From a virus, in the IMG/VR virus record IMGVR_UViG_3300009514_000642, positions 1 to 47,866 of that record: a stretch of DNA of 47,866 nucleotides; one strand, 5' to 3'. Shown here in pieces: positions 1 through 47,866 of the stretch (positions are counted from its first letter, which is position 1; each line of letters starts with the position of its first letter). A program made the translations under genes and the position numbers. The notes under the pieces are model-generated. The model had not been told where the DNA came from. It ran no database searches and was given only the letters and a program-made list of their open reading frames with translations.

Positions 1-3000
1 GCAGCAGAGCGAGGCGCTAAATTTGAAAAAATAGCACAACAACAATTAAGAAAAGCAATTGAAGGTAAAGGATTATCTGCTGAAGAAATAGCACAAAAAC
101 GAGAAGAGATTATTAGTCGATTGCAAGAAAATGCCGCGCGTGAAAGAGAAGACAAGCTTGATCGCATTACTGATCGTATGATTAATGCATTCGATCCACT
201 AACAAGTACATTAGAACAAAATCAAGCTATCTTATCAGCAGTTAATGTGGCTTATCAAGAAGTGACGGGCTCAACATTAGATCTTGCTAATATATTAAAA
301 GGGGACGCACCAGTATTGGCAGAAGTGGGTGAAAAATCTTTTAAGTCAGCAGTTGATGTTATTACACAGTCATTACCAAAAGAAGCCCGACAAGCTTTTC
401 AGGAGAGTGCCAAGCAAGCCTTAATAGCGGGTAAAGCACAAGCTGAACATATCCAGGAGGTGATAGTCAAGGCAACAACCCCCCGAGAACCGCATGCGAA
501 ACGACTAGTAAGTAAAGAAGAAGCCGAGGCAGCATTTGCTCTTGAAAAAGTTACTGCACATGGATTTGCATTAAGTAATTTATTATCAAAACTTGCCCCT
601 ACTGCCGGTCCTGAGCTTGGTCGTCTTAAAGAAGAGCGTATAACTACTAGACGTTCCGAACAAGCCCGAGCATTAACAGATGCCATTCTTAATATTAGTA
701 AACGATTTACCCGACCTATAGAACATGCAGCTAAATTTTTCCGATTTCCTGTTGATAAATTAACACTTGCGTTACGTGATTTTATTGGTTCATTTCAAAA
801 AGATATTTTAAAACTTGAAGAAACTACGATTAAGGCCACTACGCCTCAAAAAGAATTAGCTACACAATTAAGAATTTTTGCTGAAAAAGAATTAGTAGCT
901 ACAAAACGTGCTGCACAATTTAATGAAGCACAGATTTTTGAAAGAATTCAAGAATTGGTCCAGGCTACGCCAGACATAGGTAAAGCGGTCACTAAAGCTA
1001 CCGGCATTGAAACCACGCCAGGAGATGTAGCAGCCAGTATTACACAGGCATTAGTAACAACAACTGAACGAATTAGAAAAGAAAGAATTATTGACCCTCG
1101 TCAAGGAAGAGATATTCTTGAAAAGAATTTACTTTCGGCAGTAGGTGATATTCCTAAAGCCCTTGTCGACAAATTAACACCAGACTTATCAGAGGGTGTA
1201 ACTAAACTTAATAAAATACGAGTTAAAAGCGAGCAAGATGTAGTAAATTCACAGATTAAAGTTACAAGAGCGCGCGTAAATGAAGTTAAGCAAGCCATTG
1301 TTGAAGAACAGAAGTCTGTTACAGTATCACAAAGTCGCCGCCAGATAATAGCTTTAGAAGCCCAGGCTACTATTGAGGGATTAACTGGTTTGCGTAAACT
1401 AATTGCACAGCGTAAGATAGAGGCTAGTCTCATTCAAGCCGATATTGCAACTATTAATCAACAAATTCAAAGCAGTAAAGAACGCGAAGCTCAAGCTCAA
1501 AAATTAATTGATTCTAACAAGGATATTGTAGCAGGTACTAAGATAGTACAAGAAGAGCAAGAACGACAAAGTAAGTTAGAATTTGAAAGACGACGCAAAG
1601 ATGTTCAAAATCGTCTTGCCAATATGCGTCTTGAGCAAGCAGCTAGACAAGAAGTCAAGCAAGCTACCCAAGAAGCTGTATCTAACGAACAGGAACAAGT
1701 TAGCGCACAACGCGCCGTCTTAGAAGCCACCAAACAAGTTGGTGATACTTTTGAATCTTATCGACAAGCTGTGCAGGGTGCTATTTTAGCCACTACACAA
1801 TATAGAGTTGCGTTAAGCCTAGTTGATATTACCAACACAAAGCTTTTAGGTGGTTTTACAGGTTTGCGCGAACAGTTGGCTAGTGTACAAGACGCTTTTC
1901 GTGCAGCAGAAAAGCTAGCCTCTCAATTGGGCGCAAGTGAAAAAACCTTAGTAGAACTTAGACGTGATTCAATTAATCAACAACTAACTTTATTTAATCA
2001 ATTACTCAGTGAACAATCTAGTTTAGCCCGTAGTTTCTTTCAAAGCTCGGCAGCAAATCAAGCGGACCTCTTTAGAGGCATCCAAGAAGCTAGAGGTGTG
2101 GCAGAATTACTTGGTGGCAGTTTTGAAGACTTTAAGCTTAAGGGCGAAAGTGCCATCAATGATTTAGGGGCACAATTACTAAGTTTACCGCAAGAAAGTC
2201 GTCAACGAGTTATATCAGCACTAGAGACTCTTCAAAAAGTTGGTGGTGGTGTTGCAGGATTTACAGCAAGTGAGCTTTTAACCGCTATTGAAACTGCCGC
2301 CTTGGGTGTTAGCGAAGAGGGTCTTCAGATTGATCCACTATTTGAAGTACAGGCACGTATTGCGATGTTGAATGAAGAACAAGCTCGCATTGCTACCGAT
2401 CAATTGATTTCGGCTCAAGAGAGTGTTAAAACCGCTAAAGAATCATTAGAACAGGCACAAGGAGCTAAAGACTTAGCGGAAATTCAGTTAGACAGAATCA
2501 AAGAGGATGGCGAAAAATTACGAGACAAGGTTGCTGATTTACGCAGCACTCTTCAGGCAACCTTAATGCAGCAAACTGCTAATGCCAGAATGGGTTTTGA
2601 AATGGTAACTCGTGCTATTGAGAATAGTGCTCAGACTATCGCCGCAAGCGTGCCAATATTAGGTTCTCAAGTCAACACAGCGGGTAGTCGTGGTACAGCC
2701 CTGGCTCAAAACTTTAGACAACAAAATAACAATAAAGCTAGACAAACCCAAATAGCTAACGAATCTGCTCAAGCACAGGGTATTGTTAGCGTAGCTTCTA
2801 GTAACGCACAACGATCTGAATCTAATGACCCTAGTCAACCAACAAGTACTAAGACATTAACAGAAATTAAAGATGAGTTAAAATCTTTGAATACTACTAC
2901 TACGACTAATGGTGAAGTTTTAGCCACTATCGCCGATGGACAGGGTGGTATTGCTGGTACCGCTGCCGTAGGAGTCACACCTGGAGGTGAACCAACTATT

Positions 3001-3195
3001 ACCGTGAATATTGATGGCGAGCAACGAGTTGTTGTAACTGGTTTTGAAGCAGGAGTAACGCAGATTGCGCAGGGCTTGGCCGAAGCATTTGGCGGTTTTG
3101 CGACCCAAGATCAAGCTTTACAAATTGCACAGAATGTTGTAGAATCAATTAAAACCGCACTTCTTAATTTAGGTATTATCAATCCTAACGATTAA
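1..3195 (+). CDS. Long coiled-coil virion protein, tape-measure candidate (5' partial)
   Basis: The reading frame is open from the first base, so the start lies upstream of the window; 1064 residues are visible. The first 870 or so residues are almost entirely helical, rich in Glu, Lys, Gln and Ala, with long heptad-like stretches, for example in the segment encoded by about 1250-1700 and again by 2380-2560. The last 120 residues turn glycine- and threonine-rich and look globular. Length, coiled coil and position directly before tail-type genes fit a tail tape-measure or other elongated internal virion protein; that is inference, since no family motif was recognised. I saw no obvious transmembrane segment or lysozyme motif in the visible part. 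It ends with TAA, and a 33-codon open frame starts five bases later. Confidence 0.6.
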   Translation, partial: AAERGAKFEKIAQQQLRKAIEGKGLSAEEIAQKREEIISRLQENAAREREDKLDRITDRMINAFDPLTSTLEQNQAILSAVNVAYQEVTGSTLDLANILKGDAPVLAEVGEKSFKSAVDVITQSLPKEARQAFQESAKQALIAGKAQAEHIQEVIVKATTPREPHAKRLVSKEEAEAAFALEKVTAHGFALSNLLSKLAPTAGPELGRLKEERITTRRSEQARALTDAILNISKRFTRPIEHAAKFFRFPVDKLTLALRDFIGSFQKDILKLEETTIKATTPQKELATQLRIFAEKELVATKRAAQFNEAQIFERIQELVQATPDIGKAVTKATGIETTPGDVAASITQALVTTTERIRKERIIDPRQGRDILEKNLLSAVGDIPKALVDKLTPDLSEGVTKLNKIRVKSEQDVVNSQIKVTRARVNEVKQAIVEEQKSVTVSQSRRQIIALEAQATIEGLTGLRKLIAQRKIEASLIQADIATINQQIQSSKEREAQAQKLIDSNKDIVAGTKIVQEEQERQSKLEFERRRKDVQNRLANMRLEQAARQEVKQATQEAVSNEQEQVSAQRAVLEATKQVGDTFESYRQAVQGAILATTQYRVALSLVDITNTKLLGGFTGLREQLASVQDAFRAAEKLASQLGASEKTLVELRRDSINQQLTLFNQLLSEQSSLARSFFQSSAANQADLFRGIQEARGVAELLGGSFEDFKLKGESAINDLGAQLLSLPQESRQRVISALETLQKVGGGVAGFTASELLTAIETAALGVSEEGLQIDPLFEVQARIAMLNEEQARIATDQLISAQESVKTAKESLEQAQGAKDLAEIQLDRIKEDGEKLRDKVADLRSTLQATLMQQTANARMGFEMVTRAIENSAQTIAASVPILGSQVNTAGSRGTALAQNFRQQNNNKARQTQIANESAQAQGIVSVASSNAQRSESNDPSQPTSTKTLTEIKDELKSLNTTTTTNGEVLATIADGQGGIAGTAAVGVTPGGEPTITVNIDGEQRVVVTGFEAGVTQIAQGLAEAFGGFATQDQALQIAQNVVESIKTALLNLGIINPND

Positions 3196-3200
3196 CTATT

Positions 3201-3302
3201 ATGACAACTGGCATTTATCAAACTCGTAATAAGGTTAACGACAAACGTTTGCATCCATATGTTATTAGTTGCATTAAACGTGGAGTAAGGCGACATGGCT
3301 AA
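3201..3302 (+). CDS. Possible 33-residue microprotein bridging two structural genes
   Basis: A short frame starts with ATG five bases after the preceding stop and runs over the start codon of the next gene, so its last codons overlap the first eight bases of that gene. The product is basic, with a C-terminal KRGVRRHG. No Shine-Dalgarno sequence is visible before it. Its own 3' end carries the GGAGTAAGG that serves as ribosome-binding site for the next gene. It may therefore simply couple translation across the gap. No homology recognised. Confidence 0.35.
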   Translation: MTTGIYQTRNKVNDKRLHPYVISCIKRGVRRHG

Positions 3303-4782
3303 TCCTCAAAGTACTTTGCCAGGACTTAATCCTTCACACATTACAGTATCATATGGTTCATCGATTTTGATACCATCGCCGCTGATTGCACACTCTGTTC
3401 AAATTGAACGCGATGATGCTGGTAGTCGTGAAGTGATTCGTACTACTCGCACGTTGACTGGACAAATTTTAACCTCAGGACTTGGTTATCATTTTGTTCG
3501 TCAAAAGCAGCGCGAGCTTGAAGCAGCATTTGACACTGATCGTCTTGAATTCAAGATTCTAGCTTCTGCGAGTCATCCATGTCTTGTTGCTGGTACGCCC
3601 ATTGAGAGTGGCATTTTCCCTGACGTAGTTTCGATCGATATTAGTGAAGCCATTCAATTCAATCGTTTGGATTATACTATTGTTCTAGAAGATGTTACGG
3701 CACCTAGCGGTATATCAGGATTAGTTCAAAACCTCACTAATACATGGCAATTTTCAGAAAATGAAAATGAATGCTTAATTGATATTACTCATAATATCAG
3801 CGCACAAGGTTTAAATACAGCCACTTCAGGTGCATCATCTAATGCATTAGATAATGCCGTTTTACGTGTTAAACAACTTCTTGGATTATCTTCAGCACCA
3901 TCCGGCTTTCCATGTTATACAGAGCCCGTTAGTGGGCTTAATACTAGATTTTATGAAGTAGCTACTTCTCGTGAAGAAACTGTCAGTTTAGAAAATGCTA
4001 CTTATTCTGTTTCTGAAACATTTAAATTGATGTCTGGTGTGCTACCATTTGTTGATGAACGCACATCACAATTTCAAATCGATGCTAATAATGTTGTTAC
4101 TATTAGTCTTCAAGGCACTATTCGTGGTTTTGGCCGCACCAATGATGGAACACAAGAAGGATCCAGTCGTTCTAGTGGAGGTACCGGTTTTCTTAATGCC
4201 GTTAGCGGATTCAATACATTAGTACGTCCTAATTGGATTAATGACGCCCTAGTTGTTTATGATCGTTATGGTGGTTCTGGCAGTCTTGCTTTAGATAATC
4301 CTCAGTCAACTTCTGTTACCCAAACTCCATGTCAGGGTACGATTGGTTATAGTATTACTTTTACAGATGATCCTGGTGAAAATCTACCAAGTGGTATTCA
4401 AGATTTATCATGCACAGTTCAACGTAATGATCCTGTTGTAGCGAATGCTATTATTGGTGTTCCTTTCAATGCACTAGGACCGATTTTTCAACGTCTATGC
4501 ACAACTAAAGAAGGTACATATACCGTGCAATGTAATGTTACCGCCAAGAGTACAGGAAATGAACTATTAGATACTAATCGAGCTATTGAGGTAGCTGAAC
4601 AACAAATTATTCAACTTCAGCCTAATCCAGCAGATTTTACTGTTCTTAAATTAACCGGTCGTAACCAAACAATTAATCGCATCAATCGCAATATTAGTGC
4701 TTCATTTACTTGGACGTTTGCACAAGATATTGCAACAGTGCCATCAGATACAGGGCCTATATCGCTAGGAAGGATTTCATAA
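3295..4782 (+). CDS. Tail/baseplate-type structural protein, 495 aa
   Basis: The product is 495 residues, rich in Ser, Thr, Gly and beta-branched residues, with no signal peptide or transmembrane segment, typical of beta-rich phage tail proteins. Two internal regions read similarly: NECLIDITHNISAQG around residues 158-172 and VSLENATYSVSETF around residues 225-240. Both look like alternating-strand beta sheets and may be related domains. The start ATG has GGAGTAAGG a few bases upstream. The stop TAA shares its last A with the next ATG (TAATG), so the two genes are probably translationally coupled. Position after the coiled-coil protein suggests a tail tube, distal tail or baseplate role; the exact part is unknown. 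Confidence 0.6.
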   Translation: MANPQSTLPGLNPSHITVSYGSSILIPSPLIAHSVQIERDDAGSREVIRTTRTLTGQILTSGLGYHFVRQKQRELEAAFDTDRLEFKILASASHPCLVAGTPIESGIFPDVVSIDISEAIQFNRLDYTIVLEDVTAPSGISGLVQNLTNTWQFSENENECLIDITHNISAQGLNTATSGASSNALDNAVLRVKQLLGLSSAPSGFPCYTEPVSGLNTRFYEVATSREETVSLENATYSVSETFKLMSGVLPFVDERTSQFQIDANNVVTISLQGTIRGFGRTNDGTQEGSSRSSGGTGFLNAVSGFNTLVRPNWINDALVVYDRYGGSGSLALDNPQSTSVTQTPCQGTIGYSITFTDDPGENLPSGIQDLSCTVQRNDPVVANAIIGVPFNALGPIFQRLCTTKEGTYTVQCNVTAKSTGNELLDTNRAIEVAEQQIIQLQPNPADFTVLKLTGRNQTINRINRNISASFTWTFAQDIATVPSDTGPISLGRIS

Positions 4783-5312
4783 TGGCTATCATTCCTACAG
4801 TAGAATTTATTAAGTTTGATACTGCGGTAGATCCATCTGGCTTTCGTCATATTGCTGCCAGTGGTCAAATACTTGGTACAAGTGCATCGAATTGTTTAGA
4901 TTTTGGTAATTCAAATGTTACAACTTCTGGTGTTATTAGTGATACCAGTATGTTGATCTTTAGAGCATCCAATCTTGGTGATGCATCAGGAGTTTATAAT
5001 TTAAGGCTCTTTCTTTCTTCCGCTTCAGCATTTAATGTTGGAAACTATAGATTTTTATGGCGCGTAGCTACACATTATCAAGGGCCTGATTTTGGATTAT
5101 CACTAGCAGATCTTAATATTCCAGTCTCTGAACCAACTTCTCAAAATATTTTAGCTACTAATGAACAGCCCGTATTAAGTGGCATTACTGATGCAGACGT
5201 AAGTCAATATATTTATCTAGCCGTCTTTACAGATATTGATGTTCCATTTGGCACTTATGGTGCATGTGGTGCGGGTAGTTTTCGTTATCGACTCTTATAT
5301 GAATTTAACTAA
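4782..5312 (+). CDS. Small virion protein, paralogue A of a tandem pair
   Basis: The 176-residue product is beta-rich. An in-frame ATG 72 bases upstream lies inside the preceding gene; I chose the start at the TAATG overlap, which has AGGAAGGA about 10 bases upstream. It shares features with the next protein: an N-terminal DPSG-x-RH motif, and near the C-terminus V-S-Q-[YF]-I-Y followed by GT-[YF]-G-x-CG-[AS]-G and an aromatic-rich end. The two look like a duplicated virion component, such as a tail-tip, collar or decoration protein. Function was not recognised. Confidence 0.65.
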   Translation: MAIIPTVEFIKFDTAVDPSGFRHIAASGQILGTSASNCLDFGNSNVTTSGVISDTSMLIFRASNLGDASGVYNLRLFLSSASAFNVGNYRFLWRVATHYQGPDFGLSLADLNIPVSEPTSQNILATNEQPVLSGITDADVSQYIYLAVFTDIDVPFGTYGACGAGSFRYRLLYEFN

Positions 5313-5314
5313 TT

Positions 5315-5908
5315 ATGAGTTGTAGTGGTCGTCTCACACCCGAAATTCAATTTTCATCCTGGAATAATCAGGAGACGGCTGATCCCAGCGGTACTCGCCA
5401 CCTACCCTCTGGCGCGTTTGCTTATGATAAATTAATTGGCCTAGGGTGTGGTTTATCTATACCATTTCGTGGTCTGAGACTAGATCTTAGTGCAAATCAG
5501 CCATTTATAGGATCTAATGTTGCCGTAGTCAATATCAGCGTACCTAATTTTGTAGATGCTCAAGCTTCCGGTATGACGTCTTTTAATAATATGAGGATGT
5601 GGATTCCGGCAGGATCAGGTACAGTTTTAGATCTTCCAGGTTCACACTTACAATTCCTGGTAAGCGGACTCTGGGTGCCCAATTTAAGCTTTCCTAGCGG
5701 CGCAGGTCAACAATTTCCCACTACTTTACCAGAAACTGCTAATTTATTTCGTGCTGATGGTTTTAATGGTCTGAATGGTTATAATGATAATAATGTCTCC
5801 CAATTCATTTATATGAGATTATTTCTAGATGCTAATTTTCCTATAGGTACATTTGGAATTTGTGGCAGTGGCATCTTGAGACCGAGATTAACTTTTGACT
5901 TCTATTAA
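5315..5908 (+). CDS. Small virion protein, paralogue B of a tandem pair
   Basis: The 197-residue product begins two bases after the previous stop. It keeps the DPSGTRH motif at about residue 23 and the C-terminal pattern VSQFIYMRLF then GTFGICGSG and RPRLTFDFY, matching the upstream gene at equivalent positions. The middle differs in length and sequence, which fits an old duplication with diverged specificity. It is the last gene before a 90-base leader with regulatory features. No catalytic motif was seen; probably structural. Confidence 0.65.
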   Translation: MSCSGRLTPEIQFSSWNNQETADPSGTRHLPSGAFAYDKLIGLGCGLSIPFRGLRLDLSANQPFIGSNVAVVNISVPNFVDAQASGMTSFNNMRMWIPAGSGTVLDLPGSHLQFLVSGLWVPNLSFPSGAGQQFPTTLPETANLFRADGFNGLNGYNDNNVSQFIYMRLFLDANFPIGTFGICGSGILRPRLTFDFY

Positions 5909-5928
5909 AACTGATACATATAAGCGCA

Positions 5929-5946
5929 TTTTAGTGTATTAAATAT
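5929..5946 (+). promoter_or_regulatory. Candidate promoter for the 61-aa protein gene
   Basis: TTTTAGTGTATTAAATATT lies in the 90-base gap. The core TTTAGTGTAT is repeated exactly at 13270-13279, before another structural gene with a leader. No conserved -35 box was found in either copy, so a -10-only late-type promoter is one reading. Confidence 0.35.
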
Positions 5947-5979
5947 TAGGGAAATATCGTCCCTAGAACTAGTTCTTTT
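5947..5979 (+). promoter_or_regulatory. Leader hairpins before the 61-aa protein gene
   Basis: TAGGGA and TCCCTA (5947-5952 and 5960-5965) can pair around a 7-base loop. They are followed at once by the perfect palindrome GAACTAGTTC (5966-5975) and TTTT. This could stabilise the 5' end of the mRNA, or act as a weak terminator for the upstream genes. Confidence 0.4.
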
Positions 5980-5987
5980 AAATTTCC

Positions 5988-5994
5988 AGGAGGT
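5988..5994 (+). promoter_or_regulatory. Perfect Shine-Dalgarno AGGAGGT
   Basis: A full AGGAGGT sits four bases before the ATG at 5999. It is the strongest ribosome-binding site seen in the structural region and implies high expression of the 61-residue protein. Confidence 0.8.
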
Positions 5995-5998
5995 TATT

Positions 5999-6184
5999 AT
6001 GGCAACTATTAATGCTGCTTCAAGTAACAACCGAGTAAACCGCATGAGAATGAGCAAGTCTCGCACGTTGCTCTATTACACAGATCGTCGTATTTCTGAT
6101 GGTGCGTTTATCGGTGTTGCTACGCTTGTTAGCCGTCTAGCGGTTACTGAGTTTACAACTACCAATCCCTTTACCATCGCGTAA
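5999..6184 (+). CDS. Highly expressed 61-residue basic protein of the structural region
   Basis: The 61-residue product is basic in its first half (RVNRMRMSKSR) with Ser/Thr-rich flanks. It has no signal peptide, membrane helix or cysteine. Unlike nearly all its neighbours, which overlap, it stands alone: a 90-base leader with a candidate promoter and hairpins, a perfect Shine-Dalgarno sequence and a strong intrinsic terminator 26 bases after its stop. That arrangement suggests an abundant, separately regulated transcript, for example a small decoration, cement or scaffold-like virion protein. This is inference; no family was recognised. Confidence 0.7.
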   Translation: MATINAASSNNRVNRMRMSKSRTLLYYTDRRISDGAFIGVATLVSRLAVTEFTTTNPFTIA

Positions 6185-6209
6185 TTGGGTAGTTGAAAGT
6201 GTGGATTAT

Positions 6210-6238
6210 GGCGGCTACTAAAACGGTAGCCGCCTTTT
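6210..6238 (+). terminator. Rho-independent terminator
   Basis: GGCGGCTAC (6210-6218) and GTAGCCGCC (6226-6234) form a perfect 9-bp stem with a 7-base loop, followed by TTTT. It closes the transcript of the 61-residue protein and lies 13 bases before the next ATG. Confidence 0.9.
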
Positions 6239-6251
6239 CATTGGATTGGAT

Positions 6252-6758
6252 ATGACAAATTGGTTTAATAATACAATACAGGTATTAGATAATTTTAATG
6301 CCTTATTTGCCTTTGATGATGCTTTTGGTGAAAGGAAAACAGTCAAAATTCCCCATTCACCATATCATAATATTCGGGTTGGTGGCACAGCTTCTAGTAG
6401 TCCAATGAGTGTTTACATGGGATGCATTGTTCAAAGTAGGCCACCATTTGAACATCATGTAGCAATCAATGAGCATCAAATTATTCAAGGATATTCATCT
6501 GAATTATTAGCTATACATACCGTAGTTTATGTTGTTGAGCATCTTAGTGTAACATCCGATCCTATATACCAAATGAATTATTTTATTACTGCTCGTCTTC
6601 CCCTAACATTAGACTGGCATTCAGTAAATTTAGATTATTTACAAAAAGAAACAGATGAATTATTGTGTAGTGTACGTATAGATCCATATACGGGACGATG
6701 TCGTGATATAGAATTTGAACCAGCATATAAGCAGTATATACATAATGATAGATTATAG
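6252..6758 (+). CDS. Unrecognised protein upstream of the fibre gene, 168 aa
   Basis: The ATG at 6252 was preferred over a TTG two codons upstream. The 168-residue product has mixed secondary structure. A segment near residues 85-105 (SSELLAIHTVVYVVEHL) is moderately hydrophobic but contains His and Glu, so it is probably a buried strand rather than a membrane helix. The last 14 bases overlap the next gene. Such a small gene immediately before a fibre gene may encode a connector or chaperone; this is only context. No motif recognised. Confidence 0.6.
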   Translation: MTNWFNNTIQVLDNFNALFAFDDAFGERKTVKIPHSPYHNIRVGGTASSSPMSVYMGCIVQSRPPFEHHVAINEHQIIQGYSSELLAIHTVVYVVEHLSVTSDPIYQMNYFITARLPLTLDWHSVNLDYLQKETDELLCSVRIDPYTGRCRDIEFEPAYKQYIHNDRL

Positions 6759-9700
6759 CGTTCATACTGACAATGCGTCTTTATTACGAACTGATAATCC
6801 ATTTTTAGTGGGCTATTGGCGTATGGGAGATTCTTTACCTCCCGAACCTAGTCTTCAACCAGTTGGAGTTAATGGTTCAGGATGGCTTACTGATGATAGT
6901 TTGTATCGCAAACATCTAACTACGAAAAGTATTACTACTAGTGATTTTGATATTGTTACAGGTTTGACTCCTTATGGTTCGAATTCTGGTTTAAAATTAC
7001 AAATTTCTTCTTCACCTACAAATAAACGTATCTTTTTGCCAGCATCTGATGTTGCATTGAATCGTGGTCAACTTGTACCAAGTGAATTTAATAAACCGTC
7101 AGGATTTACTATTACTGGCTGGGTATCTGTACCAGTAGCCACCGGACATCGTGATGGACATATTATCAATATGGTGGAAAACCCCGAAGCCATGGGGGGA
7201 GGTGATGTTTTCTCTATTGCCTGGGATGGCAATACAGCTAGTGCTGGTCATGTAAAATTCTCAATGAGAACTGAGGCTGGTTCAAATAATCTTATTCGAG
7301 CTGATCAATTTCCTACTATTATTAATAGCGGACTATTTTTTGCAGCCAGATATCGTAATTTCGCACCATTAGCCCCAGGTGGAGAAAGCGGTATTATGGA
7401 ATTATTTGTGGGTAGTCATTCTAGCGGATTAGTTCTAGCAGATTCCCAAATAATCACCAGTGCAACTTCTGTAGGTATTGCCAAACCCAGTGATACAGAA
7501 AAACCATTATCTTTTGGTATTAAAGCCCATCATGATGCTTCATTCATTAACACTGGCGCGTTCTTACCTGATGGCGCTATCATAGATGATATTTCTTTTT
7601 GGTATATGGGCCTTAGTTATAATCAGATGTCCCATATAAAAGAAAGTGGTATTACAGTTGTTGATAGAGATATTCAACCTATTCCACCTAGCAATAGTGG
7701 TTTATTAGCATATTGGCGATTTGATAATAATGATTCAGCAGACGTAGTAGGTATTAATAGTAATCCAATTTACGGTGATAGATTCAATCTAAAACTTAGT
7801 ACACCAGGCGATATTACTCCTGTGGCAGGCATCAACGTTGACGGCATACCCGGCAGTGGCGTACAAATTAATACCAACTCTACTGATTTTGATCGTAGTT
7901 TATATCTTCCGCGCAATAGCGGGTTTCCCGATATGTTTCCAGCAAAAGACCGGGGTGATTTTACTCTTATTGGATGGCATAAATTTGCTAGTGCTAATTT
8001 TAAATCTTGGATCGCCGAATGGGTACACGAAGACTTGATCGCGGGTTCGCGACCAAACCAAATTATGGCTGGTCAAGGTACATTCTTGAATAATAGTTTA
8101 TTTGGTCAAGGGTTATCTGAATTTGACGCTAGTGGTGAAATACATGATGTGACCATTACTAGCGATGTTCTAGGTGCAACAGCGGATATTCCTAAACAAA
8201 ATGAATGGAACTTATATGCTGGTGTATGGGATAATACTAATGGTATTATGTATGTTGTTAAAAATGCACGTAAGATTATTGGTATTCTAGAAATTTCACC
8301 ATCAGGTTCTAATCGCGATAGATTTGATGTCAATACACCTGAAGTAAAGGTATCTTTTAAGTTTTTAAAATTAATTAACGATCCACAAGATGTAATTTTT
8401 GATGAATGGGCTATGTTTAATCGGGTATTAAGTTTACCCGAAATGTCAGGATATGCCCTAAGTGGCGTACAAGTTGCAGCAGTACCAAGCGCCGCTACGA
8501 CTCCATTGTTTGATAGTCCCGACCCTAGACTGTTAGGATACTATGGATTTAGTGTCAGTGGAAGTTTTGGAAATAACTCACCTCGTTTTGAAGACGAATC
8601 ATATTATCGCCATCATCTAGATGAAATAGTAGGTGATTTTACTATTACCAATCCTTTAGAAGACAACTTTGGTGCCGGAGAAAGTGGCTCTCTTCAAATT
8701 TTATCTAGTGGTTCATATCTAAACTTAGCGCGTGAAAAATTAGGTGCGAATTTTGATTTTAGTCAGCGTGAATTATGGACCAAAGGTTGGTCTGCCGGAA
8801 TGTGGGTAAACGTACCCTCTGGTGGAACGTTAAACTTTAATGAACACGATCTATTCTTTATGGGATCATGGAATACATCTGGTTTTAATCAAAGATCTTG
8901 GGCTATTGCAACATCTGGTGGAAAACTATCAGCTAGAGTAAGCATGGACTCTAACCATTATGCTTTTGTATCCCCCAGCTCATTATCACTAGATGTTCCT
9001 ATCTTTATTGCCATGTCTGCTATAAAATCTGAAGTAGAAAATGGTACATTAATAAAACTACACACCGGTATTTCTGGAGTTACTAGTGTTAGTACTGTCG
9101 CATCTGGAATTGTCCCATCTTTTGACTTTGATGAATCCTCTGATAGTGGTTTATGTATATTTGCTATTCCAGAATATGCAAATTTAGATGGTAATGGATC
9201 GAACTTTGCTGGTTGTCCTAGTGGGACGACTATTCAATCTGCATTTATTTTTGCTGAAGATATTGATATTTCTGGTATTACTAATATTAGAAATGCTGCT
9301 ATTAATAAAATTGCTTTAATTCCAGCAACTGTTTCTTCTACTGATAGTAACAATGTAAGTCATTGGAAACTAGATTTTATTGAAAATACCATTAGAGATT
9401 ATGGTAAAGAACAAAATCATCTAACGATACAGGGATCTCAAAATATATTAGCTAGTAGTGGTATTCATAATAGTGGATTACAGATTGATGATTTTACATG
9501 GTTGCAAACGGAAATTGGTAAGGCACCAGTTAGATTAGATTTAGGTTCTGGTACTAGTTCATTTACTATTTTGGGCTGGGCTGCTATTTTTGAAGACCCG
9601 GTTGATACAGATAAAATCATATTAGCTAAGGGTGGTTTGGATGGATCTGGATATCGTTTCTTAAGCAGCAATGATATTTTGCAATTTGCAAGTGACAAAC

Positions 9701-11106
9701 ATACTGGTAGTGGAAATAATAGTCCGGTTCAATTAGGTAGTGGAACCGACACTGTATTTAATCACCTAGCATTTATCTATAATAGAACTCTTGATCAAAC
9801 GACAACTGTTGTCAACGGAAGATATGCTGGATCGACCTTTAATATACTTAGTGGTATAACTACCACAACTTCTGGATTTGCACTAGGTGGTAATAGTATT
9901 GCCCCCGGTGTTGTTGATCCATTTGGAGGTGGCGCTAATACATCTGGGTTATTTGATGATTTTATGATTTTTGATAGAGAATTAACCCTAGCTGAGATTT
10001 CTGGTTTAGCTAGAGATAGTTACAACTATGTAGAATCAGAAGGATCATCATCGACTCTTGTAGGTGCTTATCTTGCCGGTTTAGCAACAGAATCTATATC
10101 AGATCTAGTTGGTGGATTTATCCACGGTTTAGGATCTGAATTTGAAATTGCTGGTGGTTATGTTAGTGGTGTCCAGGGTCAGCTAGATCATATTGGTGGT
10201 TTTGTTCATGGTAAGCTAATTTCTAGCGGTATTGCTGGCGCATGGACACACGGAATGGACCAAGTTAGTGGTTTGCTTGGTGCCTATATGCGAGGTAAAG
10301 ATATAGGTAGTGGCATAATTGGATCTTATATTTTGGGAGGTTGTGAAGACTCGGCTGAATTTGATATTACATTTACTTTTACTATTCTTGCAGCTAAAGA
10401 TTTCGACGCTAGGGTAGGAGTAGAACTTACTAGTTCTAAAGATTTTGATGCACGTATTGCAGTAATTCAAATTACGCAACCGCCATTGTGTTCGATTGTG
10501 TCACCCACAAGCGGATTAGTCATTGACGGAGTACCATATACGCTTACATTACAAGCAAGTGGTATCGCCCAAAATGATAAAAAGATTTCACACGTTCGAT
10601 TTACATGGTCTGATTTTACACCAGCTAATAGTGGAACATTAATTAGTGGTTTATCAAACTCAGGAGTATTTGAGGCTTCACATACATATTGGACGCCTGG
10701 CTTCTTTACGCCTAAAATAGAAATTATTGATGAGTTTGGTTATCGTACCTCGTGCTGTTATCAATTAATGATTGCACCGACTGGTATGGCATCTGGCACT
10801 TTTGCGGCTTTATTACCACAATTAGAATTATTAGTCAATGATTCAGATGGTGGTACGCAGCATGATGTGGATTTCACAACCCTTGCCAGTGGAGCCCCAA
10901 TTGTAATGGACGAACTAGACTTTGCTGATGGTCAAACTACCTTAGTAAATTCTACCGAGATGCCATCATTAGGACCATATTCAGGGATTGTTAGGCAGCA
11001 TACTTATACTATGCCAGGGAACTTCTGTGCTGTTTGGGCTACTAGTGGCACTGAGGGTATTATGACAGATACATTGCGGATAGGAAATGACTTTGAAGGA
11101 TTTTAA
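6745..11106 (+). CDS. Giant multi-domain tail fibre/adhesin with four LamG-like units
   Basis: The ATG at 6745 gives 1453 residues; a TTG 10 codons upstream is possible. Four units begin with the same signature, hydrophobic-GYW or AYWRF-type followed by acidic/Asn residues, near residues 21, 317, 594 and 870. The spacing is regular at about 280-295 residues, and each unit carries further W and F-x-I-x-GW strands typical of concanavalin/LamG jelly rolls. Residues 1105-1199 are seven short glycine repeats. These are followed by two KDFDAR copies and a PKD/Ig-like domain (about 1240-1340) with several cysteines. Such proteins bind glycans or host surface, so a receptor-binding fibre is likely. 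No signal peptide, intramolecular chaperone or lyase motif was seen. Confidence 0.75.
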   Translation: MIDYSVHTDNASLLRTDNPFLVGYWRMGDSLPPEPSLQPVGVNGSGWLTDDSLYRKHLTTKSITTSDFDIVTGLTPYGSNSGLKLQISSSPTNKRIFLPASDVALNRGQLVPSEFNKPSGFTITGWVSVPVATGHRDGHIINMVENPEAMGGGDVFSIAWDGNTASAGHVKFSMRTEAGSNNLIRADQFPTIINSGLFFAARYRNFAPLAPGGESGIMELFVGSHSSGLVLADSQIITSATSVGIAKPSDTEKPLSFGIKAHHDASFINTGAFLPDGAIIDDISFWYMGLSYNQMSHIKESGITVVDRDIQPIPPSNSGLLAYWRFDNNDSADVVGINSNPIYGDRFNLKLSTPGDITPVAGINVDGIPGSGVQINTNSTDFDRSLYLPRNSGFPDMFPAKDRGDFTLIGWHKFASANFKSWIAEWVHEDLIAGSRPNQIMAGQGTFLNNSLFGQGLSEFDASGEIHDVTITSDVLGATADIPKQNEWNLYAGVWDNTNGIMYVVKNARKIIGILEISPSGSNRDRFDVNTPEVKVSFKFLKLINDPQDVIFDEWAMFNRVLSLPEMSGYALSGVQVAAVPSAATTPLFDSPDPRLLGYYGFSVSGSFGNNSPRFEDESYYRHHLDEIVGDFTITNPLEDNFGAGESGSLQILSSGSYLNLAREKLGANFDFSQRELWTKGWSAGMWVNVPSGGTLNFNEHDLFFMGSWNTSGFNQRSWAIATSGGKLSARVSMDSNHYAFVSPSSLSLDVPIFIAMSAIKSEVENGTLIKLHTGISGVTSVSTVASGIVPSFDFDESSDSGLCIFAIPEYANLDGNGSNFAGCPSGTTIQSAFIFAEDIDISGITNIRNAAINKIALIPATVSSTDSNNVSHWKLDFIENTIRDYGKEQNHLTIQGSQNILASSGIHNSGLQIDDFTWLQTEIGKAPVRLDLGSGTSSFTILGWAAIFEDPVDTDKIILAKGGLDGSGYRFLSSNDILQFASDKHTGSGNNSPVQLGSGTDTVFNHLAFIYNRTLDQTTTVVNGRYAGSTFNILSGITTTTSGFALGGNSIAPGVVDPFGGGANTSGLFDDFMIFDRELTLAEISGLARDSYNYVESEGSSSTLVGAYLAGLATESISDLVGGFIHGLGSEFEIAGGYVSGVQGQLDHIGGFVHGKLISSGIAGAWTHGMDQVSGLLGAYMRGKDIGSGIIGSYILGGCEDSAEFDITFTFTILAAKDFDARVGVELTSSKDFDARIAVIQITQPPLCSIVSPTSGLVIDGVPYTLTLQASGIAQNDKKISHVRFTWSDFTPANSGTLISGLSNSGVFEASHTYWTPGFFTPKIEIIDEFGYRTSCCYQLMIAPTGMASGTFAALLPQLELLVNDSDGGTQHDVDFTTLASGAPIVMDELDFADGQTTLVNSTEMPSLGPYSGIVRQHTYTMPGNFCAVWATSGTEGIMTDTLRIGNDFEGF
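10057..10341 (+). repeat. Seven tandem 13-16-residue glycine repeats in the fibre
   Basis: Within the fibre reading frame the pattern [LI]-[VILA]-G-[GAS]-[YFW]-hydrophobic-x-G recurs seven times (for example LVGGFIHG, IGGFVHG, IAGAWTHG, LLGAYMRG, IIGSYILG). Spacers of 5-8 residues end in Ser/Gly. It resembles a glycine-rich beta-prism or helical stalk segment rather than a membrane region, because polar residues recur in every unit. Confidence 0.75.
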
Positions 11107-11108
11107 TT

Positions 11109-13274
11109 ATGGTGGTAAGCTCAGGTGTACGTCCTTATAACTATGAGGCTCAAAATCCATTACGTCTGAGTATTGGTGATATAACGGGTTTTTCAGGTAT
11201 TATTTTTTCTGAGGCTGCATTTAGCATGTTGCATGACCTTAGATTGTTCAATAATCTTAATACAACCACTCCATTTAAAGCTTATATTAATAAAGACGCT
11301 AATAGAATCATTATAATTGAGCCTGACGCCTCGGGAGATGCTTATATTGACAATAGTGGATGTGTTCACTATATTGACTATATCAAAGATTTACGTGAAT
11401 CTATTAGTGGAGTTTTTGCCGCTCATGCTGCCGACTCCGCGCATGCCGCTTTTGCTTTTGAACAACACCATCTGAGAAAACAACATTCCTTATTTCCTGC
11501 CAAGGTCTCTAATATTAGTAACTTTATTCATCATTTACCATCAGTTGGTGTTTTACCTAGTGGCGAAGAATTAGGCACTTCAGGCATTTTTGATATAGAC
11601 ATAGCAGAGATTCAATGGCAACCCACAGTACGCCCAAGCGCACTAAAGAAAACTACCTTTGGACCGGGTGCTACTAATATTCCATTAGCTCCTTTATTTC
11701 CTTTTGTTATTACTGTAGACGGTACTTCTCCTCTTGCTAATACAGATGATGTAAATTTAGCTGACGATCTTGCCATTGATGTTTTTAGTAGCGGTGCCTT
11801 TTTATTGACCGGAGATGTAATTATTGATGGATCTGAAGTTATCCTAATGACAAGTTCGGGAGCAACACCGTCAGCAACTAGTACGTATCAAACTAACGTT
11901 GATGGAGCCCTTTATCCAACACATGCCGGACAAAATGTTACCACTCTTACTACTCCATCAGGTCGTCAAGTTATTTTTGATACTTTTACTTTATCAACAA
12001 CTTTAGAAGAGGGTGTTTATCTTTTAGGTATTGATACTACACCCAGTACAAGTGGTAATATTAGCACATTTCCTGCTAATTATGCTAGCATTAGCGGCTT
12101 TACCAATGATTCTATCTGGGACTCTGAGGGCAAGCTCCTACAACCATTACCAGAAGGAGTATATGTTGCTGATAAACTAATTTTCAAACTTAGTCCCGGC
12201 GGTGAGGGATCCGCTGGCAGAAGTCGCATTACTGGTCGTAAAGCTTATTCTCATATTATTGATAATACTAGAAATATCAACAATAAGGCATTTGCTGGCC
12301 TTGTTTATCAAGACGTTGATGGTACTCCTGCCGCCATAGTTGATACCTATAATCAATTTGTTGATACCTTGCTAGGATTTGGCGTGCCTCGTGAATGTGG
12401 CGGCACACATAATCCTGTTCTAGATGTTAAATCAACAGTTACTCATGCAGAACTAGATCAAACATTAAGTAACGTCGCTTTTATTGACGTTCAAGAAAGC
12501 TTTCGACGCGATCGAAACTTTTTTGAATCTGCTGCGGCTGGAAATATTACTAATTTTGGCCAAGGTGTAGCAAGAGTTTTTCATAATATTTGGACGCCTG
12601 GTGCTTCTAAATTTATGATTACTTCAAATAGAAATGGTGCAGCACGTAATACGTTACGTAGTTATCGATATGAAGTACAAAAATTTATTGAACCTTCTGG
12701 ACCAGTTATTGTTGTTTGTACAACAGACTCATTTTTCCCTGCATCTGATAATATTTTTCATGATATTGATGGATTATGGAATTTTGCTAGAACCAAAAAT
12801 GGTAGGTTAGTCAATGTGGGTGGTAATATATATGTGAATTATTCTGGAAATCGTTTTTTTAAATTAGGTGTCTCATATCGTGACGCGCCCGCATCTTTGA
12901 CCCCTACGCCATGGCGATACCAACCCGGTTTTGGCTATTGGAGAATTAAGCCAATTTCACAGGAAACCAATATTCCAAGCCGTATAACAAATGCTGGTGG
13001 GGCTTCTATTATATTACCTGAATATCTTCCATTTTCAAATAGCGATGTTGTTAGTTCAAACTATCTTGGATCACCATTGGGACAAGGATGGGGGCCAGTA
13101 GTTTATGATTTTGCAAATGATTTAAATTATTTTTATATTGAACTGAAACAAACTTTTATTGGTCATAGGTACTGGTTTTGTACAATGACTAATGATTTTC
13201 AGGTTATTAAAGCAGTACCAGTTGATAGTGACGATCTTTTAATAACAGCAAATATTGGTATCTTAACGCTTTAG
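11109..13274 (+). CDS. Large beta-rich virion protein, 721 aa
   Basis: The product is 721 residues and starts two bases after the fibre stop. It is rich in Ser, Gly, Thr, Asn and aromatic residues. An early stretch around residues 100-125 is Ala/His-rich (AAHAADSAHAAFAFEQHH), a possible helical linker. The rest alternates strands and loops, with PSG and TSG turns that are shared in style with the neighbouring structural proteins. No enzymatic motif was recognised. Position between the fibre and baseplate candidates suggests another tail-tip, fibre or baseplate protein. Confidence 0.6.
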   Translation: MVVSSGVRPYNYEAQNPLRLSIGDITGFSGIIFSEAAFSMLHDLRLFNNLNTTTPFKAYINKDANRIIIIEPDASGDAYIDNSGCVHYIDYIKDLRESISGVFAAHAADSAHAAFAFEQHHLRKQHSLFPAKVSNISNFIHHLPSVGVLPSGEELGTSGIFDIDIAEIQWQPTVRPSALKKTTFGPGATNIPLAPLFPFVITVDGTSPLANTDDVNLADDLAIDVFSSGAFLLTGDVIIDGSEVILMTSSGATPSATSTYQTNVDGALYPTHAGQNVTTLTTPSGRQVIFDTFTLSTTLEEGVYLLGIDTTPSTSGNISTFPANYASISGFTNDSIWDSEGKLLQPLPEGVYVADKLIFKLSPGGEGSAGRSRITGRKAYSHIIDNTRNINNKAFAGLVYQDVDGTPAAIVDTYNQFVDTLLGFGVPRECGGTHNPVLDVKSTVTHAELDQTLSNVAFIDVQESFRRDRNFFESAAAGNITNFGQGVARVFHNIWTPGASKFMITSNRNGAARNTLRSYRYEVQKFIEPSGPVIVVCTTDSFFPASDNIFHDIDGLWNFARTKNGRLVNVGGNIYVNYSGNRFFKLGVSYRDAPASLTPTPWRYQPGFGYWRIKPISQETNIPSRITNAGGASIILPEYLPFSNSDVVSSNYLGSPLGQGWGPVVYDFANDLNYFYIELKQTFIGHRYWFCTMTNDFQVIKAVPVDSDDLLITANIGILTL

Positions 13275-13285
13275 TGTATAACAAT
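13270..13285 (+). promoter_or_regulatory. Second TTTAGTGTAT motif, candidate promoter
   Basis: TTTAGTGTAT overlaps the stop codon of the 721-residue gene and continues AACAAT. It repeats the motif at 5930-5939, and both precede structural genes with 40-60-base leaders. Only two copies were found, so this remains tentative. Confidence 0.3.
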
Positions 13286-13328
13286 AATAGAACTTAATTC
13301 CTTTAACTTATGTATAGGGAGATAAAAA

Positions 13329-13979
13329 TTGGTTAATAACGTATCATTTATCGCACCTAGTGGCGCTCCAGCCGGTGGTTATGCCATGGAGTCACTAGAA
13401 GTTCCGGGCAATATTAGTGGTGCAAATCGTATAGGATTTTTCAATACTGGTGGTCCTGAGGGTGTTCCATTTGCCATCATTTTGAATACTTACCAGAATC
13501 GCACGTTTATTACTAATGCTTCTGGTCTTAATTTGGGTCAAGCCCCCTATGGAGTAGTGGGCAGTGGTCGACTCCTGAATGGTAAATTTGTTACTGATTC
13601 TACTGCACAACTAGAAAGCAATCCTGTCGTTAATGTTTCTGATGTTCCTATTGAAAGTGGTACAATTCTTATTAGATTCACACCTTCAGGCACTGCTATG
13701 ACACAAAATGCGGTTTTGCGTTGTGTGCAGCTCAATGCCTCTAGTGGTGTTGATGATCAAGAAGCAATTGTCAGTGATATTGAAGTTCGTGCCTTTGAGG
13801 CTGGTGCTGACTCTAGTTGGACCGCCATTGGTGGGAGCGCGCTTTCTAATTCTCTTGCATTCAATGACCATGATATTGCTGATACTATACATGATTTTTA
13901 TCCAGTATTATCAGTATCACCAACTGCTATTGGTGAAAGAACTGATTTTGGGTTCTTATTTATTGTAGAATTTCTATAA
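13329..13979 (+). CDS. Beta-rich structural protein with TTG start, 216 aa
   Basis: The start is TTG at 13329. AGGGAG lies 8 bases upstream, while the first in-frame ATG is 18 codons downstream without a comparable site, so TTG initiation is favoured. The 216-residue product is Ser/Gly/Val-rich, contains the PSGAPAGG turn near its N-terminus, and is probably a virion beta-sandwich protein. It has a 54-base leader of its own and ends one base before the next ATG. Function not recognised. Confidence 0.6.
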   Translation: MVNNVSFIAPSGAPAGGYAMESLEVPGNISGANRIGFFNTGGPEGVPFAIILNTYQNRTFITNASGLNLGQAPYGVVGSGRLLNGKFVTDSTAQLESNPVVNVSDVPIESGTILIRFTPSGTAMTQNAVLRCVQLNASSGVDDQEAIVSDIEVRAFEAGADSSWTAIGGSALSNSLAFNDHDIADTIHDFYPVLSVSPTAIGERTDFGFLFIVEFL

Positions 13980-13980
13980 A

Positions 13981-14448
13981 ATGGCAACGATACAAGAAAT
14001 TTATGAATGGGCCAATATTGCCGCTGAGTATCATTTAGCCACGTTTATCAATCATAGCGCCGAATCATCTAAATGGGTAGCATCACTATCATGCGGTTTG
14101 ACCATTTTTGATAATGGATATTATGATAATCAATCGGCTTGGTTAAGATTGAAAACTTTTTGTGAAGAACAGCAATTACAAATTACCCAGCTAAGATTAC
14201 AACATGATGGTATTACTCTTAATACTAAATATAAAGCTGATGGCTATTTCTTTTCTAAAAGAGTAGAAACTCTACTTAATTATTCTACTGGTATTATTAA
14301 TGTATTTGCCATCGGTGTTGGTTATTTAGATGGAGAGGATTTATATATTACTTGGATTTATCCAAATAATATACGACGAGAGGTTAGAAATTTAAAACAG
14401 CAGCATAAAAAACATTTCAATCTAGTAAATACAATTATTTACTCTTGA
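13981..14448 (+). CDS. Unrecognised small structural-region protein, 155 aa
   Basis: The ATG follows the previous stop by one base, suggesting coupling. The 155-residue product has a helical N-terminus (QEIYEWANIAAEYHL), a central mixed region and a basic C-terminal helix (RREVRNLKQQHKKH). No cysteine cluster, membrane segment or known motif was seen. Its place between virion genes suggests a small tail or assembly component; the evidence is positional only. Confidence 0.55.
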   Translation: MATIQEIYEWANIAAEYHLATFINHSAESSKWVASLSCGLTIFDNGYYDNQSAWLRLKTFCEEQQLQITQLRLQHDGITLNTKYKADGYFFSKRVETLLNYSTGIINVFAIGVGYLDGEDLYITWIYPNNIRREVRNLKQQHKKHFNLVNTIIYS

Positions 14449-14464
14449 GATAAATATAACTCAT

Positions 14465-17400
14465 ATGTCATCGAACATTTTTGGTACTACAGTTAACGTA
14501 GACGGATTAGGATTAGGTAATTGTCAACCAGTTATTGCTTTTCCTAGTGGTCAAATTGCAGCCGGTCAACCAGGCAGAGATCTAGAAGCAATATTAATTC
14601 AGATTAATGCACAATTTGGTTTTAATACACAACCTCATACATTTAATACTTCCTGGGTGCCCACACGAGATGACCCTGAGGCATTTCATGGTGCAAGTGG
14701 ACAGGCCCCATCTGTAGGTACAACCATTGGATTTACTATTGATGAATTTCTCGTTAGTGGTGAAATTATCCATTCAGAATATAATGTTACCAATAATGGT
14801 GGCACTATTCTAAATATCAATATTCGTGACACTAGGTCGTGTCTTGACGCTATTAAGATTATTACTGAAGATCTAGGTAATAATCCCGGTTCTGGTGTTA
14901 TTTCTGTTGCTCGCGGTACACGTATTACTAAGGGATTTACAGATATTAATGGCAATGTTTCAGAGGTCAAGTTTCAAGAATATCGCAAAATACTTGAGCA
15001 AGGCGCAACATACCCTCAGATTCTAGATGCAATTCAATTAGCAATTGATGAAGGAGAAATTTCATTTGATCTTAACAAGATTCCAACTAAACAACAATTA
15101 GAAGCTAATTTAGGCGGTGACGCTTCAGCTATTCGTTTTCAATTTAAGGGCTCGCCCTTAACTGAAGTGATTACTCGTGTTTTGGAGTCCTCGGCATATG
15201 ACTGGTATTGGAGTATGTCTGAGCAAAAAGTACAACTGATTAATCGCAAGATTGCATTTACACTTGCAGAAAATGACCTTCTTGATATTGTTTCGTCTTT
15301 AGGCGCATCTAGTGGTCTTGATCAAACTATACGTATAGCATATGGTGATGATTTAGTTACACAACCACGTCGTGTTAGATTGTTGGGTGCTCATCAAGAA
15401 GGATGGATCAATTCTCCACTACTTGGACTTATTGATGGTATAGATACACCGTCATCTGGTGTTGTTTTTATGCCAGCTTGGCATAATTTTACCGTACAAT
15501 TTACTGATGCGGCTGGTATTTTGCGTAGCTATACACCTAGTGATTTGGAGTTGCAAGCTGCGCTCAAGGGTATTGAACACTGGACGTATTTTAAAAGATA
15601 TCAAACCGCTCCTCTTAATCTTACCCTTGAATCTCCTGGATTTGGTTTATCTCCTGATGCTGGCAGTATTGCTGCTCAACATGTTGATTTTCAAAGCCGC
15701 ATTGATCCAGCGCGCCCCATTGCGTCTTTAGGTGGCAATGAATCAGGTCAATTTCGATTAATTAATAATCGTCGTGATGCTAATCAAAATTGGGTAATCA
15801 ATTTCTTTAATCGTGTACAAGATCATGCTAATCGTTTCTTTGGTCGAGCATATATTGCATCAGGTATCTTAGCTAATGAAGTATCTGGTGCATTTACAGT
15901 TGCTAATCAGGCATGGGGGAATGTTGAAAACCAGGTTGAAGGTCAAACCATTAGTGTTGCAGGTTCTAGTGGTTTATTTGTTGACAACTATGAGATTAAT
16001 CGTGACCTAGGCCCGTTAGCACCATTTAAGGGCTCGGATAACAAAATTGCTTCTTATTGTGTATTACCGGCTGGTACGGTTTATGGTCCAGATGGTGAAG
16101 ATCCACCAGCTAGTTTTGGCTCATGGACCGAAGACTTCTTTTTTGCTATTGATCCTATTACAGGAACTATTGCAGAAGGTGGCTTAACCACAGCTCAAGG
16201 GGCTTCCACTAGCGGTCATCGTACTCGTACGGGCGAACATTATGTGCCGATTAGATTAATCGAAGTTGGACAATTATCAATTGACCCCCGCGATCCCCTT
16301 GCCGCCTTTGAATCATACCCTGAAGGAACCGTGCTTGCCGAACTTCCCATTATGGCTAGCTCAGGCTTAAGTCCCAATACAGTTTTTAAAAATCTTGTTA
16401 CATTAACCGAGACTGCATTAGAAACCGAAGTTCCAGGACCAATAGATATTCTTGATCCTGGTATTCTTGTTGAACCTTATAATGTATTATCAGGAGTTGC
16501 CATACCTGTTATTTTTACTAAACGATATGGTATGGACTTTCCATCTGAATGGGCTAGTGGTACTCTTCAAACTGTTTGTGATAACGAAGTAGTTGTAATA
16601 GATGATCAATTTGCACCCTGGAACTTTCCACCACAAGGACGAACAACATCTGTTCAGTTGATGGAAGATCGCGCTTTTCGCCGTCTTCAAGGATTAATTG
16701 CGCCTGCTGCTAATTCACAATTTGCCCAAATTGAAATTGTTGGTTTACCCAAGATCTCCTTTGATGCATTTTCAAATCAAACCCCAGATATTAATGGCAA
16801 TATTGGTATTCGTAATCATGGTGTTACAAATATTAACTTTAGTTTAGGCACTAATGGTATTCGTAGTACATATCGTATAGCAAGCTTTTTTGCTGAATTT
16901 GGTGAAGATCCTCCTTTGGCAAAAAGCCCACGTGCAATTTTGAATGGTATTATTACACCAATTGATACACAGATAGGCAAAATAGGTGAAGGTAATTCAA
17001 ACCGTCAACGACCAACTCCACCCAATATTCCTTTTGTAGGTCGTGTCACCGGTCAAGGTGAAACGACCCGCCGCGCTACTATTACTGAAGTTAACTTTGC
17101 ATTAACATTTTCTGATACCCCTGATGCCGGTACTCAAGAGCGTTATCGTGGTCGTACACAACAACAATATACCGTTCCTCCCAAAATTGCCGGTAGTATT
17201 GATCCAGATTTTGAAAATGCTGCTGGGCAAGGTGGCGCAGTATGCATTGATGGATTTTTAAATTTAGGCGACGAGGCGGTCTATCATGTTAATGAATTTA
17301 GATTACCTGGTCAATCTCGTGCAGTTCAACGTTTTTGGACCGGTGGCCGTCCTTTTGCTAATGCAACAATTGTAGAAGTTATTGAAGTAGGTACAACAAG

Positions 17401-17875
17401 TTCAGTATTTAATGTAGCAATTGAAAACACTGACCCGTTACGTAAACTCGTTGATGTACCGCTTTTAAATGGCGTGATTAGCGTAGGTGATAAAACCACT
17501 CTTGCTACACAAGCCAATGCACCAGTAATTTTGTCTAGACCAACGTCTGAGTTAACTATTGATGGCGTATTTCTTAATCCTGGTGGAGGCTCAACATCTA
17601 TACCAGTTCAGGTAGTCTCAATAACTAATCCGGGGACGTCGGGTGCTTTAGTTAATGTTCAAGGACTTACTGACAATGGCGACGTCAATACCGCTGCGTC
17701 AATTGTAAGCGGATTAGTACCAATACCCTTTCCTCATTTTATTATTGTAGGTGATAAGGGCACGTTTTTTCAGGCTTCGGTTTTAAATACTAATCCTACC
17801 ACGCCTGGGGATGGGTCAACGGCAACAACTAAATTCTTCGTGAGTAACCGACAGAATTTTGTGCGTTTCACATAA
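14465..17875 (+). CDS. Large tail/baseplate hub-like protein, 1136 aa
   Basis: The product is 1136 residues. An N-terminal region (about 1-300) has short beta strands and a segment near 225-260 (L-x-E-V-I-T-R-V-L-E-S-S then YDWYWSMSEQKVQLI) that resembles hub or tail-tip proteins which build a binding module from successive strands. The C-terminal half includes GVTNINFSLG-x-x-G-I-x-S-TYR followed by FFAEFG, a pattern I associate with large-phage virion proteins. No lysozyme or peptidase motif is evident. It is the last gene of the structural block, followed by a promoter. A baseplate hub or tail-associated role is inferred from size, composition and order. Confidence 0.55.
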   Translation: MSSNIFGTTVNVDGLGLGNCQPVIAFPSGQIAAGQPGRDLEAILIQINAQFGFNTQPHTFNTSWVPTRDDPEAFHGASGQAPSVGTTIGFTIDEFLVSGEIIHSEYNVTNNGGTILNINIRDTRSCLDAIKIITEDLGNNPGSGVISVARGTRITKGFTDINGNVSEVKFQEYRKILEQGATYPQILDAIQLAIDEGEISFDLNKIPTKQQLEANLGGDASAIRFQFKGSPLTEVITRVLESSAYDWYWSMSEQKVQLINRKIAFTLAENDLLDIVSSLGASSGLDQTIRIAYGDDLVTQPRRVRLLGAHQEGWINSPLLGLIDGIDTPSSGVVFMPAWHNFTVQFTDAAGILRSYTPSDLELQAALKGIEHWTYFKRYQTAPLNLTLESPGFGLSPDAGSIAAQHVDFQSRIDPARPIASLGGNESGQFRLINNRRDANQNWVINFFNRVQDHANRFFGRAYIASGILANEVSGAFTVANQAWGNVENQVEGQTISVAGSSGLFVDNYEINRDLGPLAPFKGSDNKIASYCVLPAGTVYGPDGEDPPASFGSWTEDFFFAIDPITGTIAEGGLTTAQGASTSGHRTRTGEHYVPIRLIEVGQLSIDPRDPLAAFESYPEGTVLAELPIMASSGLSPNTVFKNLVTLTETALETEVPGPIDILDPGILVEPYNVLSGVAIPVIFTKRYGMDFPSEWASGTLQTVCDNEVVVIDDQFAPWNFPPQGRTTSVQLMEDRAFRRLQGLIAPAANSQFAQIEIVGLPKISFDAFSNQTPDINGNIGIRNHGVTNINFSLGTNGIRSTYRIASFFAEFGEDPPLAKSPRAILNGIITPIDTQIGKIGEGNSNRQRPTPPNIPFVGRVTGQGETTRRATITEVNFALTFSDTPDAGTQERYRGRTQQQYTVPPKIAGSIDPDFENAAGQGGAVCIDGFLNLGDEAVYHVNEFRLPGQSRAVQRFWTGGRPFANATIVEVIEVGTTSSVFNVAIENTDPLRKLVDVPLLNGVISVGDKTTLATQANAPVILSRPTSELTIDGVFLNPGGGSTSIPVQVVSITNPGTSGALVNVQGLTDNGDVNTAASIVSGLVPIPFPHFIIVGDKGTFFQASVLNTNPTTPGDGSTATTKFFVSNRQNFVRFT

Positions 17876-17882
17876 TTTTTAA

Positions 17883-17940
17883 ATTTTGCGGACGAAAACA
17901 TCTTCTAGGCACATAATAAAGAAGAAAGGAACCGCAAAAT
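17883..17940 (+). promoter_or_regulatory. Inverted repeat enclosing promoter and start codon
   Basis: ATTTTGCGG (17883-17891) and CCGCAAAAT (17932-17940) are perfect 9-base inverted repeats. They enclose the candidate promoter and the ribosome-binding site, and the right arm includes the first two bases of the ATG at 17939. The left arm overlaps the putative -35 box. It could be a two-arm operator. An RNA hairpin seems less likely, because the left arm would be upstream of a start at about 17924. Confidence 0.45.
17890..17919 (+). promoter_or_regulatory. Candidate phage promoter, copy 1 (GGACGA-N16-CATAAT)
   Basis: GGACGA (17890-17895), 16 bases, then CATAAT (17912-17917). The 16-mer TCTAGGCACATAATAA is identical at 29178-29193, and the GGACGA box has exactly the same spacing there. 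The geometry matches a sigma-70-type -35/-10 arrangement with an unusual -35. It heads the replication block, with AGGA upstream of the ATG at 17939. Confidence 0.65.
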
Positions 17941-18403
17941 GACCAAGTATCAAAGTCCCAGCACGCCCATGGTATCGCATGATTTGATAAACTTCATCAC
18001 TGAGGCGATTCTCATCAACCGTTATGATGTCCTGCCAGAAGCGTCTTGGCGCAAGGGACGCCCCCTAGCTCAGGAATGGGGTAAGCTGGTAACGAAAGTT
18101 AAACGCATCATTAAGACTCTAGATGTTCAGCCAGAACAATTAGCGTGGTATGTTCAATTTTTTAAGATCACCGACTTAGACTATAAAGATTTTGGGTTAT
18201 TGCGGTGGAAGGTTCAACGTTATTTTAAGTGGTGTCAGATCGATAAGTTTGTGGATTATTATATTCAGTTACATACGATACGTATAAGTCAATTAGAATC
18301 TAATGATTACGCAGAGGCAACCCAGGGTTATAAAACCAAAACATCAAGTAAGAATCGTCAAAAAACGTTAAGTGACATTTTAAAGGAACTAGAGGATGGC
18401 TAG
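17939..18403 (+). CDS. First gene of the replication block, unknown 154-aa protein
   Basis: The product is 154 residues, mostly helical and rich in Trp, Tyr and Lys, with a polar Lys/Thr/Ser-rich region before a C-terminal helix ending KELEDG. No cysteine pairs or NTPase motifs were seen. AGGA lies 7 bases before the ATG, and the last 8 bases overlap the recA-like gene, so the two are translationally coupled. Being first behind the promoter and coupled to a recombinase suggests a recombination mediator, loader or early regulator. That is inference from position; the sequence alone does not identify it. Confidence 0.6.
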   Translation: MTKYQSPSTPMVSHDLINFITEAILINRYDVLPEASWRKGRPLAQEWGKLVTKVKRIIKTLDVQPEQLAWYVQFFKITDLDYKDFGLLRWKVQRYFKWCQIDKFVDYYIQLHTIRISQLESNDYAEATQGYKTKTSSKNRQKTLSDILKELEDG

Positions 18404-19445
18404 GCGTCAAACAGCAGAAGCATTGGATGATGGCGAATATGATGAGAAAGAATTACACAAAATATTTATGCGATCACTCAAAAAAGAATTCAAGGATACT
18501 CAGTTCTCTACAGGAGATAAGTTGAAACTTCCAAGTGGTAATTCAACTGGTTCATTAAGTTTAGATATAAATCTTCAAATTCCAATTTATGAGGGGTCTA
18601 TTGTTGAAATTTATAGTAGTGAAGGTGCTGGTAAAACCACTTTAGTTCTTTCGATTATGGCGGAAGGAGCTAAGCGAGGTAAGAAGCTTTTATTCTTAGA
18701 CCAAGAACAAACACTACAGGCAACTTTAGTGGACTCATTTCCCACTTTACGTGATCCTGGTGTTTTAGAAGTTATGACAACACCCACAGGGGAAGAGGCG
18801 CTACGTATTGCAGAGCTATGGGCATTACAATATCCTGGGTCCATTATTGCTATAGATTCTGTAGATGCTCTAATACCTGATATGACAGCTACAAAAGAAA
18901 TTGGTGAGACCAATGTTGGAACATTGCCAAAACTAATGAGCGCTGGTTGTCGTAAATTAACAGCAGCAGTTGGTAAATCAGATAGTACGATTATTTTTAT
19001 TAATCAAATACGCACCAAGATTGGTACATATGGTGATCCTAATACTACGTCTGGTGGTCGAGCCTTACCGTTTTATGCTAGTCAACGCATACAGCTTAAA
19101 GATATTGCCGCTAAGACACGTATAATGGACGTAGACGGTAATCAAATCGGCCACATAGTACGTTATAAGATCATAAAAAACAAAGTTGCACCTCCATTTA
19201 TAGAAGGCGAATTTCCTTTGATATACGGCAAGGGTATCGATCAAGCTCAAGAATTGACTAATCTAGCTGTTGATTTAGGAATTTTTATCAAAGAAGGTAC
19301 AAAAATCTTATTACCTAATGAAAAGGGTGAGATTAAAAAGCGATCACCAAAAACTGTGACAGATATGTTAAAAGCAGATCCTAAATTTTTTCAGTCCACG
19401 TTAGACGAACTAAAAGCCTTATATCCTGAGACTTTTCATGAGTAA
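18396..19445 (+). CDS. recA: RecA-type recombinase
   Basis: RecA-family strand-exchange ATPase, which forms filaments on single-stranded DNA during repair and replication restart. Walker A is SSEGAGKTT at residues 74-82, Walker B is IIAID at 150-154, and the L2 region carries NQIRTKIG followed by TTSGGRALPFYASQR at about 203-231, closely matching bacterial RecA rather than T4 UvsX. Length is 349, as usual for RecA. The C-terminus continues with the helical, lysine-rich region typical of RecA. The gene overlaps its upstream neighbour by 8 bases and the nuclease gene downstream by 8 bases, forming a tight recombination unit. Confidence 0.92.
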   Translation: MARRQTAEALDDGEYDEKELHKIFMRSLKKEFKDTQFSTGDKLKLPSGNSTGSLSLDINLQIPIYEGSIVEIYSSEGAGKTTLVLSIMAEGAKRGKKLLFLDQEQTLQATLVDSFPTLRDPGVLEVMTTPTGEEALRIAELWALQYPGSIIAIDSVDALIPDMTATKEIGETNVGTLPKLMSAGCRKLTAAVGKSDSTIIFINQIRTKIGTYGDPNTTSGGRALPFYASQRIQLKDIAAKTRIMDVDGNQIGHIVRYKIIKNKVAPPFIEGEFPLIYGKGIDQAQELTNLAVDLGIFIKEGTKILLPNEKGEIKKRSPKTVTDMLKADPKFFQSTLDELKALYPETFHE

Positions 19446-19782
19446 AGGAGCTAAAGAATTATTAGAAATTGTGCAAAAAATTTTTCCCAACCAAAGGATT
19501 GAGTTAGAATATAATATTGCAGCAAGGGGTGCCCTATTTTTAGATTTATATTTACCACGCCTAAAGCTTGCCTTCGAATTTGACGGCGATCAACATGGCA
19601 GATTTGTAGAGCATTTTCATAAAGATAGACAGGGATTTATAAATGCACGCAAACGTGATTTTGAAAAAGAAAGACTATGCGAGGAACAAGGAATTACTTT
19701 AATAAGGATAAAATACGGAGAAGAGATGACGCTGATCACCGTTAGTAAGAAAATTGATGAAGCATTGCGGAGATCTGAATAA
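19438..19782 (+). CDS. Vsr-like PD-(D/E)XK nuclease
   Basis: The small 114-residue protein has F-E-F-D-G-D-Q-H-G at about residues 46-54, then K/R-rich and D-F-E-K-E-R-L-C-E-E-Q-G-I-T-L-I-R-I further on. This is the layout of Vsr/DUF559-type endonucleases: an acidic metal site, then a helix, then the buried strand of a restriction-like fold. Substrate is unknown. Location between a RecA and a replicative helicase gene, overlapping both, points to processing of branched or recombination DNA (a resolvase-like role) rather than mismatch repair. No DNA-binding accessory domain is present. Family placement is fairly firm; the role is inferred. Confidence 0.7.
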   Translation: MSKGAKELLEIVQKIFPNQRIELEYNIAARGALFLDLYLPRLKLAFEFDGDQHGRFVEHFHKDRQGFINARKRDFEKERLCEEQGITLIRIKYGEEMTLITVSKKIDEALRRSE

Positions 19783-21245
19783 TGTCAAATATTGCCGCCG
19801 AATTTGGCTTATTGGCAGGAATTTGTCGTCATCCAGATGTATATTTTACCATTCAACAACATATTTCTGTAGATGATTTTACAGAAAAAACTCACCAAAC
19901 CTTTTTCATTGTTTTGCAACGTTTATTGCTAAATGCCCATGACCAATTATTAGTTACGCAAGCTGGATTATTGGCCGAGGCTACTGCGCTTGGTATTAAA
20001 GATTTTTATGAGAAGTGTCGCGATGGAGAATTGATTGAAGCTTGTTTGGAGCATCAGTCTACTAAAGCCGATGTGATGATTGCGTTTGAACACGTTAAGC
20101 GTGAAACGGTTAAGACAAAATATGTTGAATATTTTAGAAAACAAGCTAAGTATATGAAAGACACGCCTGATCGCACTGATGAAATTATTAATCAGGTTGA
20201 TAAAGGATTAATTGATCTTTCAAATCGTCTTCAGGGTGTAGTTGATGACGAGATTATTCACTTACCTTCTCGGGCTAAAGACATTATTCTTGATCTTGGC
20301 GAACATCCAGGTGAGCTGGGTGTTAATATTGGTTTTCCAATTTGGCAGCGAGCTATTGGTGGTTTACGTAATGGTAGCGTAACATTTGTAGCAGCAACCG
20401 CCAAGGCTGGCAAAAGCCAACTTGGTGTTAGAGCCGCATTAGAGCTTTCAAAATATATTCCTGTTTTATATTGTGATAGCGAGCTAAATGAAATGTCTCA
20501 AAGTGTACGAGCCTATGGTATGCTTAGCGAAATCAATTATGAAATTTTAGAAACAGGTTTTTGGAACTCAGACTATAATGACATTTTATCGGAAGGCTAT
20601 AATACAACATTTGCAACACAATGTAAATTAGCACACACAATCCTAAAAGATGAAACAATATGGAATGAATTCAAGAATCGCAAATTATTTTATAAACAAA
20701 TGACAGGTATGACCGCTCGTGAAATGATACCTTATTTACGTAGATGGGTAACGCAACAAGCAGGATTAGATAGACAAACTCGTGTACCTCAGTGTATGAT
20801 TGTATGGGACTATATTAAATTAGCACGAGTAGATGAAGTGCGCACATTAGGGGTGGGCGCACATGATGTAATCGGCGATGCCTGCATGGCATTACATGAT
20901 TTTGCAGAGGAATTCAACTTACCCATTCTGGCTTTTGGTCAAACTAATCGTGAGATTAATATTGACATTAATATGATTGCTGGCGCTAAGAAGATTGTTG
21001 AACTAGTTGATTCAGTAAGTCTATTGCGTAAAAAGGATGTAGATGATCTTATGATTGACCCTACTGGTACTCATGAAATACATAATCTTGTTACAAGGCA
21101 CGGCAAAGGTATTAGTACATATATTAATATTACTGCTGATTTAGGTATTGGTAAATTTGCTGAGCTAGGCATAGCCAATCCACAAACAGCTAAGCAAAAG
21201 AATAAGAAAGATGATGACACAGATATTGACAAAAAACAAGATTGA
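19782..21245 (+). CDS. dnaB: DnaB-type replicative helicase
   Basis: The 487-residue protein has a helical N-terminal domain (about 1-100) resembling the primase-interacting domain of DnaB, a linker, and a RecA-like motor. Walker A is ATAKAGKS at residues 205-212, the acidic motif E at about 234 lies in YCDSELNEMSQ, and Walker B is IVWDY ending at D343. QTNRE near 390 fits the sensor region. It would unwind the replication fork with the adjacent primase, whose reading frame overlaps by 35 bases. The C-terminus is a lysine/aspartate-rich tail. The start TAATG shares a base with the nuclease stop. Confidence 0.88.
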   Translation: MSNIAAEFGLLAGICRHPDVYFTIQQHISVDDFTEKTHQTFFIVLQRLLLNAHDQLLVTQAGLLAEATALGIKDFYEKCRDGELIEACLEHQSTKADVMIAFEHVKRETVKTKYVEYFRKQAKYMKDTPDRTDEIINQVDKGLIDLSNRLQGVVDDEIIHLPSRAKDIILDLGEHPGELGVNIGFPIWQRAIGGLRNGSVTFVAATAKAGKSQLGVRAALELSKYIPVLYCDSELNEMSQSVRAYGMLSEINYEILETGFWNSDYNDILSEGYNTTFATQCKLAHTILKDETIWNEFKNRKLFYKQMTGMTAREMIPYLRRWVTQQAGLDRQTRVPQCMIVWDYIKLARVDEVRTLGVGAHDVIGDACMALHDFAEEFNLPILAFGQTNREINIDINMIAGAKKIVELVDSVSLLRKKDVDDLMIDPTGTHEIHNLVTRHGKGISTYINITADLGIGKFAELGIANPQTAKQKNKKDDDTDIDKKQD

Positions 21246-22296
21246 AGGGATTCGTAAATTAGCGCATAAAAACATGCGTTTGATTATGAAAAAGCTTAAT
21301 TTCCAAGGTGAGGATTTGGGTAGCCGTCTTGTAGGCTGTTGCCCAATCTCTCACACGGATGGCATGACACCCAACGATAATCGTAATGCATTTAGTTGGG
21401 ATTTTGATCGACAAATGTGGCAATGTTTTAGTAATCAATGTCATCAAACATATGGTTCTGATATTTTTGCACTCATTCGTAGCGTTCAAAAATGCTCTTT
21501 TCAAGAAGCGATTTTATGGATTCTAGGTGTAATTAATCAAGATATTAACGAGGTAAAGGAGCTAGATAGCACCGAAACCAAACATATGGAACAGGTCATC
21601 CGCAAGCGGTCCCAGCTTGTCAAACATAAGCGTATGGAAAAAGAACTTATGTGCCACCTACAACCAAGTACATATTTCCTTGATCGTGGTTTCTCTAGTG
21701 AGGTCATTAAGGAGTTTGGTTGTGGTGGTGAATGGCACAAAGCTAGAACCTATGGCGATGGTAGAGTTATTATACCGGTTTATGATCCGATAGATGGCTA
21801 CCTTATCGCCTTTACCTGTCGCTTGTTGGATGACAGCCTTATAAGTCAAACACACCCCAAGTGGTGTCATACCCTAAATTTTGCAGCACTGCGTAAAAAG
21901 TCTTCAGAACGAACAGATGAAGAACGTTTTTATGCTTCTTCTGTATTGTTTAATTTACATCGTGCTAAAAAGTATATGGGTGAATCCAAAACAATTATTC
22001 TAGTAGAAGGTCCAGGAGATGTTATGCGTATGTGGGAGGCTGGGATTAAAAATGTAGTTGCAGTATTGGGTACTGGATTTGGTCAACATCATCGTACACT
22101 TTTACATAAAGTAGGGTGTCGTAGAATAGTTAGTGTTTTAGACGAAGATCATGCGGGACAAAGAGGAACTCGCCTAGTGGAAAAAATATGTAAAAACTAT
22201 TTTGATTTTCATTGTGTTACTTTATTAGCAGGTAAAGACCCTGGTGATTACGATATAGCGCAATTACGTTTGACTTTTAAGGAATACTTAAGATGA
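21211..22296 (+). CDS. dnaG: DnaG-type DNA primase with zinc finger and Toprim domain
   Basis: The 361-residue protein is shorter than bacterial DnaG. An N-terminal zinc-binding module has C43, C44, H48, C72 and C77/H78. The Toprim catalytic centre shows LVEGPGD with Glu266, then VLDEDHAGQRG (D311, D313) and GKDPGD. The C-terminal helicase-binding domain of bacterial primase is absent, as often in phages. Start: ATG at 21211 and the next codon is also ATG, with only weak purines upstream, so initiation may depend on the helicase gene that it overlaps by 35 bases. It would synthesise primers for the DnaE-type polymerase encoded downstream. Confidence 0.85.
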   Translation: MMTQILTKNKIEGIRKLAHKNMRLIMKKLNFQGEDLGSRLVGCCPISHTDGMTPNDNRNAFSWDFDRQMWQCFSNQCHQTYGSDIFALIRSVQKCSFQEAILWILGVINQDINEVKELDSTETKHMEQVIRKRSQLVKHKRMEKELMCHLQPSTYFLDRGFSSEVIKEFGCGGEWHKARTYGDGRVIIPVYDPIDGYLIAFTCRLLDDSLISQTHPKWCHTLNFAALRKKSSERTDEERFYASSVLFNLHRAKKYMGESKTIILVEGPGDVMRMWEAGIKNVVAVLGTGFGQHHRTLLHKVGCRRIVSVLDEDHAGQRGTRLVEKICKNYFDFHCVTLLAGKDPGDYDIAQLRLTFKEYLR

Positions 22297-22802
22297 AGAT
22301 TTATCTTTCAAGTCCGTACGAGCACAATAGAGCAGACGTCTCATGGAAAACCAAAGCTCTTGACTGGTTATTGAACGTAGATAAACGTATAGAAATTATT
22401 GATCCATGTCCCGATAGCTGTGATGAAACTAATTTCATCAATAAGATAAAAGAAGAGAAGGATTGGCTAGGCTTCTATTCTTTTTGTGCCAATATTGTTG
22501 AAGGCGACTTAGCAATGTTGAATAGCTGTGATGGTATGATTGCATATCTACCATATGGCGCGGTTACATTTGGTACTACTCATGAAATAATTCATGCTTT
22601 ACAGAACCAAATTCCCATAGTGTTAGTAATGCCCGAAGGTATTGACAAGGTACCGCATTGGTTATGGGGAATTTTAGGTCCGAATCGTATTTTTGATAAT
22701 CTAAAATTAGCAGCACGAACATTGGTTGATAGAATTCAAGTAGTGAGAGGAGAAAAACTCAATGACTCGGTTTATTACCCTGGCAGGGAAGAAGCATTGT
22801 GA
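22293..22802 (+). CDS. Nucleoside 2-deoxyribosyltransferase-like protein
   Basis: The 169-residue product begins KIYLSSPYE, the first strand typical of the deoxyribosyltransferase fold. It has the later signature CDGMIAYLPYG then GTTHEI, where Glu98 would be the catalytic nucleophile in this family. Known members exchange nucleobases or hydrolyse nucleosides and nucleotides, and phages use them in nucleotide recycling. It lies directly before a dNMP kinase gene, consistent with that role. The last 41 bases overlap a relic of the kinase start in another frame, so its C-terminus (after about residue 155) may have been changed by the event that created the relic. Related folds such as cytokinin-LOG-like proteins are an alternative. 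Confidence 0.7.
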   Translation: MKIYLSSPYEHNRADVSWKTKALDWLLNVDKRIEIIDPCPDSCDETNFINKIKEEKDWLGFYSFCANIVEGDLAMLNSCDGMIAYLPYGAVTFGTTHEIIHALQNQIPIVLVMPEGIDKVPHWLWGILGPNRIFDNLKLAARTLVDRIQVVRGEKLNDSVYYPGREEAL

Positions 22803-22806
22803 TTAA
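22762..22806 (+). pseudogene. Ghost of a dNMP kinase start (15 codons)
   Basis: ATG at 22762 opens a frame reading MTRFITLAGKKHCD then stop, with AGGAG about 10 bases upstream. The first 11 residues are identical to those of the intact kinase starting at 22862, yet 7 of the 11 codons differ, all synonymously, with the upstream copy using GC-richer codons (CGG, ACC, CTG, GGG, AAG). It overlaps the end of the deoxyribosyltransferase-like gene in a different frame. It looks like the 5' end of a diverged kinase allele left at a recombination junction. Confidence 0.75.
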
Positions 22807-22861
22807 TATAAGTCAACAATATATTTAGATCGAAAAAAGAAATTTGTTGAGGAAAATATTT

Positions 22862-23578
22862 ATGACTAGATTTATTACATTAGCTGGCAAAAAACAGTCG
22901 GGTAAAGATACCAGCGCCATATTCATTCGCCAACTTCTTATTAGCGATAGTTTTCAATATCATATAGATGATAAAGGTGAAATACAAATCATCAATTCTG
23001 TAGGTCATGGTCCTTTAGACCCATTGGGGGATACAAGAATACATATTGTCCATTTTGCCGATGCATTGAAACAAGCTTGTCATACCATCTTTGGTATTCC
23101 TTTAAAAGACATGGCGACCGAAGAAGGTAAACAGAAGTTAACTCATATTTTATGGCCTAATAATGATGGTTTTAATTGTGGATGGTTTCCACACCCTGGT
23201 ATTGAATATGTTTCGTCTACTCAACAGCCACCATATATGACCGTACGTGAAGTTTTACAGTTTGTTGGTACTGACTTGTTTCGTGAACAAATGTATGCCA
23301 ATGTCTGGGTTGAATCGATTTTCCGTTATCCATGGGAAGACCGTGACATTGTTATCATTGCAGATGCACGCTTTCCTAATGAAGTAGAATTTGCGTGCCA
23401 ACATGGTCTTCTTATTAAGATTGAACGTGACACTAATCTTAAGAGCGATAGTCATAAATCCGAAACTGCATTGGATGATTATAAAGGTTATGATCACATA
23501 GTGCAAAATAATAGTAGTCTAGATGATCTACGAGATGCGTTATATACAATACTTCAAATTCATGGTTTAATAGTATGA
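22862..23578 (+). CDS. Deoxynucleoside monophosphate kinase, T4 gp1-like
   Basis: The 238-residue P-loop kinase phosphorylates dNMPs to dNDPs for phage DNA synthesis. The P-loop is AGKKQSGKDTS at residues 8-18, followed by HFADALKQA and the LQFVGTDLFRE region, then IIADARFPNEVEFA, which resembles T4 gp1. The ATG at 22862 was preferred over a TTG six codons upstream because it follows GAGG by nine bases and matches the start of the upstream ghost copy. A 59-base gap precedes it, unusual in this operon. The last bases overlap the nuclease gene. Downstream residues near SHKSETALDDY are polar as in family members. Confidence 0.85.
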   Translation: MTRFITLAGKKQSGKDTSAIFIRQLLISDSFQYHIDDKGEIQIINSVGHGPLDPLGDTRIHIVHFADALKQACHTIFGIPLKDMATEEGKQKLTHILWPNNDGFNCGWFPHPGIEYVSSTQQPPYMTVREVLQFVGTDLFREQMYANVWVESIFRYPWEDRDIVIIADARFPNEVEFACQHGLLIKIERDTNLKSDSHKSETALDDYKGYDHIVQNNSSLDDLRDALYTILQIHGLIV

Positions 23579-24537
23579 AAATTCCTTACGTCTCACCATC
23601 ACGTTTGAAAAAGATTCTTGATTGCGACTTCAAATATTATCTTTCATATGAATGGGGGTGGTCGGACGAGTTATTTACATATGCATGGTGTAGTGCATTT
23701 GGTAGTTCTGTGCATAATACTTTAGAAGCTTATGCTAATGCTAAAGGTGAGTTAGATTATGTACAAGAATACGCCAAACAAACAGCAGAATTAAAACCAT
23801 TTGTTGATGATATGAATAAGGCACCCTCTAAAGCTCGTGCTGCATTTTTTATTGACAAACTTTGTGAAAACTGTAAACACTTTGATAGTTCAATCTCATA
23901 TTGTAAATTAATGGATCAGCCTATTAATGATTTTGATGGCTGTCCTGCCAATCTATATACTCAAGGTTTAACCATGATTGAGACTGCTATTGATCGTTAT
24001 GGTGACTATTTTGATACTGGCATTAAGAGTCTTGATAATCCAGATGGTAAAGTAATTGGCGTTGAGGCACCAGCAGATATTATTTGGGGTGTTGATAAAG
24101 ATGGTGAAGATATTAAAATGCATGGCTTCATTGACCTTGTTTTAGAGTATGATAAAGACACCCTTCTAGTTGTAGATTACAAAACCGGATACTCTATACC
24201 AACACATGAGGCGTTTATAAAAGATTTACAACCAAGAATGTACTCATATGCTGCAAAACAGCTATATCCAAATTATAAGTATTATTGGGTGCAGTTTGAT
24301 TATTTTCGTGGTATTCCAATTGAACATGTATTTACGGCTGATGATGATGAAATTACGCGTAAAGAAGTTATTAAATATTACCACTATATTAAAGGAGCGC
24401 GCGAAATAAAACGACGAGCATATGATCATAAATGTAAATATTTATGTAATCGCCCATTTTGTGATAAAAAATGGGAAGAATTTAAATTGGGTGTCGATGG
24501 TTCTAATCCTGATTATAAACCAGAGGATCATAGATGA
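23575..24537 (+). CDS. Cas4/RecB-like PD-(D/E)XK exonuclease with Fe-S cluster
   Basis: The 320-residue nuclease has H47 (SVHNTLE), D187 and the active site LVVDYKTG with D201 and K203, then QPRMYSYA, all standard RecB/Cas4 family motifs. C17 together with C287, C291 and C296 gives the four cysteines expected for a 4Fe-4S cluster clamping both ends. A second set, C97, C100, C110 and C123, lies in an insertion and could bind zinc. Such phage enzymes resect DNA ends during recombination-dependent replication or degrade host DNA. Overlaps the kinase stop by four bases and the SprT-like gene by four, so coexpression is expected. Confidence 0.8.
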   Translation: MKIPYVSPSRLKKILDCDFKYYLSYEWGWSDELFTYAWCSAFGSSVHNTLEAYANAKGELDYVQEYAKQTAELKPFVDDMNKAPSKARAAFFIDKLCENCKHFDSSISYCKLMDQPINDFDGCPANLYTQGLTMIETAIDRYGDYFDTGIKSLDNPDGKVIGVEAPADIIWGVDKDGEDIKMHGFIDLVLEYDKDTLLVVDYKTGYSIPTHEAFIKDLQPRMYSYAAKQLYPNYKYYWVQFDYFRGIPIEHVFTADDDEITRKEVIKYYHYIKGAREIKRRAYDHKCKYLCNRPFCDKKWEEFKLGVDGSNPDYKPEDHR

Positions 24538-24944
24538 ATAATTTAAGATTATGGAATGAAGAAGAGGAGGATGCTCGTTGTAAATATCTTCATGGACAGC
24601 CTAAAAAAATGACAGTAGAACAAAAATTTAGATTAATTTTACGTTTATTACGTCGAGACTTTCCACCAGATCTTCCTGTCAAAGTCAGACGAGTTAATAA
24701 GGTGATTATGGGTAGTGACGAGCCTCATGGCATATGCTGGCTATCTAATGCAAACAAGCCTTTGTCGCAACGTTATTATTCAATTCGTATTAATAAGGGA
24801 GATTCATGGACACAGCAATTTGATACCCTTCTCCATGAATGGGCTCATTGTTTAACTTGGCATCTTATTAATAAAGAAACCCATCATGGCGACTCATTTC
24901 ATAGAAAGTATGGCGTCTTATATCGTCATTACATAGAGGATTAA
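24534..24944 (+). CDS. SprT-like zinc metalloprotease
   Basis: The 136-residue protein carries the zinc protease motif HEWAH at residues 101-105, preceded by LL and followed by a third putative ligand in HHGDSF at about 117-122. This is the SprT/Spartan layout. Cellular relatives digest proteins crosslinked to DNA; a phage version may clear replication roadblocks or host proteins, but the substrate is unknown. The family's C-terminal zinc ribbon is missing here. However, the very next gene encodes a separate zinc-ribbon protein two bases downstream, which may supply it in trans. The first residues are acidic (NEEEEDARC). Confidence 0.75.
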   Translation: MNNLRLWNEEEEDARCKYLHGQPKKMTVEQKFRLILRLLRRDFPPDLPVKVRRVNKVIMGSDEPHGICWLSNANKPLSQRYYSIRINKGDSWTQQFDTLLHEWAHCLTWHLINKETHHGDSFHRKYGVLYRHYIED

Positions 24945-24946
24945 TT

Positions 24947-25342
24947 GTGTTATACGAATTTGGTTGTAGAAATTGTCAGCATATACAAGAAGTAGTTTTT
25001 TCTGTTAAAGACTATGATAAAAAAGTATCTAAAAAAGGCAAACTAAAACGTGCTAAGTGTGAACAGTGTGGTAAACTTACATTGTATCGACATATTAGTG
25101 TTTCAAATGCGCCAAGTATACTTGGTGGCCCTGGTGGCTATATTAGTATGGAGCGTTGGCAAAGAGAACATCCAGAATATGCTAAACGTAATGAAGAACA
25201 ACTAGAACAAAAATTAGCAGATAGACGACGCAAGCGTGTAATGGATAGGATCAATAAACAGACAGGTGGTGATAAACGCGATCAACGAGATAATGACTAC
25301 GGTAAGGGACAACAAGAAGAGAGGTTAAGGCTAGATGACTGA
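24947..25342 (+). CDS. FmdB-type zinc-ribbon protein
   Basis: The start is GTG two bases after the SprT-like stop, with GAGGA nearby. Residues 1-10 read MLYEFGCRNC and a second pair is CEQC at 38-41, giving the Cys4 ribbon of FmdB-family putative regulatory proteins. A GGPGGY segment follows at about residue 59, then a long Arg/Lys/Glu-rich helix (about 70-125). The tail is highly charged, as in phage members. Function is unproven; DNA or RNA binding is plausible. It may act with the neighbouring protease. Confidence 0.65.
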   Translation: MLYEFGCRNCQHIQEVVFSVKDYDKKVSKKGKLKRAKCEQCGKLTLYRHISVSNAPSILGGPGGYISMERWQREHPEYAKRNEEQLEQKLADRRRKRVMDRINKQTGGDKRDQRDNDYGKGQQEERLRLDD

Positions 25343-25604
25343 TTTAATTCCATATTTGATTGATCTTCCAGATAAGGAAAATGACAATATTTTATGGTCT
25401 GTTTTGGGTAATCCTGAAACCAATCAACTATATATTAAAGTATATAATTCCGAAACTGATAAAAAGTTTGAAGACATAATTGATGCACCGGTTTTATATC
25501 CATCGATGTATGATCGTAGATTTGGAATTGATGCTTGTGATTTGAATGCCGCCCTTCGGCATTCTGAAATTATGTGGTTAAAATATAAGGATCAATTAGT
25601 ATAA
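25335..25604 (+). CDS. Unknown 89-aa protein before the polymerase gene
   Basis: The 89-residue acidic protein has strands in the first half and a C-terminal helix. It shows no cysteine cluster, membrane segment or known motif. It overlaps the zinc-ribbon gene by 8 bases and shares a base with the polymerase start (TAATG), so its product is made in step with the polymerase. It may be a polymerase accessory protein, but nothing in the sequence proves that. Confidence 0.6.
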   Translation: MTDLIPYLIDLPDKENDNILWSVLGNPETNQLYIKVYNSETDKKFEDIIDAPVLYPSMYDRRFGIDACDLNAALRHSEIMWLKYKDQLV

Positions 25605-28600
25605 TGACTAGAGAAATAGTCCATCTACATTGTCATACTAATCATTCTTTTCTAGATGGTCAATCATCTGTTAAGAATCTAGTTGCACGCGCCAAAGAAC
25701 TAGGTATGGACGCACTTGCTATGACTAATCATGGCAATATTTTTGGTTGGGTAGAATTTGCTAAAGAATGTAAAAAACAAGATATTAAATCCTTATACGG
25801 CTGTGAATTTTATCTTACTGATGATCATGCGAATAAAAGCCGCCAAGCTCATCATCTAGTTGTTCTTGCCGAAAATGAAATAGGGCTGAATAATATTATT
25901 CGACTAACCACGCGGGCGAATGAGAACTTTTATTATAAACCTCGCATTGATCTGAAAGATCTAGAATTACATAAAGAGGGTATTATTGTTACGACGGCAT
26001 GTATGCATGGACCGATTTCGTATTGGTTATTTGATAAGATGACATGGCCTGTTGCTGGCGAAGAATCTACGTTAAAAGAAGCAGCTAATATTCCTGAAGC
26101 ATATCGTTACGCCAATGAACTGAAACGCATTCTTGGACCCGAACAGTTTTTTCTAGAAGTACAAGATGGTGGTATTCCAGAGCAAAAATTAATCAATCAG
26201 CGTGTTCGTAAAATCGCCAAAGAGCTAGGGCTTCAAGTAGTTGCTACCCAAGACTCTCATTATGTTAACAAAGATGATGCCTTGGCACATAGTTTTTTAA
26301 AAGCGATGGCTTTTGGAAAATCAGCAGTAGAAGCTGGGTCACACGGTTTTTCTACCGAAGAATATTATCTCAAAAATCGTGACATAGTATTACATGCAAC
26401 AGATATTAAACCAGCAGAAGTAGATATTACACGAGAAATTGCAGCTAGATGTAATGTAGAATTAGATCTTCATCAAATGCGCTTACCCAAATATCCGACG
26501 GATGACTTACGTTCTTCGATCGAGATTCTTAAGGAGAAGCTACGCCAGGGTTGGAAACGGCGTAAAATTTATGATGATTATGGCGAATATAGTCAACGTA
26601 TTAATCATGAATTAGTCGATATTGAACAGGCGGGTTTGGCAGATTATTTTCTTATTGTAGCTGATATTACAGATTATTGTCGAGATCAAAATATTATGGT
26701 AGGTCCAGCACGTGGATCTGCTGGAGGCTCGTTGGTATCTTATTTGTTAGGAATTACTAGTTTAGACCCTATAGTTCATGGTTTAATTTGGGAAAGATTT
26801 TATAATGTCGGTCGTATTGGTTCAATGCCCGACATTGATACAGATATTGAAAAGGGTAGGCGCGATGAGGTAATTGATTATATTCGTAGTCGATTTGGTG
26901 AAAAACGTGTAGCTCAAATTGTAACACTTTCTTCATTAGCAGCACGACAAGTATTACGTGACGTGTTTAAAGTTGCAGGTATTGATGAAAATGTTAAGAA
27001 TTTGATTGTAGGCTTAGTACCAGCTAAAAACGAAGACCATGCTTCTATTTCTTTACAGGAAGCTATTGACGCAGTACCAAAATTGAAAGAATATGCGGAC
27101 AATAAAGACCCATTTGATATTGTAAGAGGAGGTAGAGTTATACGTACTACATCTTGGCATGAACTTTTTGATATTGCATTACGCCTTGAGGGATGCTACA
27201 AGACTTCAGGCATACATGCCGCCGCAGTTATTATTGCTGATAAGGACTTTGACGAGGCTGGTGTTCCTTTGGTCAAAGCTAAAAGTACAGAAGACCATAA
27301 ACATCGAATGATTTGTGGTTGGGATATGGATGCAGTAGACGCTTTTGGTCTCCTTAAGGTAGATATTTTGGGCCTTGCTACATTAGATATTCTCAAAACT
27401 ACATTGAAACTTATCAAGAATCGACATGGCAAAACATATGATTTATCTAATATTCCTTTAGATAATTCTAAGGTTTTTAATTTATTAGCCGATGGACATA
27501 ATCAAGGGATTTTTCAACTAGAATCAAGTTTGGGTAAAGCGTGGTCTAAAAAATGTAAGCCCACTTCTGTAGAAGAAATTGCAGAGTTAATATCAATTAT
27601 TAGACCGTCATGTCTTGATACGGGAATGTCTGAAACTTATGCAAAAATTAAGCAAGGTAAGGAAACCCCTAGTTATATTCATTCTATCCTAAAACCTATT
27701 TTAGAACCTACTAAAGGTATTTTATTATATCAAGAACAGGTAATGGCGATTTGTCAAGTCGTAGCTGGTATGGATCTTAAACATGCAGACTCTGTACGTA
27801 AAGTTATTGGTAAAAAGAAACCAGATGAGTTGCGCGAAAAACAACAAGAATTTATGGATGGAGCAATTAAAACCGTACCACAAGATATTGCTGAAGAAAT
27901 TTGGGGCTGGATTGAGAAACAAGCTGGATACGGATTTAATAAAAGCCATGCTGTTGGTTATGCCATGTTGGCTTATCAAACCGCATGGGTTAAGGCTAAC
28001 TATTATCTAGAATTTTTATGTGCTAATCTTATGCATGCTAAAGACAAGGCTAATCAACAGCGTACTTCACAAGACGTTATAGCATCATTTGTCAATGATG
28101 GCAAACTACAAGATATTCATATTGTACCACCAAAATTAAATAATAGTCAAGTAGATTTTACGATTATAAATAAAAATGTAATTTCATTTGGGTTTTCACA
28201 TATTCGTGGTGTTGGTGCTTCGGCTTTAAAGTCTGTCAAAGCTTGTCAAATGGCTAAAAACTTTACTGAATTTTTGAATCTAGCATCTAAACATAAACTG
28301 AAGAAAACCGTGATTGAAGCATTCATTTGTGCAGGAGTGCTAGATGAATTTGGACTAGCTAGGCGTCGTATGAAAGCACAGTATAATTTATGGAGCGCCC
28401 TAACAGCTAAAGAGCAGACTATGTTGGAGGATCATTCTGGCACGCTAGTTGATCAAATTACGGCCATAGCCGATGAAGCCACGGTTGTAGATCGAAAAGC
28501 TAATAAGGTTAAAATGCCCAATATTAGTCGTAGACAAAAGTTAAGAACATTAGTGCAGACATTTCAAAATGAATCACATCGTGATACGGTGGCTCAGATT

Positions 28601-28972
28601 TTAGTATGGGAGAAGCACTATTTAGGTACTACCTTATCTGGTAGCATGGCGGACCTAGAACGAGCCATGAGTGGCGCTCGTCATACATGCAAAGAGGTTG
28701 GTACAGGTCAGTTACAGCCTGGTTGGGACGTACATTTATGTGTTGTGGTCGAGAAATTTCGAGAGGTAACTGTTAAACGTGGTAAAACTCAAGGTAGACA
28801 AATGGCTTTTGCTGTTGTGAGTGACTCGACATATGCTCTAGATGGGTCATGTATTTTTCCTGATGCGTATGATAAAGTTAAAGAGTCGGGTATTATGGAG
28901 GGTGACGTTGTGTCTATATTAGGCAAAATGTCAGATCGTGGACTAATCATCAATCAAATGAGGCAACTATGA
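25604..28972 (+). CDS. dnaE: DNA polymerase III alpha subunit, DnaE-type
   Basis: The 1122-residue replicative polymerase is close in length to bacterial DnaE. The N-terminal PHP domain keeps HLHCHT at residues 7-12, D18, H43 and E68, so its metal site looks largely intact and it may proofread or hydrolyse pyrophosphate. The palm has D410 and D412 in MPDIDTD and D587 in KVDILGL, matching the three catalytic aspartates. GPARGSAGGSLVSYLLG is the usual family segment before the palm. The C-terminal OB-fold region lies near 1030-1115 (MAFAVVSD). No separate epsilon exonuclease or sliding clamp is in the window, so host or distant phage genes must supply them. It overlaps the next gene by four bases. 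Confidence 0.93.
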   Translation: MTREIVHLHCHTNHSFLDGQSSVKNLVARAKELGMDALAMTNHGNIFGWVEFAKECKKQDIKSLYGCEFYLTDDHANKSRQAHHLVVLAENEIGLNNIIRLTTRANENFYYKPRIDLKDLELHKEGIIVTTACMHGPISYWLFDKMTWPVAGEESTLKEAANIPEAYRYANELKRILGPEQFFLEVQDGGIPEQKLINQRVRKIAKELGLQVVATQDSHYVNKDDALAHSFLKAMAFGKSAVEAGSHGFSTEEYYLKNRDIVLHATDIKPAEVDITREIAARCNVELDLHQMRLPKYPTDDLRSSIEILKEKLRQGWKRRKIYDDYGEYSQRINHELVDIEQAGLADYFLIVADITDYCRDQNIMVGPARGSAGGSLVSYLLGITSLDPIVHGLIWERFYNVGRIGSMPDIDTDIEKGRRDEVIDYIRSRFGEKRVAQIVTLSSLAARQVLRDVFKVAGIDENVKNLIVGLVPAKNEDHASISLQEAIDAVPKLKEYADNKDPFDIVRGGRVIRTTSWHELFDIALRLEGCYKTSGIHAAAVIIADKDFDEAGVPLVKAKSTEDHKHRMICGWDMDAVDAFGLLKVDILGLATLDILKTTLKLIKNRHGKTYDLSNIPLDNSKVFNLLADGHNQGIFQLESSLGKAWSKKCKPTSVEEIAELISIIRPSCLDTGMSETYAKIKQGKETPSYIHSILKPILEPTKGILLYQEQVMAICQVVAGMDLKHADSVRKVIGKKKPDELREKQQEFMDGAIKTVPQDIAEEIWGWIEKQAGYGFNKSHAVGYAMLAYQTAWVKANYYLEFLCANLMHAKDKANQQRTSQDVIASFVNDGKLQDIHIVPPKLNNSQVDFTIINKNVISFGFSHIRGVGASALKSVKACQMAKNFTEFLNLASKHKLKKTVIEAFICAGVLDEFGLARRRMKAQYNLWSALTAKEQTMLEDHSGTLVDQITAIADEATVVDRKANKVKMPNISRRQKLRTLVQTFQNESHRDTVAQILVWEKHYLGTTLSGSMADLERAMSGARHTCKEVGTGQLQPGWDVHLCVVVEKFREVTVKRGKTQGRQMAFAVVSDSTYALDGSCIFPDAYDKVKESGIMEGDVVSILGKMSDRGLIINQMRQL

Positions 28973-29163
28973 GTTATGTAGAATATAAAGAGGTTAAAGT
29001 ACCGGATGAATATTTGGGAAAAGATGCAGCAACAATGACTGACGCAGGTATTATTGAATGGTTAAATAAACTTGCACGTGAAGAAGGGTGGCGGGTAATA
29101 TGGACCACTTTTCATAACTTTCCGTTTCTTATGCTAGAACGTGAAGTAAATCCAAATGAATGA
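28969..29163 (+). CDS. Small 64-aa protein coupled to polymerase
   Basis: The 64-residue product overlaps the polymerase stop by four bases (ATGA). It has an acidic N-terminal half and a compact second half (INWLNKLAREEGW-type helix, then RVIW and LMLERE strands). The helix-then-two-strand layout with a conserved-looking LMLER end occurs in many small phage proteins of unknown role. It is the last gene before the second GGACGA motif, which begins immediately after its TGA. Confidence 0.55.
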   Translation: MSYVEYKEVKVPDEYLGKDAATMTDAGIIEWLNKLAREEGWRVIWTTFHNFPFLMLEREVNPNE

Positions 29164-29193
29164 GGACGATTATAACATCTAGGCACATAATAA
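29164..29193 (+). promoter_or_regulatory. Candidate phage promoter, copy 2 (GGACGA-N16-CATAAT)
   Basis: GGACGA (29164-29169), 16 bases, CATAAT (29186-29191). It begins directly after a stop codon and fills the 34-base gap. Transcription from such a -10 would start near 29198, which is the A of the next ATG. It therefore could yield a leaderless mRNA. Matches copy 1 over 16 contiguous bases and in box spacing. Confidence 0.65.
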
Positions 29194-29197
29194 TACT

Positions 29198-29704
29198 ATG
29201 GCACATATTACTACTACCATTGACAGCATTCGTGGAATTATTAAAATCTTGCTTGACGACGGGCAGGAGAAGCAAACCATTGAGTTAAAATGGTGTGAAT
29301 TTGATGATATTGGGTCGGTAGGATTTTGGACCTCATTTTCACAGGTGCCAATTTTATTAACCGAGGTGGCGGCTGAGCAATTTATTCGTATAATGCTTAG
29401 TCAACTAGTGGTAAGTTTTGAAATACAGCCTGGGGATTTAACTATTATTAATCATCTAGGTGAATCAATTCAAGATGTACAATTTTTACCTCCAACCTTT
29501 ATAGGAACGGAAGGTGAATTATTACAATTTATTACTAAACAAGATAGTTTGCGCAGAATTTTCTCTGCTTATGAACAAACTAATAAATTAAATAGTGAGA
29601 TCATTAATCTTTGTGATTATGATGATGTTGTGGACGACTTTCTGAGTTTAATACAAGCAAGAACATCAGGAAGTTTTATTTCTGTAAATAAACCAAATCA
29701 ATAG
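29198..29704 (+). CDS. Unknown 168-aa protein, possibly from a leaderless mRNA
   Basis: The 168-residue acidic protein has N-terminal beta strands (ITTTIDSIRGIIKI) and a helical C-terminal third. No known motif. No Shine-Dalgarno sequence precedes the ATG: the upstream bases are the promoter-like CATAATAATACT. Translation from the very 5' end of the mRNA is therefore likely if the promoter call is right. It heads a unit continuing into SSB, the sigma-like factor and the glycan genes. An early regulator or DNA-binding accessory role is possible but unproven. Confidence 0.6.
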   Translation: MAHITTTIDSIRGIIKILLDDGQEKQTIELKWCEFDDIGSVGFWTSFSQVPILLTEVAAEQFIRIMLSQLVVSFEIQPGDLTIINHLGESIQDVQFLPPTFIGTEGELLQFITKQDSLRRIFSAYEQTNKLNSEIINLCDYDDVVDDFLSLIQARTSGSFISVNKPNQ

Positions 29705-29713
29705 GAAAATACC

Positions 29714-30112
29714 ATGGATAGTGGACGAGTATTTTTAACAGGTCGTTTGACCAGAGACCCTCTCTTTTTTGGTGAAGGCGACAAGCAGCGTGCGCTCTTT
29801 ACTATAGCGTTTAATCGTGGTCGTGATGAGGCGCGTAAGACAACTTTTGTCCAGTGTATTGCTTGGGGCAAGCGTGCTGATATTATGCGTGATTTTAATA
29901 AAGGCTCTGGCATTCATATCGAAGGTGATCTTGAGTTAGATAGTTATACTAATAAGGAAGATGTTAAGGTTGAAAGGCTTCAAGTGAACGTTAGTGTTAT
30001 TACGGCAACTCAAAATTTACGACGTCGTAGCCAACAAGAAGAAGTTGTTGTAGGTATCACCACAGATGGCAATAGTAATACCGACGTTGATGAAGGTGAA
30101 ATTCCTTTCTAA
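29714..30112 (+). CDS. ssb: Single-stranded DNA-binding protein
   Basis: The 132-residue SSB protects and organises single strands at the replication fork. The OB-fold runs over residues 1-105, with the usual start VFLTGRLTRDP, the FTIAFNR strand, TTFVQCIAWGKRAD, KGSGIHIEGDL and a final strand before ITATQNL. A short acidic, polar linker leads to the C-terminal tip DEGEIPF, the peptide by which bacterial SSB recruits partners. The tip is close to the bacterial consensus ending D-I-P-F, so it may recruit host or phage replication proteins. AGGA lies 5 bases or so upstream of ATG. Sixteen bases separate it from the sigma-like gene. Confidence 0.9.
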   Translation: MDSGRVFLTGRLTRDPLFFGEGDKQRALFTIAFNRGRDEARKTTFVQCIAWGKRADIMRDFNKGSGIHIEGDLELDSYTNKEDVKVERLQVNVSVITATQNLRRRSQQEEVVVGITTDGNSNTDVDEGEIPF

Positions 30113-30128
30113 ATATTAAGTAATAGCA

Positions 30129-30761
30129 ATGTTTTGTAGAATGGAAGAGTCACCTGATCAAGTTTATGCTGCAAATAGAGGATTGATTAGATCGTTAATT
30201 AATTCTATTGTAGTGAATAATCGCTCTGTAGTATCTGTGGAAGATCTACAACAAGCAGGTGCCCTGGCGTTGATCGTAGCGCTTCGGACATATGATCCTT
30301 CGGTGGGTTCATTTCAGTCTTATATTCGTTGCTGCATTCGAAATGCTCTCCTAGAGGAAGCTAATTCATTTAATAGTATATTTACTGTAGATGAAAAGTT
30401 ACGCCGACAAACGAACGCTATTTTAAAAATGCGTGAGCAAGGATTGAGCGATGACACTATTATGACACGGCTCGGGATTAAAACCCGAGCCACTTTTTTA
30501 TCTTTGTTACAATTAGGTAATTATGCTATTGAGCTTCATAAGGTTGATATAGAGGATAATTTTTCACCTGATAAAGATGATATTCTACGTTTATTAAATG
30601 AAATCGGTTTAAATGATGTAGAGTTGGAGTTTGTTAATTTTATTATTAATAATCATTCAATGGACGATATTGCAATAAAAATGAATTTGAGCCGCTCTTA
30701 TCTTTTCACTGTTAAAGCAACTATTCGTGATAAGATTTTAGAATGGGGTAGAAACGAGTAA
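30129..30761 (+). CDS. Sigma-70-like transcription factor with in-gene terminator
   Basis: The 210-residue protein has a sigma region 2-like segment (about residues 12-79, with DLQQAGALALIVALRTYDP and FQSYIRCCIRNAL), a middle helix-turn-helix (about 96-126) and a region 4-like helix-turn-helix (about 160-205, MDDIAIKMNLSRSYL). It resembles compact phage sigma factors that redirect host RNA polymerase to middle or late promoters. The first ATG lacks a good ribosome site; another at 30141 is possible. The codons for residues 114-123 form a perfect terminator. It lies directly before the glycan operon. Recognition of the GGACGA or TTTAGTGTAT motifs is a hypothesis only. Confidence 0.75.
   Translation: MFCRMEESPDQVYAANRGLIRSLINSIVVNNRSVVSVEDLQQAGALALIVALRTYDPSVGSFQSYIRCCIRNALLEEANSFNSIFTVDEKLRRQTNAILKMREQGLSDDTIMTRLGIKTRATFLSLLQLGNYAIELHKVDIEDNFSPDKDDILRLLNEIGLNDVELEFVNFIINNHSMDDIAIKMNLSRSYLFTVKATIRDKILEWGRNE
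30469..30499 (+). terminator. Intrinsic terminator inside the sigma-factor gene
   Basis: GGCTCGGG (30469-30476) and CCCGAGCC (30484-30491) pair perfectly around the loop ATTAAAA, followed by AC and TTTTTT (30494-30499). It lies fully within the sigma reading frame. Translating ribosomes would mask it, so it could act as an attenuator linking transcription of downstream genes to translation of the sigma gene. Confidence 0.8.
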
Positions 30762-30767
30762 TTTAAT

Positions 30768-33700
30768 ATGGGGACCGGCATGAGTCAAGAAAAGAATAAT
30801 AAAAAGCGTATTTTGTTTATTGGTGAAGCATCATGTCTTAATACTGGTTTTTCAACCTATTATCGTGAATTACTTCCAAGACTTGCCGCTATGGGTAAGT
30901 ATGAGATTGCTGAATTTGCATCTTATATTACAGATGATGATCCACGAGCCCAGGCATTTATTCAAGGACGATGGAAATTTTATGGTAATGCTCCACAAAC
31001 TTCAGAAGAAGAAGCCCTATTCAATCAGCCAGATCCTGCACAACCGGGACAAAATACTAATCAGTTTGGTAGGTGGAAGTTTGAACATGTACTCGCAGAT
31101 TTTCAGCCTGATATAGTTTGCTTACCATCGGGCGAGCCTATTATGACATCTAATGGATATAAGAATATTGAAGATGTTCAGGTAGGTGATTTAGTAATGA
31201 CTCACCAAGGTAGGTTTCGTTCCGTTTTAGAAACCATGAATCGAAAGCACGATGGTGATTTGTATTCTATATATTTTAATGGTGGATCAGAGCCACTGAG
31301 GGTGACAAGTAATCACCCTGTGTTGGTATATCGAAAGCGCAAGCAGACTAATCAAAAGAAAAGTATTGGAGCAATTTATGCTGGTATTGATGCTCAATTT
31401 GTGAGAGCTGATCAAATTCAAGAGGGTGATTTGGTTGTAGTGCCCCGACTGCAAGATACTCAGGCTTCTTATCTTACAATAGATATCACATCTTACCTAG
31501 ATGACTCTGTGAATTATGAAATTATAGGTAATCAAATTCATACCAAACCTCACGGTCATGTTGTTCCACGCTATATTGAGCTTACCCCAGATTTGGCAAG
31601 ATTGGTTGGGTATTTTATTGCGGATGGGTCAAGCTCGATAAGAGAAGTTTGTACCACGTTTAGTAGTAATGAAATAAGATTTGTAGATGATGTAAAAATA
31701 ATTTTAGAATCTATATTTAAAATAAACACCACAGTTTTTGATTGTAGCCCTAATAAACAATCTTTTAATAACAGATTATGTAGTACGATAATTGCAAACT
31801 TTTTTACAAATTGGATTGGTCAGCGAGAGAATAAAAATATTCCTTATGAGTTTTGGCAATCTCCTTTAGATGTTCGTCAACAATTAATGCGTGGCTTGGT
31901 TCGTGGTGATGGAGATTATGCCAAAAATTCAGTAAGACTCACTACTGTTGTTCGAAATCTAGCCTATTCTTATAGGATGTTAGCAATCTCTTTAGGAATT
32001 CCAGTAAGTATTCAATTTAATGAAACACAAGGTAAAAATGGTGCCTACGTTATTTGTGGATATGGTGAATCCGCTCGATCTCTTCATCTTCTAGTTGATA
32101 AATTTGAAGGACAAGAGCCACCGGGTTTAGTTGCTACGGCAGTTCGTCGTGGTTGTTCTACACATATGGTGAACAATCAAATGTTGGCCACTGTCAAGAA
32201 GATTGAAGTCAACAAATATTGTGGCAAGGTTTATAACTTTGAAGTAGAAGAAGATCATTCGTACGTAAGTGTAGTGTCTACACACAATTGCGACATAAGG
32301 GATTGGTGGATGATTGCCTTTGAGGAACGCAGCCCATTCCGCAAATATTTTAAGTGGGTCATTATGCCTACTGTAGATTCAATTCCTCAAAAAGAGGAAT
32401 GGATTCAAACTTATATAGGTGCTAATTATGTTATGGCCTATTCTGATTTTGGTATTGATTCTTTGCGTCGTTCTTCACCTAAATTAGAAGTAAGAATGGA
32501 TCCACCGGGCAAGCGAGGTTTCGTTGGCATTGACAAAATGCCAGGTAAGTTACACCCCGTACCATTACGTCCTGGTGTAGATTTAAAAACTTTTCATCCA
32601 CGTAATGATGAAGAGAAAAAAGCACTTAAACAAAAATGGGGTATTAAACCAGACATTCCTATTATTTTACTAGTGCAACGTAACCAAGCCAGAAAACGTA
32701 TTTCTGAAGTGATTACGGCATTTTCAATGATGAAATCGCTTTATCCTGATAATGAAATGGTACAAAAGTCCATTTTGCTTATGCATACTGCATGGCCTGA
32801 TAATGTCATGTCTGTTGATTTTCCACGTGCAGTGGCACGTATTCAAACTGGTTGGCACGGTGCTCCACACCCTCGTAAGGGTATTATACGAGAAGTAAAT
32901 TCTACTTTTATATGTCATAATACACAATGTGGCGATGTCTTTATTGCACCATCTATTAATTTGCGCCAATATCATGTCATTATATGCCCCAAGTGTGGAC
33001 AACAAAGTGCTCGTACACCAACCACGGGTTTTGGTATTACCAGAGAGCAACTATCAGAAGTTTTTGGTATGGCAGACATTATGGTACAAATGAGTATTGC
33101 AGAAGGTTGTGGTATGCCCGTGCAAGAAGCCAAGGCGTGTGGCGTTCCTGTATTAGTGACAGACTATTCTGCCCTTAGTGAAAAAGGCAAGATACCTAAT
33201 TATGAGCATGTTGATCAAAAGAATTATTCTGTACATCAGGGTGGCGAGGTTATAAAATTAGCCTATCTTTATGAAGAACCAGAAACCACATGTTGGCGCG
33301 CTCATACATCTATAGAAGATTGTTGTCACAAGATGGCTGCGCTTATTAGTGATCGCGAACGTCTAGCTAAGATGAGTAAAGCAGCCCGAGAATGTACTGA
33401 AGAGAATTATAATTGGGACAAAAACTTTAAAGAGTGGGAGTTTATTTTAGACCATATTACACCATTAGACAGAAATACTACATGGGACAAACCAATAGAA
33501 TTAATTGAAATTGATAATACAATGCCTGCCCCAGAATGTACCGATGAAGATTTTGTTATTTGGTGTTATACTAAATTATTAGGCTATAAAGGAGAGCATG
33601 ATATTGATGAAGATGGACGTAAAAATTGGTTATCTAAATTACAACTTGAGGCCAGTCGCGGTATTCCAATTCAGCAAACAAGACAAGAAATTGCCAATTA

Positions 33701-33809
33701 TTTCCGCCAACAAGCCGAGGCACAAAATGTAGTAGAGCGTCTGCGCACTAATACAAAATTAACTAATACATCAGAAGAAGTTGATATTCTTGAGGCGGTG
33801 ATATTATAA
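30768..33809 (+). CDS. GT4-type glycosyltransferase interrupted by an intein
   Basis: The 1013-residue precursor loses a 390-residue intein (residues 118-507) to give a 623-residue enzyme. The exteins form a GT-B glycosyltransferase: N-terminal Rossmann start RILFIGEASCLNTGF, CDIRDWW at the splice junction, then the nucleotide-sugar motif AEGCGMPVQEAKACG at about 773-787 of the precursor. A Cys4 zinc-ribbon insertion lies in the C-terminal lobe (CHNTQC and CPKC, about 718-747). The last 90 residues contain a YTKLLGY...DGRKNWLSKL pattern reminiscent of DUF4214. An ATG at 30780, five bases after GGGGA, may be the real start. It heads the glycan operon; sugar donor and acceptor are unknown. Confidence 0.85.
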   Translation: MGTGMSQEKNNKKRILFIGEASCLNTGFSTYYRELLPRLAAMGKYEIAEFASYITDDDPRAQAFIQGRWKFYGNAPQTSEEEALFNQPDPAQPGQNTNQFGRWKFEHVLADFQPDIVCLPSGEPIMTSNGYKNIEDVQVGDLVMTHQGRFRSVLETMNRKHDGDLYSIYFNGGSEPLRVTSNHPVLVYRKRKQTNQKKSIGAIYAGIDAQFVRADQIQEGDLVVVPRLQDTQASYLTIDITSYLDDSVNYEIIGNQIHTKPHGHVVPRYIELTPDLARLVGYFIADGSSSIREVCTTFSSNEIRFVDDVKIILESIFKINTTVFDCSPNKQSFNNRLCSTIIANFFTNWIGQRENKNIPYEFWQSPLDVRQQLMRGLVRGDGDYAKNSVRLTTVVRNLAYSYRMLAISLGIPVSIQFNETQGKNGAYVICGYGESARSLHLLVDKFEGQEPPGLVATAVRRGCSTHMVNNQMLATVKKIEVNKYCGKVYNFEVEEDHSYVSVVSTHNCDIRDWWMIAFEERSPFRKYFKWVIMPTVDSIPQKEEWIQTYIGANYVMAYSDFGIDSLRRSSPKLEVRMDPPGKRGFVGIDKMPGKLHPVPLRPGVDLKTFHPRNDEEKKALKQKWGIKPDIPIILLVQRNQARKRISEVITAFSMMKSLYPDNEMVQKSILLMHTAWPDNVMSVDFPRAVARIQTGWHGAPHPRKGIIREVNSTFICHNTQCGDVFIAPSINLRQYHVIICPKCGQQSARTPTTGFGITREQLSEVFGMADIMVQMSIAEGCGMPVQEAKACGVPVLVTDYSALSEKGKIPNYEHVDQKNYSVHQGGEVIKLAYLYEEPETTCWRAHTSIEDCCHKMAALISDRERLAKMSKAARECTEENYNWDKNFKEWEFILDHITPLDRNTTWDKPIELIEIDNTMPAPECTDEDFVIWCYTKLLGYKGEHDIDEDGRKNWLSKLQLEASRGIPIQQTRQEIANYFRQQAEAQNVVERLRTNTKLTNTSEEVDILEAVIL
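31119..32288 (+). mobile_element. Intein with LAGLIDADG endonuclease in the glycosyltransferase
   Basis: The intein is 390 residues. Its first residue is Cys (CLPSGEPIMTS, block A). Block B is VTSNHPVLV, and the splicing C-terminus is VEEDHSYVSV then THN before an extein Cys. Two LAGLIDADG-type helices, LARLVGYFIADG and LMRGLVRGDGD, show an intact homing endonuclease between the splicing blocks. The frame is continuous, so splicing and homing activity are both probably preserved. The insertion point lies between PDIV and CDIRDWW, a conserved-looking motif of the host protein. Confidence 0.93.
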
Positions 33810-35092
33810 TGAAAATTCTTTACATAGCGCCAGTTCGTGATTTTAGTGGATATGCTAATGCTGCTCGTGGCTATATTCGGGCATTATATCAGGCAGGTGC
33901 CGACATAGCCGTGCGTGCAATTCGTTATGATAAAGCAGATCCGGGTAGTATGTATGAACCAACTGACATAGAAAATAAATTACTGAAGCGTGATTTGAAG
34001 AACATTGATATTGTGATTCAGCATACTACGCCAAACGAGATGCGCCCCATGGATGATAAAGTTAATATCGCCATTGTTGCCTGGGAAACTACTAGAATTC
34101 CACCTTATTGGGTTAATAAACTTAATAAGTTTGATGCCGTGATGACCTTTTGTGATGCCAGCGTTGAGGCGTTTCAGAATTGTGGCGTATATGTTCCCAT
34201 TCATAAAATTCCACATACGTTCGAAATCGCAGATTATGATCTAAATGGTATAGAGCCTATTACAATTCCTAAACTTCCAGATTATTTTAAAGATCGATTT
34301 GTCTTTTTGAACATTAGTCAATTTGCCACCAAAAAAGGTATTGATGTATTATTGCGTGCTTATTATGGAGCATTTCATGGTCAAGAAGACGATGTTCTTT
34401 TGATACTTAAAACCTATATAGGCATGGCCAATAGACAACAAGAACGAGAAAAAATACAACAATATATTGAATCAGTCAAAGCCGGCATGCGTTTGCCAAA
34501 TAATAGCTATCCCCCCGTGATGTTGATTACTAATACTTTAACAGATGAATATATTCAACGACTACATGCTACCTCTGATTGTTATGTATGTAGCTCCAGA
34601 GCGGAAGGTTGGTGTATTCCCGCTTTTGAAGCTTTGGCATATGGTAAAAAATTGGTAACAACTACTTGGGGTGGAATGGGAGAATTTGCTTGTGACGTTG
34701 ACTATTTTGAGGTTCCAGAAGATCAAACAAATATGATTCCTGGTAAATATCGTGTTGGTGAACGAGCCAAATCGAATGTTTTTCCTGTTCAATACTCCAT
34801 CGAGCCACTAGTTGGACAAAATCATGGCGATCCAGAACTTTATACAGCATTAGATAATATTGCAGAGCCTTCTGTGACGTCGATGATGCAGGCAATGAAA
34901 AATGCCAGGGAACAATCCTTGGTTGAAAAGGCGGACTTAATGGAATTTGATTATAGTAAAGTTGGACCAGAGATGTTAAAGATTATCCAATCATACAAGA
35001 TACAAAGAGAAGAAATTAAAAGGGGATTAGCCGAAGACAAGCAATTAGTTGAAGAAGTATTTGGTGAACAAGAGGAGGTTACTGATGTCTGA
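33809..35092 (+). CDS. GT4 family glycosyltransferase
   Basis: The 427-residue GT-B enzyme begins KILYIAPVRDFSGYANAAR, with the glycine loop of the N-terminal lobe. FVFLNISQFATKKGIDVLLRAY marks the start of the C-terminal lobe near residue 164. SSRAEGWCIPAFEALAYGK at about 262-280 is the GT4 donor-binding E-x7-E motif (E266, E274). It is likely to transfer a nucleotide-activated sugar in the glycan pathway; acceptor unknown. The start shares the A of TAATG with the preceding glycosyltransferase stop, and the end overlaps the next by 8 bases. Its C-terminal tail is charged and helical (KQLVEEVFGEQEEV). Confidence 0.85.
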   Translation: MKILYIAPVRDFSGYANAARGYIRALYQAGADIAVRAIRYDKADPGSMYEPTDIENKLLKRDLKNIDIVIQHTTPNEMRPMDDKVNIAIVAWETTRIPPYWVNKLNKFDAVMTFCDASVEAFQNCGVYVPIHKIPHTFEIADYDLNGIEPITIPKLPDYFKDRFVFLNISQFATKKGIDVLLRAYYGAFHGQEDDVLLILKTYIGMANRQQEREKIQQYIESVKAGMRLPNNSYPPVMLITNTLTDEYIQRLHATSDCYVCSSRAEGWCIPAFEALAYGKKLVTTTWGGMGEFACDVDYFEVPEDQTNMIPGKYRVGERAKSNVFPVQYSIEPLVGQNHGDPELYTALDNIAEPSVTSMMQAMKNAREQSLVEKADLMEFDYSKVGPEMLKIIQSYKIQREEIKRGLAEDKQLVEEVFGEQEEVTDV

Positions 35093-36149
35093 TCAACCAC
35101 AAAATCCTTTTAATAATGATCTTCCTAATCAAGTATCAGCTATTATAGACGCAATTGATCATGAACCTCGTATTTGTCAATGTATCCAAGCTTGTAACGA
35201 AGAAGCCTTAATTGAACCCTGCATACTTCAGTTATATGATAAAGTAGACAAGATTCTAGTCATTGAAGGTGCGGTCCAAAATAAGGTAGATGTAGGACAG
35301 GCAACTCCAGACGGTCACTCCCTTGATCGAACAGTAGAAATTATTCAAGATATCAAAGCAAACAAAGATCCTGATAAGAAAATTACCTTCATACGTATTG
35401 ATCGTCCCTGGAGAGATTTAGAGGAACTCAAAAATACCTTCTTTCAATATATGCAAGAGGGTGACTGGATGCTCATTACAGATGCCGATGAATTTATTAT
35501 GCCTGAAGTAATTGATCAATTGCGTGAAGCGATTAGTCTTGAACCTACCGCAAGCGAAATTGTTCCTGAAGCATTCTATCACTTTTGGCGTGACGCATAT
35601 CATATTCGTAAACCAAGTAGTGATTGGGGTCAACAACATCAGCGCTTTATTCGTTTTCAGCCTGGACTTCATTATGTGCATCATCCCGTGGCGCGTGATC
35701 AAAACAATGTTTGTACATATTTTGACCCACGTTATTTGGGGCGTCGATTTGTTTTACCAGGATTTGCTATTTATCATTATTCATACTGTAGAGATAGAGA
35801 AGAAGATGTTGAGGCTAAAAAAGCATTCTATGATAAGGAATTAGGTCAAGAGAAACATGGTGATGTGGGTGCTTATGCACGTGGTGGACAAACAGACGAG
35901 TATCTTAATAAAACAGAAGATCTAAGCACTGTTTTAAAATTTGATCTTGAGCATCCGCCCATTATGAAGGGTCATCCGATAGCCACATTACGTAATCAAT
36001 TTTTAGATCAAATCGATATTGCAGAACAGATTCAACATTTTACAACAGCAGAACCCTATAATTTAAAGCGCGTTCCATTAATTTGGATTTGGGCTAAAGA
36101 ACGCGCCAATGAAGGATATGATAAACTCTTTAACACAATAGGTATATAA
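35085..36149 (+). CDS. Family 2-like GT-A glycosyltransferase
   Basis: The 354-residue protein starts at 35085 behind a strong AGGAGGT, in preference to an ATG 12 codons upstream. CIQACNEEALIEP is the first strand and turn of GT-A folds. DADEF at about residues 142-146 is the metal-binding DxD. HFWRDAYHIRKPS and FPGFAIYHYSY later resemble GT92/GT2-like capsule enzymes. Probably uses a divalent metal and a nucleotide sugar. The first 35 residues (Asn/Gln-rich, polar) precede the fold. The gene overlaps the preceding glycosyltransferase and ends one base before the next ATG. Confidence 0.75.
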   Translation: MSDQPQNPFNNDLPNQVSAIIDAIDHEPRICQCIQACNEEALIEPCILQLYDKVDKILVIEGAVQNKVDVGQATPDGHSLDRTVEIIQDIKANKDPDKKITFIRIDRPWRDLEELKNTFFQYMQEGDWMLITDADEFIMPEVIDQLREAISLEPTASEIVPEAFYHFWRDAYHIRKPSSDWGQQHQRFIRFQPGLHYVHHPVARDQNNVCTYFDPRYLGRRFVLPGFAIYHYSYCRDREEDVEAKKAFYDKELGQEKHGDVGAYARGGQTDEYLNKTEDLSTVLKFDLEHPPIMKGHPIATLRNQFLDQIDIAEQIQHFTTAEPYNLKRVPLIWIWAKERANEGYDKLFNTIGI

Positions 36150-36150
36150 G

Positions 36151-36396
36151 ATGGACGAAGTAAAACTTCCAAATAAACCTAGACGTCATCGTTGGGTTAC
36201 TGAGGCTATTAATGCAGGTGACGAAAAACTGTCAGTTTGGCCATCTCCCGATGAAATTACTAATGAAAAAAAGAGGCAACATTTTCTGGAAACGATTGCC
36301 AAGGTGGGTAATGATCCACGGGTTGTTAATGTTGAAAAACATAGTCATGATATTTACCATGTAGTCTTTTTGTTTTATATAGACCCCAATGCCTGA
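36151..36396 (+). CDS. Unknown 81-aa protein in the glycan operon
   Basis: The 81-residue protein has a basic N-terminus (KPRRHRW) and an acidic middle, then a C-terminal strand-like segment (HDIYHVVFLFYI). No catalytic motif, cysteine pair or membrane helix. It follows the previous stop by one base and overlaps the next gene by 8 bases, so it is embedded between two glycosyltransferases and likely expressed with them. Function unknown. Confidence 0.55.
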   Translation: MDEVKLPNKPRRHRWVTEAINAGDEKLSVWPSPDEITNEKKRQHFLETIAKVGNDPRVVNVEKHSHDIYHVVFLFYIDPNA

Positions 36397-37213
36397 TATT
36401 AGCTTCATCGTTAGTAATTACAATAGTGCTGATTATCTAGATGGGTTATTGGTTAATCTATCCCATCAAAGTCATCAGGAAATTGAGATTATTGTAGTAG
36501 ATAGTAAGTCTACTGACAATAGTTTAGAGATTGTTTATAAACATCAAGAACGAGATAGTCGTATCAAACTGATTGCACAGCCCCAACGCACGCCATACGG
36601 GGTCTCTTGGTTAATTGGCTGGCAAGCTGCTAAAGGAAAAGTGGTAGGAAATTCTAATACAGATGATCGATCGTATCCATGGCGTGCTACCCAAATTATA
36701 TCTACTCAACAACACCATCAATCTAGAGATCAAATGTTAAGATGGAAAAAGTATAGATTTTATTATGGAGGATATGAAACAAGAAGAGATGGCGTTACGG
36801 TTGCTAAGGGACTACCACCACCATATTCTGTAGATGATATGAGACGTTTCTTTCGATGCGGAGTTCATGTGCATTGGGATAATGACCTGCGTGATATCGT
36901 GAATTGGGATGTAATGATGAAGGCTGGCTATGAATATAAATCAGCCTTTGATTATTGGTTGGTGCTTTACTTTATGACTCTAGGTGTAGAGGGGATGCCG
37001 ATTCAAAATTGTTTTAGTATTTACAATCAGAGATCAGATTCTATCGAACAGATGGATAAAGAACGTAATACATTTGAATCTATGCGCGCAATTCAAACCC
37101 TACATCCTGAAGCGCCATCTTTAGTAGACCTTGAAACCAAGACTAAATTTGAGTCGCCAGAGTTTTATAAAAGATATCAACAATTTTTAGTTGATATAGA
37201 AACCCATGTCTAA
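36389..37213 (+). CDS. GT2 family glycosyltransferase
   Basis: The 274-residue protein has a classic family 2 N-terminus: PDISFIVSNYNSADYLDGL, then IEIIVVDSKSTDNSLEIV, and GNSNTDDRSYPWR, where the Asp pair at about residues 93-94 fits the metal/nucleotide site. PYSVDDMRRFFRCGVH lies in the variable acceptor half. It is cytoplasmic; no membrane helix seen. Together with the other transferases it probably builds a multi-sugar glycan. Coupled to both neighbours by 8-base overlaps. Confidence 0.82.
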   Translation: MPDISFIVSNYNSADYLDGLLVNLSHQSHQEIEIIVVDSKSTDNSLEIVYKHQERDSRIKLIAQPQRTPYGVSWLIGWQAAKGKVVGNSNTDDRSYPWRATQIISTQQHHQSRDQMLRWKKYRFYYGGYETRRDGVTVAKGLPPPYSVDDMRRFFRCGVHVHWDNDLRDIVNWDVMMKAGYEYKSAFDYWLVLYFMTLGVEGMPIQNCFSIYNQRSDSIEQMDKERNTFESMRAIQTLHPEAPSLVDLETKTKFESPEFYKRYQQFLVDIETHV

Positions 37214-37916
37214 AAAACTTATTACTTTTTCTTTATGGGGTAATGACCCTAAATATTGTGAAGGTGCGCTTAAAAATATTGAGCTTGCGCGGATATTTTA
37301 TCCCGGTTGGACCTGTCGTTTCTATGTAGCTGCGCCAGATGGTATACAGGCAACGTCGCAATATTATATTGACAAGTTATTTGAATATTGTAGTCTCGGT
37401 TATGAAAATAATGTTGAAGTGGTTATGGTTAATGCACCAGGTGATTGGCGTGGTATGTTTTGGCGTTTCTATCCAGCTAGCGAGGATGATGTAGATGTAT
37501 TTATCTCGCGCGATTGTGATTCTCGTCTAAGTGAACGCGAAGCGCTAGCTGTAGAAGAATGGATGAAGGGTCCAAAACTTATTCATGTTATGCGCGATCA
37601 TCCATACCATACTGCGCCCATTATGGGAGGCATGTGGGGTGCTAAAAATGATGCGCTACCAAATCTACAACAAGAGATTGAAAAATATAAATTTCGTGGT
37701 GATTTTTGGCAAGTCGATCAAGATTTCCTACGAGAAATTGTTTGGCCTGCACATTATCACAAGATATTAGCGCATGATGATTGGAGACGTTTTCCTCTTA
37801 CTGAAATTCAATCCTTTCCAACACCGCGCCAAGGTCTTAGTTTTGTAGGAGAAATCTTAGATGCTAATGATTTACCAATTTACCCTGAACACAATCAAAT
37901 GTTAGAAGCTAGATAA
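37206..37916 (+). CDS. Glycosyltransferase-like protein with DxD motif
   Basis: The 236-residue protein opens KKLITFSLWGNDPKYCEGAL and contains VDVFISRDCDSRLSEREA at about residues 97-114. The RDCDSR is a DxD-type metal site as in GT8/GT32-like sugar transferases. HVMRDHPYHTAPIMGGMWG and WQVDQDFLREIVWP are further motifs usual for such proteins, which often serve capsule or LPS-type synthesis. The GT-A identity is fairly clear; the family is not. It overlaps the previous gene by 8 bases, and TAATG joins it to the GMP reductase-like gene. Confidence 0.7.
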   Translation: MSKKLITFSLWGNDPKYCEGALKNIELARIFYPGWTCRFYVAAPDGIQATSQYYIDKLFEYCSLGYENNVEVVMVNAPGDWRGMFWRFYPASEDDVDVFISRDCDSRLSEREALAVEEWMKGPKLIHVMRDHPYHTAPIMGGMWGAKNDALPNLQQEIEKYKFRGDFWQVDQDFLREIVWPAHYHKILAHDDWRRFPLTEIQSFPTPRQGLSFVGEILDANDLPIYPEHNQMLEAR

Positions 37917-38953
37917 TGTTTATAAGTCCTAAATCATATTATAGTTTTGATGATGTATTGTTAAAGCCACAATATTCAGAAATTGTATCTCGTGCTGACG
38001 TAGACCTTTCAACTCACTTAGGTAAAATGAACCTAGGTCTTCCTATCGTTTCAGCAAATATGGATTCAGTGACCGAGTTTGATATGGCGTTTGCTATGTC
38101 GCGTCATGGTAGGGGTATCGGTATTATGCATCGATTCGCAACAATTGATCAACAAGTGTCTTGGGTGCGACACTGTGGTAGTAATTGTGTCCCAGCTATT
38201 ATCTCAATTGGTTTTGATACCCGCGAGTGGACGCCATTATTACGTCAGGTTTGTGAAGAGATTGATGCTGTATGTATTGATGTTGCGCATGGTGATCATA
38301 AGCGTATGATTAACACCATTACAGCTATTCGAAAAACATATCCTGATCTAGATATTATTGCCGGCAATGTAGCTACGGGTCAAGCAGCATTAAGGCTTGT
38401 AAAGGCTGGGGCTAATGTCATTAAGACGGGTGTAGGCCCTGGGTCTGTTTGCTCTACGCGAATGGTAACGGGTCATGGCATTCCGCAACTAAGCGCCATT
38501 ATGGATGTATATGAAGTATTATCACAAATAAATATACCGACTTATATTATTGCCGACGGTGGTATTCGTTATCCTGGCGATATTGTGAAAGCATTGGCGG
38601 CGGGGGCGGACGCCGTAATGATTGGTTCGCTTTTAGCCGGTACTGACGAAGCAGCAGGGGAAAGGATTGTAGAACATGGAGTGGCTTTTAAAACTTATCG
38701 GGGCATGGCGTCAAGAGAAGCCCAAACCGAAAAACGAAATGGAAGAACCCCGCGTGTTGAAGGAGTCACTGCTAAAGTACCGTATCGTGGTCCTGTGCGT
38801 GATACTCTCAATAATCTTGAAGCTGGTGTGCGTAGTGGCTTTAGTTACAGCGGTGCTAATAATATTGCTGAATTGCGGGCCAATGCTGAATTTATAGTTG
38901 TTACTAGTAACACTCTTAAAGAAAATCAACCCCATCATCCATATAGGTTGTAA
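37916..38953 (+). CDS. GMP reductase/IMP dehydrogenase family enzyme lacking CBS domains
   Basis: The 345-residue (beta/alpha)8 enzyme has the family start SFDDVLLKPQYSEI, SANMDSVTE near 47-55, the catalytic loop GVGPGSVCSTR with Cys179, and ADGGIRYPGDI. The CBS regulatory pair of bacterial IMP dehydrogenase is missing. No RYFQ-type Arg-Tyr pair is visible in the flap. PYRGPVRDTL and RSGFSYSGA resemble GMP reductase, so guaC-like is a better match than guaB. NADP(H)-linked IMP/GMP conversion is expected; it may steer guanine nucleotides toward GDP-sugars or DNA precursors. Its place between glycosyltransferases and a methyltransferase suggests the former, but that is inference. Confidence 0.8.
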   Translation: MFISPKSYYSFDDVLLKPQYSEIVSRADVDLSTHLGKMNLGLPIVSANMDSVTEFDMAFAMSRHGRGIGIMHRFATIDQQVSWVRHCGSNCVPAIISIGFDTREWTPLLRQVCEEIDAVCIDVAHGDHKRMINTITAIRKTYPDLDIIAGNVATGQAALRLVKAGANVIKTGVGPGSVCSTRMVTGHGIPQLSAIMDVYEVLSQINIPTYIIADGGIRYPGDIVKALAAGADAVMIGSLLAGTDEAAGERIVEHGVAFKTYRGMASREAQTEKRNGRTPRVEGVTAKVPYRGPVRDTLNNLEAGVRSGFSYSGANNIAELRANAEFIVVTSNTLKENQPHHPYRL

Positions 38954-38954
38954 A

Positions 38955-39053
38955 ATGAAATCAGAAGATGAAGCGTTTCATAGATTGCGTCGCGTCTTTT
39001 TAAAAGCTCGTAAAAGACTATGTCAATATCTTAATCTTACGGATGAATTATAA
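38955..39053 (+). CDS. Possible 32-residue microprotein coupled to a methyltransferase
   Basis: A 32-codon frame fills exactly the 99-base space between two genes. Its ATG lies one base after the preceding stop and its TAA shares an A with the next ATG. The product is a charged, probably helical peptide (RLRRVFLKARKRL). The exact fit by TAATG supports it being translated, at least as a coupling leader. Confidence 0.5.
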   Translation: MKSEDEAFHRLRRVFLKARKRLCQYLNLTDEL

Positions 39054-39646
39054 TGTCTTTACCTAGTTATTATAAAAATATTCAAGGCTGGTTTGATTTT
39101 GAAGATGTATATGAACTGGCTACTAATCGTATTGAGTCAGATCAGAAAGCAGTATTTGTTGAAGTAGGCTCATGGATGGGTTGCTCTACATGTTATCTAG
39201 CTGAATATATCAGATCTCAAGATAAAGATTCAGACATTAAAGTTTATGCCGTAGATACCTGGCAAGGATCGGTTAATGAACAACAACATTTAGACCTAGT
39301 CGCAGCACATGGAGGAACTATCAAACAGGTCTTCGAAAGCCATATGCAAGATGCTGGTGTTGATCATATTATTACACCTATGGAAATGACCTCATTAGAA
39401 GCAGCAGCACAATTTGTAGATGAATCGATTGACTTTGTTTACATTGATGCCAATCATCGTTATGAAGATGTGTGTGATGATATTAAGGCATGGTTGCCCA
39501 AGGTTAAGGATGGTGGATTGATTGGTGGACACGACTATGCGGAGCCATCTTGTGGAGTACAAGAAGCCGTGATAGATACATTTGGACCTCAACCAAATCA
39601 TCTTAGTATAGGGCGTAATAGTTGGTATCATATTAAAATAGCATGA
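39053..39646 (+). CDS. Class I SAM methyltransferase (Methyltransf_24-like)
   Basis: The 197-residue protein has motif I FVEVGSWMGCST at about 35-46, the acidic strand VYAVDTWQGS at 64-73 and IDFVYIDANHRYEDV at 126-140, followed by GGLIGGHDY. These match the small Methyltransf_24/TylF-type SAM-dependent enzymes found in sugar and secondary-metabolite clusters. The conserved D/H residues could bind metal, as in O-methyltransferases. A likely task is O-methylation of a glycan sugar; substrate unproven. Joined by TAATG to the microprotein frame upstream. Confidence 0.8.
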   Translation: MSLPSYYKNIQGWFDFEDVYELATNRIESDQKAVFVEVGSWMGCSTCYLAEYIRSQDKDSDIKVYAVDTWQGSVNEQQHLDLVAAHGGTIKQVFESHMQDAGVDHIITPMEMTSLEAAAQFVDESIDFVYIDANHRYEDVCDDIKAWLPKVKDGGLIGGHDYAEPSCGVQEAVIDTFGPQPNHLSIGRNSWYHIKIA

Positions 39647-39653
39647 GGAAATG

Positions 39654-39983
39654 ATGAATTTAAGTTTTGACGAATTACGAAAAGCGAATTTGGATCGATT
39701 GCAGTGTTTTCAAGAATTGATAGATGATTGGAATATCGCAGAATGGATGAACGCAGTTGCTGGAGAAACAGGCGAGGCATGCAATCTGGCTAAAAAGCAT
39801 CTACGACAATCACCATTTGATCCTCCCAAGGCAGAACTTGAAAAAGAAATTGCTCATGAACTTGCCGATATTATTACTTATGTTGATTTAGCAGCAGCCC
39901 GTCTTGGTATTGATCTAGGTGAAGCTGTAAGGGCAAAATTTAATCTCATTTCTAAACGTGTAGGATATAAGAAGGAACTATGA
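39654..39983 (+). CDS. MazG-like nucleotide pyrophosphohydrolase
   Basis: The all-helical 109-residue protein has the MazG pattern: AGETGEACN near residues 36-44, then EKEIAHELADIITYVDL near 63-79, providing the E-x-x-E and E-x-x-D metal ligands. Such enzymes hydrolyse (d)NTPs or related alarmone substrates to monophosphates. ATG at 39651 is also possible; AGGA at 39646-39649 favours the second ATG at 39654. In this operon it could tune nucleotide pools with the nearby GMP reductase-like enzyme. Overlaps the next gene by four bases. Confidence 0.8.
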   Translation: MNLSFDELRKANLDRLQCFQELIDDWNIAEWMNAVAGETGEACNLAKKHLRQSPFDPPKAELEKEIAHELADIITYVDLAAARLGIDLGEAVRAKFNLISKRVGYKKEL

Positions 39984-40264
39984 CGAGTTTTACTTTCAAT
40001 AAGCGAGAACCAACCAGCTTCATCAGTTGGGCATATCTTCCAACAAGTCGCTTCTTTGTCACTTGCCTTATAACCGGGACTACAGTCTACTCGTCGCGCT
40101 CTGGGCGTGAAACATTTTCTTTTGCCGCCCGTGGAGTGTACGGAACACATGTCTTGGTAAACAAAAAATATCATATTCGTACACCGTCCGATATCCGCGT
40201 TGAACGTAATGGCGAGACAATTCCGTTGGATCGCTTGGCAAAAATTGTTGGTGTACAATTATGA
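39980..40264 (+). CDS. Unknown 94-aa protein left of the homing endonuclease
   Basis: The 94-residue, beta-rich basic protein (REPTSFISWAYLP, GTTVYSSRSGRETF, HVLVNKKYHIRTP) has no recognised motif. One stretch (40081-40140) is 53% GC by hand count, higher than its surroundings. The stop TGA overlaps the ATG of the GIY-YIG gene (ATGA). Before endonuclease insertion it would have overlapped the downstream glycosyltransferase in the same way. Function unknown. Confidence 0.55.
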   Translation: MTSFTFNKREPTSFISWAYLPTSRFFVTCLITGTTVYSSRSGRETFSFAARGVYGTHVLVNKKYHIRTPSDIRVERNGETIPLDRLAKIVGVQL

Positions 40265-40863
40265 AGTTTGGTGTTTATAGAATTAGAAATCAAGTTAACG
40301 GAAAGTGTTATATAGGCAGTACGTCATCTTGTGGTTTTGATAAACGATTTCGTAAGCATCGCAATGATCTAAAAGCTCAACGTCATCATTCTCGTCATCT
40401 ACAGAATGCCTGGAATAAGTATAATTTTAATACCTTTGTCTTTGAAATTTTACTTTATTGTGATCCAGAGAATTGCCTGCTGTATGAGCAAGTCGCCCTA
40501 GATTGTTTTAAACCAGAATATAATGTTTCACCCACCGCTGGTAGTAGTTTAGGTATCAAACGTTCTGCAAAATCAATAGCTAAGCGACGCGCTAGTATGC
40601 CAGATCAATCAGGTGAGAATAACCCATTCTATGGTAAAAAGCATTCTCAGGAATGGATAGAACAAAATTTAATAGGAGAAAATAATCCTGGCGCGGGATT
40701 ATTTGGCGAATTGAACCCGAATTCAAAACTTACGAATGATCAAAGGCGTGAGATATATCGTCTTGGGAAAATGGGATTATCTCAACGGAAACGTGCCGAG
40801 GCGTTTGGAGTATCTAAATGTCCAATTGCAAGAATCGATAAAGATGATAGGTGGGCGTTATGA
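40261..40863 (+). mobile_element. Free-standing GIY-YIG homing endonuclease gene (coding sequence)
   Basis: The 200-residue protein has GVYRIRN at residues 4-10 and YIGS at 17-20 (the GIY and YIG motifs), the central R/H segment (RFRKHRND), and catalytic Glu near 76 in LYEQVALDCFKPEYN. Downstream lie GENNPFYGKKHS (NUMOD3-like) and a C-terminal helix-turn-helix (about 157-190) for DNA recognition. This matches SegA-type mobile endonucleases of phages. The gene sits between exact TTATGA repeats (40259-40264 and 40858-40863) that preserve ATGA coupling on both sides. Removal of 40261-40859 would restore a normal overlap, so it looks like a recent, seamless insertion. Confidence 0.9.
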
Positions 40864-41774
40864 GGGTGTTGATTACCGGACGAGCTATCCCCACACAATC
40901 TGATCGTTGTACGGGCCAGCAACTTGCTGAAGGTTTTCGACAAGCTGGACACGAGTGTATTTTCTACGGTAATTTTTATGGACATCCTACTCAATTTACG
41001 GGCGCTACAGAAGCACAAGAAGCAGACTTTGACCTTATTGTTGTTACTGAAATGAATGATGGCATGGCGGGGTATGAGGCTCTACTACACCACTTTAGAT
41101 TAAAAAATGTGCCGCGTTTATATTGGGATTTCGATGTCTCGTATCATCCTGATATATCATTTGCGCGAGCAGGCAGAATCGCCTATGATGGTTATCTTGT
41201 GGGCAACAAATATTTTCTAGGTGAAAAAGACTTTGGGCGTTTCAATAAACCAGTGCTTCATCTACCCTATGCATGTTCTCCTCAAATTCATCGTAAGATG
41301 CCTGACATTAAGAAAAAATATCTTTTAGGGTTTGTGGGGTTAATGACCGCAGAGCGTGAAGTTTTAATGCCGTTATTGAAGGGTCCAGATATTTTTATTG
41401 GTGAAGGTATTTTTGGAGATGACCTTATTACTAAGACAAATGAATTCTATATTATGTTTCATCACAATCAAGAAGCATGTAAGGGATTGGTACCAGGACG
41501 TCCATGGGAAACCGTTGGTTGTGGCAGTACTCTTTTAATGGATAAAACAAGTTACGAAGATTTTATAGAATTTTTTCCCAATGACCTTGATAACGTGTTA
41601 GTATACAGTAGTGGTGATGACATTAGGCGTACTATCCAGGGTTGGAGATATGGTGGATTGTCTTCGTTAGAAGACGCAGGTAGATCATTACAAAAATATG
41701 CGTATAATCACCATACCTACAAACATAGAGCTGAAAAGATAATTGAATGGACACAACAAGAAGGGATCATATAA
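40860..41774 (+). CDS. CgeB-like glycosyltransferase
   Basis: The 304-residue GT-B-like protein starts with ATG at 40860 behind AGGTGG; a GTG three codons earlier is less likely. MRVLITGRAIPTQSDRCTGQQLAEGF is its N-terminal Rossmann loop region, seen here in parts as ITGRAIP and GQQLAEGF. LLGFVGLMTAEREVLM opens the second lobe, and PWETVGCGSTLLMD matches the FE-x-x-x-CG-x-x-L motif of the CgeB/spore-coat glycosyltransferase group. It is shorter than classic GT4 enzymes. The last gene of the window has the same C-lobe motif. Role: transfer of a sugar within the operon's glycan. Confidence 0.75.
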   Translation: MRVLITGRAIPTQSDRCTGQQLAEGFRQAGHECIFYGNFYGHPTQFTGATEAQEADFDLIVVTEMNDGMAGYEALLHHFRLKNVPRLYWDFDVSYHPDISFARAGRIAYDGYLVGNKYFLGEKDFGRFNKPVLHLPYACSPQIHRKMPDIKKKYLLGFVGLMTAEREVLMPLLKGPDIFIGEGIFGDDLITKTNEFYIMFHHNQEACKGLVPGRPWETVGCGSTLLMDKTSYEDFIEFFPNDLDNVLVYSSGDDIRRTIQGWRYGGLSSLEDAGRSLQKYAYNHHTYKHRAEKIIEWTQQEGII

Positions 41775-42037
41775 TGACAATTGACAAATACGAAGTAGAG
41801 TTGCGTGAGATGGAAGAACAAGATCCTCCACGTGCCCCATTATATGGTGTTTTATTTCTTGATTATCGTAATCGTTCACGTCGTATTTTATTACATGATC
41901 GTCGTGATGTATTAAATTTAATGAGAGCATTAGAAGATTGGAAATTAAGTAATGGCGCAGTTATGTGTTATTGGGAAGACGAATCTGTATTTGATCATTG
42001 GAAAGAAGGCGAAAAGGCATTAATACAATATGATTAA
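41774..42037 (+). CDS. Unknown 87-aa charged protein
   Basis: The 87-residue protein starts at the TAATG overlap; an in-frame ATG nine codons earlier lies inside the previous gene. It is rich in Asp, Glu and Arg (RNRSRRILLHDRRDV, EDWKLSNG, DHWKEGEK), with tryptophans near the C-terminus. No motif was recognised. It overlaps the intein-bearing aminotransferase gene by eight bases. Confidence 0.55.
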   Translation: MTIDKYEVELREMEEQDPPRAPLYGVLFLDYRNRSRRILLHDRRDVLNLMRALEDWKLSNGAVMCYWEDESVFDHWKEGEKALIQYD

Positions 42038-44270
42038 TTTATTTAAAGTACGCATGTCTGATGATGCAGGTTGGGCTGTTGACAAGGTTCTTCGCAGTGG
42101 CTATATTGGAGAAGGACCAAAGGTTAAAGAGTTTGAAAAACAACTAGAAGTAATATTTGGGTGCGAGGCAAGCAAGTATGTATTAGCCACCAATAGTGCG
42201 ACATCCGCCGAACATCTTGCTTGGCATACATTAAAACAACAGGGTCATCTTGAAGATGGTGATGAAGTATTGGCCACGCCATTAACTTGCGTGTATGGCA
42301 AACAGTCTGTTTTATTAGCAGACGGGTCTTCTAAAACGATTGCAGAATTGGTGAACACAAAATATAATAGCGAGGTTGTTGCTTATAATCCTCAAACTCA
42401 ACAATTTGAAAATAAAAAAGTCATCGGTTGGTATAAATCACCTATTCAAAATCGTTACTGGATAAAAGTATCTTTTGAAAATGCCGGCTTATCTAATATT
42501 GGCGAAAAGCGCGGTACTTGGTTAACGAATGATCATAAGGTTTTAACTACTGATGGTTATAAGCGGGCAGACGAATTACAATGTAGTGATCAGTTGATTA
42601 CTAATTATCTTCAACCAAACCCATATCAACGAGAATTAATCCTTGGCACAATGTTGGGTGATGCTAGTATACAATTAGGTAAACGTGGGCATGGCAGATT
42701 ATGTATTGGTCATACCGATAAAAATATAGATTATGTTAACTTGAAGAAATCGGCTTTGGGGCAACTATCTAAAAAAACACAAGCCCGTCCCGCATATGGT
42801 AATACCAAAGCATCATCAAGATTTCAATCGTGTAGTTCGCCAGTTTTCACTCAATTACATCGACAATGGTATACTTCATCTACTAAGATAGTTTCGCGAG
42901 AATTATGTCAACAATATTTATCACCACTAGCGTTAGCAGTATGGTATATGGATGATGGTTATCTTAATAGACAATATCGTGGTGCTGTTATAATTTGTTC
43001 AGAATCATTCACGAAAGAAGAGAATGAGTTTTTAGTTGATCTATTAAAACAAAAATTTGATATCAAAGCATCGTTACGAAAAACTCATGGTGGTTCTGGT
43101 TGGGGAATTTATATTGGCAATGGTAATGATGGTCATGATTCTGCTATCAAGTTTTTAACCATAGTTGCCCCTTATATTGTACCATCTATGCGGTATAAGC
43201 TACTAGATGATATTGAAAAAAGATACCCTTTTCAAGCTAAATTGTATGATTTAGGGCATGCCATTCCTTATATTGATCATGTGGTTTTAATAGAAGGTCA
43301 GCCCAAGTGCCCGGAATCTCATCTAAAAAGTGTATATTGTATTGATGTGCAAGATCATCATAATTTTGTTACTTCCTCGATTATAATTCATAATTGTACC
43401 GCAACCAATTTTCCCATCGTCGCTAATGGCTTGCGCATCAAATGGGTAGATATAGATCCAGAGACACTCAATATGGATCTAGATGATCTGGCGTGCAAAA
43501 TAACCCCAACCACTAAAGCAGTTATGGCAATGCATTGGGGTGGCTATCCCATGGATATGCAGCGCCTCCATCAGATTTGTAATAACGCCTTGGCGCGATT
43601 TGGATTTCATCCTTATATTATTCAGGATTGTGCTCATGCATTAGGAAGTACGTTTCAAGGTCATTCGTTAATTCCCTGGGCTGATTTTTCAACATTTAGT
43701 TTTCAGGCTATTAAGCATCTTACTTGTGGAGACGGTGGGGCGCTTGTTACATTAAATGATAAAATGTACGATCTAAGCAGACTCCTGCGTTGGTATGGCA
43801 TTGATCGCGAGGGTGATCGTAACGATTTCAGATGTGAAGCTAATATTGCTCATTGGGGCTACAAGTTTCATATGAATGATATTGCGGCGACTATTGGACT
43901 CGCCAATCTTTCTCTTCTAGATGATACAATTCTGAAACATCAGAGTAATGGGCAGTATTATGATCATGCTCTACAAAATATTCCTGGGGTAACATTACTA
44001 ACTCGACATGATGATAGAGAGTCTTCGTATTGGCTTTATACTTTACGTGTTGAAGACCGTGGTGGATTTATGAAGATGATGAAGGAAAAAGGAATTGAAG
44101 TTAGTAGAGTACATGAACGGAATGATAAACATACTTGTATGAAAGAGTTTAGAGTTGCGCTCCCGACACTCGACGTTATAGTCAATGATATGATTTGTAT
44201 TCCTGTTGGTTGGTGGGTTAACGACGAAGACAGTGAATATATTGTTGATTGCATTAAAGGGGGTTGGTAA
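42030..44270 (+). CDS. DegT/DnrJ/EryC1-type sugar aminotransferase interrupted by an intein
   Basis: The 746-residue precursor yields a 377-residue PLP enzyme after removal of a 369-residue intein. The exteins show the DegT fold: SGYIGEGPKVKEFE near 23-36, ATNSATSAEHLAWH, the join at TPLT|CTATNFPIV, QDCAHALGS (PLP-binding Asp), and FSFQAIKHLTCGDGG with the Schiff-base Lys562 (193 in the mature enzyme). Such enzymes add an amino group to keto-sugar nucleotides, so the glycan probably contains an amino sugar. The C-terminal VPVGWWV-like segment (IPVGWWVND) is usual. TAATG links it to the methyltransferase that follows. Confidence 0.9.
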   Translation: MINLFKVRMSDDAGWAVDKVLRSGYIGEGPKVKEFEKQLEVIFGCEASKYVLATNSATSAEHLAWHTLKQQGHLEDGDEVLATPLTCVYGKQSVLLADGSSKTIAELVNTKYNSEVVAYNPQTQQFENKKVIGWYKSPIQNRYWIKVSFENAGLSNIGEKRGTWLTNDHKVLTTDGYKRADELQCSDQLITNYLQPNPYQRELILGTMLGDASIQLGKRGHGRLCIGHTDKNIDYVNLKKSALGQLSKKTQARPAYGNTKASSRFQSCSSPVFTQLHRQWYTSSTKIVSRELCQQYLSPLALAVWYMDDGYLNRQYRGAVIICSESFTKEENEFLVDLLKQKFDIKASLRKTHGGSGWGIYIGNGNDGHDSAIKFLTIVAPYIVPSMRYKLLDDIEKRYPFQAKLYDLGHAIPYIDHVVLIEGQPKCPESHLKSVYCIDVQDHHNFVTSSIIIHNCTATNFPIVANGLRIKWVDIDPETLNMDLDDLACKITPTTKAVMAMHWGGYPMDMQRLHQICNNALARFGFHPYIIQDCAHALGSTFQGHSLIPWADFSTFSFQAIKHLTCGDGGALVTLNDKMYDLSRLLRWYGIDREGDRNDFRCEANIAHWGYKFHMNDIAATIGLANLSLLDDTILKHQSNGQYYDHALQNIPGVTLLTRHDDRESSYWLYTLRVEDRGGFMKMMKEKGIEVSRVHERNDKHTCMKEFRVALPTLDVIVNDMICIPVGWWVNDEDSEYIVDCIKGGW
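42288..43394 (+). mobile_element. Second intein, in the sugar aminotransferase
   Basis: The intein is 369 residues. It starts with Cys (CVYGKQSVLLADGS, block A), contains TWLTNDHKVLT (block B with T-x-x-H), and ends CIDVQDHHNFVTS then HN before an extein Cys. Two endonuclease helices, LILGTMLGDAS and LALAVWYMDDGYL, mark a LAGLIDADG enzyme of a different subgroup from the intein in the glycosyltransferase. The two inteins show no obvious close similarity, so they were probably acquired independently. The open frame suggests both splicing and homing are intact. Confidence 0.93.
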
Positions 44271-44833
44271 TGACCTATCCTTTTGTTGATCTTCCATCTT
44301 CTTATCAAGAATACAATCTAGGTGTTATTCTGCGTAATTTAGTTTTACGACATTGTCCTAAGACTATTGTAGAATTTGGTGTATTACATGGATATTCTAC
44401 TGTGCATATGGCACAAGGATTGAGACAATTGGGCGATGGTCATTTATTTGGATATGACCTATGGGATAAATATCCTTATCGACGTACGACCTTAGATATG
44501 ACTCAGGCGAATTTGCGACGCTTTGGAGTTGATCCATTTGTTACTTTGGCACAAGTAGACTTTTTTGAATGGTTAGAAAACGCAACTCATTTTGATATGC
44601 TACATGTTGATATTTCAAACGATGGCGATGTTATCGAGCGAATGCTAAGTAAGCTAGAACCTCAAATTAATAATGGAGCAATAATAGTTTTTGAAGGTGG
44701 GTCTATAGAACGTGACCAACATTATTGGATGGTAGATTATGGTAAGCGACCCATCAATCCATTACAAGAAAAATTTGGTTTTGAAATTCTTGATGAACGC
44801 TTTCCTTCTATCTCCTTAATGAGAAAAACATGA
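44270..44833 (+). CDS. Class I SAM methyltransferase-like protein
   Basis: ATG at 44270 was chosen at the TAATG overlap, not the GTG two codons before. The 187-residue protein has TIVEFGVLHGYSTVHMA at about 32-48 (SAM-binding motif I), HLFGYDLWDKYPY with acidic Asp63, and FDMLHVDISNDGD near 106-118, followed by GAIIVFEGG. This is the same small methyltransferase group as the protein encoded at 39053, but they are not close copies. Probably O- or N-methylates a sugar made by the adjacent aminotransferase. Overlaps the next gene by four bases. Confidence 0.75.
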   Translation: MTYPFVDLPSSYQEYNLGVILRNLVLRHCPKTIVEFGVLHGYSTVHMAQGLRQLGDGHLFGYDLWDKYPYRRTTLDMTQANLRRFGVDPFVTLAQVDFFEWLENATHFDMLHVDISNDGDVIERMLSKLEPQINNGAIIVFEGGSIERDQHYWMVDYGKRPINPLQEKFGFEILDERFPSISLMRKT

Positions 44834-45609
44834 TACCCACAGTATCAATTTGCATTCCAACATTTGAATTAGGTGGTCGTGGCATTGCAATGCTTACCCA
44901 TTTATTTAAAAGTATTGAAGCTCAGCTAGATACATTCCGAGATTTTGAAGTAGTAGTATCAGATCATACGATCGATGATAGTTTACTAAAACTGTGTGAA
45001 CAGTGGAAATCTAAGTTTGATATTCGATACTTCGTCAACCCGTTTAATCGAGGTAGTTGTGAGGCTAATTTAAATAATGCTATCAAGCATGCCCGTGGTA
45101 TGTTTATCAAACCTATGCTGCAAGATGATTTCTTTTTGGCACCTAATGCACTTGACTTGATGGCACAGCATATTGCAAATGATATGAGTTGGGTGGCTGG
45201 AGGATGTTTGCATTGTCAAGAAGAAGATGTTGATAACTTGTTTCATCCACATTCTCCTCAATGGATACCAGATCGTTCTATGGCACTAGGTCATAATAGA
45301 ATAGGCAGTCCAAGTGTTGTATTATATCCTTACAAGGTAATAAACAAGTTATTTGATCATAATCTTTTATGGCTAATGGATTGTGAATTCTATTACAGGC
45401 TAGGATTAGAAATTGGTTCACCTGTTTGTATTCCGAATCATTTGATATGTATTCGGTTTCGTCATGATAGTATTAGTGACTCGCAAGTAAATGACGATAT
45501 ACGTGGTGAAGAATTTGGTTATGTTTTGAATAAGATGGATGGCACTGGTAAAACGTTAGACCAATTTCCTCTTATGTATAAAAGACTTAAGAAGTGTGAA
45601 TTGATATGA
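44830..45609 (+). CDS. GT2 family glycosyltransferase
   Basis: The 259-residue GT-A enzyme has the standard start TVSICIPTFELGGRGIAML, then FEVVVSDHTIDDS (nucleotide-binding region), NPFNRGSCEANLN, and the acidic QDDFFLAP at about 97-104 that occupies the DxD position. LLWLMDCEFYYRLG is in the acceptor region and typical of GT2. Cytoplasmic, no membrane segment. Coupled by four-base overlaps to the methyltransferase upstream and the ParB-like gene downstream. Confidence 0.85.
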   Translation: MIPTVSICIPTFELGGRGIAMLTHLFKSIEAQLDTFRDFEVVVSDHTIDDSLLKLCEQWKSKFDIRYFVNPFNRGSCEANLNNAIKHARGMFIKPMLQDDFFLAPNALDLMAQHIANDMSWVAGGCLHCQEEDVDNLFHPHSPQWIPDRSMALGHNRIGSPSVVLYPYKVINKLFDHNLLWLMDCEFYYRLGLEIGSPVCIPNHLICIRFRHDSISDSQVNDDIRGEEFGYVLNKMDGTGKTLDQFPLMYKRLKKCELI

Positions 45610-46001
45610 AGGGTTATAAACAAGAGATCGGCCTTATTGCCATGTTTGATTATAAAGGCCCAGACATAGTTGTATACATGGCTCCAAAAAGACTACGTGT
45701 GAGATTACCATCTGGAGATATTGTCGCACTAGATAAAACTCCTCATTATCAATATACTATAGGAAACAAACAACCCTATTGTGACTGGCTCATTGAATAT
45801 GGCCATCTTTATGAATCGTCTTTAGCAAGTTTTGAACATCTCATGAGCGACGAATCATTTTATTTAGAGGGACAGCATGCACAAGATTTTATTCTATGTG
45901 ACAAGAATTTTGTCATTATTGATGGTGTGCATCGTGCGACCAGATTATTTCAACTAGGCGCTAGGCGCATACCGATTTTATGGAGATCTTCTCATGAATA
46001 A
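45606..46001 (+). CDS. ParB/sulfiredoxin-fold-like protein
   Basis: The 131-residue protein carries FVIIDGVHRATRLFQLGARRIPI near residues 102-124. This D-G-x-H-R plus G-x-x-x-I-P-I pattern is that of ParB N-terminal/sulfiredoxin-like nucleotide-binding folds. No ParB helix-turn-helix follows, so partition is unlikely. ParB-fold enzymes bind CTP or ATP, and similar standalone proteins occur in polysaccharide clusters, where the role is unclear; a kinase or sugar-modifying function is possible. Overlaps its neighbours by 4 and 8 bases. Confidence 0.6.
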   Translation: MKGYKQEIGLIAMFDYKGPDIVVYMAPKRLRVRLPSGDIVALDKTPHYQYTIGNKQPYCDWLIEYGHLYESSLASFEHLMSDESFYLEGQHAQDFILCDKNFVIIDGVHRATRLFQLGARRIPILWRSSHE

Positions 46002-46767
46002 TCACATGATGATTCAACTTGATCTTAACCTTAGTGTTGAAGATCGTGACCGTATGATGGCAGATTATATTGCTAAGCATATAGACGAATTTCCAGAATG
46101 GTATATGCCTATTGATTTAGGGCCTCATAAGATTCCAGCGCGCACTTATCCGTCATTCAAACCACGCCCTGAATCTTTTCTAGATGATACATGTGGACAA
46201 CGTAAGTGGGACTTCATTATTAAGAAGAATTTACCAGATCTTAAAGGTAAGACGGTTTGTGATATTGGATGTAGTGCAGGAATTTTTTCTATTGGTATGG
46301 CACAGCTAGGAGCAGCAAGGGTTGATGGTTTTGATCGTGGATCAGACATTGTGCAACCCAATAATCACCATCTTGGACAACAAAGTGTGCCCCAACAAGC
46401 TTATTTTGTGCGTAATCTATATGAGGCATACTATAATGAACGTTATTCGCAGGTTAATTTTTATGAAGCTGATCTAGCCACTGTAGATTTTGGCGTGATA
46501 AATCATTATGATGTATTTGTGGCGTGTTGTGTGCTATATCATCTAGGTGCAGAGCGTATGGAAATTATTATTCGGGACATTAGTGAACACATACCAGAAG
46601 TATTTCTTCAAGCTAACGAAGGGCATGGTGGTGAACTTGGCCAACTTTCATGTCTAGATCATCATGTATTTCTGCTAAAGAAGTACGGTTATAGTATCGA
46701 AACAATAGATAATCCATCAGGATATGTACATCCTGTTGTTTATGCTAGTAAAATCTTAGACAGATAA
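45994..46767 (+). CDS. Class I SAM methyltransferase
   Basis: The 257-residue protein has motif I TVCDIGCSAGIFSIGMA at about 87-103, acidic strand VDGFDRG, post-I FYEADLATV, and motif IV VFVACCVLYHLG. These resemble small-molecule methyltransferases of the Methyltransf_11/25 type rather than DNA methylases: there is no DPPY or PC motif. An N-terminal extension of 65 residues precedes the fold. Likely methylates a sugar or lipid-linked intermediate. SD-like GGAGA precedes the ATG, which overlaps the ParB-like gene by 8 bases. Confidence 0.78.
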   Translation: MNNHMMIQLDLNLSVEDRDRMMADYIAKHIDEFPEWYMPIDLGPHKIPARTYPSFKPRPESFLDDTCGQRKWDFIIKKNLPDLKGKTVCDIGCSAGIFSIGMAQLGAARVDGFDRGSDIVQPNNHHLGQQSVPQQAYFVRNLYEAYYNERYSQVNFYEADLATVDFGVINHYDVFVACCVLYHLGAERMEIIIRDISEHIPEVFLQANEGHGGELGQLSCLDHHVFLLKKYGYSIETIDNPSGYVHPVVYASKILDR

Positions 46768-46774
46768 AGTCAAA

Positions 46775-46906
46775 ATGCAAAACTATTATTTTGATCCATT
46801 AGCATTAAGTGAGGATGATGTGCTTGGATGTTTCTGCCGGCCTGATTTTTGCCATGGTGATATTATGATAAAGGTATGGAAAGAATTAAAATATGAAAAC
46901 GCATAA
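46775..46906 (+). CDS. Possible 43-residue cysteine-containing microprotein
   Basis: A 43-codon frame begins 7 bases after the methyltransferase stop and overlaps the final gene by 14 bases. It has an acidic N-terminus (DPLALSEDD), C19, C21 and C26 in GCFCRPDFCHG with a nearby His, which could form a small metal site, and a basic C-terminal helix. The weak upstream site (GATAAAG) makes the start uncertain. No homology recognised. Confidence 0.5.
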   Translation: MQNYYFDPLALSEDDVLGCFCRPDFCHGDIMIKVWKELKYENA

Positions 46907-47866
46907 AGTATTACTAGCGTGTCTTAAAGCAGATTTCGGAGAAGACGGTATTGAAAAGCATGACGAACGTGGTATATTTATAAATTCATCTTGGGAATAT
47001 TGTAATCTTTACGACGCCTGGAAACAACTAGAAGATGAGGGGATCATAGAGTTACACACTCATTGGGTAGATCAGCAGAATAATCCAGTAGGATTTGAGC
47101 GTTTATTAAGTTTGGCTAAAGAAATGGATTTTATCTTCCATTGTGGAGTTAATCACGGGCTGGGTATTCCTCTTCCTCAGGCGCGTCCTATTATTGAAGG
47201 TGGTACATCCATTGTTGATTTTTCACCTGATACTCACGCTAGATGGGCTATTCCGGGCGAGAACTGGATTCTGGGACGTCATCAGGAGGGTTATATTACG
47301 CACTGGCTCACCCCGGCTAAGCACATGCTGCCTCAGATGGAAAAGGCTGGTATGAAGGCGAAATGGATGCCATTTGGGATTCCGTCGTGGTGTGATCGCC
47401 TACCAGGCGAGGAGCAGGTCTACGACGTCGGATTTGTGGGTCAGAAGCATGGTATCCGCGAGCAGGTGATCTCTCAGTTGCGCGGAGCTGGAATTAGGGT
47501 CCATACGTGGGGTCATTTCTGGAGTCCACACAAGGACCACCACGGACGTCCAGACGGGCAGGAAATGGCTCGGATTTTTAATCAAACCAAGATTAATTTA
47601 AATCTACGCTGGACAAGCCGAAACCCCAATTGGGGGCAGATTAAAGGAAGAGATTTTGAGTTATTTGGTTGCGGTGCTTTTATGTTGGCAACCCAACATG
47701 TTGAGTGTAATGATCTCCATGAGCTTTATTCTCCCATAGCTGATTTTGCTGAATATCATTATATCAATGAAATGATTGATGGTATTAAACATTGGTTGGA
47801 AAATGAAGCATCTAGATGTGTAATTGCTGATAATGCCTATCATAAGCGAGAGGCTAATTTGTGGAC
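46893..47866 (+). CDS. CgeB-like glycosyltransferase (3' partial)
   Basis: The open frame continues past the window end; 324 codons are visible. KVLLACLKADFGEDG is the N-terminal Rossmann start. YDVGFVGQKHGIREQVI opens the second lobe, and IKGRDFELFGCGAFMLAT is the donor-site motif of CgeB-type glycosyltransferases, matching the PWETVGCGS motif of the gene at 40860. NLNLRWTS just before it is also typical. The reading frame is intact, but bases 47221-47580 are about 55% GC by hand count, while flanking lines are 35-45%. That points to replacement of the middle of the gene by recombination with a foreign homologue. Confidence 0.8.
   Translation, partial: MKTHKVLLACLKADFGEDGIEKHDERGIFINSSWEYCNLYDAWKQLEDEGIIELHTHWVDQQNNPVGFERLLSLAKEMDFIFHCGVNHGLGIPLPQARPIIEGGTSIVDFSPDTHARWAIPGENWILGRHQEGYITHWLTPAKHMLPQMEKAGMKAKWMPFGIPSWCDRLPGEEQVYDVGFVGQKHGIREQVISQLRGAGIRVHTWGHFWSPHKDHHGRPDGQEMARIFNQTKINLNLRWTSRNPNWGQIKGRDFELFGCGAFMLATQHVECNDLHELYSPIADFAEYHYINEMIDGIKHWLENEASRCVIADNAYHKREANLW

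Follow-up and report, generated by a model that had tools for sequence, protein, structure and literature searches.

The doubled start of the dNMP kinase gene in the window (the whole 47,866-nucleotide stretch of viral DNA that was analysed) is very probably explained by the insertion of a homing endonuclease gene accompanied by a replacement gene start, followed by near-complete deletion of the endonuclease. The functional kinase gene lies on the + strand at 22862..23578 (Pfam DNMK, E 6e-18; phrog_139, E 8e-40). Its first 11 residues, MTRFITLAGKK, are encoded twice, at 22762-22794 (ATGACTCGGTTTATTACCCTGGCAGGGAAGAAG), referred to here as the ghost, and at 22862-22894 (ATGACTAGATTTATTACATTAGCTGGCAAAAAA), with the two starts 100 bases apart. 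All 11 residues and 4 of the 11 codons are identical, the other seven (codons 3, 6, 7, 8, 9, 10 and 11) differing synonymously, exactly as the original prediction had described, and the nine base differences between the copies are all silent in the kinase frame. The ghost opens a mini-ORF of 14 codons that runs from 22762 to 22806; its upstream neighbour, the ORF at 22293-22802, reaches 41 bases into it, and this overlap and the intervening 55 bases (22807-22861) are likewise as had been reported. The doubling is not due to chance, because the next best ungapped match to MTRFITLAGKK in the six frames of the whole window is only 7/11 and out of frame (it lies at 32221 inside an intein-bearing gene and was rejected as another copy). 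When gene starts were scanned for upstream ghosts, the best score (BLOSUM62) was 54 for the window kinase and 36 for that of a related contig, L001, while none of 113 other gene starts scored above 26.

Three states of this locus were observed directly in three related phages. In the empty state, seen in L033, the deoxyribosyltransferase-like (DRT) gene overlaps the kinase directly and the kinase ATG is at the position of the ghost ATG of the window. It had been suggested that the ancestral order was a kinase overlapping the DRT-like gene and that phages of this kind should be sought, and L033 has that order. In the occupied state, seen in L001, a 215-aa endonuclease ORF lies between a ghost start (5473) and a second kinase start (6153); the doubled sequence reads MTQFITLSGRE at 5473, within the DRT overlap, and MAKFITLSGKKQ at 6153, where it opens the kinase, and the L001 ghost has changed residues too, with 7 of the first 12 identical to the functional start. 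The window represents the scar state, in which 22799-22861 aligns in register with both ends of the L001 endonuclease gene. The DRT-like gene of the window (22293..22802, + strand) is 68% identical to that of L001 and 58% to that of L033; its product has no Pfam match and its L001 homologue gives a weak match to Nuc_deoxyrib_tr (E 1.1e-4, below cutoff). At the 3' end of this gene, the last ~13 codons lie across the ghost kinase start, and the stop codon shares the bases RTGA with the endonuclease start. The sequence AGAGGAG (22746..22752, + strand), which would be the ancestral kinase ribosome-binding site and also codes for R-G-E of the DRT-like protein, stands at an equal distance before the ATG of the L001 ghost, the live start of L033 and the window ghost.

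L001, the one viral contig recovered when the DRT-like protein was used as query, carries the same two genes on either side of a third ORF, and L033 was recovered by a kinase-profile search (two-sequence alignment, 79 loci). A DNA-level search of annotated phages and a kinase search with the window sequence alone gave no match, a DRT-profile search and a wider kinase profile yielded no further DRT-kinase loci, so that each state is represented by one phage, and a pattern search for the junction of endonuclease end and kinase start found L001 only. The genome collection yielded no close relative of the window. A convincing ghost start was absent from all other scanned kinase loci and from the other scanned loci of the L001 endonuclease's family; a candidate in L014 with a score of 28 was rejected as it is not at a start codon. 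In other relatives the kinase is immediately preceded by a HAD-hydrolase gene or by the primase; in L025, L030, L032, L034 and L035 it is a HAD-hydrolase gene, instead of the DRT-like gene, that stands there, with an 8-base overlap into the kinase start. The branching of the window and L001 is poorly resolved in both primase and kinase trees, so one insertion followed by loss looks the same as two arrivals, and vertical loss the same as horizontal arrival.

The order in which the two copies arose can be read from the coding constraints on the overlap. The ghost (22762..22794, + strand), whose position equals the live kinase start of L033, is offset from the DRT reading frame by the same amount in all three phages, and in the overlap kinase third positions are DRT first positions. 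In the DRT frame the nine differences between ghost and functional copy are at first and second codon positions, and with the functional codons in the overlap DRT translation would end after Asp. Since none of these differences alters the kinase and the second copy would interrupt the DRT frame, the ghost is judged to be the native, dually coding start, comprising kinase codons 1-11, and the second copy the newcomer. When DRT codons were resampled synonymously, on average 4.6 of the 11 kinase residues survived, and the complete set was retained in none of 20,000 trials; thus the ghost still bears the imprint of a former kinase start. Its codons are atypical, with a GC3 of 64% (CGG/CTG/GGG) against 26% for the window, because the ghost also encodes the DRT tail in another frame. 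Similarity to the L033 start is 22/33 for the ghost and 21/33 for the functional copy in the window, and 23/33 and 18/33, respectively, in L001; the window ghost shares 22/33 bases with L033 as against 24/33 with its own functional copy, a point against the proposed history, and in position it agrees with L033 exactly.

The ORF that occupies L001 5513-6160 (215 codons) is predicted from Pfam, PHROGs, motifs and fold to be a LAGLIDADG homing endonuclease. Pfam LAGLIDADG_3 and LAGLIDADG_1 both score above cutoff and the ORF matches phrog_4645 (endonuclease); two LAGLIDADG-type motifs, FILADG and MIDGDG, are conserved, with D35, D126 and D128 invariant among 12 sequences. The AlphaFold model has a pLDDT of 89.8 and its best PDB matches are I-Tsp061I, I-AniI, I-DmoI and other LAGLIDADG nucleases, and among its relatives from annotated phages many carry the name of a homing or intron-encoded endonuclease (e.g. 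I-MsaII, DOD homing endonuclease).

That the intervening DNA of the window is what remains of such a gene is highly likely on the alignment evidence and is the firmest claim of the analysis. The original prediction had proposed that these bases might mark a recombination junction, which is borne out, but it missed their identity as the two ends of a LAGLIDADG endonuclease gene. The putative 3' remnant (22818..22869, + strand) matches L001 at 40 of 52 bases, ungapped and in register, reading IYLDRKKKFVEENIYD against IYLDRKKKLVEENIDG in L001, with the stop in codons 2-3 of the functional kinase. The putative 5' remnant (22799..22819, + strand; GTGATTAATATAAGTCAACAA, VINISQQ) matches the L001 endonuclease start at 15 of 21 bases, a weak match taken alone, which counts through its register and the RTGA overlap with the DRT stop that it shares with L001. 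Local alignment of the window remnant with L001 gave a score of 26, compared with a mean of 11.2 (sd 1.6, maximum 22) for 2000 shuffles. There are 63 nt before the kinase start in the window and 640 nt in L001, so that ~577 bp are gone and the reading frame is broken, and no intact endonuclease ORF is present at 22799-22869.

An important consideration is where the second start came from. The functional starts of the window and L001 have 28/33 bases and 9/10 third positions in common, compared with 24/33 bases and 3/10 third positions between functional start and ghost in the window and 21/33 and 4/10 in L001; the downstream copy is the one that shares its silent sites with the element-bearing phage, although it was the upstream copy that had been proposed to be foreign. 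At shared residues 7 of 8 codons of the functional starts are identical, compared with an expectation of 3.6 (P ~0.015 when matched for amino acid, 0.05 relative to the remainder of the kinase), a signal that rests on ~10 codons. The endonuclease stop is built from codons 2-3 of the functional kinase (GACTAG and GGCTAA, in the window and L001), and ghost codons 2-3 would not yield it. In both phages the native end stands upstream as a ghost and the replacement start is joined to the kinase downstream. Because the functional starts resemble each other more than their own ghosts, it is likely that the start at 22862..22894 (+ strand) arrived with the endonuclease as one unit joined at the codon 11/12 boundary. 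This boundary lies within the conserved P-loop sequence GKKQSGKD and, on balance, it would also be the place at which the endonuclease cuts the kinase. Both the cutting of the kinase site and the arrival of the start with the endonuclease, as opposed to its duplication at insertion and subsequent drift, are what we infer from these comparisons.

The history that would follow begins with an ancestral dNMP kinase that started at the ghost ATG (22762), inside the 3' end of the DRT-like gene. A gene for a LAGLIDADG homing endonuclease would then have entered between codons 11 and 12, presumably at or beside its own cut site, bringing its own ribosome-binding site and differently coded kinase codons 1-11. 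As the insert carried a copy of the start, the split kinase would have been restored with no residue lost; the amputated native start, which continues to code for the C-terminal residues of the DRT-like protein, would for that reason have been kept as a ghost. L001 would have kept the element intact, whereas in the window lineage an internal frameshifting deletion of ~577 bp would have left only the 5' and 3' ends of the endonuclease. A more elaborate version, offered tentatively, is that of a mobile element equipped to mend the damage it does: a free-standing LAGLIDADG endonuclease with the dNMP kinase P-loop codons as its target would have a recoded, immediately usable kinase start aboard, and the recoding would protect the new allele from cleavage and prevent recombination with the ghost.

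A variant of this history differs only in the source of the second copy, which would be a target-site duplication: codons 1-11 of the resident kinase would have been doubled at insertion, the copies being initially identical, and the downstream copy would have drifted silently once free of the DRT overlap. Such drift could reach 3/10 third positions, silent sites between the window and L001 being near saturation (~50% codon identity at shared residues), and the downstream codons fit the AT-rich usage of the window itself. The likeness of the two functional starts, which exceeds that of either to its own ghost, tells against duplication, though a doubling in a common ancestor followed by little change could produce that likeness too, and the variant is best regarded as possible but rather unlikely. 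It is far harder to sustain the original prediction that the upstream fragment is foreign, a piece of a diverged relative's kinase left by illegitimate recombination. In its favour, the ghost codons are atypical for the window, but their bias is accounted for by the correspondence of kinase third to DRT first positions, and the ghost encodes the DRT tail at what L033, which strongly disfavours this reading, shows to be the native position; it is the downstream copy that would stop the DRT frame. A foreign origin is accordingly very improbable.

Insertion with a replacement start, then deletion, also has to be set against readings in which the doubling is functional. The 14-codon mini-ORF at 22762 might control kinase translation as a leader peptide or regulatory element, and with AGAGGAG and the ATG intact in both the window and L001 it may well be translated. 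Both features are, however, also explained by DRT coding and ancestry, the same ATG is the real kinase start in L033, the residues differ between the window (MTRFITLAGKK) and L001 (MTQFITLSGRE) and there is no Rfam match, so that a regulatory role is improbable. The original prediction had regarded conservation of both copies elsewhere, as a leader peptide or regulatory RNA, as evidence against it; both copies do recur, in L001, but as the flanks of an endonuclease rather than as a leader peptide. Least credible of all is the joining of the ghost to the downstream coding sequence by a group I intron, an intein or ribosome bypass. Homing endonucleases of the L001 family are often found in introns, as in relatives from staphylococcal phages, and T4 gene 60 is bypassed (PMC5009743), but the downstream copy is equipped with an ATG and a ribosome-binding site of its own, and joining would repeat residues. 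No match to group I intron catalytic RNA was found with Rfam at gathering thresholds in either the window or L001.

The insertion of an endonuclease with a replacement gene end has documented parallels. In fungal mitochondria endonuclease ORFs bring diverged, largely synonymous C-terminal gene ends and leave the native end stranded, examples being atp6 in Allomyces and atp6, atp9, cox2 and nad3 in Glomus, with LAGLIDADG or GIY-YIG ORFs (PMC3630166). The present case resembles these hybrids in its diverged, mostly synonymous replacement end and in the native end beyond the insert, but it is found in a phage, concerns the first 11 codons and has a native start that overlaps another gene; a stage in which the endonuclease has been deleted is, moreover, caught in the window. 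In T4-like phages the free-standing Seg and Mob endonucleases are of the GIY-YIG or HNH type, and mobE in Aeh1 nrdA and mobA in the T4 topoisomerase gene split the host gene into two polypeptides (PMC2988022). The L001 gene is likewise a free-standing endonuclease gene beside or inside genes of nucleotide metabolism or replication and overlapping its neighbours, but it is of the LAGLIDADG type and, unlike those intragenic insertions, leaves a restored kinase. Insertion of mobA at T4 gene 60 is associated with a 50-nt bypass (PMC5009743); in both systems a phage gene works despite an endonuclease insertion, in T4 by translational bypassing and here, it would seem, by means of a replacement start. 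The I-MsaII/DOD endonucleases of staphylococcal phages (recA-associated) are of the same LAGLIDADG family as that of L001, at ~30% identity, and several are annotated as intron-encoded, whereas no intron was found in the window or L001. The principle is thus already known from fungal mitochondrial C-terminal ends, and the phage 5'-end case appears new in that no phage endonuclease described as replacing the start of a gene was found in the literature searched, the search being incomplete. It would offer a selfish nuclease a route into a conserved phage gene besides introns and inteins, namely to supply the severed start anew, and a replacement start would unlock the gene overlap and release the start of the kinase from its dual-coding constraint. 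Past endonuclease insertions in phage genomes could be searched for by synonymous ghost starts, as a simple kind of fossil, and the existence of three states in three phages makes the model directly testable.

Other mobile elements are present in both genomes. In the window a glycosyltransferase ORF (30768-33809) contains an intein with a LAGLIDADG domain (Hint/intein splicing domain at residues ~117-502; C-terminal ..HSYVSVVSTHNC), a DegT/DnrJ/EryC1 aminotransferase ORF (42030-44270) is split by an intein with a LAGLIDADG_2 domain, and a SegE-like GIY-YIG endonuclease with a NUMOD3 motif lies at 40261-40863. A second LAGLIDADG gene of L001 (8995-9612) sits immediately upstream of DnaE, whose start it overlaps (TTAATGTCTGA); no ghost of that start was detectable beside it. 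A 114-aa ORF of the window (19438-19782) matches the C-terminal part of a 261-aa L001 protein (1618-2403), in which an HNH endonuclease domain is joined in front of the matching part, possibly another endonuclease insertion at a gene start.

Follow-up and report, generated by a model that had tools for sequence, protein, structure and literature searches.

Background

Ribosomes that trail RNA polymerase block intrinsic terminator hairpins, as at the E. coli pyrL terminator, and translation-sensitive terminator sites have also been predicted within genes, including narY and rsxC (PMC5021804). RNA 3' ends internal to ORFs are numerous in E. coli, with sRNAs known to arise from processing, and about a fifth of the scored 5'UTR and ORF-internal 3' ends fit intrinsic termination (PMC7815308).

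The window analyzed here (W) is the whole stretch of an IMG/VR virus record, 47,866 bases long. We examined a terminator-like hairpin (hairpin A) that lies within a gene assigned to the sigma factors, proteins that redirect the host RNA polymerase. Like the pyrL, narY, and rsxC sites (PMC5021804), hairpin A is a terminator-like hairpin in RNA predicted to be translated, which ribosomes could mask; pyrL lies in a short leader peptide, whereas hairpin A sits in the middle of a phage sigma gene. With the E. coli ORF-internal ends and sRNAs, such as the internal RNA of aceK, it shares a structured (here putative) end in coding sequence, some of those ends being scored as intrinsic terminators; they were, however, identified by RNA sequencing (PMC7815308), whereas the evidence here is evolutionary and the site varies by phage lineage.

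Our best reading, to which we give a probability of about 0.45, is that hairpin A may weakly attenuate transcription from within a gene of a long operon, in a manner sensitive to translation. Terminator-like hairpins in coding sequence are easily dismissed as accidents, and the selection at silent sites described below argues otherwise. If hairpin A does terminate transcription, ribosome-polymerase coupling would bear on both the phage sigma factor and the large module that follows it, which would offer a compact and testable system for the use of polarity as a control by phages.

A hairpin within the sigma factor gene

The ORF containing hairpin A (Table 1) matched the Pfam domain Sigma70_r2 (1.2e-9) and, over residues 6–203, the PHROG of sigma factors phrog_351. 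Further profile matches were to FliA chains among structures and to FliA-type sigma factors, with scores below the subfamily cut-offs of NCBIfam. On these matches the ORF is assigned to the sigma-70 family as a FliA-like member, with region 2 and a sigma-like C-terminal part. Stem A overlaps codons 114–121, between regions 2 and 4; an overlapping gene was rejected there, as no ORF of at least 60 aa was present over the stem in another frame.

Hairpin A (plus strand, 30469–30491) reads GGCTCGGG-ATTAAAA-CCCGAGCC and is followed by AC and T6. Its stable, GC-rich stem of 8 bp, 7 of them G-C, has an energy of about -15 to -17 kcal/mol, and the region 30440–30510 folded at -17.2 kcal/mol (z -3.16 relative to dinucleotide-shuffled sequence). 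A preliminary description of this DNA had reported the 8-bp stem, the 7-nt loop, and T6 inside a healthy sigma-like frame and had proposed folding this region; stem, loop, T-run, and frame proved exactly as described and the fold stable, with the one nuance that the T-run is separated from the stem by 2 nt (AC).

Terminator-like sites are rarer at 24–44 kb than in shuffled sequence (5 against 12.4 by chance), and hairpin A is the top site of that scan. In the whole window, it is outranked only by an intergenic hairpin at 6210–6234, a strong terminator of the form GGCGGCTACT-AAAAC-GGTAGCCGCC TTTT and the best of the window. The inverted repeat of hairpin A has no second copy within the window.

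Table 1. Coordinates of hairpin A (parts read from the sequence) and of neighboring features in the window
Feature	Position	Strand	Remarks
SSB gene, upstream of sigma	29714..30112	+	16 nt from sigma
FliA-like sigma factor gene	30129..30761	+	Intact frame, 210 aa; start possibly 30141
Site aligning with hairpin B (15 bp + T5)	30342..30392	+	Hairpin not present in the window
Hairpin A, left arm GGCTCGGG	30469..30476	+	Codons cGG CTC GGG
Hairpin A, loop ATTAAAA	30477..30483	+	7 nt; contains AAA Lys codon
Hairpin A, right arm CCCGAGCC	30484..30491	+	Codons aCC CGA GCC
Hairpin A, spacer AC	30492..30493	+	2 nt
Hairpin A, T6 run	30494..30499	+	U-rich in every stem-bearing relative
Glycosyltransferase with intein, first gene after sigma	30768..33809	+	Glycos_transf_1, Hint, and LAGLIDADG matches
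Rest of downstream module	33809..38953	+	GT families 1 and 2, small ORFs, IMPDH/GMP-reductase-like gene

Presence of the stem in related phages

A DnaE search identified 10 IMG/VR contigs, and a sigma profile added L020 (the same as L031); the relatives, all from IMG/VR, represent 7 divergent lineages. Searches of named phages with the window DNA or the sigma protein gave no match, a scan of GTDB genomes found nothing, and DNA-pattern and GT1 scans yielded no additional sigma relatives. The 10 contigs found with DnaE share the gene order dnaE, 2 small ORFs, ssb, sigma, and GT1, and the order dnaE-ssb-sigma-GT is common to all relatives, L020 having 1 inserted gene. The latter, a homing-endonuclease-repeat gene (HNH_repeat, PF18780, 1e-32; L020:6649–7839), lies between sigma and GT1. 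The sigma proteins of the relatives are 50–62% identical to that of the window, with about 60% in the lineages having the full stem.

All 8 pairs of stem A are present in W, L002, L004, and L010, and 7 pairs in L003/L006 and near-copies; the stem is absent from the aligned sigma genes of L007, L008, and L020. Across the 5 sequences having it, 97.5% of stem cells are paired. In the stem-bearing set the outer pair is either G-C or A-U, with a change in both arms; at pair 4, W has U-A and L002, L003, L004, and L010 have U-G, so that pairing is kept. The compensating changes that the preliminary description had proposed to look for among homologous sigma genes were thus found in part, as this single G-C/A-U exchange, with 1 pair lost in some relatives and the whole stem missing from others. 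Covariation at 1 pair was matched by 49 of 500 shuffles and is too weak as a stand-alone proof of the stem because the lineages are too few. Those bearing the stem are few (4 with the full 8 bp) and share ancestry, and the 3 trees do not separate gain of the stem from its loss. The tracts aligned with stem A in L007 (12906–12947) and L008 (12905–12946) are near-identical to each other and contain the rare codons TTA and ATA; the hairpin is absent there.

Pair 4 also bears on the idea that the inverted repeat is an intragenic DNA binding site, or operator. The arms in W are perfectly palindromic, and the compensating outer pair preserves DNA symmetry as well as RNA pairing, but the U-G pair of the 4 relatives keeps the RNA pairing and breaks the DNA symmetry. 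An operator would also leave the U-run unexplained, and the hairpin of L007/L008 described below is unrelated in sequence. Given the U-G pairs and the single copy of the repeat in the window, this candidate was rejected as very improbable.

Codon choice and synonymous constraint

The codons of MTRLGIKTRATFLS were redrawn according to codon usage in the other genes of the phage. All 8 stem pairs arose in 0.01% of the synonymous draws for W (1e-4), and the energy of stem A was matched in 0 of 2000 draws; the same test gave 0.1% (1e-3) for L002, 0.17% (1.7e-3) for L004, and 0.045% (4.5e-4) for L010. The stem codons of W are rare within their families (CGG 2%, CTC 3%, and GGG 7%), in agreement with the earlier remark on GC-rich codons in an AT-rich gene. 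With stem odds of about 1 in 10,000 and rare codons in use, hairpin A is very unlikely to be a codon accident.

Synonymous constraint was scored in nine-codon windows (n = 1835) across 16 syntenic genes of W, L002, L004, and L010, a set whose pairwise synonymous codon identity is only 0.36–0.50. The nine-codon window at stem A ranked second of 1835 (z 5.9), an excess of synonymous constraint surpassed only at the 3' end of dnaE (28940–28966), which overlaps the beginning of the following ORF (28969) and is a built-in positive control, as expected of real constraint. The stem A window ranked fourth when L003 was swapped for L002 and was unremarkable in sets that included stemless lineages. Codons CTC, GGG, ACC, and CGR of the stem are fixed, as is AAA in the loop, and the Ile, Thr, and Leu codons close by differ among lineages, so a recently exchanged or copied tract is an unlikely source of the stem. 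From this pattern of silent sites, hairpin A is probably a selected nucleotide-level element.

The U-run and the terminator score

Hairpin A shares with intrinsic (Rho-independent) terminators an 8-bp GC-rich stem, a 7-nt loop, and a U-run on the coding strand. It differs from them in lying inside an ORF, in the offset between stem and U-run (against a criterion of 0–2 nt, W and L002 have 2 nt and L004 and L010 have 3 nt), and in failing a strict d'Aubenton-Carafa-type D score, in which the tail is taken directly after the stem. The strict D was -20 in W and below that in the relatives (to -48), the AC or ACR spacer being the cause, and turned positive only if the spacer was skipped; the score was passed by a second hairpin in the sigma genes of L007 and L008 (hairpin B, +28 / +23) and by the intergenic control at 6210 (+18). 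U-richness after stem A exceeded codon expectation in L002/L003 (P 0.009–0.014), with a marginal excess in W and L004 (0.07), and is partly a product of the encoded amino acids, TFLS. Because the strict score fails and the excess of U is partial, hairpin A resembles a terminator that is weak or acts conditionally, with other RNA roles possible.

Such a role, as a pause hairpin, an RNase processing site, a site bound by an RNA-binding protein of phage or host, or the 3' end of an sRNA from within the ORF, would also account for selection on the RNA, and we consider it somewhat unlikely. Relatives vary more in the spacing of the U-run than in stem and loop, and the AAA codon of the loop, of which a plain terminator has no need, is retained in L002 and L004 despite making up 12% and 17% of their Lys codons, respectively. 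Processed ORF-internal 3' ends and sRNAs are, moreover, known in E. coli (PMC7815308). This explanation is weakened by L007/L008, where a hairpin that again has a U-run occurs at another, unrelated site, and by the Rfam covariance models, which gave 0 matches in the window at gathering scores and none at E<=1 in 30300–30800.

In the sigma gene of W, a T TTT TTA heptamer stands in the frame appropriate for a programmed -1 frameshift. The relatives have A TTT TTA or T TTT CTT, the hairpin stands upstream of the heptamer and not downstream, and the -1 frame soon stops; the slippery site not being kept, frameshifting was rejected as having next to no probability.

A second hairpin in the sigma genes of 2 relatives

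Hairpin B of L007 and L008 consists of GCCCTRCTGGAGGAA-GCYAA-TTCCTTCAGYGGGGT followed by T4 and lies within sigma (12788–12823), about 140 nt upstream of the place of hairpin A. At -26.7 kcal/mol in L007 and -25.1 kcal/mol in L008, it outranks every other terminator-like site in the respective 19-kb locus, and its U-run (T4–T5) abuts the stem. The 2 copies differ by 1 compensating G-C to A-U double change, and their stability was reached in 0 (L007) and 1 (L008) of 5000 synonymous draws. Both loop and stem are unrelated in sequence to hairpin A. As L007 and L008 are sisters in all 3 trees, hairpin B counts as 1 extra case and not 2. The sigma gene of L020 contains neither hairpin A nor a B-type hairpin.

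We scanned about 11 genes per lineage for over-stability, taking from each gene just its most stable windows for comparison with synonymous draws. The most over-stable window tested falls in sigma in W, L004, L010, L007, and L008. In L002 second place went to another sigma window, and in L031 no top window was in sigma. An over-stable hairpin was also observed in the ORF 2 genes upstream of sigma in L002 (11863–11907, z -6.25) and at the matching place in L004 (z -3.97), a type that is not among the strongest structures of the window.

On these comparisons, a terminator-like hairpin in the sigma gene appears to be under selection, at sites differing among lineages. The stem could still have no function, arising by chance from codon choice or surviving as a short shared ancestral tract: independent lineages are few, TFLS favors U-rich codons, and 3 lineages are without the stem. 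We judge this quite improbable in view of the codon-usage odds, the rank in synonymous constraint, and the second hairpin in the sigma gene of L007/L008.

Proposed mechanism and putative operon

Wherever they are present, hairpins A and B lie inside the open sigma frame, in a region predicted to be translated. dnaE, ssb, sigma, and the glycosyltransferases would form a single long operon. With a ribosome close behind the polymerase, stem A could not form and transcription would proceed; if the sigma mRNA were poorly translated, some polymerases would stop past the U-run, leaving less full-length sigma mRNA and less transcript of all distal genes. We infer termination at hairpin A, its dependence on translation, and its downstream effect by analogy with ribosome masking and ORF-internal ends in E. 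coli, from which a lowering of sigma and distal transcripts under poor translation would follow. The broader proposal, that this phage family keeps a translation-sensitive terminator in its sigma gene at lineage-specific places, so that how closely ribosomes follow the polymerase sets the output of sigma and the module, is in our view unlikely.

A narrower case of the attenuator was put forward in the preliminary description, in which the element may be a gate that makes expression of the glycan genes behind it depend on translation of the phage sigma factor. The sigma-GT1-GT2 order is kept in all hairpin-bearing relatives, and a homing endonuclease insert as the gene following sigma occurs only in L020, the lineage without a sigma hairpin, which is suggestive but a single case. 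L020 nevertheless retains downstream glycosyltransferases in the same direction, and the reach of the element would extend beyond the glycan genes to sigma and to every distal gene. The preliminary description saw no separate promoter for the glycan operon. Matches to sigma-70-like promoters in this stretch were near chance (88 against 76.4 expected, sd 8.4), the consensus being sigma-70-like and perhaps not that of the phage sigma, and consensus scans neither bear out nor contradict that remark. The comparisons give no specific support to a dedicated glycan gate, which we regard as possible but decidedly unlikely.

From comparison with the relatives, the real start of the first glycosyltransferase after sigma is probably at 30780. 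Its intein, with a LAGLIDADG domain, spans about residues 118–507 and is absent at that place in the relatives; GT1 of L010 has a distant intein-like insert elsewhere in the same protein, at about residue 780. An IMP dehydrogenase/GMP reductase-like gene (37916–38953) closes the glycan module. The area at 40261–44270 is rich in mobile elements, with an ORF for a GIY-YIG endonuclease of the group-I-intron type (40261–40863) and an aminotransferase-like ORF with an internal LAGLIDADG domain (42030–44270).
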